Shown here: positions 1 to 64,000 of the stretch, one piece after another
Layout: each line of letters begins with the position of its first letter
Numbering within the stretch: position 1 is the stretch's first letter
From: Acidobacteriaceae bacterium
GTDB lineage: Bacteria; Acidobacteriota; Terriglobia; Terriglobales; Acidobacteriaceae
DNA length: 64,000 nt
Direction of reading: 5' to 3'
NCBI GenBank assembly: GCA_025352065.1
Contig: JANXUC010000021.1
Span: 62,001 to 126,000, forward strand
Notes under the pieces: generated by a model
The model's database searches: none
The model's input: the letters and a program-made list of their open reading frames with translations, nothing else
Told to the model about the DNA's origin: nothing
Position numbers and translations under genes: made by a program

Positions 1-67
1 CGCCCCTAGTGGTCTCGTACTTTTCGCGAAGAAGAAGTGAGCTCGAGACTTGTTGTTCCAGACTCTG

Positions 68-1318
68 TTACTCCGAAGGGTTAGCCAAAACCTTTCCCAA
101 TATCGTCAAATAATCCCAAGCCGTCTGCTGTCTCGAAAAATGCTTCACGATATGCTCCCGCCCATTCCGTCCCAGCCTCTCGCGAGAACCAAGATCGCTC
201 GCCAGCCGTTGCACCGCTTCCACCAATTGCTCTGCGCTCTCCGGCTCCACAAAAATCCCCGCGTTCCCCGCTTCCATGATCTCTCGCGCCTGCCCATCCA
301 CGGCCAGGATCACAGGCCGCTCGCAGGACATGAATTCCAGCATCTTCGTCGGAATCACCGTCTTGAACAAATCCGTCTTCTTCAACATCACCAAACAGGC
401 ATCGGACGCGGAAATAAAGCGAGGAATCGTTTCCCGAGGTTGCTGCCCCAGAAACGTCATATTGGCGAGTCCGCGCTCACGCGCCAAACTTTCGATGCGC
501 TCCTTGTCCGCGCCTTCTCCCACCAGCAGGAATTGCACCTGCGGATTCACCTTCCGCAATACTTCCGCCGCTTGAATCAGAGTCTCCAGCCCATGCGCGA
601 GCCCCATCGTCCCCACATAGCAGACCAGAAACTTCCCTTCCAGTCCCAGTTCCCTCTTCTTCGCCGCTGCGTCTGGCTGCGGCGAGAACAACTCGGTCTC
701 CACCCCATTCTCGACAACCGAAATTTTTTCAGCCGGAACCTTCCAGTTCTCGATCAAGAACGTCTTGAAAGCCTTTGTGACCACAACGATATGATCCGAA
801 CGCTTGTAGAGAAACCCAGCTATCTTCCCCAGCACCCAATTCAGCGGCGAGCTCCCTTCTCCAACTCCAACGGCTGCGAGTGACTCCGGCCAAAGGTCTC
901 GCACCTCGAAGACGAACGGAACACGGCGCAGCGCTCCCAGCCACCATCCGCTCAGCGCCACCAGCAACTGCGGCGACGTTGCAATCAACACATCCGGCTT
1001 TCGAATAAACAATCCCGTCAATGCCGATGATAAGCAAAACGAACTGTAATTCAGCATCCGCTCGTAAGGCTTACGATTCGGAAACGGCAGCAGCCATGTC
1101 CGCACCAACCGGATGCCGTTCCACACTTCTCGCGTGACGAGCCGCCGAAATTGCTTCTTATACTCCGGCGGAACCACCCCAGTCGGGTGATTTGGAAACC
1201 CGGTCAGCACCGTGACATCATTCCCATCGTTGACCCAATGTCGAGCCAGTTCCGCCGCCCGCGCAGCAGGCGCACCCATTTCCGGCGGAAAATATTGTGA
1301 GACGTAAAGAATTTTCAT
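68..1318 (-). CDS. GT4 glycosyltransferase, WbuB-like
   Basis: A 416-residue protein of the GT-B fold. The N-terminal half starts with a Rossmann strand (MKILYVSQYFPPEMGAPAARA) typical of WbuB-like enzymes of O-antigen and capsule clusters. The C-terminal half has the nucleotide-sugar part: VVENGVETELF, then the late E-x7-E region around PTKMLEFMSCERPVI. It should transfer a sugar from a nucleotide donor to a lipid-linked glycan at the cytoplasmic membrane face; donor and acceptor cannot be read from sequence. It is the last gene of the long minus-strand operon in this window, 15 bases after the acyltransferase gene. Length is normal for the family and the ATG start fits. Family call is firm, exact substrate unknown. 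Confidence 0.9.
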   Translation of the reverse strand: MKILYVSQYFPPEMGAPAARAAELARHWVNDGNDVTVLTGFPNHPTGVVPPEYKKQFRRLVTREVWNGIRLVRTWLLPFPNRKPYERMLNYSSFCLSSALTGLFIRKPDVLIATSPQLLVALSGWWLGALRRVPFVFEVRDLWPESLAAVGVGEGSSPLNWVLGKIAGFLYKRSDHIVVVTKAFKTFLIENWKVPAEKISVVENGVETELFSPQPDAAAKKRELGLEGKFLVCYVGTMGLAHGLETLIQAAEVLRKVNPQVQFLLVGEGADKERIESLARERGLANMTFLGQQPRETIPRFISASDACLVMLKKTDLFKTVIPTKMLEFMSCERPVILAVDGQAREIMEAGNAGIFVEPESAEQLVEAVQRLASDLGSRERLGRNGREHIVKHFSRQQTAWDYLTILGKVLANPSE

Positions 1319-1333
1319 GGCAGACGCTAAGAA

Positions 1334-2524
1334 TCAAACCGCTCTGGAAGTGACGAACGTAAATCGTTCCTTAAGCTTCAGAAAAGGCTTCTCAAGAAAA
1401 CGGTACGAAACGGCGGCACACAAAATCGTAAGCAGCAACCCAAACGACATGGCTCCCAGACTCCGTATCGCAACCTCTACCTTGCCGTACCGAATCGCGC
1501 TCCCCACCCGCACCGCTGGCGCAACTAAGCGCACCACCAGGTCGACGCAAAGATAGTGAAACACGTAGAGGCCGTAGGAAATCTTTCCGAGGTAAATCAA
1601 AGGTCTCGGCACCCAACGTTGTGCAACCCCCAGAAAACCTAGCAGCAGGAGAAGGCAGCCGACTGCAATGATTTGGTAGCCCGCCACATACGACAGCGGT
1701 CCAGACAACAGCACAGACTCCCTAAGATGAAACAGACCTTCCGCGCCAATCCACAGTATGCCTGCGGCAGCAATCATCGCGAACCGCGACCACATACTCA
1801 GCACTGGAGTTCGTCCCTTGAGCAGCAAGGCCGCCAGCGCTCCGACACCGAAAAACTCAAATTGAACCAGCGAACTGGCCCAGATCACCTGGCTGGCATC
1901 CTGCCTGTAACGCGCCAGCAGATAGATCGCGACGCAGGAAATCGGCAGCAGGAGCACGGAAAGTACCAGAATCGCCGACCTTCCCCCTAGCTTCGCGAGC
2001 CCCGGCCATAGCAGATAGAACTGTTCTTCGATTGAAATACTCCATAGCGGAGCAATCGGATTTGCAGACCAACCGAATACGGCTACATACCAGTTTCCCA
2101 ACAGCGCCAGAAACGCCAGTAAACGAGGGGTCTCCAGACTCCATGCAGGCACCAGATGCCCCAGTGCAAATCCTACAAAGAGAAAGAAGAAATACAGCGG
2201 CCAGATGCGAAGAATCCGCCGCGTATAAAACGCCTTAATGTGAACCGTTCCCGTCTTGTCCCGTTCTCGAACCAAGAGTTCCGTAATTAGAAACGAACTG
2301 AGCAAGAAAAATAAGCAGACCCCGAAACTGCCAGCGCTCTTAAAATCCGACAGCACCAGCGCCGCTACGCGACCCCAGCCTGTGTGGTTGCCAACTTCCA
2401 CTCCGGGCAGCGCGTGATAGAAAAACACGCTCAGAAAAGCAAAGAAACGCAGAACGTCCAACTCCGGGCGGTAATAGTGCGAGCCTGCTCCGGAATCCAG
2501 CGTTGGCGTGACTTCACCCGACAA
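1334..2524 (-). CDS. Acyltransferase family 3 (OafA/YrhL type) membrane protein
   Basis: A 396-residue integral membrane protein with about ten hydrophobic segments. Near the N-terminus it carries RPELDVLRFFAFLSVFFYH, the signature of acyltransferase-3 proteins, with the probable catalytic histidine at residue 37. These proteins move acyl groups, usually acetyl, across the inner membrane onto surface glycans or lipids. The start is TTG at 2524: AGGGG at 2531-2535 lies 6 bases upstream, overlapping the stop of the epimerase gene, so translation is probably coupled. The next gene in the operon is a GT4 transferase. It most likely O-acetylates the polymer made by this cluster; the target sugar is not known. 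Confidence 0.88.
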   Translation of the reverse strand: MSGEVTPTLDSGAGSHYYRPELDVLRFFAFLSVFFYHALPGVEVGNHTGWGRVAALVLSDFKSAGSFGVCLFFLLSSFLITELLVRERDKTGTVHIKAFYTRRILRIWPLYFFFLFVGFALGHLVPAWSLETPRLLAFLALLGNWYVAVFGWSANPIAPLWSISIEEQFYLLWPGLAKLGGRSAILVLSVLLLPISCVAIYLLARYRQDASQVIWASSLVQFEFFGVGALAALLLKGRTPVLSMWSRFAMIAAAGILWIGAEGLFHLRESVLLSGPLSYVAGYQIIAVGCLLLLLGFLGVAQRWVPRPLIYLGKISYGLYVFHYLCVDLVVRLVAPAVRVGSAIRYGKVEVAIRSLGAMSFGLLLTILCAAVSYRFLEKPFLKLKERFTFVTSRAV

Positions 2525-2533
2525 AAAATCCCC

Positions 2534-3514
2534 CTAGTAGTAGAGAAGCTTAAACAAACTCTTCCAAAACACCGCCCGCATCCGCCCCGAGCGGCTCCCC
2601 AGATAATCCCCCCAGCGATCCGCAAACTGCGCAAACACTTCAGCCCTTGTCAATCGATGCATCACCTTCAGCTGAACAATATGCAGTCGATGATAGAACG
2701 GGCTGGCCAACATCTTCATTCGCGTCCCCGATTGCTCGTAGAGCGACCAATATCCCGTATCGTAGCGCTCAAGATTCCTCTCCAGCGTCTTCACTCCGCG
2801 ATCAAAGACTGCCCGATACGGACTCTCCCCTGTCGCCAGAAACATGTCATGAACGCCCCATAGCGCCCAAATAAACCCGTTCAAAATATGCGTCGGTGGC
2901 TGCACAATATACTCTTCAATCCACCAATCCCCGCGCGCATCGACAAACGCGACTCCACCCTCATCCACCGGCTTCTCAAATGCTTTGAAGGCATCCCGTG
3001 CCGCACCCAGATAGTTCGCATTGCCCGTCGCAAGATGCGCGCGCAACAACAGCGAAATGCCCTGCCCCTGCGCCAACCCGGAATACCACGGCGCTCGCAG
3101 CGTGTCGCGATACTCCCAATCAAAATGATGTTTCCAAACCCAGATGCCTTGTGGATTCTGATCCAAATTCGAAAGTAGCCAGTCCGCACACCGCACCAGA
3201 TTCTGACGCCTCGCAGGATCCCCCGTCCGGTGCAGCAGATTGTAGTTCCCCAATCCCCACTGCGCAATCGCGATCGGGTTGTACTGCAAACCCATCTTGC
3301 CCCGATAATCCAGCATCGGAATTCCATTCGCGTCGTGGTGCCCCGGATAATCCGCCTTCTCCGCAAACGTCATGTAATATTCGCCCAACTGATCGGTCCG
3401 CAAGTTACGATTGATTTCGGGCGTCTCATGCCAAAATGTCAGCTGGCTCTTGCCCGGCAGCAAATACGCACTAAAGATTCGCCGGTAGTATTGCAATCGA
3501 TTCGTTAAAGGCAT
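2534..3514 (-). CDS. D-glucuronyl C5-epimerase family protein
   Basis: A 326-residue protein matching the C-terminal domain of heparosan/heparan glucuronyl C5-epimerases: LQYNPIAIAQWGLGNYN, then SGLAQGQGISLLLRA, HILNGFIWALWGVHDM and SPFYHRLHIVQL, in the family order of an (alpha/alpha) barrel. Known members flip C5 of glucuronic acid in a polymer to give iduronic acid; many bacterial homologues are uncharacterised. No signal peptide is visible, so it may act in the cytoplasm on a lipid-linked oligosaccharide. It sits between a propeller protein and an acyltransferase in a glycan operon that also contains a carbamoyltransferase. Family assignment is good; epimerase activity is inferred. Confidence 0.82.
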   Translation of the reverse strand: MPLTNRLQYYRRIFSAYLLPGKSQLTFWHETPEINRNLRTDQLGEYYMTFAEKADYPGHHDANGIPMLDYRGKMGLQYNPIAIAQWGLGNYNLLHRTGDPARRQNLVRCADWLLSNLDQNPQGIWVWKHHFDWEYRDTLRAPWYSGLAQGQGISLLLRAHLATGNANYLGAARDAFKAFEKPVDEGGVAFVDARGDWWIEEYIVQPPTHILNGFIWALWGVHDMFLATGESPYRAVFDRGVKTLERNLERYDTGYWSLYEQSGTRMKMLASPFYHRLHIVQLKVMHRLTRAEVFAQFADRWGDYLGSRSGRMRAVFWKSLFKLLYY

Positions 3515-3540
3515 TATTCACTAGTTCCAGACAACGGGTG

Positions 3541-3580
3541 CCCCATCCCTCTTTCGCGTTTTCTGCGAAAAAGGGTGGGG
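3541..3580. repeat. Intergenic hairpin repeat (CCCCATCC...GGGTGGGG type)
   Basis: The 110-base gap between the propeller gene and the epimerase gene holds a stem-loop: CCCCATCCCT pairs with AGGGTGGGG around a short TTCGCG...GCGAA core. Related hairpins lie at 25640-25668 and 25748-25776, so this is a dispersed family and not just a local terminator. It lies inside the operon and could attenuate or stabilise the transcript. Confidence 0.65.
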
Positions 3581-3624
3581 AACTTGAACTTTCCTGATTC
3601 GCGGCGAAATGACGTAAAACACAT

Positions 3625-4701
3625 CTATTCCACCCGCCACAGCGAAGCTTCCAGGTCATGTCCCTCCACCGCAATCGTGGTCAACGCCAGAATATTCGTC
3701 GAATTGTTTCCCGTCGGCAAAAACGCATTGCCATACTGAAAGAACTTCATCGACCACGAATCCTTTCTCCAGGTTTGCAGCTTCGTCCATGATGAACCTC
3801 GCGTACTCCCATACAAAGCCACGTTGCGATCAAGATTCACAGCACTCGGCTCGATCATAGTCGTGAAAAATACGGCATCGTCCACCGCGCATCCGCACAG
3901 CACCGACGCGTTGACGTCGGCAACGCTTTTAAGCTTCCCTTCCCGATCAAGCTCGTAAATGTAATTCTGTTCCAAAGGAGTATCGGACGCGAAGTAAAGC
4001 CCATCCGCAGTAGCTACGGCAGCAACGGCTCTCGCTTGCTGGTTGCCCGACAAGACGACCTCAACCTGCTTCCAATCCAGCGAAACTCGCAACACGCGAC
4101 ATTCCTCGCCAACGTCGCCCGTGAGAACCCACAGGCAATCTTCCCATCGGTCGTAGACAAGGTTATGAATGTGTCGAATCGAATTCTTCGGAAAGGAGTA
4201 GACAATCTTCCAACTCGCTCCGCGGTCCTCCGAACCATAAACATGAACCGCATCGCGCCCCGGATTATCGAAGTACTCTCCCCAGAAAATATGGCCATCC
4301 GGCGTGACTACAAGGTTCAGCGGACGCGTTCCACGATGCATGGCATGAGTGACCCGAAACTTCCCCCCCCCCGGCGCGAGAGTTGCGATGGCACCCGGCA
4401 CCGCAGCAATCATTTCCCCACTCGGCAGCACCACCAAAGCGTGAAAACCATCGCGCATCAAACGAAACCCTAATTTGCCGGAAGCCGTAATTCTGCGCCA
4501 CCATGCGGGGGGAAAACGTCCAACCGACTGCCATTGCACAGGAGAACTCGCAGGCTGGCAGCGCAACAACTCGTAACCGCGAGAAGCGTAGAGGGTATCC
4601 CCATCCCAGGCCAGCACACGCGTCTCCGCAAAGCGCCCCACGCAGGTCAGGCCAATCCCGCTGCCTGCCTCGCGTGAAAGCTGCTCACTGGAATTCGTCA
4701 T
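3625..4701 (-). CDS. Beta-propeller-like protein with a 10-G tract
   Basis: A 358-residue soluble protein of unknown function with recurring beta-strand blocks of the sialidase/BNR kind, for example VYGSEDRGASWKIVYSF near the middle and YGSTRGSSWTKLQTW further on; these Asp-box-like S-x-D/R-x-G-x-S-W turns indicate a propeller. No signal peptide or membrane segment is visible. It lies in the operon between the carbamoyltransferase and the C5-epimerase genes, so a role in glycan recognition or modification is likely but unproven. Codons for P110-G113 form a run of ten G on the coding strand, a potential slippage site. The ATG start is plain. I do not recognise a named family. Confidence 0.75.
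   Translation of the reverse strand: MTNSSEQLSREAGSGIGLTCVGRFAETRVLAWDGDTLYASRGYELLRCQPASSPVQWQSVGRFPPAWWRRITASGKLGFRLMRDGFHALVVLPSGEMIAAVPGAIATLAPGGGKFRVTHAMHRGTRPLNLVVTPDGHIFWGEYFDNPGRDAVHVYGSEDRGASWKIVYSFPKNSIRHIHNLVYDRWEDCLWVLTGDVGEECRVLRVSLDWKQVEVVLSGNQQARAVAAVATADGLYFASDTPLEQNYIYELDREGKLKSVADVNASVLCGCAVDDAVFFTTMIEPSAVNLDRNVALYGSTRGSSWTKLQTWRKDSWSMKFFQYGNAFLPTGNNSTNILALTTIAVEGHDLEASLWRVE
4363..4372 (-). repeat. Poly-G (10) tract inside a coding region
   Basis: Ten consecutive C on the + strand, read as CCG GGG GGG GGG in the propeller gene. It is the longest homopolymer I noticed inside a gene of this window. Gain or loss of one base would truncate the protein, as in contingency loci. 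Confidence 0.85.
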
Positions 4702-4702
4702 T

Positions 4703-4808
4703 TTCAGAGAAAACTCTAAACTTTGTCATTCCGAACAGCTCTATCGTGAGGAATCTGCTGTTCTCCAGCAGGATTTAGCAACGCCAAAGGCCTTCTCAGC
4801 AACCTCTT
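4703..4808 (+). repeat. MITE-like repeat, copy A (degenerate)
   Basis: Contains the core GTCATTCCGAAC...TATCGTGAGGAATCTGCTG at 4725-4760. The far end (TCAGCAACCTCTTAG) runs into the stop codon of the carbamoyltransferase gene at 4807-4809. It is shorter and more diverged than copies at 20311, 21641 and 33352. Confidence 0.7.
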
Positions 4809-6540
4809 AGCCATCCGATTTCAGAACAAGATACGAGCCAATCGCCAGCACATCCATTTTTGTCCGCTGGAAGCAGTCAATCGCTTCTTCCGGCTTACAA
4901 ACAATCGGCTCGTTTTCATTGAAACTTGTATTCAGAATGACAGGAATCCCCGTCTTCTGTTCGAAGGCCTGAATCAAATCGTAATAAAGCGGATTCTCCT
5001 CGCGACTCACCGTCTGCAACCGTCCCGTATCGTCCACATGGTTCACCGCACACAATTGCGCCCTCTTCTCCGGACGAATCTTGTACACATGTAACATGAA
5101 AGGCGATGGATGATCATGCTCAAAATATTCATGCTGGCGATCCGCCAATATCGACGGTGCAAACGGCCGAAACCATTCTCGCTGCTTGATGCGAGCATTC
5201 AAAGTGTCCTTCATCGTCGGCAACCCCGGATGCGCCACAATCGACCGGTTACCCAACGCTCGCGGCCCCCACTCCATACGCCCCTGGAACCATCCCACAA
5301 TATTTCCCAAGGCCATCTGCGCTGCCACAGCATCCAGCAATGGCTGCCGATCTAAACGCTGATACTTCAGATTCGCAGCCTTCAAACAGTCCTCAACTTG
5401 CTCATCCGAAAACTCCGGTCCCAAATACGAATCCTTCATCACGAACTTGCGTGGCTGCTTCAAAACACTGTGATACGTGTGCAATGCAGCGCCAATCGCA
5501 AGGCCCTCATCACCCGCTGCTGGCTGAATCCAAGTCTGTCGAAACGGAGTGCGATCAAACAATTTACCGTTCGCCACACTGTTCAGCGCACAGCCACCGG
5601 CCATCGCCAGATTTTCCGTCGGCACTTTCGCATGCAGCCCATTCAACAAATCGAAAAACACTTCTTCAAAACATTGCTGCATCGCAAACGCCAAATCCAT
5701 ATCGCGCTGCGTAATCTCGCTAGAAGGCTCTCGCGAAGCGCCGAACATCTCCACCATGCGATCGGAAAAATGTCGCGCCAGCTCCACCGTCCCGTCTTCC
5801 TTCACCTGCATGCCATGGTTGCTGCCGAGCGCCTGAAAATAGTCGAGATCCAGCTGAAAACTTCCGTTCTTCGAATGAATCAACTTCTTGATCTGCTCGC
5901 AATAGGTATCCTTACCGTAGGGCGCCAGACCCATCACCTTACCTTCATCACCATATTTGCGATACCCGATGAAATCGCAAATCATAGTGTAGAAACTCCC
6001 CAACGAATGCGGCAGATAAACGCGCTCAAGCACTTCAATTTCCGTGCCCTGGCAGCGCGCCGTCATCGTAGAAACAAAATCACCCGAACCGTCATAACTG
6101 AACCCCGCCGCACTCTCCCACGGCGAGCAGTAAAACGCGCTCGCTATATGCGCAATATGGTGTTCCAGATGATGTTCAGTAAAACGCAACCGCTGCGGAT
6201 CCGCTTCGAGCGACTCAATAATCAGCGTGCGCAAATCGCGCATCTCTTCCTTGCGCTGCCGCATGCGAATAAAATTCAGAATTCGTGTCGGATTCGAAAG
6301 CGCATATTGCACTTTCTTCGCCAGGTTCGCATCTGTATCCTGACCAACCGCCACATGATCCACGTCGTAAATCGACGCGCCAGCGTGCTGCAGGCACGCA
6401 CGAATTGCTAGCGTCGGAAAGCCCCCAAAATGCTTTTTCCTATTCAGACGCTCTTCCGCAATCGCGAAAACAACTTCGCCATCCTTCACAATCGCCGCAG
6501 AGGCATCCGCGTGAAACATATTCAAACCAAGAATCAACAT
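4807..6540 (-). CDS. Carbamoyltransferase, NodU/CmcH family
   Basis: A 577-residue enzyme that makes carbamoyl-AMP from carbamoyl phosphate and ATP and transfers the carbamoyl group to a hydroxyl. The N-terminal ASKHA/Kae1-like domain starts MLILGLNMFHADASAAI and has the metal-binding histidine cluster EHHLEHHIAH at about residues 120-131. The C-terminal domain has the family hallmark MEWGPRALGNRSI near residue 422, followed by REWFRPFAPSIL. Length equals that of other family members. In this operon it should carbamoylate a sugar hydroxyl, as NodU does on Nod factors and TobZ on an antibiotic. Acceptor unknown. Confidence 0.93.
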   Translation of the reverse strand: MLILGLNMFHADASAAIVKDGEVVFAIAEERLNRKKHFGGFPTLAIRACLQHAGASIYDVDHVAVGQDTDANLAKKVQYALSNPTRILNFIRMRQRKEEMRDLRTLIIESLEADPQRLRFTEHHLEHHIAHIASAFYCSPWESAAGFSYDGSGDFVSTMTARCQGTEIEVLERVYLPHSLGSFYTMICDFIGYRKYGDEGKVMGLAPYGKDTYCEQIKKLIHSKNGSFQLDLDYFQALGSNHGMQVKEDGTVELARHFSDRMVEMFGASREPSSEITQRDMDLAFAMQQCFEEVFFDLLNGLHAKVPTENLAMAGGCALNSVANGKLFDRTPFRQTWIQPAAGDEGLAIGAALHTYHSVLKQPRKFVMKDSYLGPEFSDEQVEDCLKAANLKYQRLDRQPLLDAVAAQMALGNIVGWFQGRMEWGPRALGNRSIVAHPGLPTMKDTLNARIKQREWFRPFAPSILADRQHEYFEHDHPSPFMLHVYKIRPEKRAQLCAVNHVDDTGRLQTVSREENPLYYDLIQAFEQKTGIPVILNTSFNENEPIVCKPEEAIDCFQRTKMDVLAIGSYLVLKSDG

Positions 6541-6635
6541 TCGATGGCAGTTTACTTTCTTATAAATAGACTACGCCGCAGAATCGCAAATCGACCTCTA
6601 TGCCAGCCGCAAAAGCTCCATTTCCAAGCTCTTTC

Positions 6636-8855
6636 TTAATTGTCTCCGGCAGCAGGTTCGGGATGCAAGGCAGCGTTGAGGAAAACTCGTGTATCTATAG
6701 TTACCGCCTCCCCCAGGCGTCGCGAATCCAGCGCCCGCAGAGTAGCCAGGGAAACCGCAACGATTTCTTCAAACGGAATAGGCGCCGCACCACCCGTTCG
6801 CAGCGTCTTCAAAAACGCCTCCCACTCGCCGCGATGCCCTTTGTCCTGCGTCAGTCGCGAACGCTCCACTTGACGGCGGCCGCCGCGAACCAGCTCCAGC
6901 TCGCGAAAATCTTCCAGTACTCCAACCGCGCCACCACCAAAAACTTCAACCCGCTCTTTGGTGTAAGACTTGTCTCCGTTCGCAACATACGCAATCGTCC
7001 CTTGCGAGCCGTTCGCAAATTCGATTTGAAGCACCAGATTGTCATCGCTATAAAGACCGTTGTTCGCAAGCGCGTGAGTATGCACTCGAATCGGCCAGGA
7101 ACCCGCCATAAACGTTAGGAAGTCTACAAAATGGCAGACCTCACCCAGGATGCGTCCCCCACCTTCTTCCGGGTCCTGCGTCCAGTGGTTCGCCGCGAGA
7201 AAGCCAGCATTCACTCGATAATGCATCAGCAACGGCTCATTCGCCGCCGTGAAAAACGCTTTCAACCGCTGGCCCATCGGCGAAAAGCGCCGATTAAAGC
7301 CCACCATCAGCGCCGCGTTGCGCGCTTCCGCATGCTGACGAACGATCTCCGCCAAATCCTCTTCCGTTAGACAAAGCGGCTTCTCGCAAAAAACATGCTT
7401 CCCCAAACCGAGCGCCTGCAAGACTTGGCGCGCATGCAGATTGTGCCGCGTAGCAATCACGACTGCATTGATACTCTTATCGTTAAGAATTTCGTTTTCG
7501 TCAGTACAGCAATAGCGGAAACCAAACTTCTCAGCAGCGTTGCGGCTGCGGGCCCCTGTCGCCGTGCAAACTCCGGCAAGCTCCACGCCACCAGCCTCTT
7601 TGATCACTGGCAACAACGTATTCATCGCGAATACGCCAGCCCCGATTGCTCCTATACCAATCTTTGCTTGAACCGCCGCGATGCCAGATCGCGGCAAACC
7701 CATCTCCACTCGGGAGGTTAGCTCCGATTGCCCCGGATACGAGATCAACACGCCAAGAAAAGAACTGCCCGCCTTGCCAGTAATCAAGTCATACGCGGCC
7801 AGTGCGTTCGTAATCGGGAACCGGTGCGAAATAATCGCCTGCAAATTCAGTTTCCTAGCCGCCAGCAGATCAAGAAACGCTTCCATGTTGCGAGTCTCGG
7901 TCCAGCGCACATACCCGATCGGGTAATCGTGCCCCTTCTGCTCGAACGCCGCATCGTAACGACCCGGCCCATACGAACGCGAAATTCTGAAATCGAGTTC
8001 CTTCTCGAAAAATGTCTTGCGCTCAATCTCCAGTCCCACCGTACCCACCGCGCAGACAATCGCTCGATCTCGCGCTACACTCCCAGCCAGATTCACCGGA
8101 TCACTGCTCGCAGTCTCCGCCGTAATCAACACAACATCGGAGCCATGCCCCCCAGTGTGCTGCCTGCAAAGATCTCGAAATACCGAAGCATCATGGCAAA
8201 CCGCATCAGCTCCCAATTTAGCCGCGAGCTCAGCGCGTTCCATATTGATATCAAAACCAAGCACGCGGCAGCCCGACGCCTTCAGAATCTGAACCGTAAG
8301 CTGACCCAGCAATCCCAAGCCGATTACCGCAGCAACATCACCCAATTTTGCTTCAGCAGTACGCACACCATGCAAAGCCACCGCGCCCAGCGTCGCAAAA
8401 GCCGCGTCCTCAAAGCTCACATCACCCGACGCAATCTTCGCCAGCAACAATCGCGGAATGCAGGCAAACTCAGCATGATTCGCATACCCAGCCCCGGCAC
8501 ACGCCACCCTGTCCCCAACCTGGATATCCGTAACTCCCTCGCCCACTGCGACCACGGCCCCCGCGCTGCTGTAACCAAGCGCGAGCGGCTGATCCAGTCG
8601 GCTGCGCACCGCTCCCAGAGTGGAAAACACTCCATCCCGCCGCACCTTCGCTAACACATCGCGCACCAAGTCCGGTCGCGCTTTCGCTTTCTGCAAAAGA
8701 TTCTTGCTGGCAAACTCCGACGAAGCCCGCTCCGTCCCCGCCGAAACCACCGACGCCGCCACACGCACCAGCACGCACCCCGGCAACAATTGCGGCGACG
8801 GCACTTCCGTCACCGCGATCTCGCCCGTCCGCGCGTTTTGCAAAATCTGTTTCAT
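6636..8855 (-). CDS. Two-domain oxidoreductase (zinc-type dehydrogenase + Gfo/Idh/MocA)
   Basis: A 739-residue natural fusion often found in surface-glycan clusters. Residues 1 to about 380 are a medium-chain dehydrogenase-like domain (LGYSSAGAVVAVGEGVTDIQVGDRV is split here by its usual GxGVxxxxxGDxV turn; nucleotide site VIGLGLLGQLTVQIL). From about residue 395 a Gfo/Idh/MocA domain follows (IGIGAIGAGVFAMNTLL, EKPLCLTEEDL). Both bind NAD(P). It presumably oxidises or reduces a sugar intermediate; substrate unknown. The ATG overlaps the asnB stop codon (ATGA), showing translational coupling with the upstream amidotransferase gene, which commonly accompanies this fusion protein. Confidence 0.9.
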   Translation of the reverse strand: MKQILQNARTGEIAVTEVPSPQLLPGCVLVRVAASVVSAGTERASSEFASKNLLQKAKARPDLVRDVLAKVRRDGVFSTLGAVRSRLDQPLALGYSSAGAVVAVGEGVTDIQVGDRVACAGAGYANHAEFACIPRLLLAKIASGDVSFEDAAFATLGAVALHGVRTAEAKLGDVAAVIGLGLLGQLTVQILKASGCRVLGFDINMERAELAAKLGADAVCHDASVFRDLCRQHTGGHGSDVVLITAETASSDPVNLAGSVARDRAIVCAVGTVGLEIERKTFFEKELDFRISRSYGPGRYDAAFEQKGHDYPIGYVRWTETRNMEAFLDLLAARKLNLQAIISHRFPITNALAAYDLITGKAGSSFLGVLISYPGQSELTSRVEMGLPRSGIAAVQAKIGIGAIGAGVFAMNTLLPVIKEAGGVELAGVCTATGARSRNAAEKFGFRYCCTDENEILNDKSINAVVIATRHNLHARQVLQALGLGKHVFCEKPLCLTEEDLAEIVRQHAEARNAALMVGFNRRFSPMGQRLKAFFTAANEPLLMHYRVNAGFLAANHWTQDPEEGGGRILGEVCHFVDFLTFMAGSWPIRVHTHALANNGLYSDDNLVLQIEFANGSQGTIAYVANGDKSYTKERVEVFGGGAVGVLEDFRELELVRGGRRQVERSRLTQDKGHRGEWEAFLKTLRTGGAAPIPFEEIVAVSLATLRALDSRRLGEAVTIDTRVFLNAALHPEPAAGDN

Positions 8856-10837
8856 GCCGGAGCCACCTGCCCAATCTGGGCCAACTCAGTTTCAAACTTC
8901 CGCGCTCCCCCGTCGAGGAACGTCTGCATCCATAACTCCAGCGTCAGGAATTGCCAGATTTGCATCGACCAATCCCGGCGTCCGCTGCGATGTTCGTCGA
9001 CAAAACGGCGCACCTCCTCGGGACGAAACAATCCGCGCTTGCGAATTTGCGTCTCCGACAACAGGTCGTCCACCATTTCCTTTAGATCGTGCGCCAACCA
9101 ATAGTCTACGGGAGCCGCGAACCCCGCCTTCGGCTGCTGCAGCACTTCGCGCGGCAAAACGTCTCGCATGGCTTCGCGCAAAATGTGCTTCGTCGTCGGC
9201 CGCAGAAAACCCTTGAGCTTCATATTCGGTGGAACATTCCACGCAACAAATTCGGCCAGTGTGTGATCCAAAAATGGAACACGCACTTCCACCGACGACG
9301 CCATGCTCATTTTGTCGTTGTAAGTCAGGTTCAGACTCGTCATGAATATCTTGCTGTCGAGATAGAGCATCTGATGCAAGAAATCTGCTTCATGGACGCG
9401 CTCAAACGCAGCCCGATGCTGACCAGCCGGATCTGTTGCCGACGCCGCAAACCCCGCAGCATACAACTCTGTTTTTTGATCACCATCCAGATACGTGCAG
9501 TTCGTGATGAAGCGGTCCACCGGATTGAACGACGCGCTGCGCGCCATCTTCTTCGCCAGTCGCAATTGTCCTTTGACCGCCGTGCCTCGCATACTAGGCA
9601 ACGCGCCGAGAGCCGCCTCCGCCATGCCGCGCGCGAAAGACGGCACGCGCCCGTAAGCCTCAGCCCAGTAGTGCGCGACATGCTTGCGATATCCGGCAAA
9701 AAGCTCGTCCCCACCCACGCCCGACAGCAAAACCGTTGCCTGCTTCCGCGCCTCGCGACAAACCAGATACGCCGTAATGATGGCGGGATCGGCAGTCGGC
9801 TCATCCATATGCCAGACCAGGCGGGGCAGCAGGTCCACCACATCGGGCTCTACCACGATGCGCTGGTTTTCGCATCCCAGATGACGCGCCAATCGAGTGG
9901 CAACTTCCGGATCGTCCAGAGTCGTTTCTCCCACGCGATACTTGCTCGGAAACGTCACCGTGTACGTGCGCACCGGCTGCTTGGTCGCCCGACTCATCAT
10001 GGCGACAATGCTCGAAGAATCCAGTCCGGCGCTGAGAAAAGCTCCAATGGGAACATCGCTGACCATCTGCGCTTCCACCGCGCTGCGAAAACGCTCTCGC
10101 ACCTCTTCGGCCAAATCGCTTTCGGAACGCGCGTAAGTCTGATTCGCTGGAGGAAACGTCAGATCCCAATACCGCGTGAGCTTGAGTTCACCCTTGCGCA
10201 ACGTAGCATAGTGACCGGCAGGCAGCTTCAGGATGCGACGGAACATCGTCTTCGAATCGGGAACCCAAAGAAAGGTCAAATACTGGTGCAGCGATCCATG
10301 ATCGAGTTCCGCCTCAATCTCCGGAATCTGCAACAGCGCTTTGATTTCGGACGCAAATGCAAACCGCTCCCCATCGTGGAAATAGTAAAACGGCTTGATC
10401 CCGAAATGATCGCGCGCCACAAACAAAGCCGGCGTCCCGGACCGCAAATCGCAAATCGCAAACGCAAACATGCCGTTCAGCCGCTTCACGCAATCCGGCC
10501 CTTCCTGCTCGTAGAGGTGAAGAATCACTTCCGTATCGGTATGCGATACAAAGCGATGCCCCTTGCCTTCAAGCTCCCGTCGCAGCTCGGCAAAGTTGTA
10601 GATCTCCCCGTTGTAAGTAATCCAAATCGTACCGGCCTCGTTGCGCATCGGCATGTGGCCGATCGGGGACAGGTCAAGAATCGCGAGCCGCCTGCTACCC
10701 AGGCCAATGTACGAGCCATCCGGGAACCTCCGCTCCCACACGCCGGAATCGTCGGGTCCGCGGTGCGCCTGGACCTGCGTCATCCGCGCCAGCGCTTCCC
10801 CATTCCCGCAATTCACCAGACCGCTGATTCCGCACAT
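8852..10837 (-). CDS. asnB: Asparagine synthase (glutamine-hydrolysing) family amidotransferase
   Basis: A 661-residue protein with the N-terminal glutaminase domain beginning MCGISGLVNC, where Cys2 is the nucleophile, and RGPDDSG soon after. The C-terminal ATP-pyrophosphatase domain has AFLSAGLDSSSIVAM near residue 265, the PP-loop, with Ala in place of the usual second Gly of SGGxDSS. Enzymes of this family amidate carboxylates with glutamine-derived ammonia. Inside glycan clusters they often amidate uronic acids and not aspartate, so the true substrate may be a hexuronate of the polymer. It lies between a GT2 gene and the two-domain oxidoreductase, overlapping the latter by 4 bases. Confidence 0.92.
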   Translation of the reverse strand: MCGISGLVNCGNGEALARMTQVQAHRGPDDSGVWERRFPDGSYIGLGSRRLAILDLSPIGHMPMRNEAGTIWITYNGEIYNFAELRRELEGKGHRFVSHTDTEVILHLYEQEGPDCVKRLNGMFAFAICDLRSGTPALFVARDHFGIKPFYYFHDGERFAFASEIKALLQIPEIEAELDHGSLHQYLTFLWVPDSKTMFRRILKLPAGHYATLRKGELKLTRYWDLTFPPANQTYARSESDLAEEVRERFRSAVEAQMVSDVPIGAFLSAGLDSSSIVAMMSRATKQPVRTYTVTFPSKYRVGETTLDDPEVATRLARHLGCENQRIVVEPDVVDLLPRLVWHMDEPTADPAIITAYLVCREARKQATVLLSGVGGDELFAGYRKHVAHYWAEAYGRVPSFARGMAEAALGALPSMRGTAVKGQLRLAKKMARSASFNPVDRFITNCTYLDGDQKTELYAAGFAASATDPAGQHRAAFERVHEADFLHQMLYLDSKIFMTSLNLTYNDKMSMASSVEVRVPFLDHTLAEFVAWNVPPNMKLKGFLRPTTKHILREAMRDVLPREVLQQPKAGFAAPVDYWLAHDLKEMVDDLLSETQIRKRGLFRPEEVRRFVDEHRSGRRDWSMQIWQFLTLELWMQTFLDGGARKFETELAQIGQVAPA

Positions 10838-10844
10838 TCCCCGC

Positions 10845-11822
10845 TCAGTTCCTCGATGCTTCCTTGCGTAACGCCGCCTTCAGTTCGTAGATCTTGGCCT
10901 TGGTATGGAACATTTGTACAGCCTGAAATCCGCAGTAGATCAAGCCCGGAACGCCGTCCATAAACCCAAGCCGCAGAAAATACCGGTAGAAAAACAGCAA
11001 TACCGGCGATCCCGGCAAAGCAAACAGCCTCTTCTTGAGCCAGCGCCGGCGCCGCGCTTGCGTCCCAACCGCCGCCGAGTCCACCAGACCCGTCTCGCCC
11101 TGCGAGAGTACGCGCGACTCCCAGTTCGAGTACTCGTCATGCTTCTGGATATACCGGGAGAGCGATTCCACGTTGTGATGAATCAATGGATTCTTCAGGT
11201 GGAACGTCGACCCATCCACCACTACGTGCTCATGAACTTCCATGTCCGCCATCGACGCATCTTGATCTTTCAAGCGGCATTCGTAGCGCCCCTTGCCTCG
11301 GCGGAACAAAGCCAGCTTCCAAAAGCTGGCGTCGCCGTGCCGCAGAACCCTTCCCAGAAAGTACATGCGGAGCGAAATATAGTAGCCGTTGCGGTCCGGC
11401 GCCTGAATGGCCTCGCGAATTTCTTCCATTAGCTCGGGCGTAAGAGCTTCGTCGGCATCCACTAGTAGAACCCAGTCAAACGCAAGAGGAAGATTCTCCA
11501 TCGCCCACTGACGCTTCTTGGGCCAGCCACCCTGATAGCGGAACTGAACGAGTTTGGCTCCGAACGAGCGCGCAATTTCAGGCGTCGCATCCGTGCTTTG
11601 CGAGTCCACCACGTACACCTCGCCCACATTGCCCAGCGCCTCCAGGCAACGAGGCAGATTTTTCTCCTCGTTCCGCGCCGCCACGATCACGCTGACCGGC
11701 AGCTTGCCAGCCGACGTCACAGATTGCGACTTGGCGGCTTCTCCGGCCTTTTGCATGTCTACGCGGGCAATCGCATCCGGCAAAGTTGTGTCGCGCGCCG
11801 GTTCGCTGGCAGTTGGATTCAT
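10845..11822 (-). CDS. GT2 glycosyltransferase, WaaE/KdtX-like
   Basis: A 325-residue GT-A enzyme. After a 40-residue low-complexity N-terminus comes SVIVAARNEEKNLPRCL, then VYVVDSQSTDAT and the DxD-type metal site WVLLVDADEAL. HEHVVVDG and the basic, hydrophobic tail (RWLKKRLFALPGSPVLLFFYRYFLRLGFMDG, one membrane-associated stretch) match the WaaE group of beta-1,4-glucosyltransferases. It transfers a sugar at the membrane during glycan assembly. Seven bases separate it from asnB. The ATG at 11822 is usable, but an internal Met at residue 23 is also possible since the first residues are not conserved in the family. Confidence 0.9.
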   Translation of the reverse strand: MNPTASEPARDTTLPDAIARVDMQKAGEAAKSQSVTSAGKLPVSVIVAARNEEKNLPRCLEALGNVGEVYVVDSQSTDATPEIARSFGAKLVQFRYQGGWPKKRQWAMENLPLAFDWVLLVDADEALTPELMEEIREAIQAPDRNGYYISLRMYFLGRVLRHGDASFWKLALFRRGKGRYECRLKDQDASMADMEVHEHVVVDGSTFHLKNPLIHHNVESLSRYIQKHDEYSNWESRVLSQGETGLVDSAAVGTQARRRRWLKKRLFALPGSPVLLFFYRYFLRLGFMDGVPGLIYCGFQAVQMFHTKAKIYELKAALRKEASRN

Positions 11823-11887
11823 GAAGGCTTAAAAGAGCAGAAAACAAGGCGAACTTTTCGTATGGTACCACGCAAAAGCCCGCCAAT

Positions 11888-13054
11888 TTACTTAGGCATC
11901 AGGCTCTGCGCTAGCCTCACCAGCTTCTCCACATGCTTCTCCCAACTAAACTCAGCCGCCCGTTGCAACCCGTTGCGCGAGAGCTTTTGCGACCGTTCGC
12001 CCGAACCAGCCACCTCCCGCACTCGCGCCGCCAAGTCTTCCTCCGAAAAGCGCGGGAAAAACACCGCTGCGTCCCCGGCCACTTCGCGATGTGCCGCAAT
12101 CTCCGACGCCACAATCGGCACCCCGCAGGCCATCGCCTCCACCAGCGGATGCGCGAACGTCTCCGCATACGCGGGGGTCACATACATGTCGCAAGCTCGA
12201 TAAAGCTTGTGCAGATGCAGATAGGGAACCGCCCCCAACTGAATCACGTGTTCCGTCAAACCCAACTCTTCAACCAGGGCAGCAGCCGGTTCCGCGCGAA
12301 ACGATCCAGGATTCTCCTCTGAAATCAGCCGTGTCGTCACCAGCAGCTTGGGATTTCTCTCGGGCATCGCTTCCCGGATCTTCTTCAACCCGCGAAACAA
12401 CGTCTCGAAATTCCGAAAGTAGTTATAGTGGCTGACGAACAAAATCCGCAGGCACCCCTCCGTCGCCTCCAGCCCACTCTGCAAGCTCTTTGGCGACTGC
12501 GTCTCATCCGAGAAAAACACCTCCGGATCGAACCCGTGATGAATCGAGACCACGCTATGGCTGCGGGTCCATCGGCGAAGCTCAGATGCAAAGGCTTCAC
12601 TGGGCGCCACCGTAACATCCGCCCATTTCACCGAGCGCGCCGCAAAAAAGGACTTAATCTCGTTGTCCGCCCACATCGCATACTCTCCGCGGGCCCGCAG
12701 ATCCCGCCGAAAATCTCGCGACGTATAAAGAGAATTCCCACTCAGTAAGATCTGCGGTACCGGCGACTTGCGAATGGCAAAATTCCCCGCTGACACCAGA
12801 ATGTCCGCCTTCCGCTCGCACACCAGTCGCGGAACTTCTCGCTGTTCCCAAAAAAATCGACGCCCCGCGGGGAGTCCTCCCGAAACTTCCTCAAATGCAA
12901 TGTTCGGCCAACGCCCCATCTCTTTGCGCAGATCCGTCCGCAGCAGAAACGTCGCCCGCAAATCGCTTCTCCGAGCCAGCACAGGAACCACGTTCCGGAC
13001 ATATGTTAGTCCGCTTCCGGCACTGGCAGCCAAAGCATTGAACAGGAGATGCAT
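11888..13054 (-). CDS. GT4 glycosyltransferase
   Basis: A 388-residue GT-B transferase. The first residues (MHLLFNALAASAGSGLTYV) form the N-terminal Rossmann strand with a Gly-rich turn. In the C-terminal domain SIHHGFDPEVF and the E-x7-E motif of YAETFAHPLVEAMACG are seen. It is the promoter-proximal gene of the minus-strand operon that runs down to position 68, with 65 bases to the next gene. It should add one sugar residue to a membrane-bound acceptor; specificity unknown. Confidence 0.9.
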   Translation of the reverse strand: MHLLFNALAASAGSGLTYVRNVVPVLARRSDLRATFLLRTDLRKEMGRWPNIAFEEVSGGLPAGRRFFWEQREVPRLVCERKADILVSAGNFAIRKSPVPQILLSGNSLYTSRDFRRDLRARGEYAMWADNEIKSFFAARSVKWADVTVAPSEAFASELRRWTRSHSVVSIHHGFDPEVFFSDETQSPKSLQSGLEATEGCLRILFVSHYNYFRNFETLFRGLKKIREAMPERNPKLLVTTRLISEENPGSFRAEPAAALVEELGLTEHVIQLGAVPYLHLHKLYRACDMYVTPAYAETFAHPLVEAMACGVPIVASEIAAHREVAGDAAVFFPRFSEEDLAARVREVAGSGERSQKLSRNGLQRAAEFSWEKHVEKLVRLAQSLMPK

Positions 13055-13080
13055 GATTCAGGATTATCGCGTTTTCTAAA

Positions 13081-13108
13081 TTGAACTGCGGAAGCTTTTC
13101 AGTATAAT
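13081..13108 (+). promoter_or_regulatory. Sigma-70-type promoter for the 13169 methyltransferase
   Basis: TTGAAC (13081-13086), 16-base spacer, TATAAT (13103-13108), giving a predicted transcript start near 13115 and a leader of about 54 bases. It lies in the 114-base divergent gap between a GT4 gene and the methyltransferase gene. Confidence 0.7.
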
Positions 13109-13168
13109 CATCGCATTGCGACCAAGCGTTGGTAGACGGGTTCACTCCTGGCAAATACACTAACAGCG

Positions 13169-14143
13169 ATGGACACCAGACTTCTCGACTTTATTGTCTG
13201 TCCACGAGACCGTTCCGCCCTTCGGGGATCCGCGAACCAGCTCATCTGTGACCAGGGCCACGCCTACGGCATCGTCGACGGCGTTCCCGTCCTCCTCGTG
13301 GAGGAAACGGAAGTTCCCTTTACCCACAACTTGGCGCGACACGCCCTGCAGTCCACCCGCACCGATTCACCCGACCTCGTGCCTGCGCCGCAAGATGGCG
13401 AGGTGGACGCCTTCGTCAGCCAATGGATTGCCGCCACCAACGGCTCGCTCTACCAGCATCTGGTAGGCAAGCTGCAGGAGTACCCCATTCCAAATTTGCG
13501 GCTGCCTCCCGGCAACGGGCGTCTATTTCTGGAAGTCGGTTGTAACTGGGGACGCTGGTGCATCGCGGCGGCTCGAGCGGGGTATCGTCCAATTGGTATC
13601 GACCCTTCGCTGGGCGGCATACGCGCCGCCCGCCATGTAGCTCGCCAACTCGGAGTAGACGCCCTGTTTGTCGTGGGTGACGGGCGCTATCTTCCTCTTC
13701 GCGATAACACCATCGATCAGGCGTTTTCTTACAGCGTCCTGCAGCATCTTTCCAAAGAAAACGTTCGCATCACCTTGCGCGAGATTCGCCGTGTGGTGCG
13801 ACCCGGAGGAGACAGCCTGATCCAAATGGCGAACAAACTCGGGCCGCGCTCCATCTACAACCAGTTGCGTCATCTCGTCGTGGGCACCCAGGGCTTCGAA
13901 GTCCGATATTGGCTCCCCGGCGAATTGCTCTCCGCCTTCCGCCAGGAACTCGGCCCCACCAAAGTCGAGGTCGACGGCTTCTTCTCGCTCAATCCTCAGA
14001 TCAGCGACCTTCGCTTCCTGCCCAGAAAGTATCAGGCCGTGGTTCACGCATCGGAGGCATTACGAAAGGCAAGCCGGTTCCTGCCCCCGTTGCGCTACGC
14101 AGCCGACAGTTTGTATTTAAGAACAAAAAAGACTGCCCACTAG
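13169..14143 (+). CDS. Class I SAM methyltransferase with Trm112-like N-terminus
   Basis: A 324-residue protein. Residues 1-50 (LLDFIVCPRDRSAL, then QLICDQGHAYGIVDGVPVLL) look like a Trm112-like zinc-ribbon module. From about residue 115 a class I methyltransferase domain follows: LFLEVGCNWGRW (SAM loop), PIGIDPS, DGRYLPLRDNTIDQAFSYSV and a late RRVVRPGG. It transfers a methyl group from SAM; as it lies among glycosyltransferases, a sugar is the probable acceptor. It is the only plus-strand gene in the first 24 kb, has its own promoter, and ends 12 bases from the stop of the convergent ligase gene. Confidence 0.88.
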   Translation: MDTRLLDFIVCPRDRSALRGSANQLICDQGHAYGIVDGVPVLLVEETEVPFTHNLARHALQSTRTDSPDLVPAPQDGEVDAFVSQWIAATNGSLYQHLVGKLQEYPIPNLRLPPGNGRLFLEVGCNWGRWCIAAARAGYRPIGIDPSLGGIRAARHVARQLGVDALFVVGDGRYLPLRDNTIDQAFSYSVLQHLSKENVRITLREIRRVVRPGGDSLIQMANKLGPRSIYNQLRHLVVGTQGFEVRYWLPGELLSAFRQELGPTKVEVDGFFSLNPQISDLRFLPRKYQAVVHASEALRKASRFLPPLRYAADSLYLRTKKTAH

Positions 14144-14155
14144 CTCTGTGGCAGA

Positions 14156-15604
14156 TCACCCCTCATGCACGGACCTGACGAACCCGCCCTGCCAAGTAGC
14201 TTCGTTCGAACCGAGGCCCTTTCGCGACGCGGAGCGAGCCGGTGCGTGGGTCGTCTGGCGCGTAAGGTCAGCCAGGCAGAACGCCAAACACCAGAAAAAT
14301 ACGCAAAGGTAGTACCCAACCGCAAACAGCCAGTCTTCGAACGTGGCATGAACAAAGCCCGCCACGCAAACCATGGCCAGGGGTACCGCTGGATGCGACC
14401 CATCCAGGGTGCGGCGCATATACTGCCCTACTTTGCGAATCTCCAGGAACATCCCTCCCAGCAGCATCAGAAAAGGCAGAATGCCCAAAAGCCCCACCCA
14501 CTCCAGCAAGGCCAGATAGCTATTCCCATGCTCTCGGGCTGTGCCTATAGTAGTCGCGAACGAGGACGCTCCTCTTTCACTCTCCGCGCCGGTCTGCGTT
14601 GTGCCGAAACCCCCGCCAAAAAACGGATGCTCACGAATCGTCGCCATCGAGGCATCCCAGGGTCCTCGTCTGGAGGCCAGAATCCCTTCCCCACGATGTC
14701 CTTTGTAAACCAGATTCTCGCTCACGCCCTCCGCCGATCGTCCGATCAAAGCAGGATTCCAAAGCCCAATCAAAGCCAACCCGGACACGGCTACCAAAGC
14801 TGAGCGCGCAAACAGGCGATAGTTCTTAAGATTCAGAACCAAAAACGAGCTCGCGCCCATCCCCGCTAGCAGGCTCGCGCGGGAACCGCTAAAAACCAGC
14901 AAGCCCACTCCTATCGCGAAGGCGAGAATTCTTCGCCGACGTTGAGTATTTGAATTCGCATTCAGAATGCCCCACGCTAACAACGGAACTACGGCCACTC
15001 CCATCACCGCCCCCAAGGAGTTGGGGTTTCCAAACAACGCCGAACGAGTGACAAAATAGGAAAGCCCTGACACGTAAGCCATGAATTCGCAGGCCGTGAC
15101 CAAGGCCTGCGAAAACTGCCGTTCCCGGTGCAGCTGCGCAAACCTCGCTCCCGATGCCGCATACATGAACAGCAACAGAAGGCTGCTCGCCTTCAGAAAA
15201 GCAGTCCGCGGAAAAACGGAAACCGCAGCCGAAGCCACCGCCGACAGCACGCAAAAAAACGCAGCCAGATGCAACGCCCCGAAATGCTGCCCAGATTCCT
15301 TCAACCACAACGTCATTCCCACGACCGCCGCACACAACAAGACAACCCACCGCCCAACTCCCCATGCCTCCTTCAACGGCAGGTTCACCCCCGCCAGCAA
15401 AAAAGCAAGCATCACCGCGAGAAAAAACACCTTTCGGTAGGCGCCTACCGCCACCAAAAGCAACTCAGCCCCAATCAAGATCACTAGAATAGCCGGATTG
15501 GCCACTAGATACGGATCGTCATAGGCCCAGTAGGCCGCCACCAGCACCAGCAGCGCCACTCCAACCATCCGATATTTCCAAAAAAAATCCAGCACTTCTA
15601 CCAT
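14156..15604 (-). CDS. O-antigen ligase/polymerase-like membrane protein
   Basis: A 482-residue polytopic protein with around 11-12 hydrophobic helices and the Wzy_C/WaaL signature: a large periplasmic loop beginning after WNPALIGR and ending near REHPFFGGGFG, with REHGNSYLALLEWVG, the family histidine region. It probably polymerises repeat units or joins a glycan to its carrier in the periplasm. Wzy and WaaL cannot be told apart by sequence. It overlaps the upstream GT4 gene by 7 bases. A second protein of this family is at 31220, which suggests two separate glycans. Confidence 0.87.
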   Translation of the reverse strand: MVEVLDFFWKYRMVGVALLVLVAAYWAYDDPYLVANPAILVILIGAELLLVAVGAYRKVFFLAVMLAFLLAGVNLPLKEAWGVGRWVVLLCAAVVGMTLWLKESGQHFGALHLAAFFCVLSAVASAAVSVFPRTAFLKASSLLLLFMYAASGARFAQLHRERQFSQALVTACEFMAYVSGLSYFVTRSALFGNPNSLGAVMGVAVVPLLAWGILNANSNTQRRRRILAFAIGVGLLVFSGSRASLLAGMGASSFLVLNLKNYRLFARSALVAVSGLALIGLWNPALIGRSAEGVSENLVYKGHRGEGILASRRGPWDASMATIREHPFFGGGFGTTQTGAESERGASSFATTIGTAREHGNSYLALLEWVGLLGILPFLMLLGGMFLEIRKVGQYMRRTLDGSHPAVPLAMVCVAGFVHATFEDWLFAVGYYLCVFFWCLAFCLADLTRQTTHAPARSASRKGLGSNEATWQGGFVRSVHEG

Positions 15605-16746
15605 CCCAGCTCGCGCGCCGTAACCGCCCGCGCAAAGCCTTCAGCCCACGTCGCAGCGGTGTACTTCGCGATCCGTTCCGTGCTCCGCTTTCCCATGGTA
15701 ACTCTACGAACATCGTTGATCGCTATTTCCTTCATTGCCGCACTCAAAGCTGCGACATCTCCCGCCTGCACCACCCAACCGTTTCCGCCGTCCTGCACCA
15801 AATCAGCCACGCAGCCCGCCACGGAAGTTGCGATCACCGGCAACCCGCACGCCATCGCTTCATTCACAACCAATCCCCACGGATCTGAAAATGTCGGGAA
15901 AACCAGGCAATCCGCCAGCGCATAGTACGTCGCCAGCTCCTCCCTATGCACAAATCCCGTGAAGCCGATTCGCCCCGGAGTCATCTCCACAGCCAGCTTC
16001 TCGCAGGCCGCACGACTCGCCCCGTCCCCCACATGCATCAGCCCAATTCTCTCGCGCAGCCCCGGTTCCAGTTGGCCATACGCCTGGAGCAACTCGTAGA
16101 TCCCTTTCTCTGGAATCATCCGGCCGACAAATAAATAGTAGCGTTCTGGAAGCCCCAACTTGGCGCGCAGGCCCCGCGCGTTCCTACGCGCGTCGGCCGC
16201 CGCGCGTCCGAAAAAATCATTGTCCACCGCATTCGGAGCTGCAAAAATCACTCGCTCGGGAATTCCGAACGTAAGCAAATATTCCGCCGACGATTTCCCC
16301 GGCACAATGAATCCGCTGCACCCTCGCAGGAATCTCCTCTTCAGAAACTCCACGGCCAGCGCGCCACGACGGCGATCCTGTGCGTTGCTCTCCGACCACA
16401 AAAATGCAGGGATAGAACTCTTGTGCGCCCATTGCAGCGCTTGCCACATCGCAACATAACTATATCCCCCAATGACAACAACCTCCGGCTTCGCCTTCGC
16501 CAACGCTTCTGCCATGCCACGGTTGAGCAGGACGTTGTACCCGCGCACCCGTCGCCTCCAATGTGGCAAAGTCTCATACGAAAAACGAATCTCCTCTTTG
16601 TAAACTTTCCACTGCCGCATCGTCGAATCCGTCTCTGCAAGAAAAATCACATGCAGATCGATGTCCGCCCTTGCCGCCAATGCGTTGAACACCGGAATCC
16701 GATAGGGGGAAATGATTTCTGTAAGAATAACCACGCGCCGCCTCAT
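15598..16746 (-). CDS. GT4 glycosyltransferase
   Basis: A 382-residue GT-B transferase starting MRRRVVILTEIISPYRIPVF. The ATG at 16746 overlaps the upstream stop codon (ATGA), which is better supported than a TTG three codons earlier. C-terminal signatures: YYLFVGRMIPEKG and the E-x7-E region SDPWGLVVNEAMACGLPVI. It belongs to the block ligase-GT4-GT4 that is translated in a coupled way. It is predicted to build the repeat unit at the cytoplasmic face. Substrates unknown. Confidence 0.9.
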   Translation of the reverse strand: MRRRVVILTEIISPYRIPVFNALAARADIDLHVIFLAETDSTMRQWKVYKEEIRFSYETLPHWRRRVRGYNVLLNRGMAEALAKAKPEVVVIGGYSYVAMWQALQWAHKSSIPAFLWSESNAQDRRRGALAVEFLKRRFLRGCSGFIVPGKSSAEYLLTFGIPERVIFAAPNAVDNDFFGRAAADARRNARGLRAKLGLPERYYLFVGRMIPEKGIYELLQAYGQLEPGLRERIGLMHVGDGASRAACEKLAVEMTPGRIGFTGFVHREELATYYALADCLVFPTFSDPWGLVVNEAMACGLPVIATSVAGCVADLVQDGGNGWVVQAGDVAALSAAMKEIAINDVRRVTMGKRSTERIAKYTAATWAEGFARAVTARELGW

Positions 16747-17927
16747 GCGCGGCAATCCCGGTAGATAGACTGCAAACCCTTCGCTTGGTGCAGGAGCGTG
16801 AATCCGCTCAGCCCTTCCCCCACAATAGTCTTGCGCGCCGCCACCCCTATCGCGTGCCGCAACTCCGGCCTCTGGATCAGAGTCCTCAATAGGCCCGCCA
16901 GGGCCCTCCAGTCTTGTTCCGCAATCAAAAAACCATTCTCCCCGTCACGAATCACTTCCCCAATACCTTGCCCACGGCAAGCAATCGCCGGAATTCCCGT
17001 AGCCATCGCTTCCAGATAAACGCATCCCAGCCCCTCATAGCGGCTGGGCAAAACGAAAATCATACTATCGCGGAGCAATTCCGCAACTTCAATCCGCGTT
17101 CTCCGGCCCAGAAACTCCACTCGCTCAGCAATACCCAATTCCCGCGCGAGCCCTTGCAGCCGACCAAGTTCCACTCCTTCGCCCACAATTCGGCACCGCA
17201 GGTCCGCAAACTCGTTCTTCAATTCCCGTAGCGCGCGCAGAGTCACATCGTGACCCTTAATCGCGATCAGACTTCCCACGCTCGCAATACATTGTCCGCT
17301 CGGAACCTCTTTCGCCGGAGAAAACATCCCCGCATCGACCCCGTTCTCCACAACTTCCGTCTTCTTGAAATCTGGCATGCGCTCCAGAACACGCTGACGC
17401 ACGTGCTCGCTGATGCAGATCACACGCGCTGCTTGTTCATACACCTGGCGGCACAACTTCCCGCAACGCTCGCCTGCACGCCCACCAATCTGTTCCCTAA
17501 AATACGCATCCAGCCCATGCACTGTTACTACAAATGGAATGCCCAGGTCTTCGCTCAGAAGTCGAGCTGCCTCTCCGCACGGCAGCGGAGCATGAGCATG
17601 CAGAACATCAATCCGGCGTTCTTGATGGAGCCGCCGCACCATGCCTCGAATCCGGGAAAATAGTGCATGCCCCGAAGATGCCAGCCCTCGATTTCCCGGC
17701 CAGACCGGATAGCGAACCCAAGTGGCTGCCGGCGAGGTCGTAGATGGCAGCACACGGCTCTTATGCAGCACCCTCACCGCGATCACGGAGGACTCCAGCC
17801 CCAACGCTCCGAATTCCGTCAGAGGCTCCGCAACAAACCCGCCCCGCTCATCTTTGCGTGACGGATAAAACGGAGTCAGAGTTAAGACGTGGATTTTTTG
17901 GCCCTTGATCTTGTGATCGTTCGACAT
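16743..17927 (-). CDS. GT4 glycosyltransferase
   Basis: A 394-residue GT-B enzyme. It begins with the Rossmann strand IHVLTLTPFYPSRKDERGGF and has VLHAHAPLPCG in the N-domain; the C-domain has VVENGVDAGMF, SIAS-type VGSLIAIKGHD and the E-x7-E motif RYEGLGCVYLEAMATG. The domain order is that of EPS-type mannosyl or glucosyl transferases. Ten bases from the methyltransferase gene upstream and overlapping the GT4 gene downstream by 4 bases. Donor and acceptor unknown. Confidence 0.9.
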   Translation of the reverse strand: MSNDHKIKGQKIHVLTLTPFYPSRKDERGGFVAEPLTEFGALGLESSVIAVRVLHKSRVLPSTTSPAATWVRYPVWPGNRGLASSGHALFSRIRGMVRRLHQERRIDVLHAHAPLPCGEAARLLSEDLGIPFVVTVHGLDAYFREQIGGRAGERCGKLCRQVYEQAARVICISEHVRQRVLERMPDFKKTEVVENGVDAGMFSPAKEVPSGQCIASVGSLIAIKGHDVTLRALRELKNEFADLRCRIVGEGVELGRLQGLARELGIAERVEFLGRRTRIEVAELLRDSMIFVLPSRYEGLGCVYLEAMATGIPAIACRGQGIGEVIRDGENGFLIAEQDWRALAGLLRTLIQRPELRHAIGVAARKTIVGEGLSGFTLLHQAKGLQSIYRDCRA

Positions 17928-17936
17928 CGGGGAAAG

Positions 17937-18785
17937 CTACTGGACCTTCTGCGCAAAAACCCAGGAATAAGGCACTCCACCACGCGCAGGCTGAAACACC
18001 GAAAACTCGATCCGCCCAAATCCCAGACTCTCCAACGTCGTCTGCACCCAAGCCGTTTCATAGCTGATGCTCTGCATGAACGGACTCCACTTCTTTCTCG
18101 AGAGCAAGAAGCGATGATACGCACCCTTCCAACGACGCATCCCCATGTAGGATTCCATCGCCGCTCCGCACATCTTCCGAATCGACATCTTCGTATTCGT
18201 CGGCCAAATATGCAGCGGAAGCTGAATCATGATCGAACCTCCGGGCTTCAGCACTCGCGCAAATTCCTTGAAGTACTCCGCCGCGTATTCCTTCTTGTCA
18301 AAATGCAGAAAAACAATCACCGAGAATACAGCCGTAATCGAAACATCACCCACCGGCAACGTAACACCATCCGTAACAAACAACTGAACGTTGGGAGGCA
18401 TGTGTTGTCGCGCATACGCGATCATGCCTTCAGCCACGTCGATTCCATACACCTTCGGAAAATCTTCCGCCAAACTGCGCGTGATCCGACCCGCGCCACA
18501 ACCAATCTCCAGGCAGCCTTCCTTCGTTAGCCCGTAGTGTTCCCAGCGTTCGCGAAACTCCTGCCAGTCCAGCCTCCCTGTTTCGTAAAAATCCGCATCC
18601 GTCCAGGGCTTCGCCCCGTCCCGCTCTCGCCCGGTCAAAGGAATTACTCCAAACAGCGGATCCTTCTCTCCCCACGCCTGCCACTCCACGTTCGACTTCA
18701 CATCATTCGACTTACCGCCCGACGCGCCACCCTCCAACGATGCCGTTTGCTCTTTTTCAATCTTCGGGTTCGGTAAACTAGCCAT
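17937..18785 (-). CDS. Class I SAM methyltransferase
   Basis: A 282-residue protein with the SAM-binding loop LEIGCGAGRITRSLA at about residue 95, then VYGIDVAEGMIAYA, and VFSVIVFLHF followed by RVLKPGGSIMIQLPL, the usual class I order. The first 45 residues are polar and poorly ordered. A sugar or lipid methylation role is inferred from its place directly upstream of two GT4 genes and a ligase gene. Start ATG at 18785. The 155-base gap to the GT4 gene upstream holds a short perfect hairpin at 18871-18888 (GCGCAGC/GCTGCGC). Confidence 0.87.
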   Translation of the reverse strand: MASLPNPKIEKEQTASLEGGASGGKSNDVKSNVEWQAWGEKDPLFGVIPLTGRERDGAKPWTDADFYETGRLDWQEFRERWEHYGLTKEGCLEIGCGAGRITRSLAEDFPKVYGIDVAEGMIAYARQHMPPNVQLFVTDGVTLPVGDVSITAVFSVIVFLHFDKKEYAAEYFKEFARVLKPGGSIMIQLPLHIWPTNTKMSIRKMCGAAMESYMGMRRWKGAYHRFLLSRKKWSPFMQSISYETAWVQTTLESLGFGRIEFSVFQPARGGVPYSWVFAQKVQ

Positions 18786-18940
18786 TCAGGTCTCCAAAAC
18801 CAACGTTATCTTACGATCTTGTTGAGGATACTAGCTTGTTGCACGTTTGCAGAAAAAGATTCGTATCAGAGCGCAGCTTTGGCTGCGCCGCTCGATCAGC
18901 AGCGGCAAGCACAGCAAAACCCCTCCCAGCGCTACGAGCG

Positions 18941-20002
18941 CTAACCGCGTCGCCTGCGTACCGCCAATTCCAGCACTTCCGCCCACTGCACCGCAACGCG
19001 ATCCCACGAGAACTGCTCCACGTGTCTGACCGCCGCCGCCGACATCGTTTCCCGCAGTCCCCGGTCCGCCAACAGCAATTCCAGCTTTGCCACCCAATCT
19101 GCGTCTGATTCTGCCAGAAAACCCGTTTCCCCATCGATCACATAGTCGGGCTCGTACACTTTCATGGCGACCACAGGCAGCCCGCAGGCAGCCGCCTGCC
19201 CCAACACCTGCGGATGTCCTTCCAATATGCTGGGAAACAGGAAAATATCAGCGTCGCGCATTTCGTCTCCGAGCGCGATTTGGCTTAGGTGTCCTAGAAA
19301 AACTACATTGCGGCAGCCTAGATCCTCCGCAATCCGCTGGCACTCCTCCTCCTCCTCCCCTGCCCCAGCAAGCCGAAACTGCACCTTCGGCATTCGGGCC
19401 GCCTGCCGCACGACCAGGGAAACACGTTTGAGCGGCCGGAACGATCCCGCATATAAAACGTGAGCGCATTCACGCTTCCGTCGTTTCGAATCTGTAGGCG
19501 CGTAAAACGCACGAGGATCGACTCCATCGTGAATCGTTTCTACCGATGGAACCTTGTAATACTCCTCAATGGTTTGCGTTACGAATCGGGAGTTCCCTAC
19601 AACCACATCCGATTCCCTTACCGCGAGCATTTCTAAAGGATTCACATCGCGGTCCTTCACCATGGAGACCACGTATGTAACCAAAGCGCTGCTTAAGCCT
19701 AAACCTCGCCTCATCCTTAAGAACCATGCATCCAGCGGACCAAAGCGAGGGAAAAAATACACATCGGGAGGCGACGACAGCACGGACGCCAGCAGCCGAA
19801 CTGTGTTGCCGTGAGCATGGTACTGCAGGATCTTTGTGTTCTCCCGCGCCGCGATCCTCGCATCCGGCTCCCCCATCGCAATCATCGTCACGTGAAATTT
19901 CTCGGGAGACAGCCGCGCCACAATTTCCTTCACCGTCAAGTTCTGCGCGTTCGTATTGTCGGCGTCGGCAAAAGAAGGCGTAAAAATCCGGATCGGCGGC
20001 AT
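18941..20002 (-). CDS. GT4 glycosyltransferase
   Basis: A 353-residue GT-B transferase. I chose the ATG at 20002 (MPPIRIFTPSFADADN) over a TTG four codons earlier because GGAG sits at 20007-20010, four bases upstream. Seen motifs: ETIHDGVDPRAFY, HVLYAGSFRPLKR and the late FPSILEGHPQVLGQAAACGLPVV, in which the first Glu of E-x7-E is present and the second is replaced by Gln. The protein ends in an Arg-rich tail. It heads the minus-strand group that runs to the ligase at 14156. Substrate unknown. Confidence 0.88.
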   Translation of the reverse strand: MPPIRIFTPSFADADNTNAQNLTVKEIVARLSPEKFHVTMIAMGEPDARIAARENTKILQYHAHGNTVRLLASVLSSPPDVYFFPRFGPLDAWFLRMRRGLGLSSALVTYVVSMVKDRDVNPLEMLAVRESDVVVGNSRFVTQTIEEYYKVPSVETIHDGVDPRAFYAPTDSKRRKRECAHVLYAGSFRPLKRVSLVVRQAARMPKVQFRLAGAGEEEEECQRIAEDLGCRNVVFLGHLSQIALGDEMRDADIFLFPSILEGHPQVLGQAAACGLPVVAMKVYEPDYVIDGETGFLAESDADWVAKLELLLADRGLRETMSAAAVRHVEQFSWDRVAVQWAEVLELAVRRRRG

Positions 20003-20077
20003 GCAGCTCCTCAAGTTAGTTTCAGCGCGGTAGATGATCGAAGCTCTACAACTTGTTTCATAAATGTTTTTGGGTAG

Positions 20078-20129
20078 GGCACGACTTCAGTCGTGCCGTT
20101 CGACCGGCATAGAACATGGGCTTTAGCCC
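20078..20129 (+). repeat. Double-hairpin repeat, unit 1
   Basis: GGCACGAC-TTCA-GTCGTGCC (20078-20097) followed 20 bases later by GGGC-TTTA-GCCC (20118-20129). Same architecture as the units at 20209 and 23221. Confidence 0.85.
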
Positions 20130-20208
20130 CTCAGGTACGACTCTTACTCAAAGCATTTACGAAATACGCTCAGGAGTTCCTACTAGATGGTCGCACAACT
20201 CAGGTAGA

Positions 20209-20258
20209 GCGGCGCTTCAGCGCCGCGTTGCGAACCCTAAATCAACGGGCTTTAGCCC
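20209..20258 (+). repeat. Double-hairpin repeat, unit 2 (covarying stem)
   Basis: GCGGCGC-TTCA-GCGCCGC (20209-20226) followed by GGGC-TTTA-GCCC (20247-20258). Both tetraloops and the second stem match unit 1, but the first stem differs on both sides so that pairing is kept. Confidence 0.85.
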
Positions 20259-20310
20259 TAAGGTAAGACTCGAACCGTGGCGGAAGCATTTACGAAACAC
20301 GCCCTGGGAG

Positions 20311-20442
20311 GTTGTTGAAAAATCTCAAAGTTTGTCATTCCGAACCGTTTTATCGTGAGGAATCTACTGGTTTGCTGCGGTTTTCGAAAGGTCAATTCCG
20401 GAAGCCGCACTGGAATGCCTTCGGAAATACTTTTTCAACAGC
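20311..20442 (+). repeat. MITE-like repeat, copy B (clear inverted termini)
   Basis: Perfect 10-base terminal inverted repeats TGTTGAAAAA (20313-20322) and TTTTTCAACA (20431-20440) enclose the core GTCATTCCGAACCGTTTTATCGTGAGGAATC in split form at 20333-20363. The right end lies a few bases beyond the stop codon of the aldo/keto reductase gene. Confidence 0.8.
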
Positions 20443-20445
20443 CCC

Positions 20446-21429
20446 TTAGGACGCCAGCCCTGTACTTTCGCGAACACGGCTTTCCTCCAAGTGCCAGTAA
20501 CTTGGATCCACCAATCGCTCATTATCCAGTGCCAGCGTATGCGCAGTTTCGTAGAGCAGCGGATTCAATGGCCCCGCGTCCTGTGCCGCCAGGCAACCAT
20601 CAAGCTCCTCACGATTGCGCACTCCCACCAAAACCGTGTGCGCCGCTGGCACAGTTAGACAAAAGCGTAGCGCCATCTCCGGCAATCCATCCCACGTTGT
20701 TCCCAGCCCTTGCACAGCTTGCTCGCTCGCTCGCGTCACCAGCTCTAAACTCTCCGGAAGCCATTGCGCCCGCTTCGTCAAAGCACCCTTCAGCAACGCT
20801 GATCGCGTCAACACTCCAATCCCCGCAGCCTCGGCTTCAGGCAACACCCGCTGGCACATTCTCTGGTCCAGCAAATTCAGCGCCACTTGCAGCACATGAA
20901 TCTTCCCCGTCCGCACTGCCGCCAAAGCCGTATCCGGCCCGTACACGGAGGCCCCAATCCACCGCAGCTTCCCGGCCTCGCGCGCCCGCTCCAGGCAGCC
21001 CACCATATCCCCTTGCCGTAACATCGGAATTGTCGCGTTGTGGATCTGAACAATATCCAGAACATCCCGCCGCAGCGCTCGCAGACTCGCATCCAGCGAT
21101 GCATTAACCTCGGCTGACAGTTCGAGGGGAGAAGGAGTCTTACTACCTGCTGGAAGTGAAACCTTAGTTGCAATCACACAGTCCCAACGCCCTGACAACG
21201 CTCGCCCTAGCAACTTCTCGCTGTGCCCGTAAGCTGGCGCAGTGTCAAAGAAGTTGATGCCGCTATCCACTGCCGCATGAATTGCGTTGATCGCGCCTGC
21301 ATCACTCACCGCGTCTTCCCCTGGCGTCGGAATGCCATATTCCTTCACCCCGAACGCAGCCGTACCAATACCAAGGCGCGAAACCTTAAGCCCTGTGGAC
21401 CCGAGTGTTACGTAGTCCCTGTGTCCCAT
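20446..21429 (-). CDS. Aldo/keto reductase
   Basis: A 327-residue TIM-barrel NAD(P)H oxidoreductase. Seen: LGIGTAAFG, the catalytic region NFFDTAPAYGHSEKLLG (Asp and Tyr), VIATKVSLP with the active-site Lys, and HTVLVGVRNREELD near the C-terminal cofactor site. It reduces aldehydes or ketoses, or could act on a keto-sugar since pseC and pseB lie upstream on the same strand (416-base gap). Whether it takes part in nucleotide-sugar synthesis is unclear. ATG start and length are normal. Confidence 0.88.
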   Translation of the reverse strand: MGHRDYVTLGSTGLKVSRLGIGTAAFGVKEYGIPTPGEDAVSDAGAINAIHAAVDSGINFFDTAPAYGHSEKLLGRALSGRWDCVIATKVSLPAGSKTPSPLELSAEVNASLDASLRALRRDVLDIVQIHNATIPMLRQGDMVGCLERAREAGKLRWIGASVYGPDTALAAVRTGKIHVLQVALNLLDQRMCQRVLPEAEAAGIGVLTRSALLKGALTKRAQWLPESLELVTRASEQAVQGLGTTWDGLPEMALRFCLTVPAAHTVLVGVRNREELDGCLAAQDAGPLNPLLYETAHTLALDNERLVDPSYWHLEESRVRESTGLAS

Positions 21430-21845
21430 ATTCTCGACCCTGTTTTACTGTTCCCATACTGAACCAACACAGGGCGCAAAACTAGGCACGCGAAACTAGC
21501 CAGTTAATAGCTAACAGGCTTCACAACTTAGTTTGGGAGGTTGGAATTCAGCAACAGAACAGATTTGCTTGCCACTTACTAAGTCAGATTCTGCAACTAA
21601 GTCGGACGAGTAAGGAATCGGCTGACAACCATCCAGCAGATCGCTGAAAAACTCTAAAAGTTTGTCATTCCGAACAGTTTTATCGTGAGGAATCTGCTAC
21701 TTTCCCGGGATTGAGCAGGTTGCCCTTCCGGAACAAGCGCTGAATCGCGCGCAGAAAATTCTTTTTTAACAAGCTCTTTAGCCACTGCGGTCAGCCGCAA
21801 GAAAGAACTGGGCTTTACTCAAAAACCATCACTCAAAACAACCTT
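21430..21845. other. Gene-free stretch with one MITE-like element
   Basis: No open frame looks real. The main content is the repeat at 21641-21774; the rest shows no structure that I can name. Confidence 0.75.
21641..21774 (+). repeat. MITE-like repeat, copy C
   Basis: Core at 21661-21698 and a long 3' half (GAGCAGGTTG...GGAACAAGCGCTGAATCGCGCGCAG, in pieces) that is closely matched, inverted, by copy D at 33352-33487. Ends are imperfect inverted repeats (GCTGAAAAA / TTTTTTAAC). Confidence 0.8.
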
Positions 21846-23078
21846 CTAAGTACGGTGGAAACCAGCCGCATAATACTTCACAACTTTCCCCACCGCCCGC
21901 ACCACATCCTCAACATCCTCATCCGTCATGGCATGGAACATCGGCAAACTCAGCAACCCTTCATAAGCCGACTCCGCCACCGGATACTCTCCACCCTTAT
22001 ACCCAAACCGCTCTCGATAATAAGGATGCAAATGCACCGGAATATAGTGCACATTCACACCGATGTTCTCCGCCCGCAACGCGCGAAACATTTCGGCTCG
22101 CCCCGCAGTAAGTTGTCCAGCATCCACCCGCACTGGATACAGATGCCATGCAGGATTCACGTCAGCCCGAACAGCCGGAAGAATCAGTCCCTGCACCCCA
22201 GCGAACTGCTCCGCATAGCTCGCCGCAATCGCGCGCCGCCGCGCAAGATTCTCAGTTAACCCTTGCATCTGGCTCAACCCCAGCGCACAGTTAACATCCG
22301 GCAGCCGATAATTCATTCCCAGCAAAACCATCTCGTACTGCCACTGCCCCGCGCTCTGTCGCGCCCTTGCATCGCTGCTGATTCCGTGGCTGCGAAACCT
22401 TCTTAAGGTCTCTGCGAAATCTGCCCGATCCGTCGTCACCATGCCGCCTTCCCCGGTCGTCAAATGTTTCACTGGATGCAGGCTAAACGTTGTCATATGC
22501 GAAATCTGCCCCACACGCCGCCCCTGATACTCCCCACCCAAAGCATGACTCGCATCTTCAATCACAGTAAGCCCATGCTGTTCTGCAATCTTCAGAATCG
22601 CATCCAAATCCGCCGGATGCCCCGCATAATCCACCGGCAGAATCGCTTTCGTAAGAGAAGAGATCTTCGATTTAATTTGTTCCGGATCCAGATTCAACGT
22701 ATCGGAAGAAACATCCGCAAACACCGGGCGCGCCCCCTGATACAAAACGCAATTCGACGTCGCACAAAACGTCATCGGCGTAGTAATCGCTTCGTCCCCA
22801 GGAGCCAGCCCCGCCGCAAAAGCCGCACCATGCAAAGCAGACGTTCCAGAATTAAAACTTACCGCAAAACGCGCACCTGCAAACGCCGCAAACGCCTCTT
22901 CAAACTCCGCAACTTTCGGCCCCGTCGTCAGCCAGTCCGACCGCAAAACTTCCGCCACTGCCTCAATATCTTGTTCGCTAATCGATTGCCGCCCGTAAGG
23001 CAGCAACGTCTTGCGAACCGGTTCGCCCCCATGAATAGCCAGAGCCTCGCCGACCGAAACATTTGAAGATTGCTTCAT
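21846..23078 (-). CDS. pseC: UDP-4-amino-4,6-dideoxy-N-acetyl-beta-L-altrosamine transaminase
   Basis: A 410-residue PLP enzyme of the DegT/DnrJ/EryC1/StrS family. PLP Lys204 lies in SLHPVKHLTTGEGG and Asp175 in VIEDASHALGG; FNSGTSALHGAA holds the phosphate. The sequence pattern is that of PseC, which aminates the 4-keto sugar made by PseB using glutamate, step two of pseudaminic acid synthesis. pseB follows upstream on the same strand after 382 bases. Later steps (pseH, G, I, F) are not in the window, so the product may be used as an amino-dideoxy sugar directly or finished elsewhere. Confidence 0.88.
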   Translation of the reverse strand: MKQSSNVSVGEALAIHGGEPVRKTLLPYGRQSISEQDIEAVAEVLRSDWLTTGPKVAEFEEAFAAFAGARFAVSFNSGTSALHGAAFAAGLAPGDEAITTPMTFCATSNCVLYQGARPVFADVSSDTLNLDPEQIKSKISSLTKAILPVDYAGHPADLDAILKIAEQHGLTVIEDASHALGGEYQGRRVGQISHMTTFSLHPVKHLTTGEGGMVTTDRADFAETLRRFRSHGISSDARARQSAGQWQYEMVLLGMNYRLPDVNCALGLSQMQGLTENLARRRAIAASYAEQFAGVQGLILPAVRADVNPAWHLYPVRVDAGQLTAGRAEMFRALRAENIGVNVHYIPVHLHPYYRERFGYKGGEYPVAESAYEGLLSLPMFHAMTDEDVEDVVRAVGKVVKYYAAGFHRT

Positions 23079-23460
23079 AAATGAAATATAACGTTTGTCA
23101 TTCCGAGCGCAGCGAGGAATCCCTGTCGCTGGAAGGTCTACTCGCGTTCAAGAACTTTAAGCTCCTGCGAGCGCCCCATAACTCTTTTCGAAACCCTTGT
23201 TCCGGAATGCACCCGGGCAGGGCACGACTTCAGTCGTGCCGTTAGACGCAACCAGGAGTCCGGGCTTTAGCCCCTGCCATGCACTCGCAGCTCGAAGCTG
23301 CTGTTCTTTTGTCCAAAAATGCCGCGCGGATAGCGGTAACCCTGTCCCCAGGCACTACCTCTGCGTACCTCAGCGTCCTCTGCGGTTAAGCTCTTGGGGT
23401 AAGAAAGAATTACTCCGTGCCCTCAGTGTTCTCTGTGGTTCAAAGGTTTTCAGTGCGAAA
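23079..23460. other. Gene-free stretch with several repeat types
   Basis: Between pseC and pseB. Contains TTTGTCATTCCGAGCGCAGCG at 23095-23115, the double-hairpin repeat at 23221-23273, and low-complexity CTCTGCGTACCTCAGCGTCC-type sequence at about 23355-23440. No gene is supported. Confidence 0.75.
23221..23273 (+). repeat. Double-hairpin repeat, unit 3
   Basis: GGCACGAC-TTCA-GTCGTGCC (23221-23240) and GGGC-TTTA-GCCC (23262-23273), the same two stems and loops as unit 1 at 20078. Confidence 0.85.
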
Positions 23461-24471
23461 CTAAACCTGCACCACCCGCCGTTGAACCGCCTCGGGATCT
23501 TCCGGCGCAATCAGTTCTTCCAGCTCGCGATTCGTCAGCCAACGCGTATTCGTATCGCTGGTGTAGTGAAAACCTTCCGGAAGCGCCTTCGCATTCTCCC
23601 AGTTTTCCTTCTTCCACCACGGGTGCGACGGCTGAATCACAAACATATCCGGCAGCTCCACTGCATTCCGCGCTTCATCTTCCGACACCAGCGCCTCGTG
23701 CAGCTTCTCTCCCGGACGAATCCCTATAAACTCCACTTCGCACCCGGGAGCAATGGTCTCCGCCAGATCCACCAGCTTCATACTCGGAATCTTCGGCACA
23801 AAAATTTCTCCGCCGTGCATCACCTCAATACTATTCACCACAAACCGCACACCCTGCTCCAGCGTCATCCAAAATCGCGTCATACGCTTATCGGTAATCG
23901 TGATCTTCCCGCGCTTGCGCTGTTCAACAAACACAGGAATCACGCTCCCTCGACTTCCCACCACGTTCCCATACCGCGCACAACTAAATCGAGTCTCCCG
24001 CGCGCCAGCGTAGGCATTCGCCTGCACAAACATCTTCTCCGCGCAAAGCTTCGTAGCCCCGTACAAATTCACCGGACTCACAGCCTTGTCCGTACTCAGC
24101 GCAACCACCCGCCTCACTCCGCAATCAATGGCCGCATCAATCACATTGCGCCCACCCATGATGTTAGTCTGTATCGCCTCAAACGGATTATATTCGCATG
24201 CTGGAACCTGCTTGAGGGCTGCGGCGTGCACTACGACACTGACGCCGTCGAAGGCGCGCACCAGGCGTTGGGGGTCGCGGACATCGCCGATGAAGTAGCG
24301 CAGGCTGGGGTGGTCGAAGCCTTCGGAACGCATGTCGTGCTGTTTGAGTTCGTCTCGGCTGAAGATGACCAAGCGCTTCGGCTTGTACTCCCGCAGCATG
24401 ATGTTTACGAATTTACGGCCGAAAGAGCCTGTACCGCCCGTTACCAGGACTGTTTGTTCTGACCAGTTCAT
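23461..24471 (-). CDS. pseB: UDP-N-acetylglucosamine 4,6-dehydratase (inverting)
   Basis: A 336-residue extended SDR enzyme. The cofactor loop is VTGGTGSFGRKF at the N-terminus; VALSTDKAVSPVNLYGATK holds the catalytic Asp-Lys and Tyr-x3-Lys of the PseB/FlaA1 group. It removes water from UDP-GlcNAc and inverts C5, giving the UDP-4-keto-L-altro sugar that PseC aminates. The protein is soluble and short, unlike the membrane-bound non-inverting PglF/WbpM enzymes. Length, order of motifs and the neighbouring pseC make the call strong. Confidence 0.92.
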   Translation of the reverse strand: MNWSEQTVLVTGGTGSFGRKFVNIMLREYKPKRLVIFSRDELKQHDMRSEGFDHPSLRYFIGDVRDPQRLVRAFDGVSVVVHAAALKQVPACEYNPFEAIQTNIMGGRNVIDAAIDCGVRRVVALSTDKAVSPVNLYGATKLCAEKMFVQANAYAGARETRFSCARYGNVVGSRGSVIPVFVEQRKRGKITITDKRMTRFWMTLEQGVRFVVNSIEVMHGGEIFVPKIPSMKLVDLAETIAPGCEVEFIGIRPGEKLHEALVSEDEARNAVELPDMFVIQPSHPWWKKENWENAKALPEGFHYTSDTNTRWLTNRELEELIAPEDPEAVQRRVVQV

Positions 24472-24611
24472 TCTTTTCCCAAGTCTTTTCCCTAAAAAAT
24501 GCGCTTTTCTTGCCCCTCATTGTATCGCAATTTGAAATCGCGACTAGTTCAGCCGACCCCTCTCAGCCCAGCCGCCCTCAGTAATCCCCCAAACTGCCTC
24601 AAGATCGTCTC

Positions 24612-24630
24612 ATTTCCCAAAATGGGAAAT
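24612..24630. repeat. Inverted repeat ATTTCCCA/TGGGAAAT
   Basis: Perfect 8-base arms with a 3-base spacer about 170 bases upstream of the endonuclease gene; a possible operator or part of a folded leader. Confidence 0.7.
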
Positions 24631-24755
24631 TCTTGTCAAGCCCCCCCAACATCCCTTTTCCCCCTAACCTACTGATTCCATTACTGAAATAGTTGGCAAA
24701 ATAATGGCGGTTTACCCCTCCAAACTTGGTATCCTGAAGATAGAGACAAAATTCT

Positions 24756-24789
24756 AAGGCGCAGCCCTAATCGGGGCCTGCGCCTTTTT
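24756..24789 (+). terminator. Terminator-like hairpin directly before a start codon
   Basis: AAGGCGCAG pairs with CTGCGCCTT, with an inner CCC/GGG, followed by T5 (24785-24789). GGAG at 24794-24797 and the ATG at 24802 come right after. By shape it is an intrinsic terminator or attenuator in the leader of the endonuclease gene. Confidence 0.7.
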
Positions 24790-24801
24790 CTTTGGAGCGT
24801 C

Positions 24802-25293
24802 ATGCCTAAAACTACTACGCTACCCTGTAGTTCTGCCCGTCGTCAGCCCAAGCGTTGCGGAGAACTCGCCGAACTGGCCTTCCTCCACAAAGCTTCCAAT
24901 CAGGGTCTCAAGCTCTCCAAACCCTACGGCGACAGCGACCGCTACGATTTCATCGCCGATACCGGACTGCGTCTACTCAAGGTCCAGGTCAAATCCACCA
25001 GCTATGAAAAAGCTCCCCAAGTCTACAGCGCCTGCGTCGGGCGCCATCTCACCGGAAAACTGGTTCCCTACCTGCCCGGACAAGTCGACTTCATCGTCGT
25101 CTACCTCGTCCCCGAAGACAGCTGGTACATCCTGCCCATGCATGTTGTGGATGGCAAAGTCATGCTCTGGCTGCACTCCCGCAACCATCCCAAGCCCGGA
25201 GTCTACGGAAAATACCTCGACGCCTGGCCTCTGTTGATCGGCGCAACACCGGACCCGCAAACCGCGCCGGACATTCCACATTCGCAACCCTGA
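24802..25293 (+). CDS. PD-(D/E)XK endonuclease, group I intron homing type
   Basis: A 163-residue protein resembling the PD-(D/E)XK family that includes the bacterial homing enzyme I-Ssp6803I. Seen: GELAELAFLHKA (helix with conserved Glu at 21/24), RYDFIAD with Asp49, and LLKVQVKST with Gln62-x-Lys64 as the catalytic Q/E-x-K, then VDFIVVYLVPEDSWYILP. Such nucleases cut a DNA target and can spread their host element. I do not see an intact group I intron around it, so it may be free-standing. SD GGAG with a 4-base spacer. It lies in a non-glycan island on the opposite strand to its left neighbours. Confidence 0.78.
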   Translation: MPKTTTLPCSSARRQPKRCGELAELAFLHKASNQGLKLSKPYGDSDRYDFIADTGLRLLKVQVKSTSYEKAPQVYSACVGRHLTGKLVPYLPGQVDFIVVYLVPEDSWYILPMHVVDGKVMLWLHSRNHPKPGVYGKYLDAWPLLIGATPDPQTAPDIPHSQP

Positions 25294-25365
25294 CCATGCA
25301 GGGCAAACATTCCTGCAGTATCCCTGACCGGGGCCACCTGCCGTTCCAGAACACGATACGAGTTT

Positions 25366-25430
25366 GCTCTTTAAAAACTCGCCAGAAGTTTGTCATCCCC
25401 AACAGCCCTATCGTGAGGAATCTGCTCCTG
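25366..25430 (+). repeat. MITE-like repeat, copy E (core only)
   Basis: TTTAAAAACTCGCCAGAAG leads into GTCATCCCCAACAGCCCTATCGTGAGGAATC in split form; the 3' half of the element is missing. Confidence 0.65.
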
Positions 25431-25508
25431 CCCCTGGCGCGACGACAACCATGTAGGGCGAGCATTCCTGCTCGCCGCTCTTAACTCAATATCAAAACAA
25501 CCCGGTGC

Positions 25509-25545
25509 CCCAGGTTCGCGTGCGTTCTTTGCACGATAACCTGGG
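25509..25545. repeat. Hairpin CCCAGGTT/AACCTGGG
   Basis: Perfect 8-base arms with an inner TGC/GCA pair and a GTTCTTT loop. Preceded by GGTGCC like the hairpin at 25640. Confidence 0.65.
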
Positions 25546-25633
25546 AGGAAAAACCCTTCCGACCACCGAAACTTTGTCCTCCCGAACAGGCGGGTGGCCC
25601 AGCCTTTGACCTCTCTTCCCATACCGGAACATC

Positions 25634-25780
25634 GGGTGCCCCATCCTCGCGTTTTTTGCGAGGGTGGGAGTCATCACACTTAAGATCATACCGTTCTTCG
25701 TCGCGCTCGAAACGATACGTGTTCTATTGTGATAACAGTTCGAATTCCCACCCCTCGCAAAAACGCGAGGATGGGACACC
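25634..25780. repeat. Pair of inverted hairpin repeats
   Basis: Left copy GGGTGCCCCATCCTCGC...GCGAGGGTGGG (25634-25668) and right copy CCCACCCCTCGC...GCGAGGATGGGACACC (25747-25780) are inverted copies of one another, and each is itself a hairpin around a T- or A-rich loop. The same family occurs at 3541-3580. Confidence 0.75.
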
Positions 25781-25978
25781 CTCTGTCTTGGTTGTGTCCG
25801 AGAGATCAACGGCGTAAGGCTGGGCCACCCGGCCTGAGCCACAAGCGAAGAACTCAGCACTATCCGAAACGAGCATCAACAGGTCAAGGGACTTCCTCCT
25901 GTCCGAATAGCACGACCGAGCTAGTTGGTCTGTTCCAAGAGCAAGATAGAGTGTTATTAGAGGACATAGAGGGACATC

Positions 25979-26743
25979 ATGAAGATGAACAAAAAGCCGT
26001 TGCCCATCGCGACGATTTGCAACTGGGAAAATCGCATTGACGCGCAGCCAGACTACCAACGCCCTCCGGCTTGGGGCCGCCAGCAGAAGCAGCTCTTAAT
26101 TGACTCCATCCTTCGGGAGTTCGACATACCGAAGATGTACTGGCGAGAAGTCAATCGTGACAAGATCAAATACGAGGTAATCGACGGGCAGCAGCGACTT
26201 CGCACAATATGGGAGTACCGGGCTGGCGCTTTTGGCATGGCCAAGGATAGCGATCCCGTAAAAGGCTTCAGCGTTGCAAATATGAAATACTCCGATCTGC
26301 CTTTGGACCTCACCTCGGATTTTGACTCTTACGCGGTCGATGTCGTGATTGTGGATGAAGCGGCTCAGAACGACAACGAGGACGAAGTCAGGGATATGTT
26401 TCTGCGATTGCAAAATGGCACGACGCTCAAGGCCCAGGAAAAGCGCAACGCCATGCCTGGCGAAATGCGAAATTTCGTCAAAGAACTAAGCGGCCACCAA
26501 TTTCTCGATAACTGTAAGTTTTCGAACAAACGGTACACGTTCGATCACATTGCGGCCCAAACCATCTGTATCGAACTTAAAGACGGCGCAGGGAATATTA
26601 AAGATAGCGATCTAAGGAAAATGTATGAGGAGAATCGTACTTTCGACCCAAGCGGCTTGAAGGCAAAAAAGTGCGGCGTGTATATGATTTCTTGCTCAAG
26701 GCGTTCCCTGAAAAGACGCCCGAACTCGAGCGCTACAGCGTAA
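25979..26743 (+). CDS. DUF262 nuclease, N-terminal frame
   Basis: A 254-residue frame with the DUF262 (GmrSD-like, ParB-related) signature: DYQRPPAWGRQQKQLLIDS at residues 25-43, then YEVIDGQQRLRTIWEY with the DGQQR motif at 69-73. DUF262 domains hydrolyse NTP in type IV modification-dependent nucleases such as GmrS/BrxU. After residue 231 the similarity to the family stops and a short unrelated tail (CGVYMISCSRRS...) leads to a stop, while the -1 frame continues the protein to 27234. The switch lies exactly on A-AAA-AAG at 26665-26671. Read through with -1 shifting it would be one 418-residue DUF262-HNH protein. SD GAGGG precedes the ATG. It may instead be a frameshifted pseudogene. Confidence 0.8.
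   Translation: MKMNKKPLPIATICNWENRIDAQPDYQRPPAWGRQQKQLLIDSILREFDIPKMYWREVNRDKIKYEVIDGQQRLRTIWEYRAGAFGMAKDSDPVKGFSVANMKYSDLPLDLTSDFDSYAVDVVIVDEAAQNDNEDEVRDMFLRLQNGTTLKAQEKRNAMPGEMRNFVKELSGHQFLDNCKFSNKRYTFDHIAAQTICIELKDGAGNIKDSDLRKMYEENRTFDPSGLKAKKCGVYMISCSRRSLKRRPNSSATA
26665..26671 (+). other. Slippery heptamer A-AAA-AAG at the frame change
   Basis: In the zero frame the codons are AAA (26666-26668) and AAG (26669-26671) preceded by A, the exact dnaX-type -1 slip site. GAAGG at 26659-26663 could act as a stimulatory Shine-Dalgarno-like site or as an SD for the GTG at 26671. No strong downstream hairpin within 10 bases is evident. Confidence 0.7.
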
Positions 26744-27234
26744 TCACCCTCTATTGCCTTGCTTCACTCCTGCTTGACGGATACGCGATGGAGGGCGTGG
26801 ATGAAAAATTGAGAAATTGGTTTATAAGTTTTGAGACTGAGCGGCGCGCTCAAGAAGGTCTACCCGATGAGCATAAGGACGATCAACTACGCGAATACCG
26901 CCGCCTCATCAGCCAGTCAACTGATGCCGAAGAGAGCGTTCGCGCTCGCCTCGAAATGATGGAGCGGCGATTCTTCATCGCCTACCCAGACATAGAACCT
27001 CGTGATGGACAGCGCGCATTCAGTCACGAACAACGCTTGGCGATATTTCGCCGCGACGAGGGCCTCTGCCAGCTTCGCCTGAAGTGCGACGGAAACCGGG
27101 TGTCGTGGGATCACTGGCACGCGGACCACAAGGTGGCACATGTGAAGGGTGGCAAAACGACCGTTGCTAACGGTCAGGTCGCGTGCCCGCCCTGTAATCT
27201 CGCCAAAAGCGGTCACACAATCGATGGATCTTAA
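26671..27234 (+). CDS. DUF262-linked HNH endonuclease, C-terminal frame
   Basis: A 187-residue frame that continues the DUF262 protein in the -1 frame. It starts with the helical linker (VRRVYDFLLKAFPEKTPEL) and ends in an HNH nuclease domain: FRRDEGLCQLRLKCDG, WDHWHADHKVAH with the catalytic histidine, then ANGQVACPPCNLAKS with the Asn, CPPC and second zinc cysteine pair. This is the GmrD-like nuclease half of DUF262 restriction proteins, which cut modified or foreign DNA. A GTG at 26671 with GAAGG seven bases upstream could also start a separate subunit. Stop at 27232-27234 is followed by a 244-base gap. Confidence 0.78.
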   Translation: MRRVYDFLLKAFPEKTPELERYSVITLYCLASLLLDGYAMEGVDEKLRNWFISFETERRAQEGLPDEHKDDQLREYRRLISQSTDAEESVRARLEMMERRFFIAYPDIEPRDGQRAFSHEQRLAIFRRDEGLCQLRLKCDGNRVSWDHWHADHKVAHVKGGKTTVANGQVACPPCNLAKSGHTIDGS

Positions 27235-27348
27235 TCGAATATCGTCAGTGCTAGATCAGTGCTGGATTAAGAGGCCAGCCTCAAACTCAATCACCCACCT
27301 CTTTTCAACAACTTCCACCACCCTCTCGCTGGGGGGCCAAAAGGACTC

Positions 27349-27376
27349 TTCCGCTATTTCTACTGGGTGCTAGAAT
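27349..27376 (+). promoter_or_regulatory. Possible promoter for the Wzc-like operon
   Basis: TAGAAT at 27371-27376 is a good -10; the -35 (TTCCGC, 27349-27354, 16-base spacer) is weak. It lies about 100 bases before the ATG at 27479. Confidence 0.35.
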
Positions 27377-27478
27377 AAAAGCCATCACCTCAAGCGAACG
27401 TGCTGGGGCGTCGTTAGGGGGTTTTTGAGCCTTGGCGGCGGCGGGGAAGCCGTTCCCCCACTTATTTGCGAGGCAACA

Positions 27479-29821
27479 ATGGATTCGGGACCACTGATCC
27501 CCGGCAATAGCCACATTCTGAGGGAAGTTCGACCCAGCTTTTCCACCGACCCCAGCCGTCACGGCGGTATCCCCAATTTGTCCGTGACCGCGCATGAGTC
27601 CGTGCTGCGGGACTACCTGCGCGTACTCGAAAAACGGAAATGGGTGGTGCTTTCCTGTCTGCTCATCATCCCCGCTCTGGTAGGGATTGCCAGCCTGCGC
27701 ATGACGAAAATGTACGACGCCATGGGACGCATTGCCATCAATAAGGTGGATAACGCGGCCATTAGTTTCAAAGACAACAGTGGGCCCGTTCAAGGCGACT
27801 ATTTCGATCTGACTGATGCGGACACCGAAGTTCGCATTCTGGAAAGCGATTCCATTGCGCTGGAAGTAATCCGCCAATTGAATTTGGATAAGCGTCCGGA
27901 CTTCGGCGGCTTGCCCGTCACGGCAACCAACCACGGTGTCATTACTACGGACCCGCTTTCAGCCGATTCATCGCGCGTCACCAGTATGCTTTCGCAGTTT
28001 CGCTCCGGCCTTCACGTCGTCGTGGTTCCCGGTACGCGTGTGATTGAAATCCACTACACCAGCCCGGATAGGGTGCTGGCTGCGCAAATCGTGAACACCC
28101 TGGCTAACACTTACAAAGAAGAGAACTACAAGACGAAGTTTGAATCGACTATGCAGGCTTCGGACTGGCTCTCTAAGCAACTCGTGGATTTGCAGATTAA
28201 GGTCGAGACATCTCAGGAAAAACTGGTGCAGTTTCAGAAAGAGCACGAGATTCTCGGCACCGACGAGAAATCGAACATCATCACCAGCAAACTGGACGAA
28301 TTGAATCGCGAACTGACGAGTGCGGAAGGCGATCGCATGCAAAAGCAAGCGGTTTATGAGCAGGTCAAGTCCGGTGACCCCTTGGCAGCGGCGGCAGCCA
28401 TTGCCCCCGGCGGCAGCGGCGCCATGTCGAATACCGTTTCGTTGATGGAACGCCTGCGTGGAACGCAATCGGACTTGCGGGTTAAGGTGGCGGAATTGTC
28501 CACCCAATTTGGCCCGTCCTATCCCAAAGTGGCCGAACTGAATAATCAGATCAAGCAGGTTGATACCGAGTTGCAAACCGAAACTGCAAAAGTAATGGAC
28601 GGCATTCGCGACCAGTATCTGGCCGCCTTGCAACGCGAAAAGCTCCTGCAATCCGATTTCGACAAGCAAAAACAGGAAGCCAATAAGCTCAACGAAAGCG
28701 CTATCCAATACTCGATGCTCAAGCGCGACGTGGATTCCAGCCGGGAAATCTACGATGGTTTACAAGCCAAGATGAAGGAGGCTGGGATCAGCGCTGGCCT
28801 GCGTTCGAACAACTTCCGCATTTTGGATACGGCGCGGGTTCCGACCTCTCCTTCCGAGCCGAATATCCCTCGCAATATGGCGTTTGCCTTTGCCCTGGCG
28901 CTGACTTCGGGAATCGGTCTGGCCTTCCTTTTAGAAAGCCTGGACAATACTGTTCGCACCACGGAACAGGCTCAACAAATTTCCGGCCTCCCCTCCCTGG
29001 GTCTCATTCCCATGGGCACGCGCCTCGACGACGGCAAAGGCTCACGGCGGCTCGCGCTGACGTCCTCCAAGGAAGCGGTGGAGCTGATTACGACAGCGCG
29101 CCCCCAATCGCAAATGGCGGAGTCCTATCGTGCACTCCGCACTTCCCTGCTCCTTTCGTCGCTCGGTGCCCCGCCAAAAATTATTCTGGTGACCAGCGCT
29201 CTGCCGCAGGAAGGCAAGACCACGACCAGCATCAACACGGCTGTCGTACTGGCGCAGAAAGGCGTTCGCGTTCTGTTGATTGATGCCGACATGCGCCGTC
29301 CCAGCGTGCACAAGACTCTCGGCATGTCTCCCGGCAGCGGACTCAGCAATGTCCTCACCGGTACAGCGACCGTGCAGACGGCGATCACGCGGTCACCGCA
29401 ATTGGCCAATCTGTTTGTTCTACCATCCGGAACGCCGCCACCGAATCCGGCGGAACTGCTGGCTTCCTCGAATATGCGCACGATGCTGACCCAACTGCGC
29501 GAGCAATACGATCACATCGTCATTGATACCCCGCCCACCCTCTCCGTCACGGACGCCGTCGCTCTCTCCACCCGCGTCGATGCGGTTGTGCTGGTAATCC
29601 GCTCCGGCCAGACCACAAAAACCGCGCTGCGCCGCGCGCGTGACCTGCTGATGCAGGTCAACGCCCGCGTCTGCGGAGTCCTACTGAACGCAGTCGATCT
29701 AGCCTCCCCAGACTATTATTATTATTACGAATACCAGGAGAAGTATGGGGGGCATTACTACCGCGGGGAGAAGACTGCGGAGGAAGAGGCGGAGCCGGCC
29801 TCTAGCTCGGGATCGCTCTGA
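27479..29821 (+). CDS. Polysaccharide biosynthesis tyrosine autokinase (Wzc-like)
   Basis: A 780-residue Wzz-BY-kinase fusion that controls chain length and export of surface polysaccharide at the inner membrane. First membrane segment about residues 55-74, long periplasmic coiled-coil region (about 200-430), second segment about 466-485. Cytoplasmic kinase: Walker A LPQEGKTTTS (575-584), Walker A' VLLIDADMRRP (about 598-608), Walker B VIDTPPTLS (about 680), and a tyrosine cluster DYYYYYEYQEKYGGHYY near 745-762 for autophosphorylation. I chose ATG 27479 with GCGAGG upstream over a TTG at 27425. It starts a plus-strand operon. Confidence 0.93.
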   Translation: MDSGPLIPGNSHILREVRPSFSTDPSRHGGIPNLSVTAHESVLRDYLRVLEKRKWVVLSCLLIIPALVGIASLRMTKMYDAMGRIAINKVDNAAISFKDNSGPVQGDYFDLTDADTEVRILESDSIALEVIRQLNLDKRPDFGGLPVTATNHGVITTDPLSADSSRVTSMLSQFRSGLHVVVVPGTRVIEIHYTSPDRVLAAQIVNTLANTYKEENYKTKFESTMQASDWLSKQLVDLQIKVETSQEKLVQFQKEHEILGTDEKSNIITSKLDELNRELTSAEGDRMQKQAVYEQVKSGDPLAAAAAIAPGGSGAMSNTVSLMERLRGTQSDLRVKVAELSTQFGPSYPKVAELNNQIKQVDTELQTETAKVMDGIRDQYLAALQREKLLQSDFDKQKQEANKLNESAIQYSMLKRDVDSSREIYDGLQAKMKEAGISAGLRSNNFRILDTARVPTSPSEPNIPRNMAFAFALALTSGIGLAFLLESLDNTVRTTEQAQQISGLPSLGLIPMGTRLDDGKGSRRLALTSSKEAVELITTARPQSQMAESYRALRTSLLLSSLGAPPKIILVTSALPQEGKTTTSINTAVVLAQKGVRVLLIDADMRRPSVHKTLGMSPGSGLSNVLTGTATVQTAITRSPQLANLFVLPSGTPPPNPAELLASSNMRTMLTQLREQYDHIVIDTPPTLSVTDAVALSTRVDAVVLVIRSGQTTKTALRRARDLLMQVNARVCGVLLNAVDLASPDYYYYYEYQEKYGGHYYRGEKTAEEEAEPASSSGSL

Positions 29822-29832
29822 AACCGCCCACG

Positions 29833-31104
29833 ATGGCGTCCGGGAAATTTAAGCTACTGCCAATCTTGGGTATTGGGCTGGCGGCTGCGCTGCTGGTATT
29901 TTCGGCGCTTGATTTTCTGGGGAGCTATTTCTCCGGGCGTCCGGATTTAGCCAGCCTGCGTCGAGCCACGCGTTTTTCGCCCGGTAACGCCAGTTATCAC
30001 AGTCAGTTGGGGCGGTATCTTCAAATCACCAACGGAGATTTGCGAGAATCGTTGAGCGAATATCAGACGGCGGCGCGGTTGAATCCGAACGATTCCGGGG
30101 CGTGGTTTGACATTGTGGGGATTCAGCAGATTCTGGGAAATTCGCGAGAGCAGTCGCGGGCGCTAGAAGAAGCTGTGCGGGCCGCGCCGAAGAAGCCGGA
30201 TGTGGCATGGGAGTCGGGCAACTTCTTCCTGCTGCGCGGTGATCGCGACAAAGCGATGAGCGCTTTCAGAATTGTTCTGGAAAACGACCCACGATCCGCG
30301 CCTGCGGCCCTAGACTTGCTTTGGCGAGTGCAGCCGGACGCAGGAACTCTTTTGGAACGCGCTGTTCCGCCGATTGCGAGTGCCTATAGTTCTTTCCTGG
30401 TGATGTTGATATCGAAGCAGGAGACGGATGCGGCGAGCAAGGTCTGGTCGGCGTTGCTGCAGCTACAGCAACCGATCGCGCCAGGGGTCGGGCTCGCCTA
30501 CGTAAACTATCTGCTGGGCAAGCTGCAGCCGGAAGCGGCGCGGCAAGCATGGCTGCAGATGGCTCCGCTGTGCGGTTTAACGGCGTATCTCCCCGGTCAG
30601 AATTTGATCGTAAATCCGCGTTTTGAACTCGACGTGTTGAACGCAGGGTTCGACTGGCATTACGACAAGTTGCATGACGTGAAGATTAACCTGGACGCGA
30701 ATGCGGCTCCGCGTGGAAATCAGTCTTTACTGGTCACGTTCGAAGGGCCGGGAATCTCGGAAACGGGATTGGCACAGGCGGTCTCTCTAGCACCGAATAG
30801 TCAGTATCAATTCAGCGTACACTTCAAAAGCGACCAGTTTGAAGGGGCAGGCGGGCCGGTTTTTGTTTTGCGCGACGCATTGACGGGGAAAGAGTATTTC
30901 ACGACTGAAGCGTTAAGAAACCCCGGCAGTTGGCGAGAAGTTACGGCCCACTTCCAGACTGGGGCCGGCGCCCAATTGGCGCTTTTGCGGCTGAGCCGGA
31001 TTCCGGCTGGGAATGCTATCCGCGGGCACCTTTGGCTGGATGAAGTACAGCTTGTCCGATTAAGTTTCCAGGGGTTGGAGGAGGAGCATTTGTTGTGGCG
31101 ATAA
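29833..31104 (+). CDS. TPR and carbohydrate-binding-module protein, membrane anchored
   Basis: A 423-residue protein with one N-terminal membrane anchor (LLPILGIGLAAALLVFSAL). Residues about 45-260 are TPR-like helix pairs (ASYHSQLGRYLQI, EYQTAARLNPNDSGAWFDI, FFLLRGDRDKAMSAFRIVL). From about residue 265 a jelly-roll domain of CBM4/9 type begins at NLIVNPRFELDVLNAGFDW and ends with LWLDEVQLVR. The periplasmic side probably binds glycan while the TPR part recruits partners. It starts 11 bases after the Wzc-like gene and precedes an O-antigen ligase gene, so it likely assists polymer assembly or export. Exact function unknown. Confidence 0.82.
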   Translation: MASGKFKLLPILGIGLAAALLVFSALDFLGSYFSGRPDLASLRRATRFSPGNASYHSQLGRYLQITNGDLRESLSEYQTAARLNPNDSGAWFDIVGIQQILGNSREQSRALEEAVRAAPKKPDVAWESGNFFLLRGDRDKAMSAFRIVLENDPRSAPAALDLLWRVQPDAGTLLERAVPPIASAYSSFLVMLISKQETDAASKVWSALLQLQQPIAPGVGLAYVNYLLGKLQPEAARQAWLQMAPLCGLTAYLPGQNLIVNPRFELDVLNAGFDWHYDKLHDVKINLDANAAPRGNQSLLVTFEGPGISETGLAQAVSLAPNSQYQFSVHFKSDQFEGAGGPVFVLRDALTGKEYFTTEALRNPGSWREVTAHFQTGAGAQLALLRLSRIPAGNAIRGHLWLDEVQLVRLSFQGLEEEHLLWR

Positions 31105-31138
31105 GCGGTATTTCGCAGCATTGACGAACCAGCATATC

Positions 31139-31200
31139 CAAGAGAAATAGCGGATTCTTCACGATCAGGCCGTTCGGGATGACAAAGTATAGAGTTGTTC
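31139..31200 (-). repeat. MITE-like repeat, copy F (core)
   Basis: Inverse complement reads TTTGTCATCCCGAACGGCC...GTGAAGAATCCGC (31149-31189). It lies in the 115-base gap between the TPR protein and the ligase gene. Confidence 0.65.
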
Positions 31201-31219
31201 TGGAATACGTGTAAGAATC

Positions 31220-32563
31220 ATGGCGAACCCTGCACAAGTACTACCGGAACTGGAGAGACTGGAGTTCAGTCCTCGCGTGCTGTCGCGAACGGATTCCATG
31301 TCGCTGTATGGCTCGGTAGCGGTGCTGCTGTTGGCGCCGCTGGCTTTCGGGGCGGTTGAACCCTGGTCGATTCTCATTTTGGAAGCTGCCTCCGCAGGCT
31401 TGCTCATGGTTTGGCTGAGTGGCAGGCTGCGCGCAGAAGCGATACCGGCGCGCCAGAATGCTCTATTCGGCCCGATGCTCGCCTTCGCTGCCCTGGTGGC
31501 TCTGCAGCTTGCAGGGGGATTCTCTTCGTATCGCTACGTGACTTGGACTTCGGCGCTTCTGTTTTCGAGTTACGCTGTGCTGTGCTTTCTGCTCTGCCAG
31601 ACTCTGCGGCGTTCTCAAGACCTGACGCGTCTAGGTATTGTGGTCTCGGGCTACGGATTTGCAATGGCTGTGTTTGCCCTCCTGCAGGACCTGACGATGG
31701 ATGCGAGGAGCGGAAAGATTTATTGGCTTCGGGTGCCTCGCTCTGGAGGTTGGATCTACGGTCCTTATGTGAATCACAATCACTACGCGGGATTGATGGA
31801 GATGCTGTTTCCGATTCCTTTAGCGATGTGCCTGAGCCGGAGGGTGGAGCGTGGGCCTAAGATTGCACTCGCGGTGGCTGCCTTCATGATGGCAAGCACG
31901 ATTGTGCTTTCGGGATCGCGCGGTGGAATTTTGGCGCTAGTGGCGCAGATTGCGGTTGCCATTGCGTTCCTAACCTTTAATCGTAAGAGTCCGAAAGTAG
32001 CTTTAGTTTTGGGAGGGATTCTTGCGTTGACCGCGGTCTGGACTTTTTGGGTTGGTGGGAGCGGGCTGGCCGACCGCCTGGCGACTTTCCACACCGAGGC
32101 GCACACGGAACTTTCCAGCGGGCTGCGGCTGACAGTGGCGCATGACTGTTGGAACATGATCAAGGAGCGCCCTATTCTAGGATGGGGGCTGGGGGCATTT
32201 CCAACCGCATATCCGCCGTTCCAAAGCTTTTTTTCCAATAGCTTTGTGAACGAGGCGCACAACGACTACGCTCAACTGCTGGTAGAGATGGGAAGCCTGG
32301 GATTTCTGGTTCTGCTTTGGTTTCTCTTTTTGTTATTCCGTGCGGCTTGGAATAAGCTCCGCAGTGGCAAGCTCGGAATTAATGGAAGCGTTGGGCTGGC
32401 TGGGATTCTTGGGTGTATAGGAATACTGGTACATAGCTTTTTCGATTTCAACCTACAGATTCCATCCAACGCGGCGTGGTTTTATGTTTTAGCGATTCTG
32501 GTGGCGGCGCCGTCTGTGAGCGAGCCGCGTTTTCGTGGTAGCATCCGAGACGTTCGTCTCTAA
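31220..32563 (+). CDS. O-antigen ligase/polymerase-like membrane protein
   Basis: A 447-residue polytopic membrane protein with about eleven hydrophobic helices and the Wzy_C/WaaL loop: GPYVNHNHYAGLMEM in the middle, RLTVAHDCWNMIKERPILGWGLGAF and NEAHNDYAQLLVEMGSLG, where R, H and D residues of the family sit. It polymerises or ligates glycan in the periplasm. It follows the Wzc-like kinase and TPR/CBM protein, so these three probably serve one polymer. The ATG at 31220 is plain. Confidence 0.88.
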   Translation: MANPAQVLPELERLEFSPRVLSRTDSMSLYGSVAVLLLAPLAFGAVEPWSILILEAASAGLLMVWLSGRLRAEAIPARQNALFGPMLAFAALVALQLAGGFSSYRYVTWTSALLFSSYAVLCFLLCQTLRRSQDLTRLGIVVSGYGFAMAVFALLQDLTMDARSGKIYWLRVPRSGGWIYGPYVNHNHYAGLMEMLFPIPLAMCLSRRVERGPKIALAVAAFMMASTIVLSGSRGGILALVAQIAVAIAFLTFNRKSPKVALVLGGILALTAVWTFWVGGSGLADRLATFHTEAHTELSSGLRLTVAHDCWNMIKERPILGWGLGAFPTAYPPFQSFFSNSFVNEAHNDYAQLLVEMGSLGFLVLLWFLFLLFRAAWNKLRSGKLGINGSVGLAGILGCIGILVHSFFDFNLQIPSNAAWFYVLAILVAAPSVSEPRFRGSIRDVRL

Positions 32564-32838
32564 TTGGTACTCCTTTCCGTTTGGCTTCTATTTTTGAAAC
32601 GTAGCGTACCGTATCGGGAAGGTTTTGCGCCTGCAAAGTGCCTGCGGGCGGGCACATAGCGGCGCCAAAGCGGCACAATATGAGCTGAATCGCTGGGTTT
32701 AGAGGTTGCTGTACACGAAAGTAGTTCGGCAGGAGCGCGTGGCACACAAGTTGCAACGAGGAGGCTGTTCTGCGGGACCTACTATGTTTGTAACCTGTCG
32801 CAATCGCTAATTGGGCGGCATTGCATGGAAGAGAAAAC

Positions 32839-33180
32839 ATGTTCGTAAAATGCGCCAACGACAACTGCTCCCAACCGTTCCAGTCTGGGCTGGCGACGAT
32901 GGTATTTCGAGTGGAAACGCACGCGGTTTCCGGATCTGGTTCGCGCAATTGTGCTGTGGGAAAGGGGAAGCCAGAGGTGGAATACCATTGGCTGTGCCCG
33001 GAGTGTCTCCACATTATTCTGATTTCGTGGTTTGATCACCAAAGCGCAGGTAGCCCCGCAGGCTTGCCATCCGCGACGAAGACGGTGCATCTGATTTTGC
33101 TGGATCAGGTGGGGTCAGAAGGTCCGGACAATTGGGAGGAGAAGGAATCTCACAATGTGTTGTCAGCGAGAGCTCCGTAG
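32839..33180 (+). CDS. Small zinc-ribbon-like hypothetical protein
   Basis: A 113-residue protein starting MFVKCANDNCSQPFQ and later EYHWLCPECLHIIL: two Cys pairs (C-x4-C and C-x2-C) that could bind one zinc. The tail after about residue 70 is of low complexity. GAAGAG five bases or so upstream supports ATG 32839. I do not know a function; small soluble zinc ribbons of this kind are common as hypothetical proteins in acidobacteria (recollection, unchecked). It stands alone between repeats, with the ligase gene upstream and the convergent deacetylase gene downstream. Confidence 0.6.
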   Translation: MFVKCANDNCSQPFQSGLATMVFRVETHAVSGSGSRNCAVGKGKPEVEYHWLCPECLHIILISWFDHQSAGSPAGLPSATKTVHLILLDQVGSEGPDNWEEKESHNVLSARAP

Positions 33181-33299
33181 GGGACTCGATCCAATATTTA
33201 TCAATGGAGAGCCGTTGGGAGCTATTGCCCATGAATGCGGGACAGGAGCTTGTTCCACGCGATGGCGGGCTTTTCCACAAGCCTTTCAGGAAGAGCGGT

Positions 33300-33325
33300 G
33301 AGCAGGAATGCTCGCCCTACACGAG
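33300..33325. repeat. GAGCAGGAATGCTCGCCC hairpin repeat
   Basis: GAGCAGGAATGCTCGCCCTACACGAG-type sequence; related copies near 25459 and at 36697-36723. Confidence 0.55.
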
Positions 33326-33351
33326 CGCCATCACCGCGAGACAGGGGTCCA

Positions 33352-33487
33352 GAGCTTGTTGAAAAGAATCCTCTGCGCGCGATTCAGCGCTTGTTCCAGA
33401 AGTTCAACCTGCTAAACCTTGGGGAAACAGCAGATTCCTCGCGAGAAAACGGTTCAGAATGACAAATTTTAAAGTTTTTCGACAACT
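33352..33487 (-). repeat. MITE-like repeat, copy D (supplies a stop codon)
   Basis: Inverted relative to copies B and C. Ends TGTTGAAAAG (33357-33366) and TTTTTCGACA (33475-33484). Its right end forms the last five codons and the TAA stop of the deacetylase gene that ends at 33469. Confidence 0.8.
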
Positions 33488-34479
33488 TGCCAGACTGGCA
33501 GCTCGCGCGCCATCGGCATTTCTGGAGCTGCGGCGTGGGACTGCGCATGTTCTTGCATTGGGACAATCGTAAACTGCCGTGCAAAGATGTCCAGCACTTC
33601 TGTGGCGACCGAGAGCTTGGGTGCGGCTGGACTTTGCATGGCTGGGAAAAAGCCCAACTCCGGACAATCTTCCGCGCCGAGGAAATCGAGCGGGTGCAAG
33701 AGAAGCGACGGCTGCGTGCCTGTCCAGCGGCACATAGCCAAGGCCAGTTTCCAATACAGGATCGCGAGTCCGCGTGAGAAAGTTGCGAGATAGAGTACGT
33801 AGCTGAGGTGAATGGGCACGCGGAAAACCGGCATGGTAGTGACGGGAATTTCCGTGAGTGGGCCGGTCTTAGTCTGCCAGCGATAGGGATCGAGTGGACG
33901 GAAACCTTCTTTGGCGGAACCAAAGAGAGCTTTGCGCTGGGTAGACTGCTCGGAACTCAGGCTGCTTTTGGCGAAATAGTAAGCGCGGGCTAACGGCCCG
34001 AGGAACGTGGGGAAGGTGGATGCATCGTATTCGTAACCGCGGGCTGCGAGCAGGTTGAGAAGCTGAGGAGAGAAACTGAAGCCGGGCCCGCGGAAACCGA
34101 TCGTTTTTCTTCCGGTGGCTTGGGCGATGCTGTCTTCGGCGTTTCGCATTTCCTCTTCAAGTTCTTGTGGCGTGTAGAGGTGCAGCCAAGGCTCGTGCTT
34201 GTAGGAATGGTTGCCGATTTCGTGGCCGGCGTCGGCGATGGACTTCAGGGCCGGGCGATTGCGTTCCTGGGCGGCGTCGAGACCGACGATGAAAAAAGTA
34301 ATTTTGAGATGGCGCTGGCGCAGGATTTCAAGGACCCGCGGGACGACGATATCGAGATACGACGGCAGGGCCTCCCAACCTGCATCGCCGTGAGTCTTCA
34401 TGTACGACCACTTGTTATCAAGGTCGAGGGAGAGGCTGGCGAGAGGCTTTGAGCCGTTGGAGGTATTAGACACCGGCAT
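33469..34479 (-). CDS. Polysaccharide deacetylase (NodB homology, CE4)
   Basis: A 336-residue metal-dependent deacetylase. Motif 1 appears as LASLSLDLDNKWSY, motif 2 as GHEIGNHSYKHEPW with both zinc histidines, motif 3 as GFRGPGFSFS. No signal peptide is visible. It removes N- or O-acetyl groups from a glycan or a lipid-linked intermediate. The last codons (VVEKL then TAA) come from the end of repeat copy D, so the C-terminus has been altered by the insertion. It overlaps the FAD oxidoreductase gene by 14 bases. Confidence 0.88.
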   Translation of the reverse strand: MPVSNTSNGSKPLASLSLDLDNKWSYMKTHGDAGWEALPSYLDIVVPRVLEILRQRHLKITFFIVGLDAAQERNRPALKSIADAGHEIGNHSYKHEPWLHLYTPQELEEEMRNAEDSIAQATGRKTIGFRGPGFSFSPQLLNLLAARGYEYDASTFPTFLGPLARAYYFAKSSLSSEQSTQRKALFGSAKEGFRPLDPYRWQTKTGPLTEIPVTTMPVFRVPIHLSYVLYLATFSRGLAILYWKLALAMCRWTGTQPSLLLHPLDFLGAEDCPELGFFPAMQSPAAPKLSVATEVLDIFARQFTIVPMQEHAQSHAAAPEMPMARELPVWQVVEKL

Positions 34480-35830
34480 GTTGGGCTTGTTCCTCCCGCA
34501 GCGAGGATTTTGCGAGCAATTCCGGAATAGCGCGTTCCGCTAGTTGTACGGTTTCGTTCACGTTGAGAGTGCCGTTGACGATGTGTGCGGAATTCAGAAC
34601 GTGCAGGCCCTTCACCGACATGGAAATGGGAGGCAGGTTTTTCGAGTAGTTGAGAGTGGGAATCACAAATACCTTTCGCACGCGGCTTACCTTGAAGGTT
34701 AGCAGATCGTCGCCGGTGAGGGTGGGATGCATCTTCTTGAGAGCCGTGAAGAAGCTGGCTTGAATTTCGGCGTCGGTGGCTTCGAAGAGCGGATCGTCGA
34801 TGGCTACGTACTTGGGGAGATAGACGAGCGTGCGTCCGCCGAATTCTTTTGGATTGACGAGGGCGGTCATCTCGATGACGGCGGTGAAGGGGACCCAGGT
34901 ATCGGTGATGTTGGTGACGTAGTAGGGGGAGAGCGAGCGCTTGAGGAGGAGCGAGGCGCAGACGATGCCTTGGTATTCGACGCCGCGCAGGAGGCGTGTT
35001 TCTTCTGGACTGAGTTCGGAACAGAGGTCGGCAGCGGTGGCGGCGGGTCCGGTGAAAACGATTTGATCGTGCGTGGATTCTGTGCCATCGACGAACTTTA
35101 CGGTGACTCCCGCGGTAGTTGAGTTTCCCGTCGCTGCATGGATTGCGGCGGCGCGGCATCCGAGTTGGATGGTGACTCCGGCTCGCTGCAAGACTTCCTG
35201 CATTCGACTGAAGATGCGGCCATAGCCTCCGGGGACGTAGCCGAACATTTCTTTTTTCATTCCGGAACGGCGGGCGGCGTACATTCTGGTGATGATGGCC
35301 CAGATAAAGGCGGCGGAAGCTTTGGTGTAATTGGCGCCGAGTTTCGCGCGGAGGAGTGGGAGCCAGATTTTTTCGGTGGTATTTTTTCCGGACCACTTGC
35401 GGAGCCAGTCGACTACGGAAATTTGTTCGAGAGCTTGCCAGTCCTGGATGCGGGAGGCGTGGACGATGGTGGCGCCGAGGCGGAATTTGTCGATGAGGCC
35501 GATAGGTGGGAATTTCAGGAACTCCATGCTGTTGGACATGGAAACCATTTTTCCGCCGGTGAAGAATCCGGTTTTAGTTTCGACCCACTTGATTTCTTGT
35601 TCCAAAGTGAGTTCGCTAAGGAGGGAGCGAAGATGGGAGTCAGAGAGGAGTGTGACGTGGTAGTGGCGGTCCCAGAGAATATCTCCGAGTTGCCAGGCGC
35701 TGGCAAGGCCGCCGAGTTCGGGAGCGGATTCGTAGAGCGTGACTTTCTGGCCTTGCTGGGCGAGACGGAGCGCCAGGGTCATGCCTAGTATGCCGCCGCC
35801 GACGATTCCCCAGGATTGTGGTTGAGGCAT
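34466..35830 (-). CDS. FAD-dependent oxidoreductase (protoporphyrinogen oxidase/UGM-like)
   Basis: A 454-residue flavoprotein of the amine-oxidase/NAD(P)-binding Rossmann family. The N-terminal dinucleotide motif is WGIVGGGILGMTLALRLAQ, followed by TLYESAPELGGLASAW. The C-terminal flavin end reads GLHVLNSAHIVNGTLNVNETV. Proteins of this kind in glycan clusters resemble UDP-galactopyranose mutase and carotenoid or protoporphyrinogen oxidases, but the substrate is not clear. It overlaps the deacetylase gene, so the two are translated together. Start ATG 35830. Confidence 0.85.
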   Translation of the reverse strand: MPQPQSWGIVGGGILGMTLALRLAQQGQKVTLYESAPELGGLASAWQLGDILWDRHYHVTLLSDSHLRSLLSELTLEQEIKWVETKTGFFTGGKMVSMSNSMEFLKFPPIGLIDKFRLGATIVHASRIQDWQALEQISVVDWLRKWSGKNTTEKIWLPLLRAKLGANYTKASAAFIWAIITRMYAARRSGMKKEMFGYVPGGYGRIFSRMQEVLQRAGVTIQLGCRAAAIHAATGNSTTAGVTVKFVDGTESTHDQIVFTGPAATAADLCSELSPEETRLLRGVEYQGIVCASLLLKRSLSPYYVTNITDTWVPFTAVIEMTALVNPKEFGGRTLVYLPKYVAIDDPLFEATDAEIQASFFTALKKMHPTLTGDDLLTFKVSRVRKVFVIPTLNYSKNLPPISMSVKGLHVLNSAHIVNGTLNVNETVQLAERAIPELLAKSSLREEQAQHAGV

Positions 35831-35878
35831 GATGATCAGTTGCGAGTAGTCCAGTTGCCTGTTTCACTTTCGAGCTAG

Positions 35879-36517
35879 TTAGCTTGGCGGGTTGAGTTCT
35901 GTGACTACGCCTTGGGTTACTGAGTAGGTTAAGCCGCATTTGCAGTTTAGCTTCTGCGCTGCGATTGAGGTTACGTCGACGGATTTTGCGATGGGTTCGC
36001 CACAGCGGCAGACGTAGCCGATGGTTCTGGCGGGGGCTCCGATGACCAGGTGGAAGTCCGGGATGCTTTTTGTTACTAGCGAGCCCATGCCGATCATAGC
36101 GAAGCGTCCGATGGTGAGGTCGTTGCCGATGGTACATTGGGCGCCGATGGTGGCGCCCTCGCGGACTACGGTTGTGAGCGTGTGTTCGTCGGGATCGGAG
36201 GAGCGGAGGTGTTTCACATCTGGAGTAGTGGCGCGCGGAAAGCGGTCGTTGGTGAAGGTGGTGCCGGCGCTGATCATGACGCCGTCTTCAATGGTGACGG
36301 CGGCGCAGATGTAAACCATCGCGTTGATTTTTACGCGGTGGCCGATTCTGACGTCGTAGGCTATGTAGGATTTTTCGCCGATGATGCATTGCTCGCCGAT
36401 TTGGGCGCCGTGGCGAATATGGACGCTGTCCCAGACGGAGCTGCCGGGGCCGATGGTTACGTCGTCTTCAATGATGGCGGTGGGGTGGAGGCGGACGTTG
36501 GGGAATTTTTCGGACAA
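35879..36517 (-). CDS. Hexapeptide-repeat N-acetyltransferase with C-terminal zinc ribbon
   Basis: A 212-residue left-handed beta-helix transferase: IIEDDVTIGPGSSVWDSVHI, GEKSYIAYDVRIGH, VTIEDGVMISAGTTF. TTFTNDRFPR is typical of WlbB/WbpD-type 3-N-acetyltransferases of UDP-sugar uronates. A C-terminal tail has VCRCG and LNCKCG, a possible zinc ribbon. The start is TTG at 36517: AGGAG (36526-36530) lies 8 bases upstream. An upstream ATG at 36595 is unlikely because those codons (PALSVVEG) come from a dispersed repeat. It belongs with the dehydrogenase and aminotransferase genes upstream. Confidence 0.85.
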   Translation of the reverse strand: MSEKFPNVRLHPTAIIEDDVTIGPGSSVWDSVHIRHGAQIGEQCIIGEKSYIAYDVRIGHRVKINAMVYICAAVTIEDGVMISAGTTFTNDRFPRATTPDVKHLRSSDPDEHTLTTVVREGATIGAQCTIGNDLTIGRFAMIGMGSLVTKSIPDFHLVIGAPARTIGYVCRCGEPIAKSVDVTSIAAQKLNCKCGLTYSVTQGVVTELNPPS

Positions 36518-36556
36518 GTTCAGATCTCCTAAGTGCTCAACATGCTGGTGGCACCC

Positions 36557-36580
36557 TTCGACTACGCTCAGGGCAGGCTC
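36557..36580. repeat. CTTCGACTACGCTCAGGGCAG repeat
   Basis: A dispersed sequence type that translates as LSVVEG and often leads to wrongly extended starts; here it lies just before the acetyltransferase start. Confidence 0.6.
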
Positions 36581-36599
36581 CTGAAGCCGTGCCATGCTA

Positions 36600-36655
36600 C
36601 GAACATGCCTTACAAAGCAGATTCCTCACAATAGACCCGTTCGGAATGACAAGTG
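36600..36655 (-). repeat. MITE-like repeat, copy G (core)
   Basis: Inverse complement of AGCAGATTCCTCACAATAGACCCGTTCGGAATG in split form (36615-36651). It is followed at 36697-36723 by a GGGCGAGCACGAATGCTCGCCC hairpin. Confidence 0.65.
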
Positions 36656-36696
36656 TTGGGGATTTCATCCGGGGCCGCCAGCTCCGCTGTGCGGGG

Positions 36697-36723
36697 CGAG
36701 CACGAATGCTCGCCCTACACGTG
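36697..36723. repeat. GGGCGAGCA/TGCTCGCCC hairpin repeat
   Basis: Perfect stem GGGCGAGCA with TGCTCGCCC; same family as at 33300 and near 25459. It stands before the 3' end of the Gfo/Idh gene and may help end transcription. Confidence 0.65.
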
Positions 36724-36774
36724 CGCGATGCGGCTAACCCTCAGCGGAGCAAGCTCCGCTCCCACACGATCACA

Positions 36775-37824
36775 CTAGATCACTAGCTTTGGGACTTCAG
36801 GGCGTGCTGCGTCACGCCCCATCGCCAAAGGGATTGGGAACCACCTGGCATCGCGGAGCGATGCGTATCCCGCTTCCACTACCTGGACTGATGCTAGCGC
36901 GTCTTCCAAGGTGACGACCAGTGATTCGGTGCCGCGTAAGGCGCGAGCAAAGTTTTCCAGCTGGCTGCTGAAGGCTTGGACTTTGTTGTAGCCGTTGCCG
37001 AAAACTTTCCATTCTTTGGAGCCAGCCATTAAGAATTTGGATTCCTTCCAGCCTACCGAGATGGTGCCTTGCGAGCCGTAGATGCGCAAGTAGCTTTCGA
37101 GTTCTTTGTTGATGGACCAGGAAAGATCTACCGTGCCCAGGATTCCGCTGGTGCTGCGAACGAAGATGTGGACTGTCTCGTCCACTGGAAGGTTCTGGCT
37201 GCGTTTGCCTTCGACGACGTGAATTTCGCTCAGTGGTCCGAGGAAATAACGCATTACATCGACGGAGTGGGTTCCGTTGTCGATAAGAACGCCGCCGCCG
37301 CTGATCTCGGGGTCGGAGTTCCAGCGTTTGGTCATGTCCACATGCGAAGTAAAGAAGTTTTCGATCAATACTACGTCGCCGATTGCGCCGGAGTTGACCA
37401 GTTGACGGGCTTTGACGACGTCATCGACGTAGCGGAATTTCGACGCCATGGTCATCACGACGCCCGCGCTGCAGGCTGCGAGAATCATTTCGCGAGCGCT
37501 GGCGACGTCTTTGCAGAGAGGCTTTTCGCAGAGAATGGCCACTCTTCGCTCGATGAAGTCGCGGCAGACCTCGGGGTGCGTGTTGGGCGGCGTGCAAACG
37601 AGCACGGCATCCAGCTTTTCGGCGTTGGCCATGTCGAGGTGGGAAGAGTAGGCGTTTCCGCCGACCTTGGTAGCCATGGCTTGCGCAGCTTCCAGACGCG
37701 TATCGGAAATGGCGACGAGTTTTACTTCGGAGCAATTTTTGAACGCCTGCAAGTACGACTGTGCAATGGCGCCCGCTCCAACTAATCCAAATCGAATTGG
37801 CCCTTTGGTCATTTGTGTTGTCAT
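36775..37824 (-). CDS. Gfo/Idh/MocA dehydrogenase (WlbA/WbpB-like)
   Basis: A 349-residue NAD(P)-dependent oxidoreductase. The cofactor loop is RFGLVGAGAIAQSYLQAF and the EKPLCKDVASARE motif has the catalytic Lys. The ATG at 37824 overlaps the upstream stop by one base (TAATG), so it is coupled to the aminotransferase. Together with that enzyme, the acetyltransferase and WecB it matches the order of the pathway to UDP-2,3-diacetamido-uronic acids, where this enzyme oxidises C3 of a UDP-GlcNAc uronate. The substrate is inferred from context. Confidence 0.85.
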   Translation of the reverse strand: MTTQMTKGPIRFGLVGAGAIAQSYLQAFKNCSEVKLVAISDTRLEAAQAMATKVGGNAYSSHLDMANAEKLDAVLVCTPPNTHPEVCRDFIERRVAILCEKPLCKDVASAREMILAACSAGVVMTMASKFRYVDDVVKARQLVNSGAIGDVVLIENFFTSHVDMTKRWNSDPEISGGGVLIDNGTHSVDVMRYFLGPLSEIHVVEGKRSQNLPVDETVHIFVRSTSGILGTVDLSWSINKELESYLRIYGSQGTISVGWKESKFLMAGSKEWKVFGNGYNKVQAFSSQLENFARALRGTESLVVTLEDALASVQVVEAGYASLRDARWFPIPLAMGRDAARPEVPKLVI

Positions 37825-39050
37825 TATCGGAGCGCCTCCACGCACTCACGAATCGAATCGGAAATGTAGTTGATGTGTTCGTCTGTGTAAAGTTCGTTCC
37901 ACGGCAGTACTAAAACATCTTCGAGCGCTTTGAATGTCATGGGGAATTTCGCTTTGTCGTAGTCGACAGCTTCCGGGCGCGCGAGGTTGAAAGGATATCC
38001 GCTGGTGCCGAAGGTACGACGTTTCTGGAACACTTCGCACATGAACGACGGCTTCTGGATGTAACGCGGCGCGGAAGCGATGCCGCGTTCCTTCAATTTG
38101 CCAGCCAGTCCGATGGCACCATCTTTAATAACGTTGCCATCGACGGTGAGGCAATACTTCCAGTAGGTATGGACCGCACCCGGCTCTACGCGCGGAGTCT
38201 GGATGCCCTTGATGCCAGCCAGCATCTTGTCGAGTTTGTTGGCGGCCTTGATGCGGCGTTCTGCAACTGAATCAAGCTTGGCAAGCTGAGCGAGAGCGAC
38301 GGCGCTTTGAATTTCGCTCATACGGTAGTTCAGCGCGGCGAAATAGTGATCCGGCTTGGGATCGCCGTAACCCCAGGCTTTGTTGATGAGCAGGAAGCAG
38401 CGGCGACCGAGGGCGTCGTCGTTGGTGCAGACGAGGCCGCCTTCGCCGGTTGTCATGTGCTTGCCTTGCTGGGTGCTGAAGCAGCTGATGGTGCCAAAGG
38501 TTCCGACAAACTGGCCATTTTCTTTCGCCATGAAGGCTTGTGCGCAGTCTTCAATGACCGGAAGGTTGTGTTTGTTGGCTAGCTCCATGATGGGACCCAT
38601 GATGCAGGGGTTGCCGAAGAGGTGGGTAACCATGATGGCCTTGGTCTTGGGGCTGATCTTGGCGGCGATGGTTTCGGCCGTGACGTTCAAAGTGACAGGA
38701 TCGACTTCGGCAAAAACGGGAATCGCGCCCTGATAGAGCATGGGAGTAAGGGCGCCCATGTCGGTGATGGAGGTGGTGACGATTTCATCGCCCGGGTTGG
38801 GATCGATGGCTGCGATGGCGATATGAAGAGCCGCCGTGCCGGACGTGCAGGCATAGGCGTGCTTGATGCCGATTTTCTTGGCGAAGAGTTCTTCGAGGCG
38901 CTTGGTAAAAGTGCCTTTGGTGCTGGTCAGAGTGCCGGTGGCGATGACTTGCTTGAGCAATTCGATTTCTTCCTGGCCGAGGTCGCGGCCGGTGTGATCC
39001 TGATCGTTGGGTAATGCCATGATTGGTCGTGCTACCAGAGTGCTATTCAT
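37824..39050 (-). CDS. DegT/DnrJ/EryC1/StrS aminotransferase
   Basis: A 408-residue PLP enzyme. ACTSGTAALHIAI binds the phosphate, Asp168 is in VIEDCAQAF, and Lys197 in FSTQQGKHMTTGEGG forms the Schiff base. It aminates a keto-sugar nucleotide. In this gene group (3-dehydrogenase, aminotransferase, hexapeptide acetyltransferase, WecB-like epimerase) it may be the WlbC/WbpE step. The QQGKH sequence also recalls aminotransferases for amino-cyclitols, so the specificity is not certain. The start overlaps the upstream gene by 8 bases. Confidence 0.85.
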   Translation of the reverse strand: MNSTLVARPIMALPNDQDHTGRDLGQEEIELLKQVIATGTLTSTKGTFTKRLEELFAKKIGIKHAYACTSGTAALHIAIAAIDPNPGDEIVTTSITDMGALTPMLYQGAIPVFAEVDPVTLNVTAETIAAKISPKTKAIMVTHLFGNPCIMGPIMELANKHNLPVIEDCAQAFMAKENGQFVGTFGTISCFSTQQGKHMTTGEGGLVCTNDDALGRRCFLLINKAWGYGDPKPDHYFAALNYRMSEIQSAVALAQLAKLDSVAERRIKAANKLDKMLAGIKGIQTPRVEPGAVHTYWKYCLTVDGNVIKDGAIGLAGKLKERGIASAPRYIQKPSFMCEVFQKRRTFGTSGYPFNLARPEAVDYDKAKFPMTFKALEDVLVLPWNELYTDEHINYISDSIRECVEALR

Positions 39051-40848
39051 GATGGACTCCTATATGAGATTTCGAAACAGCGGTTTCTGATGATGATTGG
39101 GACAAAGAAAAAGTTGTATTTTCAGAACGAGTTGAGTTGGGAGTGGAAACATCAGGAAGGAACTTCCCTCCCTGATCGAGCAGACGCCGCATTTGGCGCA
39201 TCCGCCAGAGATTCTTGAGATGGCCGACGATGTTGCGGGCGACCTTCATTTTCGACTGTCCCAGGATTCGGACGTAGAGCGTAGTGGGAAATTCGCGAAT
39301 GCCGTGGCCGCGCAGGTCGAGTAGCGCCAGGGTTTCAGAGACACCGAGGAATCCGGATTCTTGGAGTTCCAAATCCGCTACAGCGCTGCGTCGGTAGACG
39401 CGGAAACAGCTGGTGTAGGTATGCAGCTTGTGGCGTAGCACTTTGCTGTAGAGCCAAGAAGCGCCTTTGGAGAGGACCAGACGCCATTCGGGCACGTTCA
39501 TGACACGGCCGCCTTGTGGATGGTAAGGCGAGGCTGTGACCAAATCGACGCCGTCGGTCAGGAGCGGGATCATGTGGGCCAGTTCATGCGGATCATAAGT
39601 ACAATCGCAATCCATGGAACAGACGATTTCAGTGCTGGCGTGACGAATGCCGGTAAGGATGGCGGCAGCCACACCGCAGTTGGTTTCGTGGCGCACGACG
39701 CGGCAGTGGGGACGTTTTCCAAAAAGACGATTCAGCAAATCGAATGTACCGTCGGTACTGGCGTCGTCGACAAAAACAAAATTCGTTTCGTAATCCTGCG
39801 ACAGTAGTTTAGTTACACTTTCCAGAGTGTTCGCCAGATATGGCAGCGCCGGACGCTCGTTGAAGCAGGGGACAACAATGGTGACAGGCACCTTGGCTTT
39901 GGCAGGGGAGGTCGCTACGGTAGCGGCGATCTCAGCCACTCGCACGGGTCGCGGAGCAGGCGTCATGGCGGGGGTGAGATCGAGTCCCATGTAGTCGGCG
40001 ACGCTGCCGAATTTGTATTTGGTGAAGTAGTCGGCCAGGACCCAGTTCATCTTCTGGAGGTTGCGATATTGCCGCGTGCGGGCGAGCCAGGATGCGGCAC
40101 TGATTCTGGGCTGATCGGGATCCAGTTCCCAGGCGTGGAAGTACATCATGAAGGGCAGGTCGAAAGTCTTTTTCCAGTGCGCTACTGCGTGTTTCAGAAG
40201 CGTGTGCGGAATCTGCCGAAAATAGTTTCCGCCGGAGATGGGCAGCAAATATCCAAAGCAGTTGACGGTGGCGTGGGGAAACTCGAGAATCGTGCGGCCA
40301 TCTTTTTCGTGCTCATGAATAAAGACGCCGCGGGCGGTGCGGTCGTAGGAAAACGGCACCACGCTGGAATCGTAAGCGTAGCCTTCTTCGGCCAGCACAT
40401 CGAGAACCCAGAGATCCTGAGCGGAACGCAGGCCCTGCGGAATGCGGAAACCGACGACGCGGCGTCCACTGGCAATTTCGAGCAGGTCGCGGGAGCGGCG
40501 CGCGTCATCGCGAAATTCTTCGCGCGTCATCTGGCGAACGTCGCGGTGGGCGTAGCCGTAGTTTGCGATTTCGTGTCCTTGACGAGCGATTTCCGCGACC
40601 AGCTCAGGATTCTTTTCCGCAATCCAGCCCAGCACAAAGAAAGTAGCTTTGACGTCGTGCTGCCGCAGCAGGGCCAGGGCCTTTAATGTGTTGGCCTCGA
40701 AGCGAGCCTCAAAGCGGTTCCACTGATGCGGGCTAATGAGGCCGCGCATGGCGCCGACATGGAAATAGTCTTCCAGGACGACGGTCATGAGATCGCGTCG
40801 TTCTTTTTGTGGAATTTTGCTCTGCGCGGCTAGGGGATATGGCGTCAT
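39043..40848 (-). CDS. Deacetylase-like/GT2 glycosyltransferase fusion
   Basis: A 601-residue fusion. Residues 20-310 resemble the XrtA-type polysaccharide deacetylase family (DUF3473 tail): DYFHVGA, ATFFVLGWIAEKNPELV, FMMYFHAWELDPDQPR, and DYMGL at the end. From about 318 a GT2 domain follows (TIVVPCFNERPALPYLA, VFVDDASTDGT, MDCDCTYDP). The first motif (VVLED instead of VDVED) and the metal motif (ANYGYAH instead of ASHGYxH) lack an Asp and a His, so the deacetylase half may be inactive. Start ATG 40848 overlaps the wecB stop (ATGA). The role is probably glycan synthesis. Confidence 0.85.
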   Translation of the reverse strand: MTPYPLAAQSKIPQKERRDLMTVVLEDYFHVGAMRGLISPHQWNRFEARFEANTLKALALLRQHDVKATFFVLGWIAEKNPELVAEIARQGHEIANYGYAHRDVRQMTREEFRDDARRSRDLLEIASGRRVVGFRIPQGLRSAQDLWVLDVLAEEGYAYDSSVVPFSYDRTARGVFIHEHEKDGRTILEFPHATVNCFGYLLPISGGNYFRQIPHTLLKHAVAHWKKTFDLPFMMYFHAWELDPDQPRISAASWLARTRQYRNLQKMNWVLADYFTKYKFGSVADYMGLDLTPAMTPAPRPVRVAEIAATVATSPAKAKVPVTIVVPCFNERPALPYLANTLESVTKLLSQDYETNFVFVDDASTDGTFDLLNRLFGKRPHCRVVRHETNCGVAAAILTGIRHASTEIVCSMDCDCTYDPHELAHMIPLLTDGVDLVTASPYHPQGGRVMNVPEWRLVLSKGASWLYSKVLRHKLHTYTSCFRVYRRSAVADLELQESGFLGVSETLALLDLRGHGIREFPTTLYVRILGQSKMKVARNIVGHLKNLWRMRQMRRLLDQGGKFLPDVSTPNSTRSENTTFSLSQSSSETAVSKSHIGVHHE

Positions 40849-42089
40849 CGGGTCGCCTTCGCGGCATTGATCGCCACGCCACTGAGGTGGGCATGGAGAA
40901 GCTCGGCAATTTTTTCGCCGGCCGTGCCATCGCCGAACGGATTTTCGACGGTTCGGACGCGGCTTGCCCATTCAGAATCGTTGAGGGCGGCATTCATTAA
41001 TCTTTCCAGGCGTCCGGGCTCATCTCCGACCAGGATGGCGACTCCGCATTCTACAGCTTCAGGACGTTCTGTGTTATTGCGCAGGACCAGAAGGGGCTTA
41101 CGTAGAGTGGGAGCCTCTTCTTGTATTCCGCCGGAATCGGAGACCAGCAACCAAGCGTGCTGCAGAAGATGAATGAAGTCGGGATAGTTCAGCGGCTCTA
41201 CCAGGTGGATGCGCTCCTGGCCACCGAGTTCGGCTTCGGCTGCCGCGCGGACGTTCGGATTTGGATGAACTGCGAATACGGCGGCCACATCTTCATGGGC
41301 GTTGACGAAGTCGCGAATGGTGCGCAGGTGTTGCCGCATCACGTCGCCAAAGCTTTCTCGACGATGAGTGGTGAGGACGATGAGTTTTTTGCCAGCCGCG
41401 AGTTTGAGCAGCTCTTCCGCGCGCGCGGTGGGAGTGGCATGCTGCAGAATGAACTGGAGCGAATCGACGACGGGATTGCCGGTGACAAAAATGTTTTCGT
41501 CGGAGATACCTTCCTTGAGCAGGGCAGCACGATTCCCTTCCGTTGCTGCGAAATGATGGGTTGCAACTTTAGAGACGAGGCGCCGATTCATTTCCTCCGG
41601 GAACGGGCTGAGCGGGTTACCGGAGCGCAATCCAGCTTCGACGTGGCCAACGGGAATGCCGTGATGGAATCCGGAGAGCGCACCGGCCAGGGCGGTGGTG
41701 GTGTCTCCCTGGACGAGGATCAGCGAGGGCTTTTCACGAGCGATGATGGGTTCGAGGCCAGCCATGACTCGCGCACAAACTTCATTGGGAGTCTGGTTGG
41801 GCTGCATGACCTGTAAGTCCTCGTCGAGATGGATGCCAAAGAAATCAAGGAATGGGTAGAGCAAGGTGGTGTGTTGGCCGGAGCTGACGGCGAGCGTACG
41901 GATGTCGGATCGAGCTTTGAGCGCGCGGAGCACGGGCGCGAGTTTGATGACCTCGGGGCGCGTGCCGAAAACACATAGGACGCACTGCTGGCCTGCAAGG
42001 CCTTGCCGTGGCGAACTGGTGCTTTCTTTAGAATCGATGGGCTGAGGGTGGCGGACCGATTCAGTCGATTGTATGGCGCTTCTGCTCAT
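40845..42089 (-). CDS. wecB: UDP-N-acetylglucosamine 2-epimerase (non-hydrolysing)
   Basis: A 414-residue GT-B-fold epimerase. After a 35-residue polar extension: CVFGTRPEVIKLAPVL, GDTTTALAGAL, HVEAGLRSG with FPEEMNRRLV, and SDSGGIQEEAP near the UDP site. It interconverts UDP-GlcNAc and UDP-ManNAc, or the 2,3-diacetamido uronate if the Wlb/Wbp context is right (WbpI-like). It is the promoter-proximal gene of the minus-strand group 35879-42089. The ORF start ATG 42089 gives a longer N-terminus than usual; a later start cannot be excluded. Confidence 0.92.
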   Translation of the reverse strand: MSRSAIQSTESVRHPQPIDSKESTSSPRQGLAGQQCVLCVFGTRPEVIKLAPVLRALKARSDIRTLAVSSGQHTTLLYPFLDFFGIHLDEDLQVMQPNQTPNEVCARVMAGLEPIIAREKPSLILVQGDTTTALAGALSGFHHGIPVGHVEAGLRSGNPLSPFPEEMNRRLVSKVATHHFAATEGNRAALLKEGISDENIFVTGNPVVDSLQFILQHATPTARAEELLKLAAGKKLIVLTTHRRESFGDVMRQHLRTIRDFVNAHEDVAAVFAVHPNPNVRAAAEAELGGQERIHLVEPLNYPDFIHLLQHAWLLVSDSGGIQEEAPTLRKPLLVLRNNTERPEAVECGVAILVGDEPGRLERLMNAALNDSEWASRVRTVENPFGDGTAGEKIAELLHAHLSGVAINAAKATR

Positions 42090-42164
42090 CCGTATTCTTC
42101 TGGGGGGAGGAGCTTCGCTGATCTAAGTGCAAGCCTTACGCCACAGTAGCACAGACGGGAAGTT

Positions 42165-42206
42165 CGTTAAAGCTGCGTAGAAACAAGCAGTTAGGGAGCT
42201 TTAACG
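42165..42206. repeat. Inverted repeat CGTTAAAGCT/AGCTTTAACG
   Basis: Perfect 10-base arms with a 22-base loop, 76 bases upstream of the wecB start. It could be an operator or an RNA hairpin. Confidence 0.6.
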
Positions 42207-42532
42207 ATTGGCCAGCCAGTCTAGGTGCAAACTATTGCATAGGCTAAGGAGGTTGGGCCCTTGCGGGCCATCGTCCATACACTATGGTAACCTGCTGCGG
42301 GTTCATGGCGATATTGCACATCAGTGCCAGTCGTCTATCAGGCTAGGGATTGGCAATCGCCATCAGCAGAGCCCCGTTGAACAAACAGATGACAGAGGTA
42401 CAGGCTCGGCGCTTCCGGGCGGTGAAGATTGCGGCGAGCGCCCTGCTAGCAGCAGGTATTCGAAGAGCCCCCACGAAGGATGTAGGGGGCCGCATCTGCG
42501 TCCAAGAAAGAGACTTCTGGGCGGAAACTGGT

Positions 42533-42538
42533 TACAAT
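42533..42538 (+). promoter_or_regulatory. Probable -10 of the tRNA-Leu promoter
   Basis: TACAAT about 30 bases before the tRNA 5' end. A clear -35 is not seen. Confidence 0.4.
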
Positions 42539-42567
42539 CTTGAAGAGAAAACCGAAGCAGCAAGCTC

Positions 42568-42652
42568 GCGAAAGTGGCGGAATTGGCAGACGCACCAGAC
42601 TTAGGATCTGGCGGGTAAAACCGTGGGGGTTCAAGTCCCCCCTTTCGCACCA
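42568..42652 (+). tRNA. tRNA-Leu(UAG)
   Basis: 85 bases with encoded CCA. Acceptor GCGAAAG pairs with CTTTCGC; anticodon stem CCAGA/TCTGG encloses CTTAGGA with anticodon TAG, decoding CUN leucine codons. The long variable arm between the anticodon stem and the T arm (GGGGGTTCAAGTCCCCC) is normal for class II tRNA-Leu. Next gene starts 22 bases downstream. Confidence 0.97.
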
Positions 42653-42674
42653 ACAGCCTAGGGCAGAATCAGCG

Positions 42675-43679
42675 ATGAAAAGTCTTCCTCTTCTACTACT
42701 GCTGATTTCTCTGTCAGCCTGGAGCAACAGTTGTGGCAGCGGCAGTAGTGCGGCTGGCGGCGGTGGAGGCGGCGATTGCAACTTTCAAACCGGTGGCAAC
42801 TGCACCATAAGTATGAATGGTGTTACTCGCAAGTTCGTTTTGCACATTCCGGCTAACTTTCAGCCGAACAAGGGCGCGCTGGTTGTCGCTCTGCACGGGT
42901 CGCAAGGTAGCGGCGCGCAAATGGAGACCCAGTCCCAACTGAGCGTCAAGGCTGATAGCGTGGGATTTGCGGTCGCGTATCCCACGGGCCTGCCCAGTGC
43001 TCAGGGGCACACGCTTTGGTCCGTGTACTTCAATGATTTTGCTTTCGCGGGGACGCCACCTGACGATGTCGCTTTTCTCCGAGCGATGATCAACGCTATT
43101 CAAGCCAACGTACATCCGGATGCGAAGAAGATTTATGTTGCAGGTTTCTCCATCGGAGGGTATATGACCCACCGGGCGGCAGTGGAGCTGTCTGATCTGG
43201 TTGCTGCGGTGGGCGTGGTAGAAGGGGCCATTTCGGCGATCGCGCCTAGCGATTCACGGACGGTGCCGGATGCGGTTGCTCCGGTTTCAGTTTTAATCCT
43301 GCACGGCAGTGCGGATAACGCGATCAATTACTGCGGAAGTTCCATGGCTAAGTCAGTCCTGGCATCGCAAGAACAGGCGTTCAACTACTGGGCAGGGCCT
43401 AAGGCGAACAACTGCGCGACACTGAGCACACCGAATCCTCTTTGCGACTCGGCGGGCAACATAACTTCGGTGAGCGTGAAAGTTGCGACTGGATGCACGA
43501 GCAGAGCTGAGGTCCGATTCTACAAACTGGTGGGCGCGACCCACCAATGGTACAACGTAGATCTGAGCAATCCTCCCGGCACGGCAAACGCCCCTTACAA
43601 CTCGAGCTTCGACTCCGCCACAGGGATTGTTACCAACGATATACTTTGGAATTTTTTCTCCAGCCACCCGAAGCCCTAG
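42675..43679 (+). CDS. Secreted esterase/PHB-depolymerase-like hydrolase (LpqC family)
   Basis: A 334-residue alpha/beta hydrolase. The start is ATG 42675, after the tRNA; a longer frame reading through the tRNA gene is not real. A hydrophobic leader (MKSLPLLLLLISLSAWSNSC) ends at a Cys followed by a Ser/Gly-rich linker, so it may be a lipoprotein or secreted protein. LVVALHGSQG gives the oxyanion region, GFSIGG the nucleophile Ser159, LHGSADN the Asp and GATHQWYN the His. It cleaves esters such as feruloyl or polyhydroxyalkanoate bonds; substrate unknown. It ends 114 bases before pncB. Confidence 0.87.
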   Translation: MKSLPLLLLLISLSAWSNSCGSGSSAAGGGGGGDCNFQTGGNCTISMNGVTRKFVLHIPANFQPNKGALVVALHGSQGSGAQMETQSQLSVKADSVGFAVAYPTGLPSAQGHTLWSVYFNDFAFAGTPPDDVAFLRAMINAIQANVHPDAKKIYVAGFSIGGYMTHRAAVELSDLVAAVGVVEGAISAIAPSDSRTVPDAVAPVSVLILHGSADNAINYCGSSMAKSVLASQEQAFNYWAGPKANNCATLSTPNPLCDSAGNITSVSVKVATGCTSRAEVRFYKLVGATHQWYNVDLSNPPGTANAPYNSSFDSATGIVTNDILWNFFSSHPKP

Positions 43680-43793
43680 CTTCTTCCCTTGACTGCGGGG
43701 CGCTGTGGTCCAAGGGCAGTGGGAAATCGGAAACCTTCGGAAACACTGGGAGGCCTTGCTTTTCTCCCGTCCTCTGGCAGAGGATATTGTTTC

Positions 43794-45179
43794 ATGATTG
43801 TGAACTTCGCCGAGCGGGCTCATAACCACAACTGGGAACTCGATCCAGTCATCCGCTCGCTCCTCGATACCGACTTCTACAAGCTGCTGATGCTGCAGTT
43901 CATCTGGAAGCATTATCGGACGACGCATGTCTCGTTCTCATTGTTCAATCGGTCTGCCAGTGTGCGCCTTGCCGAGTCATTCCAGACTTCTGAGCTGATC
44001 GCGCAGATGGAGCACGCGCGGAGCCGGCGCTTCCGCAAGTCTGAGCTGGTATGGCTGGCCGGCAACACGTTTTACGGGCGCCGGGGCATCTTTGAGCCTG
44101 CTTTCCTGGAGTGGCTGGAACGCGACTTCCGCCTTTCGGACTATCAACTCTCCGTGCAGGATGGACAACTCACACTCACCTTCGACGGTCTGTGGACGGA
44201 GACGACAATGTGGGAGCTTTATGCGCTCTCCATAGTCGGAGAACTGAAGACGCGAGCGGCACTGAAGGAGCTGAGCGAGTTCAATCTCGACATTCTGTAC
44301 GCTCGCGCCAAGACGAAGTTGTGGAGCAAGATTTCCCGTCTACGCGGGGTTCCCGATTTGCATGTCGCGGATTTTGGCACGCGTCGACGACACAGTTTTC
44401 TGTGGCAGGAATACGTAGTGAAGGCGATGGCTGCCAACCTTGGCCCGAACTTCATCGGAACTTCGAATGCATTTCTTGCCCACAAGCATGACGTGGAGGC
44501 TATAGGTACGAATGCGCACGAAATTCCAATGGCGATGGCTGCGCTGGCTGCCGACGATACGGCTTTGAAGGCTGCGCAGTACAAGATGCTGGAACTTTGG
44601 CAGGCTACTTACGAAGGCGCGCTGCGCATCATGCTGCCGGACACGTTTGGCACTTCGCAATTTTTGCAGAATGCGCCGGACTGGGCCGCGGACTGGACGG
44701 GCCAACGCGCCGACAGCAAGAATCCGTATGTTGCTGGCGATGAATACATCGCCTGGTTGAAAGCGCGCGGACGGAACCCGCACGACAAGTTGTTCATCGC
44801 GTCGGACGCGCTGGATGTCGACGAGATACTGGGGTTGCATGCATACTTTGCAGGTGAAATGCGAAATGGGGCTACGCTGCAGGATTTCCAAAGCGCAGAC
44901 GACTTCCAGGATCGCGGGAAGTGGACGCCGGCCCGCCGCATTCGCTTCAGCGCCGGCTGGGGTACGCTGCTGACCAACGATTTCCGCGGCTGCGATCCCG
45001 CTGGCGGCATTGGCTTCGATCCGATTAGCCTGATCTGCAAAGCTCACACGGTCGAAGGCCGCCCGGCTGTTAAGCTCTCGGACAACTATGCCAAAGCGCT
45101 GGGCCCGCAAGAAGAAGTCGACCGTTACAGGAAGGTTTTTGGCACTGCGGGGGTTGCCAACGTGCCACTCGTTGTGTGA
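43794..45179 (+). CDS. pncB: Nicotinate phosphoribosyltransferase
   Basis: A 461-residue enzyme that makes nicotinate mononucleotide from nicotinate, PRPP and ATP in NAD salvage. Seen: RSLLDTDFYKLLMLQFIW at the start, FGTRRRHSF, FIGTSNAFLA and the phosphohistidine region EAIGTNAHEIPMAM, with SAGWGTLLTND near the C-terminus. I chose ATG 43794 (MIVNFAERAHN) with AGAGGA upstream; a longer frame from 43689 lacks family similarity. It converges with the GT4 gene whose stop is at 45246. It is a housekeeping gene unrelated to the glycan clusters. Confidence 0.95.
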   Translation: MIVNFAERAHNHNWELDPVIRSLLDTDFYKLLMLQFIWKHYRTTHVSFSLFNRSASVRLAESFQTSELIAQMEHARSRRFRKSELVWLAGNTFYGRRGIFEPAFLEWLERDFRLSDYQLSVQDGQLTLTFDGLWTETTMWELYALSIVGELKTRAALKELSEFNLDILYARAKTKLWSKISRLRGVPDLHVADFGTRRRHSFLWQEYVVKAMAANLGPNFIGTSNAFLAHKHDVEAIGTNAHEIPMAMAALAADDTALKAAQYKMLELWQATYEGALRIMLPDTFGTSQFLQNAPDWAADWTGQRADSKNPYVAGDEYIAWLKARGRNPHDKLFIASDALDVDEILGLHAYFAGEMRNGATLQDFQSADDFQDRGKWTPARRIRFSAGWGTLLTNDFRGCDPAGGIGFDPISLICKAHTVEGRPAVKLSDNYAKALGPQEEVDRYRKVFGTAGVANVPLVV

Positions 45180-45245
45180 GTGGAGCAGCGTCTTGCGCTT
45201 TTGTTGCGCTCAATTGTTGCGCTCAATGGCTATCGGATCAGAGAG

Positions 45246-46358
45246 TCAGCTCAAGTTGCGGGGTGAGGTGGCTAGGTGGTTCGAATATATTTCTTCCAGA
45301 CGTTTCGCTGACGCGGACAAAGAGAATTGCTGCCGTATGGTTCGCGCGGCTGCCTCGCCCAAGCGCCGACACAGGTCTTCGTCGCCTAAGAGCAGTTTGA
45401 GAGTTGAGGCGAGCTGGTCAGCGTCGCCGAGGTCGAATAGCATTCCGTTTTCGCCGTGGCGAATGATTTCCTTCGATCCGCCTACCCGGGATGCGACCAC
45501 GGCGCAACCGCAAGCCATAGCTTCGAGTAGAGAATTGGAGAGGCCTTCGCTTTGGGAAGGCAGCACGAAAATACGAAATTTTCGGAAGTACTCGGCTGGT
45601 TGAGGCGATGCGCCGATCAGTTCAGAAGCGTCTCCCAAGCCGCAGAGCGCAGCTTGCCGGGCTAGCGCCTCGGACAAAGGCCCGCTGCCGACGATCTGCA
45701 AGCGCGCGTTGGGATAGAGCCCGTGGATGCGGCCAAAGGCTTCCACCAAGATGCCCAGATTTTTTTCGGGCCTTAGCACAGACAGTGTGCCGACCCAAGG
45801 CGGGCGGGATTGCGAGGTGGAGTTGAACTCGTCCAAATCGATGCCGTTGCCGCAAACATGAATGACTTTGGCAGCAGTTTTTTCAAGAAGAAGTTCTTGT
45901 CGCAGGTGCTCGCAGTTGGTGACGATGGCGTCGACCCAGTGATCCGTGATGCGAACGAGATGTGAATCCCTGGGACGCATGAGTGATCGTTCCGCGCGGG
46001 AACTGGAGAGTACGGCAGGAACGCGCGCGAGACGCGCAATGGGTGTGGAAAAGATAGTTGTTGCGGGTGAAAAAGAGTGGACGAGTGCAATTCTCTCGCC
46101 CACTAGATACCGGAACAAAGACCATGCATGGGCCAAGGTATTTGGCGACCAGAATGCTTGGACGGGCAGGATCCAGACGGGGACTCCGGCAGCCTCAATT
46201 TCGGCCTGGCGAATACCGCCTGCGTGAAAGCAACAAACCCGAACGCTAAATTTCTTTGGATCTAGAGATTTGGCAAGGTTGGCGACTTGGCGCTCGGTGC
46301 CCCCGAGGGAAAGTTGTCGAGTGAGCAAGAGCACGGGAATCGGGGCGGATTGGTTCAT
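45246..46358 (-). CDS. GT4 glycosyltransferase
   Basis: A 370-residue GT-B transferase beginning MNQSAPIPVLLLTRQLSLGG. The ATG at 46358 overlaps the stop of the upstream GT4 gene (ATGA), better than a longer frame from 46520 whose first 54 residues are of low complexity. HVCGNGIDLDEF and the E-x7-E region SEGLSNSLLEAMACG are present. GGTERQVANLA near the start is typical of EPS-type GT4. Last gene of a five-gene overlapping operon. Specificity unknown. Confidence 0.9.
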   Translation of the reverse strand: MNQSAPIPVLLLTRQLSLGGTERQVANLAKSLDPKKFSVRVCCFHAGGIRQAEIEAAGVPVWILPVQAFWSPNTLAHAWSLFRYLVGERIALVHSFSPATTIFSTPIARLARVPAVLSSSRAERSLMRPRDSHLVRITDHWVDAIVTNCEHLRQELLLEKTAAKVIHVCGNGIDLDEFNSTSQSRPPWVGTLSVLRPEKNLGILVEAFGRIHGLYPNARLQIVGSGPLSEALARQAALCGLGDASELIGASPQPAEYFRKFRIFVLPSQSEGLSNSLLEAMACGCAVVASRVGGSKEIIRHGENGMLFDLGDADQLASTLKLLLGDEDLCRRLGEAAARTIRQQFSLSASAKRLEEIYSNHLATSPRNLS

Positions 46359-47470
46359 CGAAGCTGGGCTAATAACAGGCTGCGGTACAGGTTCAGCCAC
46401 TGGTCGTGTACGGCACGCCAAGTGTAGTCGATGGATTGCCGATGAGCATTGTGGGAAAGGCGAGCAGCCAGGGCCGGGTCCCGCAGCAGCCGGATGATGT
46501 TGGCGGCGAGAGAAAGCCAATCCTCGGCGTCACACAGGAGCCCTGTCTGTTGGTGCTCCACCATAAAGGGTATCCCTCCGGCATTCGTGGAGACTACCGG
46601 CATACCGGAAGCGAATGCTTCCATAATTGACACAGGCATATTGTCAGATCGGGAAGCGTTCACAAACAGTCCGCTTCGCTGGTACAGGCGAACAATCTCA
46701 TGGTGAAGAACGCGTCCGCGCAGTTCGACGTGGCGGAGCTTCAGTTCTTCGATCAGTCGCCGAAGGTTGCTTTCCTCCGGGCCTGTGCCTGCCAGACAGA
46801 GTTGGGCATCCGGAAATTCTTTTTGTATCAGGGCGAAGGCGCGAAGCACGGTATCGATGCCATAGCGCGGTTCCAGGTTTCGAGTACAGAGTAAGAAGTG
46901 GTCCAAGGGACGGCAATCTGAATGGCTAGATCGTTGCAGATCGATAACATTCGGAATCGCTTGTGCTTGAATCTGAAAATTGCGCAACACGCCCTGTAGA
47001 TAGGCCGACGGGACGACGACGCAATCGGCATTCTTAAGCACGGTTCGCGCCAGGCGAGATTCGCGCAAATGCGATTCCAGGGACGGACTATGGTAGTGAA
47101 TCACAGTTTTCTTGCCGAGAAGCTTTGCCATCCAGTAGGCAGGAACGGTGGAAACTACGAACGAGGAACCAGCCCCTGAGAAGATGTGCGCAATATCAGT
47201 TTTCCGTATGCCCTGCGCTAGAGTTGCTAGATAAAGGGGAAAACGCAGGAGAGTCCGTAGGTAAGGAACGCGCTCGGCCCAGCCTGGCAATTCCGTGTTC
47301 TTTGCAACAAATGAAACGCAGACGGCAGGATCGTTCTGCCAGTTGCTGAGAAGAATAGCCGCCTGGACCTCTTGACCTCCAATGAACTGACGGAGAGAAG
47401 GCGCAACGACGACAACGCGGATTCGAATAGGGTGCCCCGCTTCCAGGAACTGCGCGTCCGCCTCAGGCAT
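46355..47470 (-). CDS. GT4 glycosyltransferase
   Basis: A 371-residue GT-B transferase. IRVVVVAPSLRQFIGGQEVQA is the N-terminal glycine-rich donor strand, HIFSGAGSSF follows, AIPNVIDLQR precedes the second domain and the E-x7-E region is SDNMPVSIMEAFASG. It overlaps the sulfotransferase gene by 8 bases and the next GT4 gene by 4, so expression is coordinated. Donor and acceptor unknown. Confidence 0.9.
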   Translation of the reverse strand: MPEADAQFLEAGHPIRIRVVVVAPSLRQFIGGQEVQAAILLSNWQNDPAVCVSFVAKNTELPGWAERVPYLRTLLRFPLYLATLAQGIRKTDIAHIFSGAGSSFVVSTVPAYWMAKLLGKKTVIHYHSPSLESHLRESRLARTVLKNADCVVVPSAYLQGVLRNFQIQAQAIPNVIDLQRSSHSDCRPLDHFLLCTRNLEPRYGIDTVLRAFALIQKEFPDAQLCLAGTGPEESNLRRLIEELKLRHVELRGRVLHHEIVRLYQRSGLFVNASRSDNMPVSIMEAFASGMPVVSTNAGGIPFMVEHQQTGLLCDAEDWLSLAANIIRLLRDPALAARLSHNAHRQSIDYTWRAVHDQWLNLYRSLLLAQLR

Positions 47471-48500
47471 TCGCGTGGTCGGGCTGACCTGGACTCTCCC
47501 GCTCCTGGTTTTGGCCTACAGGGTCATCGCCAAAACGAAGGCGATCCGTGTTTACGAATCGACCTAGCGGAGTATGAGTGCGGAGCCATTCTTTGGCTGC
47601 AAAATATGGAGGGTACAGCTTCTGCATAGTTCTGACCTGGAAATTTCTCTGGGCAGGAGAATGGAACATCAGACCGTACCCAAGCTCCAGGAGGAGATCG
47701 CCAATCACGGACTCGAGGCTGGCTATGTCGGCGTGGGAAAGGCGCCTCTCCCAACGGCCGATGGGATTCCCGGCGGCGGGATTCCGGTCTTCGCGAAAGG
47801 TTGAATTTGGATTGCTCAACGTGCCAACGGCGGTTTTTGCGATGACGGAGTGGTTGAGATCCTGACCAATGAAGGTGCCAATTTTGGCTAAGGTTTCTTG
47901 CGGGCGAGAAACCAGATCCTCGAAATGAACTTCGAGGTATCGGCCCGGGATGTTGCGTCCGTCGGACCGACCCTGATCCACTTTCCACTTCCAGTGCAGA
48001 GCGCCGACGAGCATGGCGCGCTTGGAATCCCAGGGGAAAGGATGGATCCAGCCTTCTTTGCCGAGGGAAACGGCGACATCCCTGCCGTCGCGAATCATGT
48101 GAACAAATAGAGCATGGGGCACATCGCGGGCGATGGTAGGAATGTGGAGCAAATTGTCTGGACCCCAGACTGCCCATCGTTCCACACCCTGGATGCGCGC
48201 AATTTCGTTCATGACGATCTGAAGAAAATCGCCATAGTTGCGACACTCGCCGAGGATACGGCTCTCCAAGGAGTTGCGCTCCAGTCCCGAGAGGCGGAAC
48301 TGGTAGCTGCGGAACCAGACATCCAAAAGGCGCTTGCGATTTCCTAATTCACTCAAACTGCCGAATTTGGGCACCAAAAGATCGAAGGCGGCTGGTTCGG
48401 TGCGATACACGGCAAAACTTCCGGAAGACAGCAGCGTGTGGTAAAGCAAGGTAGTTCCGGAGCGAGCCGATCCTAGGACGAAAACAGGTGGTTTGCTCAT
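47463..48500 (-). CDS. Sulfotransferase family protein
   Basis: A 345-residue PAPS-dependent transferase-like protein. 5'-PSB loop: VFVLGSARSGTTLLYHTL at residues 6-23; 3'-phosphate site: VHMIRDGRDVAVSLGKEGW. A late RWERRLSHADI matches family Sulfotransfer_3 members. It moves sulfate from PAPS to a glycan or lipid hydroxyl. ATG 48500 overlaps the epimerase stop (ATGA); the GTG 17 codons earlier is less likely. With two GT4 enzymes in the same operon a sulfated glycan is the expected product. Confidence 0.88.
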   Translation of the reverse strand: MSKPPVFVLGSARSGTTLLYHTLLSSGSFAVYRTEPAAFDLLVPKFGSLSELGNRKRLLDVWFRSYQFRLSGLERNSLESRILGECRNYGDFLQIVMNEIARIQGVERWAVWGPDNLLHIPTIARDVPHALFVHMIRDGRDVAVSLGKEGWIHPFPWDSKRAMLVGALHWKWKVDQGRSDGRNIPGRYLEVHFEDLVSRPQETLAKIGTFIGQDLNHSVIAKTAVGTLSNPNSTFREDRNPAAGNPIGRWERRLSHADIASLESVIGDLLLELGYGLMFHSPAQRNFQVRTMQKLYPPYFAAKEWLRTHTPLGRFVNTDRLRFGDDPVGQNQERESPGQPDHANA

Positions 48501-49576
48501 GGGGTTCGCGCGTCCAGTCCGGCGTCCCCGCCAGTCGGTCTGGAATTCCACCTCAAACTCCCGGCTCCAAGAGAAGCAAAAGAAGCGAACGTCCGTCGGA
48601 GAGCCTCCGCGGTCGGAACCTGTTGCTTCCAGCCCAGGTCTTTGATCCGTTGATTATCGAAACGGTGCCCTTTCCAAATGGCTGCGGTCTTGTAAGGAGT
48701 GAGGAGCGCAGGAATCTGGCCGCGGGAATACCTGTGGTAGCGAGCGACGGCACGCGACGCCAACATGGCGAGTCCATAGGGAACGTGGACGGAGGGAATC
48801 TTAGCGACTTGCTGCTTGTAGCCCTGGATAAACTCCGAGACGGTCGGCAAGTCGTCGTCCAGAACGTTGTAAGACTGACCCGATGCACTGGGGCTGATAC
48901 CGGCGAGAATGATCGCGTCTGCGCAGTTTTCTACGTACGAGAGCGGCAACAGGTTCTTCACACCTCCGAGCTGGAACAAGGTATCGCCGACTACAATGCC
49001 AACTCGTGACGGGAAGGCCTTGCCTCCAGGACCATAGAGCACGCCGGGCCGCACGACAACGAGATCGATAGAACGCTGTGTGGCGAAGTCGCGAAAGAGC
49101 TGCTCCTGCCAAATTTTGGCGTGGGTATACGAATCCCGTCCTTCTGGTTTTGCATCAAGCGGACAATCCTCCGTGATGGAGCAACTGCCGGGGAGATCCG
49201 AGGTACCGTAAACACCCAGGGAACTAGTCAGTACGACCCGGGGAGATCCGCCTTCCCTCTCCAAGGCTTGCAGCAGGCTCTCGGAGGCAACGACAGTGTC
49301 GTGGAAGAGGGTAGCAGCGGCTCCGCGCATGGCAGCGGCAAGGTGATAGACAGTATGGATTCCCTGGACCACATGGCACGCAGTACTTCTGGATGCCAGA
49401 TTTCCTGCGACTTGATCGATGCACGCACTGGGATAGGCACGGCGGAGATCTTCCAGCCGGGAAAGGTCACTGTTCGCGCGAACTAAACATCTTACGTAGT
49501 TCTGGCCGCTGGCGAGCAAGCGCGCCACCAGGACACTTCCAAGAAATCCGCCAGCTCCGGTGACCAATACACTCAT
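48497..49576 (-). CDS. NAD-dependent epimerase/dehydratase (extended SDR)
   Basis: A 359-residue SDR enzyme with VLVTGAGGFLGSVLVARLL at the N-terminus, VYHLAAAMRG, VLTSSLGVYG and the catalytic Tyr-x3-Lys in SYTHAKIWQE; RPGVLYGPGG follows. It acts on a nucleotide sugar or a sterol-like substrate; which one is open. Start ATG 49576 overlaps the Gfo/Idh stop by 4 bases. Operon: Gfo/Idh, SDR, sulfotransferase, two GT4. Confidence 0.88.
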   Translation of the reverse strand: MSVLVTGAGGFLGSVLVARLLASGQNYVRCLVRANSDLSRLEDLRRAYPSACIDQVAGNLASRSTACHVVQGIHTVYHLAAAMRGAAATLFHDTVVASESLLQALEREGGSPRVVLTSSLGVYGTSDLPGSCSITEDCPLDAKPEGRDSYTHAKIWQEQLFRDFATQRSIDLVVVRPGVLYGPGGKAFPSRVGIVVGDTLFQLGGVKNLLPLSYVENCADAIILAGISPSASGQSYNVLDDDLPTVSEFIQGYKQQVAKIPSVHVPYGLAMLASRAVARYHRYSRGQIPALLTPYKTAAIWKGHRFDNQRIKDLGWKQQVPTAEALRRTFASFASLGAGSLRWNSRPTGGDAGLDARTP

Positions 49577-50652
49577 CGGGGGAGAACCTCGGCTCCCAGC
49601 AGTTGGTCAATGACGGCATCGGTCATCGCAGCAACGCGCAATATTTCTCTATATGGAATGGGCACAGGGGTGTCGTGCAGAATACTTTCGTGAAATTCGG
49701 CAATGAGAGTCTGGAACCCGGCGAAGAACTGATAATCCGAACGGGCAAACCTTGCCAGGTTCTTGCCGCCCTGGCGGAAATGCCGCCAACTGCGCCCGAA
49801 GGGAGTAGCAAGGCGCCCGATAACACCCGGAAGTTTGGTACTCGCGTCAAGGGTAATGGTGCTATTGGTAAAGTCCAAGTACGCGGTGTTCTTGGTACCG
49901 TGAAAAATCAAAGTGTGCTGCACGGGCCGGATCTGGGCAGAGAACGTTCCGTAGGCGGAAGCCCGTTGTCCGACGATCATGACACGAAGTTCATCCAGCA
50001 AACTGGAATTCGTCACCTCTTGAGATCCTTGCCACGAGCGGACGAGTACGGAAGGGTTGTCGTCGGGAAGAAACTCTGTAATTTTGTTAAGAATGTGATC
50101 GAGCACGTTCTGCAAAAGACCGCCCGGGAGCGAATGCACCCAATGATCGCGGTCGGCCAAGAGGGGGCGGCCGAACGCACCGGCCAAGTCATATCCTAGA
50201 AAGCTTTCAAGATGGACAACTTCACCCATCGCGCCTTCCTGAACCAAGGCTCGCAAAGTGCGAAGAATCGGATCAAAGTAGTACGTGTAGCAGACCGTAA
50301 GCTTTCGCTGGCGGCGCTCAGCGTGCCGCACGAGTTGCTCAGCCTCAGCGAAATCGAGCGCGACTGGCTTCTCGACAACGAGGTGACAATTCGCGTCCAG
50401 AGCTTTCCGAGCGAGCGAAAGGTGGGAACTCGGGGGGGTGGCAATATGAACTACATCCGGGTTCTCCTTAGCCAGCATTTCATCGAAATCGGTGTAGTAG
50501 TTGGGGATGTGATAGCGCACGGCAACTTGCTTGGCCATGAGCAATTCGGTATCGCAAACAGCAACCATCCGGGCTGCGAATGTTTTCTGAATTTCCGCGA
50601 TGTGCTGGTCAGCAACTTTTCCGCAGCCGACCAAAACAACTTTGAGGGTCAC
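49573..50652 (-). CDS. Gfo/Idh/MocA oxidoreductase
   Basis: A 359-residue NAD(P)-binding enzyme. LKVVLVGCGKVADQHIAEI is the cofactor loop and VEKPVALDFAEAEQL has the catalytic Lys. The start is GTG 50652 with GGAGG seven bases upstream. It begins the overlapping minus-strand operon down to 45246, and so probably supplies a modified sugar for the two GT4 enzymes. A C7 run (50432-50438 on the + strand as G7) lies within the gene. Confidence 0.88.
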   Translation of the reverse strand: MTLKVVLVGCGKVADQHIAEIQKTFAARMVAVCDTELLMAKQVAVRYHIPNYYTDFDEMLAKENPDVVHIATPPSSHLSLARKALDANCHLVVEKPVALDFAEAEQLVRHAERRQRKLTVCYTYYFDPILRTLRALVQEGAMGEVVHLESFLGYDLAGAFGRPLLADRDHWVHSLPGGLLQNVLDHILNKITEFLPDDNPSVLVRSWQGSQEVTNSSLLDELRVMIVGQRASAYGTFSAQIRPVQHTLIFHGTKNTAYLDFTNSTITLDASTKLPGVIGRLATPFGRSWRHFRQGGKNLARFARSDYQFFAGFQTLIAEFHESILHDTPVPIPYREILRVAAMTDAVIDQLLGAEVLPR

Positions 50653-51128
50653 GGAGCACCCTCCGGCGGCAGACGTTGGAAAGAACTAGATGGAATTGCA
50701 GTCGAGCGGTTTGCCTGGCATCGGACACTAGAAAAACTGCAGGGGGGAAAATACGTGCGCCGACGTAAGAAGAGATCGCTACTCATGGCCCAAGTGTCAG
50801 TCAAAACGGCACCAAAGAGAGAGGAATGAACTATCCGGCGAGTGATCGGAAGCAGGTTGCCCATTGCCCGCCTAGTTGCATGATTCTACGCTATCTGTGC
50901 GATAAGGCGAGGGTTTCAATAAGGCACCTGGAAGGCGAAAGTCCTTCGCGGCTTTATTTTGGGACACTGCCTTCAGTGCAACTCACTCGTGAGGCATTGG
51001 CTGCCGCAAGTGCGGACATCTTCGTAAGTTATTGAATCTGAAGATAGTAAAAACTGCAAGAATTGGCGAAAAAGGCTTTTTGCGACCGCTTCCCTACACT
51101 CAACGCGACCAGCTAAACTAGTAGGGTC
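50653..51128. other. Gene-free stretch, divergent
   Basis: Between the Gfo/Idh and DUF3467 genes. I see no convincing gene, hairpin or promoter; it should carry the promoters for both sides. Confidence 0.6.
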
Positions 51129-51425
51129 ATGATCAATCCAACTCAGCCCAACATTAAGCTCACCGAAACAGAGGATTATCGCGAAACCTACGCCAACAGC
51201 GTGCAGGTTCGCGTCAACGTGTGGGATTTCTTTCTCATCTTTGGCACCCTGCAGCAGCAAAGCGAGACGCAGGTCGAAGTGCGGAATTTTCAGGGTATTT
51301 ATTTAAGCCCACAACAGGCAAAAGCGCTGGCGGCAATTCTGCAGCAGAATATTGCAGGCTATGAAGGCACATTTGGTGAGATTAAGCTGGATCCTCGGAT
51401 GGTTGGGTCCGGGCCGGTGAATTAA
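51129..51425 (+). CDS. DUF3467 family protein
   Basis: A 98-residue protein of the DUF3467 family: NSVQVRVNVWDFFLIFGTL in the middle and IYLSPQQAKALAAILQQNI in the C-terminal half. Function is unknown; it is small, soluble and widespread. It is read just ahead of the GT39-like transferase, separated by 26 bases, so the two may be one transcript. ATG start 51129; stop TAA 51423-51425. Confidence 0.82.
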   Translation: MINPTQPNIKLTETEDYRETYANSVQVRVNVWDFFLIFGTLQQQSETQVEVRNFQGIYLSPQQAKALAAILQQNIAGYEGTFGEIKLDPRMVGSGPVN

Positions 51426-51451
51426 CGCTGCCTGCCGTCAAGGACACTCCC

Positions 51452-53062
51452 CTGAAACAGACAATCCTTCGCATCGTTGGCGCGACTCTAGTATTTTTTC
51501 TCCTGTTCGCGGCGTTAGTGGCGCTACATACGCCCCTGCTGCGACTTCCGTTTTTTTGGGACGAGGCGGGATACTACATCCCCGCAGCGCACGATTTGTT
51601 CCTAACAGGGAGCCTGATTCCACAATCTACAGTGAGCAACGCGCATCCGCCTCTGGTGCTGGGTTGGCTGGCGTTGTGCTGGAGGGTATTCGGCTACTCG
51701 ACCGTGGTGGCGCGAATGGCGATGCTGGCGGTGGCGGCATTTACGCTCACGGGCTTGTACCGTCTGGCGGAACGGGCGAACAACCCGAGTGTCGCGATCG
51801 GGACGGTGCTGCTGACGGCGTTGTATCCCGTATTTTTCGCGCAGAGCTCGTTGGCGCACATGGACTTGGCGGTGGCAGGCCTGACGTTTTGGGGGCTGCA
51901 CGCCTATCTGCATGACCGGCGCTGGGCGATGTTTTTCTGGTTCTCGATAGCCGCGCTGGCCAAGGAAACTGCGATTCTTGCGCCATTCGCGCTGGCGGCG
52001 TGGGAGTGTGCTGGGTACTTATTTCGTTCCAGCAAATGGTGGAAATTGCGGCTTTTTTCGGAACAGAACTTTGCTCGTATCGCTGTGCTGGCTGCAACCG
52101 CAATTCCTTTAGCAGCGTGGTTTGCGCATCACTACTCGAAGACGGGATTTGTTTTTGGTAATCCCGAGTTTTTTCGCTACAACGTGCAGGCGACGGCGCA
52201 TCCGGTGCGGATCGTGTTTGCCTTGCTCGGAAGGCTTTGGCAGACGTTTGTCTACATGGGAATGTGGGCGGTGACGGCTGTGACGGTTTATGCAATGTCG
52301 CGACCAGCGCTGGCGTCGGAACTGTCGAAATCGGAACAGGCCGACGATTCGGAGACTCGGACACGCATTCGAATTCCTGTCCAACTCGTGTTTGCAGTTG
52401 TAATTTTGACTTACGTCGGGGCACTGTCGGTGATTGGTGGGGCCGTTCTGTCGCGCTACATGCTCCCTGTCGTTCCACTGGTGATTATGATCGGCGTTTC
52501 TACAATTTGGCGGCGGCTTGCTTTCTGGAAATGGATCGTTGGCGGGCTGGCGGCACTCTTTGTTCTGGGCTGGTTCTGGAATCCGCCGTTTACCTTTCCG
52601 TTTGAGGACAACCTCGCTTACCGAGACTATGTGCAATTGCATCAGGTGGGCGCTAGCTATCTTGAGACACGCTATCCGAATGCGCGGGTACTGACGGCGT
52701 GGCCTGCATCCGACGAACTGAACCGGCCTTGGCTGGGGTATGTCCACCAACCGATGCATCTTGTACGAATCGAGAACTTTTCTTTGGAGCCGGTGCAAGC
52801 TGCGGCCTCCTCGTCCACTCCTTATGACGTGGCGCTCGTTTTCTCGACCAAGTACGAGCCTGTGATGAATGTAGCGAGTTGGCCGCCGTGGGTGCGGCTG
52901 AGAACGCGATTTTTCGACTACCATCGTGATCTGCCGCCGGAAGTGATTGCGCAGATGCTGGGAGCTCGGATTGTGATGCAGGAGCATCGCGGAGCGCAGT
53001 GGATTGCTGTTCTGGTCATAGAAAGGCCGGTGGATGCGGAGTTGCGTCCACCGGCCTTGTAA
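51452..53062 (+). CDS. GT39/ArnT-like membrane glycosyltransferase, probable CTG start
   Basis: A 536-residue polytopic membrane protein. FFWDEAGYYIPAAHDL at the first periplasmic loop carries the Asp-Glu of dolichyl/undecaprenyl phosphate sugar transferases; NAHPPLVLGWLAL follows and several helices come after. Such proteins move a sugar from a lipid carrier to a periplasmic acceptor. No ATG, GTG or TTG lies upstream of GTG 51518 in frame, but a start there cuts the first helix. CTG at 51452 has AAGGA (51440-51444) seven bases ahead and restores the helix TILRIVGATLVFFLLFAALVA (split as needed), so I chose it. Confidence 0.75.
   Translation: MKQTILRIVGATLVFFLLFAALVALHTPLLRLPFFWDEAGYYIPAAHDLFLTGSLIPQSTVSNAHPPLVLGWLALCWRVFGYSTVVARMAMLAVAAFTLTGLYRLAERANNPSVAIGTVLLTALYPVFFAQSSLAHMDLAVAGLTFWGLHAYLHDRRWAMFFWFSIAALAKETAILAPFALAAWECAGYLFRSSKWWKLRLFSEQNFARIAVLAATAIPLAAWFAHHYSKTGFVFGNPEFFRYNVQATAHPVRIVFALLGRLWQTFVYMGMWAVTAVTVYAMSRPALASELSKSEQADDSETRTRIRIPVQLVFAVVILTYVGALSVIGGAVLSRYMLPVVPLVIMIGVSTIWRRLAFWKWIVGGLAALFVLGWFWNPPFTFPFEDNLAYRDYVQLHQVGASYLETRYPNARVLTAWPASDELNRPWLGYVHQPMHLVRIENFSLEPVQAAASSSTPYDVALVFSTKYEPVMNVASWPPWVRLRTRFFDYHRDLPPEVIAQMLGARIVMQEHRGAQWIAVLVIERPVDAELRPPAL
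53023..53058. terminator. Terminator-like hairpin overlapping the GT39 stop region
   Basis: AAGGCCGGTGGA (53023-53034) pairs with TCCACCGGCCTT (53047-53058), a perfect 12-base stem with an inner GC/GC pair. It lies in the last codons of the GT39 gene and 22 bases from the convergent DinB stop, so it may end transcripts from both sides; the T-run is poor. Confidence 0.6.
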
Positions 53063-53079
53063 TTCCCGGGATCTGACGA

Positions 53080-53583
53080 CTATTTTTCGTCCGCCGTGGG
53101 ACCGTAGGCTTGTGGCACCGGCACGTTGTTCATACGGTAGTAGACGCCTAGCTGGGCGCGGTGATGGATGGTGTAATTCATGATCATGCTGCGGACTACG
53201 GCGACGCGCGGCATCTTGAAAATGACGTTGCCGCCCGCCAGCAGCGTCCACGGCGTCATCATTTCCTGATCGGTCGCCTTGGCGAGAGCTGCTCGGCACT
53301 CGGCCACTCCTTTATCGAATGCTTCCAGCACCTGCTGTCGAGATTTGGCGACGAAAGGCTCATATGCCGCACCACCTACCGGGGCAATATCCATTTCTTC
53401 CATCGCCATGGTGGCTGCGGCCCATCCAGGCATCTCGACGATGTGCCCGGCGAGGTGCCCCATATCCATAGATTTTTCGTGGGGCTTGAAGGTTAATTTG
53501 TCTTCGGGAAGGCGCTCGAGGTGCTTCCGCGTGTTAGCCATTTCCATGTCGAACTCGGGTAGCAGTGCTTCGCTGATTGCCAT
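53080..53583 (-). CDS. DinB family protein
   Basis: A 167-residue four-helix protein of the DinB/YfiT family: MDMGHLAGHIVEMPGWA in helix 2, TIHHRAQLGVYYRMNNV in the last, giving the three histidines of the metal site. Family members are metal-binding proteins, some thiol-transferases (bacillithiol, mycothiol); function here unknown. Isolated gene, ending opposite the GT39 gene, 85 bases from the modC stop. Confidence 0.82.
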   Translation of the reverse strand: MAISEALLPEFDMEMANTRKHLERLPEDKLTFKPHEKSMDMGHLAGHIVEMPGWAAATMAMEEMDIAPVGGAAYEPFVAKSRQQVLEAFDKGVAECRAALAKATDQEMMTPWTLLAGGNVIFKMPRVAVVRSMIMNYTIHHRAQLGVYYRMNNVPVPQAYGPTADEK

Positions 53584-53668
53584 AAATGTGCTCCTTAGTG
53601 ATGTTGCGTTTTGAGGCTGCCTTAGACGGCAGGCCGCCAGTGCATAGCATCTGGCGAGAGCGTGCCGA

Positions 53669-54931
53669 TCAAGATGCGATTAAGTGGCACGAATGGGTTT
53701 TCACCACCAGCCAGACGACTCGCCCCTCGATTAGACGCAGAGAATCGCGGGCAGCGAGCGTGAGTTGGACCTCTATTTCTAAAGCTGCGGAGGGTGTGAC
53801 GGCGGATTCGGGGGTGGCGGAGTATTCGCCGCATCTTACGCGAGCAACGACAACCATGTCGCGGCGTTCAGCGGAAATCACGGTGCCCGGGATAACGTTG
53901 CGTGCGCTGATTTCGCGGGGCTCCGCAGTGGCTAGAAGAATGTCTCCCGCCCGAATTCCGACCTTGAGTTTTGCTCCGACACCGGCGCGGACGAGTGGTG
54001 TTTCCAGTCGGACATTCGTGTCAGCTACGCGGCACGTCAGGGTACCGCGGTCCTCGTGGACGGCTTCCACCACTCCATTGAAAATATTTTCAAATCCCGC
54101 CAGTTGCGCAACGGTTTCCATGCGGGGCGCCGTCATCACTTGATGCGGAGAGCCTTGCTCGACGATTCGCCCTTGTTCCATTACAAGCACGTTTTCACCC
54201 AGGGCGAACACCTCATCGCGACTGTGGGTGACATACAGGATAGGGACGCGATGCGCTTCGTTCCAGAGGCGGAGGTCGTCCAAAATGCGAGATTTCGTCG
54301 GGAAATCGAGTGCCGCGAGTGGCTCATCGAGCAGGAGGGCACGAGGATCGGTTACCAGCGATCGCGCCAAAGCGACGCGCTGGCGTTCGCCTCCGGAGAG
54401 ATCGCCTGGCTTGCGCTGACGCAGGTGTGAGATTTTGAAAGACTCCAGGATCGCTTGCGTTCGAGAGTGCTGCTCGTGCCGGTCGAGCTTCGCTAGCCCG
54501 TAGGCGATGTTCTGTTCGCTGGTCAGGTGCGGGAATAGCGCAAGATCCTGGAACACGTAACCTATTCGACGCTGTGCTGCCGAGATGGACACCCGGCGCT
54601 CCTTGTCAAACAAAATGCGGTCTTCGACAACGATTCGGCCGGTGTCCGGACGCGAGAGTCCGGCGACGCAATTCAGCAGAGTTGTCTTGCCTGCTCCGGA
54701 AGCTCCAAAAATGATGGTGAAACCAGAGGGGGCCTGGAACTTGACTTCCAGTCCAGCCTCGGGGGCTAGAACCCGGGTCTTTAAGGGGCTGGGTGGCACG
54801 ACTGAAGTTGTGCCCTTCCCGTGATGGTTGGGGGCAACAGCCGCATTCTCGCCGCCGCGAGAATTCGTCTGTGGCAAGAATTGCTTTTGAATCGAGACAT
54901 CAAGCACGTGGCTCACCGCCGTTCTCGCCAC
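53669..54931 (-). CDS. modC: Molybdate ABC transporter ATP-binding protein with repeat insertion
   Basis: A 420-residue ATPase energising molybdate import. Walker A GASGAGKTT at 76-84, ABC signature LSGGERQRVALARSL, Walker B LLLDEPLAALD, and a C-terminal region with the TOBE-type molybdate fold (NVIPGTVISAERRDMVVVARV). Residues about 21-60 are extra: LDVSIQKQFLP should join LEVKFQAPSGF, but a 40-residue stretch including GKGTTSVVPPSPL, encoded by the dispersed hairpin repeat, is in frame between them. Start is one of three in-frame GTG codons (54931, 54916, 54907), overlapping modB by up to 32 bases. modA is not in the window. Confidence 0.88.
   Translation of the reverse strand: MARTAVSHVLDVSIQKQFLPQTNSRGGENAAVAPNHHGKGTTSVVPPSPLKTRVLAPEAGLEVKFQAPSGFTIIFGASGAGKTTLLNCVAGLSRPDTGRIVVEDRILFDKERRVSISAAQRRIGYVFQDLALFPHLTSEQNIAYGLAKLDRHEQHSRTQAILESFKISHLRQRKPGDLSGGERQRVALARSLVTDPRALLLDEPLAALDFPTKSRILDDLRLWNEAHRVPILYVTHSRDEVFALGENVLVMEQGRIVEQGSPHQVMTAPRMETVAQLAGFENIFNGVVEAVHEDRGTLTCRVADTNVRLETPLVRAGVGAKLKVGIRAGDILLATAEPREISARNVIPGTVISAERRDMVVVARVRCGEYSATPESAVTPSAALEIEVQLTLAARDSLRLIEGRVVWLVVKTHSCHLIAS
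54782..54820 (-). repeat. Double-hairpin repeat, unit 4 inside modC
   Basis: GGCACGAC-TGAA-GTTGTGCC at 54795-54814 (reverse complement has the TTCA loop), with remnants of the second stem (AAGGGGCTGGG) beside it. It is in frame with modC. Confidence 0.8.
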
Positions 54932-55613
54932 GTAGACGTGTCTGATTCACTCCAAGAAAGAACACTCCCCGATTTATCGCGTAGACACTGGAAAGAGCCA
55001 CGAACGAAATCACTAGTAGAACGAGTGCCGTTAGATTTGCCGACGCATAGTCGACTGCCTGGACTTTGTCGTAGATATCAATCGAAACAGTACGCGTGAC
55101 GCCGGGAATGTTGCCGCCGACCATCAGGACGACACCAAATTCGCCGAGAGTATGCGCGAAACTCAGGACAACGCCCGTAAGAACGCCCGCGCCGCTGAGC
55201 GGGAGAATAATGCGAAAGAATGTTCTCCAATTAGAAGCTCCGAGCGTGGCGGAGGCCGCCAGCAACCTGCGATCCACCGCGGCAAACGATGCTGCGAAGG
55301 GCTGCACGGCGAATGGAAGGCTGTAAAGGATCGAGCCCAGCAAGAGCCCTTCAAACGTGAAGGCCAAGGTGTGGCCAGTGAGCGCCTGCCAAAAACGCCC
55401 CAACGGACTTCGCGGCCCCAACGCGATAAGCACGTAAAAGCCTAGAACAGTTGGCGGAAGCACCAGCGGCAGAGCTACGACTGCCTCGATCAGAAATTTC
55501 CAGCGCCAACGGGAGTAAGTGATCCAATAGGCAATGGGCAAGCCAAGGCACAGCAGGGCCGCTGACACAAGAGTCGCCAACCGCAACGTGAGCGTTAGAG
55601 CTTGCCAATCCAT
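54900..55613 (-). CDS. modB: Molybdate ABC transporter permease
   Basis: A 237-residue inner-membrane permease with five or six helices and the ABC permease loop EAA-like LLAASATLGASNWRTFFRIILP, also HTLGEFGVVLMVGGNIPG typical of ModB. It forms the channel for molybdate with ModC. ATG 55613 has AAGGA five bases upstream. The next gene on the other strand starts 78 bases away, so the divergent promoters lie in that short gap. Confidence 0.92.
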   Translation of the reverse strand: MDWQALTLTLRLATLVSAALLCLGLPIAYWITYSRWRWKFLIEAVVALPLVLPPTVLGFYVLIALGPRSPLGRFWQALTGHTLAFTFEGLLLGSILYSLPFAVQPFAASFAAVDRRLLAASATLGASNWRTFFRIILPLSGAGVLTGVVLSFAHTLGEFGVVLMVGGNIPGVTRTVSIDIYDKVQAVDYASANLTALVLLVISFVALSSVYAINRGVFFLGVNQTRLRGENGGEPRA

Positions 55614-55690
55614 CTTTGTCCTTAAAGACTGATCCTTAGAGCTCAGCGGTCAGAGTTCTCTTCGTGTAAAAGATTGTAAATAGGATGGCG

Positions 55691-57295
55691 ATGAAGCATC
55701 CGATGCGTGTAAAAAGATTTAATCCCATAAAGGCAACCCAATCCCTGAAGGTTCGCCAGCGAAGAAACGGCTCAAAAATTATGAAAGCAGCGCAAGACGA
55801 CCTCGACTTTCTAGACAATCAGACTTCGGAAGGATCACGAACTGCTTCTGGCCCTGTCCCCACAGCGGCAGTTCCTCAGCGTATCCTCAGTCGTGGGAGC
55901 AAACGCGTGAGTTTTTTGAAACGTTACTGGATCGCCATCGCAGCGGTTCTGGCATCCGTGGCGCTGTACGCATATTTTGGAACAAAGAAGACAGACGCAC
56001 CACAATATTTTCTTTCTAGCGTGGACCGTGGCGATATCCGCGAAGTGGTAGAGGCGACCGGCACTATCAACGCCGTAACAACTGTACAGGTTGGGTCGCA
56101 GGTTTCCGGAACCATTCAGCATCTGTTTGCGGACTTTAACTCTCGCGTGAAGGCTGGGCAGGTGGTCGCGCAGATCGACCCTGCGCTTCTCCAAGGTACA
56201 GTATTGCAGGCTCGAGCCAATCTGGAGAGCGCGCTCGCGAACCTTGCTGCTGCAAAAGCGAATCTGGAAAAATCGCGGGCCTCCGCGGCGCAAAATACCG
56301 CAGACTACAATCGCACGCAAGGATTGTTTAAAGAAGGCGTTACCAGCCAGCAGCAGCTTGATCTGGCAAAGGCCAACGCTGAATCGGCAGATGCATCCGT
56401 CTCCGCATCCGCAGCACAAGTTACGCAAGCGCAAGGGCAGGTTAAGCAGCAGGAAGCAGCCGTAGCTGTAGCGGAAACAAATCTTAGATACACCACGATA
56501 CGGGCTCCAATTGACGGAACGGTGATCGCGCGTAATGTGGATGTAGGACAGACGGTGGCGGCATCTTTGCAGGCACCGACTCTTTTCACCATCGCACAAG
56601 ATCTGACCAAGATGCAGGTTTATACCAACACAGACGAATCCGACGTCGGCATGATTCGCACGGGGCAAAACGTAACGTTCAAAGTGGATGCGTATCCGAA
56701 GGAATCTTTCCTGGGACGGGTATCGCAAGTGCGCCTGAATGCAACCACCGTTCAGAATGTTGTGACCTACAACACGATTATTGATTTCGACAATCCGGGG
56801 CAGAAGTTGTTTCCGGGCATGACGGCCTATATGTCGATTCCGGTTGCGGAAGCGAAGGCGACGCTGCGGGTTCCCAATGGTGCGCTGCGCTATAAACCGG
56901 ATATGAAGCCTGAGGATGTTCGCGCGCTTTATCAAAAATATGGGTTGGCCGGGGATAACGCGCAGCGACCCAACACTTCTGGGGGAAATGGGGCGGAGGG
57001 TCGGCAGTCTCGCACAAAATCTCAGGAAGACAGCAGCACCAGTGCGACCCCGACGCGGACACCACGGTTGGATGTGGCGATTGTGTGGAAGCTGCGTTCG
57101 GATCAAACGCTGGAGCCGGTGCGCATTCGCACGGGCGTTACCGACCATACTTTGACGGCGGTCACCGAGGTTTTGAAGGGCAGCTTGAATGAGAACGACA
57201 AAGTAGTAACCGGAGCAATCTTAGGAAGTGGCGCGCGTGCTGGAGCACCAGGAGCGGCTCCGGGCATTGGCGGCGGCGGACCGCCGCGGCGTTAG
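55691..57295 (+). CDS. MacA-like periplasmic adaptor (HlyD/RND family)
   Basis: A 534-residue membrane-fusion protein. A single membrane helix (FLKRYWIAIAAVLASVALYAY) follows a 75-residue cytoplasmic tail; then VEATGTINAVTTVQVGSQVSG (barrel-sandwich), a long Ala/Gln-rich coiled-coil hairpin, YTTIRAPIDGTVIARNVDVGQTV and the C-terminal beta-barrel part. It links an inner-membrane transporter to an outer-membrane channel. ATG 55691 has AGGA at 55682-55685; ATG 55685 and 55781 are other options. The following two genes encode the ATPase and permease, so a MacAB-type tripartite exporter is likely; substrate unknown. Confidence 0.9.
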   Translation: MKHPMRVKRFNPIKATQSLKVRQRRNGSKIMKAAQDDLDFLDNQTSEGSRTASGPVPTAAVPQRILSRGSKRVSFLKRYWIAIAAVLASVALYAYFGTKKTDAPQYFLSSVDRGDIREVVEATGTINAVTTVQVGSQVSGTIQHLFADFNSRVKAGQVVAQIDPALLQGTVLQARANLESALANLAAAKANLEKSRASAAQNTADYNRTQGLFKEGVTSQQQLDLAKANAESADASVSASAAQVTQAQGQVKQQEAAVAVAETNLRYTTIRAPIDGTVIARNVDVGQTVAASLQAPTLFTIAQDLTKMQVYTNTDESDVGMIRTGQNVTFKVDAYPKESFLGRVSQVRLNATTVQNVVTYNTIIDFDNPGQKLFPGMTAYMSIPVAEAKATLRVPNGALRYKPDMKPEDVRALYQKYGLAGDNAQRPNTSGGNGAEGRQSRTKSQEDSSTSATPTRTPRLDVAIVWKLRSDQTLEPVRIRTGVTDHTLTAVTEVLKGSLNENDKVVTGAILGSGARAGAPGAAPGIGGGGPPRR

Positions 57296-57317
57296 CAATA
57301 TTTTGATATTGAAACAC

Positions 57318-58106
57318 ATGGCAACAATTCCTCATAGCGGACCGGCTCCAGTCATTGCGATCCCCAGCGATGCGGCGGTTATTCGTGTGGAGGATGTGCA
57401 CAAGTATTACGACTTGGGCGAGACCAAAGTCCATGCGCTGCGCGGCGTCACCCTCGACATTAGCAAAGGCGAATTCGTCGCTATCATGGGATCGAGCGGC
57501 AGCGGCAAGTCCACGTTCATGAATATTCTGGGCTGCCTGGACAAGCCGACTACAGGTCGTTATTTGCTCAATGGCATTGAAGTCTCGAGCCTGAGCAAGA
57601 AGGAGTTGGCATTTATTCGCAATTCGCAAATTGGATTTGTGTTTCAGGGATTCAATTTGCTGGCGCGAACTACCGCGCTGGAAAACGTTGAGTTGCCAAC
57701 ACTGTACGCGCGGGTTGACAAGGGGGAAGGCCAGAACCGGGCTCTAGAAGCATTGCGTCTGGTTGGGCTGGCAGACCGCATGAAACACTATCCGTCGCAG
57801 CTTTCGGGAGGCCAGCAGCAGCGAGTTGCCATTGCACGCGGCTTGGTGAACCGGCCTGCCATTTTGCTGGCGGACGAGCCTACGGGGAATCTCGACAGCC
57901 GCACTTCGGTCGAGATCATGGAAGTGTTCCAAACGCTTAACGACGGAGGGCTGACTATTATCCTAGTCACGCACGAGCCGGATGTGGCGCAGTTCGCTAG
58001 ACGCGTTCTGCAGTTTCGGGATGGGAGGCTTAAAAGCGATCATACGGTGAAGAATCGTCCACGGGCCGAGGAAGTTTTGCGAAATATGCCGGCGGTGGAG
58101 GATTAG
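57318..58106 (+). CDS. MacB-type ABC transporter ATP-binding protein
   Basis: A 262-residue ATPase of the LolD/MacB group. Walker A MGSSGSGKSTFMN, Q-loop VFQGFNLLARTTALENVELP, signature LSGGQQQRVAIARGL, Walker B ILLADEPTGNLDS and switch VTHEPDV are all present. The start is ATG 57318 after the adaptor stop; a longer frame from 57228 overlaps the adaptor gene and lacks family sequence. It powers the mechanotransmission-type permease encoded 7 bases downstream. Confidence 0.92.
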   Translation: MATIPHSGPAPVIAIPSDAAVIRVEDVHKYYDLGETKVHALRGVTLDISKGEFVAIMGSSGSGKSTFMNILGCLDKPTTGRYLLNGIEVSSLSKKELAFIRNSQIGFVFQGFNLLARTTALENVELPTLYARVDKGEGQNRALEALRLVGLADRMKHYPSQLSGGQQQRVAIARGLVNRPAILLADEPTGNLDSRTSVEIMEVFQTLNDGGLTIILVTHEPDVAQFARRVLQFRDGRLKSDHTVKNRPRAEEVLRNMPAVED

Positions 58107-58113
58107 GAACTTT

Positions 58114-59334
58114 ATGACCCTTCTTCAAATCATACGCATCGCTTCCCGCGCGCTGGCACGCAACAAGCTGCGCTCTATCCTTACGATGTTGGGCATCATC
58201 ATTGGGGTGGGCGCGGTGATTGCCATGGTGGGCGTGGGTCAGGGTGCGCAGGAGCAGGCGCAAAAGCAGATCGCTGCCATGGGGTCGAACATTCTGTTTG
58301 TCGGCTCGGGAACGGTTTCTCGCGGTGGAACGCACATGGGCTGGGGGGCCACCAAAACGCTGGTCTACGACGATATGGCCGCTATCTTGCGTGAATGCCC
58401 CGCCGTAGCAGCTGCAGCCCCGGGAGGCATGACCAGTGCGCAAGTGGTTTTCGGCAACGACAACTGGTCCACGAGGATCACGGGGACAGAGCCGCAGTTT
58501 TTCGAGGTGCGAACATGGGCATTTCAGTCCGGTGCGCCATTTTCGCAGGCTGATGTGGATTCCGCAGCCAACGTCGCCATCATTGGCGAGACTGTGCGCA
58601 AGAATTTGTTTGGCGCAACTGACCCTATCGGGCAGACAATCCGCATCAAAAATTTGCCTTTTAAAGTTGTGGGCGTGCTGGCCCCGAAAGGAAGTTCGGC
58701 GACCTCGGGAGACGACCAGGACGACACCATTATCACTCCCATTACCACTCTGCAGAAGAAGATGACAGGAGAGACTTGGCTGCGCTGGATCATTGTTTCT
58801 GCGACTTCGCGCGAGAACAGCTTTACGGCGCAACAGCAGATTTCTTCGCTGCTGCGCGACCGTCACCGTATCCGCGCCGGGCAGGATGATGATTTCTTCG
58901 TTCGCAACATGGCTGACATTGCCGACCTGGCCGACCAGCAATCGCAACTCTTTACCACGCTGCTGTTCTGGATTGCCAGCGTATCGCTGGTGGTGGGCGG
59001 AATCGGGATCATGAACATCATGCTCGTTTCCGTTACGGAACGAACACGCGAAATCGGCATTCGCATGGCCATTGGCGCCACGGAATCCGACGTGCAAAAA
59101 CAGTTCCTCACGGAAGCCATCGTACTGAGCCTGACCGGAGGCATTATCGGGGTCTTTGCCGGCCTCGCTACGTCGTACATCATTAACCAGACGCTGCAGT
59201 GGCAGGTCTCGGTGTCTCCGCAGGCCATTGCTGCGGCAGTAATTTTCTCCATGGCGATGGGGATATTTTTTGGCTACTACCCCGCGCGGAAGGCGGCGCG
59301 GCTGGACCCGATTGAGGCGCTGCGCTACGAGTAG
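58114..59334 (+). CDS. MacB-like ABC transporter permease
   Basis: A 406-residue permease with one helix at the N-terminus (LRSILTMLGIIIGVGAVIAMVGVG), a large periplasmic MacB_PCD domain, and three C-terminal FtsX helices containing GGIGIMNIMLVSVTERTREIGIRMAIGATE in pieces, ending in YYPARKAARLDPIEALRYE. This is the type VII ABC exporter architecture (mechanotransmission). AGGA 7 bases upstream of the ATG. It is the last gene of the adaptor-ATPase-permease set; cargo unknown, perhaps a peptide or a lipid. Confidence 0.92.
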   Translation: MTLLQIIRIASRALARNKLRSILTMLGIIIGVGAVIAMVGVGQGAQEQAQKQIAAMGSNILFVGSGTVSRGGTHMGWGATKTLVYDDMAAILRECPAVAAAAPGGMTSAQVVFGNDNWSTRITGTEPQFFEVRTWAFQSGAPFSQADVDSAANVAIIGETVRKNLFGATDPIGQTIRIKNLPFKVVGVLAPKGSSATSGDDQDDTIITPITTLQKKMTGETWLRWIIVSATSRENSFTAQQQISSLLRDRHRIRAGQDDDFFVRNMADIADLADQQSQLFTTLLFWIASVSLVVGGIGIMNIMLVSVTERTREIGIRMAIGATESDVQKQFLTEAIVLSLTGGIIGVFAGLATSYIINQTLQWQVSVSPQAIAAAVIFSMAMGIFFGYYPARKAARLDPIEALRYE

Positions 59335-59340
59335 ATCTGA

Positions 59341-59437
59341 TTATGTGGCGCGGTCACTCTTGTCCGCGAAAACTCGACACCGGATAAGCCCCACCTTCGA
59401 ACAAGACCTCGCGGACAAGAGTGACCGCGCCACATAA
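59341..59437. repeat. 29-base perfect inverted repeat element
   Basis: Arms TTATGTGGCGCGGTCACTCTTGTCCGCGA split at 59341-59369 and its exact complement at 59409-59437, separated by 39 bases. It starts 6 bases after the MacB stop codon. It may be a small mobile element or a strong transcription terminator-like structure. Confidence 0.85.
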
Positions 59438-59523
59438 GTCAGGCCACACAACCTGCCAGCCGCACGCGGCATCCGAACTTCCGCACGATGTACGACCGGC
59501 CTTCGGGAGTTCCTAATCGCGAA

Positions 59524-59552
59524 TTGACACCCGCTCACGGGACTCGCATACT
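59524..59552 (+). promoter_or_regulatory. Sigma-70-type promoter of the 1412-residue protein gene
   Basis: TTGACA (59524-59529), 17-base spacer, CATACT (59547-59552); GAGG at 59584-59587 lies 7 bases before ATG 59595. Confidence 0.7.
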
Positions 59553-59594
59553 GTGTAGAGATTTCCCTGCCATCCCATTTTTCGAGGTTGAATC

Positions 59595-62500
59595 ATGTTG
59601 GGTCGGACCCAGGTTGTTTTCCGCGCGGCACTTCTGTGTTTTTTTGCCAGCCTCCTACTGAGCGTCTCCCCGGCCCTGTTCGCCCAGGGCGCGCGCATGA
59701 ACCCCTCCGGCGCGGGAGAAGAAGCCGACCGCGATAACCCCGCTGCTCGCGAGGCCTGGTGGGCTCGTGGACGCACAGCGCCCAAAGGGAAATCCGCCGC
59801 GGACCTGCGCTGGAAGGCTTACCAACAGAAGATACAGATGCGGGCTGCCGCCATGGCTGCTGCGCGGAAAGCGGGAGCCAGTGCTGCGAGTGCGGCGGCC
59901 GCATTGAGTGCTGGGTGGACCGCGCTTGGACCAGCGCCGCTGGTATCAAATCCAGGTTCCGGTCAGGACTACGGTTTCGTATCGGGTCGTGCGACGTCGG
60001 TACTGGTTGACCCTGCCGACCCTAGTGGGAACACCGTGTATCTAGGCGGGGCTTACGGCGGCCTGTGGCGGAGCACCAACGGCCTTGCTCCGACTCCGAG
60101 TAGTGTGACGTGGTCGCCTATGATCGATACACAGGGCACGTTGGCGGTCGGTTCCATCGGAGTTCAACCGGGCAACAAGACTGGAACCCTGAGTAATGTC
60201 GTCCTGGTGGGAACCGGTGAAACGAACTCTTCCATTGACTCTTACTATGGGCTGGGAATCCTGCGCACAACCAACGGTAGCGCGGCGCAACCTACCTGGA
60301 CACTTATTACGCAGGACAAGAATGGCAATCCTTTCCACGGCATGGGTTTTAGCCGCATTGCATTTAGCACAGCCAACACAAATCTCGTTGCGGCAGCAGG
60401 TTCAACGGCCAGTGTTGGCCTGTTCGATGGAGCGCGATCTCCCAGCGTGATTCGTGGAATCTACTTTTCCACCGACGGCGGCGCTACATGGTTGATTGAA
60501 ACTTCGGTCAAGGATGGCTCGACCGACATCAATCCAAAGTCCAACTCCGTGACCACGGTGGTTTACAACGCTGCCAACAGTACGTTTTACGCGGCGTTCC
60601 GCTATCACGGGTTCTACTCTTCCACAGATGGCGCGAACTGGACACGGCTCCTCAAGCAGCCTGCGCCCGCAGGATCTGGCCTCAATAGCGCGGCCACTTG
60701 CCCGACCACCCTCGTCGCTCCAATCACTTGCCCGATTAATCGTGGCGAAATCGCGGTCGTGCCCGGGCGGAACGGGACAGGCCAGGGTGAAATGTACGCC
60801 TGGTACGTTGACCCCTTTACCGATAGTGACATGGGCGTCTGGAGAAGCGTGGACGGCGGCGGCACCTGGACGAACCTGAACGACACCAACATCACGAATT
60901 GCGGCGATCCTTCCGGTGGCTGCGGCACCGCGCAAGGCAGCTACGACCTGGAGCTGGCTGCGGTGCCCAACGGCACCTCGACCGACCTATACGCGGGAGC
61001 GCGAAACATCTACAAGTGCACGATCACTGGATCGGTGACAACCTCGACGTGCAGCGGGACCGGCGTCAACTCCTTCCAGAATCTGACGCACGTTTATGGC
61101 TGCAGCGGACATGCCACTGTGCATCCCGACCAGCATGCGATTGATTTCGCGTTCCCGCTTCCGAGCGGCAAGAATCCGTTGTATTTCGTGCATGACGGCG
61201 GTGTCGACCGGGCATTGGATGGGTTCACGGGACTCACCAGCGCAAACTGCGTTTCCAATCTGTTCGACAGCCTCAACGGGACGCTGGGCTCGATGACCGA
61301 GTACATCTCGTTCTCGCAGGACGCCACCAGTAGCACCGTTCTTCTGGGTGGAACACAAGATAATGGCTCCCCCGCGATCAGCACCACGGGCATGCAGTGG
61401 CATAGCGTGAACGGCGGCGACGGCGGCTACAACGAAATCAATCCTTCGAACCCCAACGAATGGTTCGTCACTAATACGGGCATCAGCATCCAGAAATGTA
61501 CGTTGGGATCAGCTTGCCTGGAAAGCAACTTCAACGGCGTCGTGACCAGCAGCACGCTGGGCGGCGACGTGGGGTCCTTCTACACACCGTACATTCTGGA
61601 TCCGCAAAATGGATCGGAGTTCCTAGTTGGAACATGCCGGGTCTGGCAAGGCAGCACATCCGGTACGGGCTTTACCGCAGTCAGCCCCAACCTTGATACG
61701 GGAGCCGCGGGCATTTGCACCGGAAGCGAAACCAATTTTGTGCGCGCTCTGGCGGCGGGCGGACCTAAGGATGCAAACGGGTTCTCCAAGGTCGTCTATG
61801 CTGGCACTCAAGGGTTCGACGCCCTGGTAAGCGTGACGCCGTCAGGCGGCAACGTATTCGCCAGCACCAACGCTTCTGGCGGTGTGGGCACATGGTCTCC
61901 TGTGACGAACGGAATCAATCCGCTCTTTTACAACGTGGGCGCTATCGCGCTCGACAATCGCGATACTACTGGGAACACCGCTTACGTTGGAATCCAAGGC
62001 TTCACGGGAGCCTCTTCGGGGCATGTTTTCGTAACCACGAACGCTGGTGCGACGTGGACAGATTTCAGCAGCGGTCTGATGGATGCACCGGTGAACTCGC
62101 TCGTTGTCGATTCGAGCACACCGCTGACTAGCGTGGTCTATGTGGGCACGGACGTAGGCGTCTTCAGCAGCCCTGCGGGCGGGTCTCCAACCTGGACGGA
62201 GGTTGGCCCGGCTCCGGCGCCAAGCGCAACGGGTTACATCCCCAACGCACCCGTCACTAAGCTGCGGTTATTCAATTTTGGCGGTAGCAAGAAGCTGCGC
62301 GCTTCGACTTACGGACGCGGCATCTGGGAGTTTGTGCTGGCGGTTGCGGCACCCGACTACACGATTACGGTGCCGACATCGACCTTGACGGCCTACCCTG
62401 GCCAAACAGCTCCGTTTGCGGGCACGCTGACGGCGATCAGCACTTATAACTCTCCTGTGAACCTGAGCTGTACGGGAGCGACCAAACCTACAACCTGCGC

Positions 62501-63833
62501 GGCAGTAACGACACCCGTCACTCCGACGGCTGGAGGCGCGGCGTTCACCATCAACGCTTCCAATGCCACAACGGGTGACTTCACCGCGTTCAACGTTCAT
62601 GCGGTCGGCACCGATGGAGTAACAACCACCCACGATGCGACGGCTACCTTGCACGTGGTGGACTTCACCCTAGGCACGCTGAGTCCGACTAGCGTTACAG
62701 CAAACGTTCCGAATTCCGCTCCGCCTGTGACCATTCCGATCACTGGTTCGAGCAACTTCTCGGACACCATTCAATTCAGCTGCATGAACGCTCCGGCGAA
62801 TGTGACTTGTAACTTCTCCCCGAACCCGGCCCCCGTGGGGGCGACTTCGACCACGTTGACGGTCGGGACGGCCACCGGAGCGGTTCCGGTGAGCAACTTC
62901 GGCCTCATCATCTCGGCGAACGCGGTTACGCATGCCGCGCCCGTCGCGAAGACGAAGACGCTAACTCTGATCGTCACAGCCAACAAGGACTACACGATCG
63001 CGATCAGCAACTCGGCAGTTACGACGACCGTGTTGGGGAGCGGGACGTTCAACGGAACCCTCACCTCGGTCAACAGCTACACGGGGAATGTGACGCTGAC
63101 GTGTGGAGCGGGCGCTCCGGCAACTTGTACGCCACCAGCAGCAGGCATCCCTTTGACGGCTGGCGGCTCGGCACCCTTTACGGTCACGGCCTCCAATGCG
63201 ACCGTGAACAACTTCAACTTCATTATTCGTGGCACGGATAGCACGCTGCTGCCTGCCCATGACGCACCCGTCACCCTGAACGTGGGTCCGGACTTTGACT
63301 TCAACAGCGCTACCGCCACCCAGACAGTCACCGCAGGCAGCACGGCGACCTATACCCTGAACTTCAATCCCGATCCCGTAGGCAGCAACTTCGCAAACGC
63401 TGTGACCTACACCTGCTCGGCAACCGGCTTCCCGAACCTGAGCAATTGCACGTTCAGTCCGACTAGCATTGCGGCTGGCACCATAGCTACACCTGTGACG
63501 TTGAGCATCCACACGACGGCTCCTATCGCTACGCTGAACCCTCCGGCGGCGCCCTGGAAACCTAGCGGTCCTCTGTTTGCCTTCTGGCTGTCGCTGCCTG
63601 CGATGGGCATTGTGGCCATGGGCGCAGGTAGCCGGACGAAAAAGCGCTGGCTGGCGATACTGGGCGGCGGGTTGCTCGTGCTGATGATGCTGGGCGCGCT
63701 GTCGGCCTGCGGAGGCGGCGGCGGTGGCCACCAGTCGCAGCCGGGGACGACTCTGGGCACGTATACGGTGACGGTGAGTGCGACTTCCGGCACGCTGACG
63801 CATACGCGGACTGTAATGCTGACCGTGCAGTAA
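59595..63833 (+). CDS. Secreted propeller protein with Ig-like repeats and split C-terminus
   Basis: A 1412-residue secreted protein. Signal peptide to about residue 30 (ALFAQ). Residues about 105-920 are a VPS10/sialidase-type beta-propeller with many Asp-box turns (GGLWRSTNG, STDGGATWLIE, SVDGGGTWTNL, TNAGATWTDF). From about 920 four Ig-like domains start with DYTITVP, DFTLGTL, DYTIAIS and DFDFNSA. The last part is interrupted near 1325-1371 by two hydrophobic segments and SACGGGGGG, a lipobox-like string, then TYTVTVSATSGTLTHT completes a strand pattern. Function unknown, probably surface binding or turnover of glycan. It has its own promoter and terminator. Confidence 0.85.
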   Translation: MLGRTQVVFRAALLCFFASLLLSVSPALFAQGARMNPSGAGEEADRDNPAAREAWWARGRTAPKGKSAADLRWKAYQQKIQMRAAAMAAARKAGASAASAAAALSAGWTALGPAPLVSNPGSGQDYGFVSGRATSVLVDPADPSGNTVYLGGAYGGLWRSTNGLAPTPSSVTWSPMIDTQGTLAVGSIGVQPGNKTGTLSNVVLVGTGETNSSIDSYYGLGILRTTNGSAAQPTWTLITQDKNGNPFHGMGFSRIAFSTANTNLVAAAGSTASVGLFDGARSPSVIRGIYFSTDGGATWLIETSVKDGSTDINPKSNSVTTVVYNAANSTFYAAFRYHGFYSSTDGANWTRLLKQPAPAGSGLNSAATCPTTLVAPITCPINRGEIAVVPGRNGTGQGEMYAWYVDPFTDSDMGVWRSVDGGGTWTNLNDTNITNCGDPSGGCGTAQGSYDLELAAVPNGTSTDLYAGARNIYKCTITGSVTTSTCSGTGVNSFQNLTHVYGCSGHATVHPDQHAIDFAFPLPSGKNPLYFVHDGGVDRALDGFTGLTSANCVSNLFDSLNGTLGSMTEYISFSQDATSSTVLLGGTQDNGSPAISTTGMQWHSVNGGDGGYNEINPSNPNEWFVTNTGISIQKCTLGSACLESNFNGVVTSSTLGGDVGSFYTPYILDPQNGSEFLVGTCRVWQGSTSGTGFTAVSPNLDTGAAGICTGSETNFVRALAAGGPKDANGFSKVVYAGTQGFDALVSVTPSGGNVFASTNASGGVGTWSPVTNGINPLFYNVGAIALDNRDTTGNTAYVGIQGFTGASSGHVFVTTNAGATWTDFSSGLMDAPVNSLVVDSSTPLTSVVYVGTDVGVFSSPAGGSPTWTEVGPAPAPSATGYIPNAPVTKLRLFNFGGSKKLRASTYGRGIWEFVLAVAAPDYTITVPTSTLTAYPGQTAPFAGTLTAISTYNSPVNLSCTGATKPTTCAAVTTPVTPTAGGAAFTINASNATTGDFTAFNVHAVGTDGVTTTHDATATLHVVDFTLGTLSPTSVTANVPNSAPPVTIPITGSSNFSDTIQFSCMNAPANVTCNFSPNPAPVGATSTTLTVGTATGAVPVSNFGLIISANAVTHAAPVAKTKTLTLIVTANKDYTIAISNSAVTTTVLGSGTFNGTLTSVNSYTGNVTLTCGAGAPATCTPPAAGIPLTAGGSAPFTVTASNATVNNFNFIIRGTDSTLLPAHDAPVTLNVGPDFDFNSATATQTVTAGSTATYTLNFNPDPVGSNFANAVTYTCSATGFPNLSNCTFSPTSIAAGTIATPVTLSIHTTAPIATLNPPAAPWKPSGPLFAFWLSLPAMGIVAMGAGSRTKKRWLAILGGGLLVLMMLGALSACGGGGGGHQSQPGTTLGTYTVTVSATSGTLTHTRTVMLTVQ

Positions 63834-63852
63834 GGCGGTCGGTTTCGAATTT

Positions 63853-63886
63853 CCCCACGCGGCTTCGCGTTGCGTGGGGATTTTTT
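63853..63886 (+). terminator. Rho-independent terminator after the 1412-residue protein gene
   Basis: CCCCACGC (63853-63860) pairs with GCGTGGGG (63872-63879), followed by A and T6 at 63881-63886. Located 20 bases after the stop. Confidence 0.9.
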
Positions 63887-63912
63887 GTGTCTAAGGCCAC
63901 GCCGGTCGAAAA

Positions 63913-64000
63913 GCAGAAAAGCAGATTCCTCACGATAAACCTGTTCGGAATGACAACACCTTGAGAGTTCTGCAATACTTTGAGAGTCTTCGCAATACTT
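63913..64000 (-). repeat. MITE-like repeat, copy H (partial, reaches window end)
   Basis: Inverse complement reads GTCATTCCGAACAGGTTTATCGTGAGGAATCTGC (63921-63954, split). Past it CTTGAGAGT/TTTGAGAGT and GCAATACTT are duplicated in tandem at 63960-64000. Confidence 0.7.

What the first reader, a model, noticed from the sequence alone, without database searches (positions are those of the whole stretch)
25979..27234. DUF262/HNH nuclease divided exactly at a -1 frameshift heptamer
The N-terminal DUF262 frame and the C-terminal HNH frame overlap, and family-like sequence moves from one to the other at A-AAA-AAG (26665-26671), placed in the zero frame as in dnaX. One -1 slip would join both halves into a 418-residue protein; the in-frame product ends 70 bases later, giving DUF262 alone (254 residues). 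GAAGG right before the heptamer could stimulate slipping or start the HNH part at GTG 26671. Either a regulated two-product anti-phage nuclease (GmrSD/BrxU-like) or a homopolymer indel.
Basis: partly seen in the sequence, partly recalled or inferred. Interest (0 to 1): 0.65.

Follow-up and report, generated by a model that had tools for sequence, protein, structure and literature searches.

The report
Frame-broken DUF262-HNH nuclease gene
A gene for a probable anti-phage DNA-cutting enzyme has lost one base in its longest run of A's, so it now reads as two fragments; its close relatives are all one unbroken gene, so this looks like an ordinary mutation or sequence error rather than a programmed frameshift.

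Summary
The sequence facts are right. A 254-aa DUF262 (GmrSD_N) frame and an HNH frame overlap, and A-AAA-AAG lies at 26665-26671 in the dnaX-like phase. The programmed-frameshift reading is not supported. Five lines of evidence count against it. (1) The four best homologues (44-67% identity; Bradyrhizobium, a gammaproteobacterial MAG, a Rhizobium plasmid, a Granulosicoccaceae MAG) are each one continuous frame. Three read Ala-Lys-Lys-Val in frame at the junction and none of the four carries the heptamer. (2) No downstream hairpin exceeds shuffled controls, and the upstream AAGG is 1 nt from the heptamer, against 10 nt in dnaX. (3) The genome has both tRNA-Lys(UUU) and tRNA-Lys(CUU), which disfavours slipping on AAG, and its own dnaX has no A6G. 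(4) The break sits in the only A6 run, the longest homopolymer in the gene. (5) At least one other gene in this draft genome is broken by one base without any slippery site. The best reading is a one-base loss in an ancestrally fused DUF262-HNH (GmrSD-like) nuclease gene, recent because neither half has decayed. Real mutation or draft-assembly error cannot be settled without reads. The founding GmrS/GmrD split was itself reported to be such an artefact.

The parts
25979..26743 (+). ORF1: N-terminal part of a DUF262 (GmrSD_N, ParB/Srx-like NTPase) nuclease; residues 1-231 are homologous to relatives, the last 23 residues (out-of-frame tail) are not
26183..26197 (+). DGQQR motif (residues 69-73) of the DUF262 NTPase pocket, intact and invariant in relatives
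   Evidence: motif function from PMC10952713
26659..26663 (+). GAAGG, weak SD-like sequence, 1 nt before the heptamer and 7 nt before GTG 26671; duplex energy -3.3 kcal/mol, matched by 29% of 16-nt windows in ORF1
26665..26671 (+). A-AAA-AAG heptamer in zero-frame phase; contains the only A6 run of the gene (the longest homopolymer) and the site of the one-base loss relative to homologues
26671..27234 (+). ORF2: C-terminal part (helical region plus HNH domain), continuous with ORF1 in all homologues; frame open from 26629, with GTG 26671 its first start codon
27094..27210 (+). HNH nuclease motif (HWHADHK...NGQ...CPPCN), catalytic and zinc residues intact

Best explanation
This is a probably horizontally acquired, single-gene DUF262-HNH (GmrSD-like, probably modification-dependent) restriction nuclease whose reading frame has been broken by loss of one base in its longest homopolymer run. 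The ancestral protein of about 418 residues would couple a DUF262 NTPase/DNA-sensing domain to an HNH cutting domain. As it stands the gene makes only a truncated DUF262 protein with a 23-residue junk tail, so the nuclease is probably inactive. The heptamer is what a contraction of an Ala-Lys-Lys-Val coding A-run leaves behind, not a programmed signal. Shown: the frames, the homologues and the absence of stimulators. Inferred: loss of function, and anti-phage activity of the intact form. Not decided: a real recent mutation (about two thirds) or a draft-assembly/consensus error (about one third).
For: Homologues L012 (67% best segment), L014 and L015 (66%) and L013 (44%) are single ORFs of 409-423 codons across the junction. 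The junction reads GCC AAG AAA GTC in L012 and L014, and GCG AAA AAG GTT in L015, with no heptamer; L013 has a continuous frame without the Lys-Lys pair. The A6 run is the longest homopolymer in the gene. No downstream structure (z +0.4 to +1.2). No SD at the dnaX spacing. Both Lys tRNAs are present. Neither half has clearly decayed: at sites where the other three close relatives agree, the C half differs at 8.4% (relatives 10-12%) and the N half at 14.9% (relatives 4.5-11.9%). One-base frame breaks occur elsewhere in the 386 kb examined, clearest in an amidohydrolase at G000:C4 about 8142, where joining the halves raises the Pfam score from 137.5 to 150.1. A third DUF262 locus in the genome is a truncated remnant. 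Precedent in the family: PMC4619093.
Against: The break coincides exactly with one of the most shift-prone heptamers known in E. coli, in the correct phase, and the rest of the gene is intact, which a functional frameshift would also predict. No sequencing reads and no second genome of this species or genus were available (one search lists no same-genus genome).
Confidence: 0.88

Rival explanations
1. Programmed -1 ribosomal frameshifting on A-AAA-AAG makes two products, DUF262 alone and DUF262-HNH.
For: Correct heptamer and phase; one -1 slip joins the halves; both halves otherwise intact.
Against: Not conserved in any homologue; no downstream hairpin; SD-like AAGG 1 nt from the heptamer instead of 10 nt as in dnaX (PMC11162774); both tRNA-Lys(UUU) and tRNA-Lys(CUU) genes, a situation discussed as unfavourable for slipping on AAG (PMC5009743); the genome's own dnaX carries no A6G.
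Confidence: 0.05
2. A split two-subunit enzyme: ORF2 is translated on its own from GTG 26671, coupled to ORF1, giving separate DUF262 and HNH subunits.
For: GTG at 26671 with AAGG 7 nt upstream and a 73-nt overlap with ORF1; PMC4619093 describes separate GmrS and GmrD proteins in some bacteria.
Against: The SD is weak (-3.3 kcal/mol, as good as 29% of 16-mers in ORF1; ORF1's own start has -6.3); the GTG is absent in relatives; the split falls inside a predicted helix 228-243 of the L014 homologue, not at a domain border (low-confidence model).
Confidence: 0.04
3. Phase-variable switch: slipped-strand change in the A run turns the nuclease on and off in the population.
For: The break is in the longest homopolymer of the gene; restriction genes are a class in which phase variation is known (own knowledge).
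Against: An A run of 6-7 is short for a contingency locus (own knowledge); relatives do not have the run; no population data.
Confidence: 0.03

Closest known systems
GmrSD / BrxU / SspE (DUF262 + DUF1524 type IV restriction enzymes)
   Same: N-terminal DUF262 with the DGQQR motif, helical middle, C-terminal His-Me finger nuclease; fused single polypeptide in homologues
   Different: C-terminal domain is a zinc-type HNH (PF01844), not DUF1524 (PF07510); about 420 residues, shorter than the PADLOC models of HEC-05/BrxU (583-600 positions); here frame-broken
PADLOC NsnA and REase_II models (PDLC03877, PDLC03418), PD-T4-2_A
   Same: Best profile matches of the joined protein (6e-30, 1.5e-16, 4e-13) and of its intact relatives
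   Different: The NsnA match covers 4-329 and misses the HNH domain; I did not test for the partner genes of those systems beyond the immediate neighbours
E. coli dnaX -1 frameshift cassette
   Same: A-AAA-AAG heptamer in the same phase
   Different: No SD 10 nt upstream, no stem-loop 6 nt downstream, a second tRNA-Lys, no conservation
GeneTack singleton frame transitions bridged by BLASTp (Antonov et al. 2013, PMC3711429)
   Same: Single-genome frame break bridged by continuous homologues; the authors attribute this class to sequencing errors or recent indels
   Different: This one happens to lie on a slippery heptamer

Membership tests
Programmed -1 frameshift gene | Slippery heptamer X-XXY-YYZ in zero-frame phase | tested here: met
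Programmed -1 frameshift gene | Frame transition and heptamer conserved in homologues | tested here: not met
   four homologues, all one frame, no heptamer
Programmed -1 frameshift gene | Downstream stem-loop or pseudoknot | tested here: not met
   folding no better than shuffles (pseudoknots not modelled)
Programmed -1 frameshift gene | SD-like stimulator about 10 nt upstream | tested here: not met
   region -24 to -7 of the heptamer has -1.7 kcal/mol, as good in 62% of windows
Programmed -1 frameshift gene | Two products made in vivo | not testable with these tools
   needs proteomics or a reporter
GmrSD family (DUF262 + DUF1524) | DUF262 domain with DGQQR motif | tested here: met
GmrSD family (DUF262 + DUF1524) | DUF1524 (PF07510) nuclease domain | tested here: not met
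   HNH PF01844 instead, PF07510 not reported up to E = 1
GmrSD family (DUF262 + DUF1524) | Cleavage of modified-cytosine DNA | not testable with these tools
   needs biochemistry
DUF262-HNH subfamily (L012, L013, L014, L015) | Full-length homology over both domains, HNH residues intact | tested here: met
   66, 66, 66 and 44% identity over 418 positions
DUF262-HNH subfamily (L012, L013, L014, L015) | One continuous reading frame | tested here: not met

The most novel reading that the evidence does not exclude
A lineage-specific -1 frameshift newly evolved at a homopolymer contraction, making a long DUF262-HNH nuclease from a small share of ribosomes and a regulatory DUF262-only protein from the rest.
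Probability: 0.05. Interest if true: 0.6.

Novelty: new member of a known kind. Interest (0 to 1): 0.12.

Why it matters
The case shows how a homopolymer contraction in a Lys-Lys codon pair can produce a textbook dnaX heptamer exactly at the break, so a slippery site at a split gene is weak evidence of recoding unless relatives share it. It also adds a small DUF262-HNH subfamily that, in a Rhizobium plasmid, sits inside a type III restriction-modification operon. If the frameshift were real it would be, as far as I know, the first recoded type IV-like restriction enzyme.

Tried and rejected
Downstream hairpin: four segments folded, none better than shuffles. Independent ORF2 start: weak SD, not conserved. 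dnaX-type recoding in this organism: its dnaX has no A6G. Decay of the HNH half as a sign of an old pseudogene: not seen. Further homologues: viral-contig scans with the protein and with the alignment found none; phage records gave only partial DUF262 matches below 60% identity; a phylum sample of 396 genomes gave only two others at E 1e-30 or better, so species-level conservation of the split cannot be tested. Structure: a model from three homologues had mean pLDDT 54, too poor for a fold search.

Full report
Observation. The window is part of a 183-contig, 4.25 Mb draft genome. ORF1 (25979-26743) is a DUF262/GmrSD_N protein and ORF2 (26671-27234) an HNH protein in the -1 frame. The heptamer A-AAA-AAG at 26665-26671 is in the zero-frame phase of ORF1. 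Codon-usage scores trained on long ORFs of the same genome change frame at about 26670. The description is therefore correct. The heptamer is not unusual in itself: the window has 9 AAAAAAG against 11.6 expected, and 9 zero-phase copies occur in 228 long ORFs, 102,540 codons.

Homologues decide the question. The joined 418-residue sequence finds four full-length relatives: Bradyrhizobium sp. C9 (L012), Gammaproteobacteria AqS3 (L014), Rhizobium sp. NLR16a plasmid p7 (L015), all about 66%, and a Granulosicoccaceae MAG (L013, 44%). All four are single open frames of 409-423 codons. At the junction L012 and L014 read GCC AAG AAA GTC and L015 reads GCG AAA AAG GTT, each Ala-Lys-Lys-Val in frame; L013 is continuous without the Lys-Lys pair. 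None carries the heptamer. The window copy is one base short there.

Stimulators are absent. In dnaX the SD-like element lies 10 nt upstream and a hairpin 6 nt downstream (PMC11162774). Here GAAGG ends 1 nt before the heptamer and the region at the proper distance has no SD. Segments downstream fold no better than shuffled sequence (z +0.4 to +1.2). E. coli slips well on this heptamer because its sole tRNA-Lys pairs weakly with AAG; for Thermus thermophilus, which has a second lysine tRNA, this is discussed as a possible reason for not using ribosomal frameshifting in dnaX (PMC5009743). This genome carries both tRNA-Lys(UUU) and tRNA-Lys(CUU), and its own dnaX has no A6G. Without stimulators, the frameshift-prone heptamers in E. 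coli exceed a background of about 0.05% by at most tenfold (PMC4066793).

The break sits where an indel is most likely. The A6 run is the longest homopolymer in the gene. A decoding scan of 386 kb of the genome finds other candidate frame breaks, clearest an amidohydrolase on contig C4 whose conserved metal-site region is cut by a one-base frame break with no slippery site; most other transitions in that scan are ordinary gene overlaps. A third DUF262 locus, on contig C10, is a truncated remnant. Neither half of the window gene shows clear decay relative to its relatives, so the event is recent or is a data error. In a survey of 1106 genomes (PMC3711429), single-genome frame breaks bridged by homologues were attributed to sequencing errors or recent indels. 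In this protein family the founding GmrS/GmrD split of E. coli CT596 was reported to be such a case (PMC4619093).

What the gene is. The intact form joins a DUF262 domain with the DGQQR motif to an HNH domain with all catalytic and zinc residues. It resembles GmrSD/BrxU in architecture, but its nuclease domain is PF01844, not DUF1524, so it is not filed as GmrSD proper. The best PADLOC model is NsnA. In the window it stands alone within a polysaccharide gene region, next to a PDDEXK_5 gene. Members of the window's own family of bacteria lack close copies while the best relatives are proteobacterial, which suggests horizontal transfer. In Rhizobium it lies between the methylase and restriction genes of a type III system behind a DrmD-like helicase. 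By analogy with GmrSD, BrxU and TgvAB (PMC10952713, PMC11411939) the intact enzyme probably senses modified DNA through DUF262 and cuts with HNH; this is inference.

Verdict. A one-base loss in an ancestrally fused nuclease gene, 0.88. Programmed frameshifting (0.05), independent translation of ORF2 (0.04) and phase switching (0.03) are not excluded. Real mutation against assembly error cannot be separated without reads; I lean to a real mutation because the run is only six bases long and the draft looks like a short-read assembly, which is a guess from contig number and not tested.

Noticed in passing
L015:1106-10244 (Rhizobium sp. NLR16a plasmid p7): A DUF262-HNH gene is embedded between type III mod and res genes, behind a DrmD-like SNF2 helicase: a possible type IV nuclease nested in a type III R-M operon.
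   Followed up: partly
G000:C4 about 8142, minus strand (L025): An amidohydrolase gene is cut by a one-base frame break just before its conserved DAHTH metal-site motif, with no slippery heptamer.
   Followed up: partly
window 24802-25293: PDDEXK_5 protein (4e-19), homing-endonuclease-like in PADLOC, directly upstream of the DUF262 gene; both interrupt a polysaccharide biosynthesis region.
   Followed up: no
window 25591-25831: Long nested inverted repeat (16-nt perfect outer arms, 68-nt inner arms at 72%) between the PDDEXK_5 and DUF262 genes; one further copy of the outer-arm motif lies elsewhere on the same contig.
   Followed up: partly
G000:C10:8365-8490 (L086:1429-1710, minus strand): Truncated DUF262 remnant matching only the first 44 profile positions.
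   Followed up: partly
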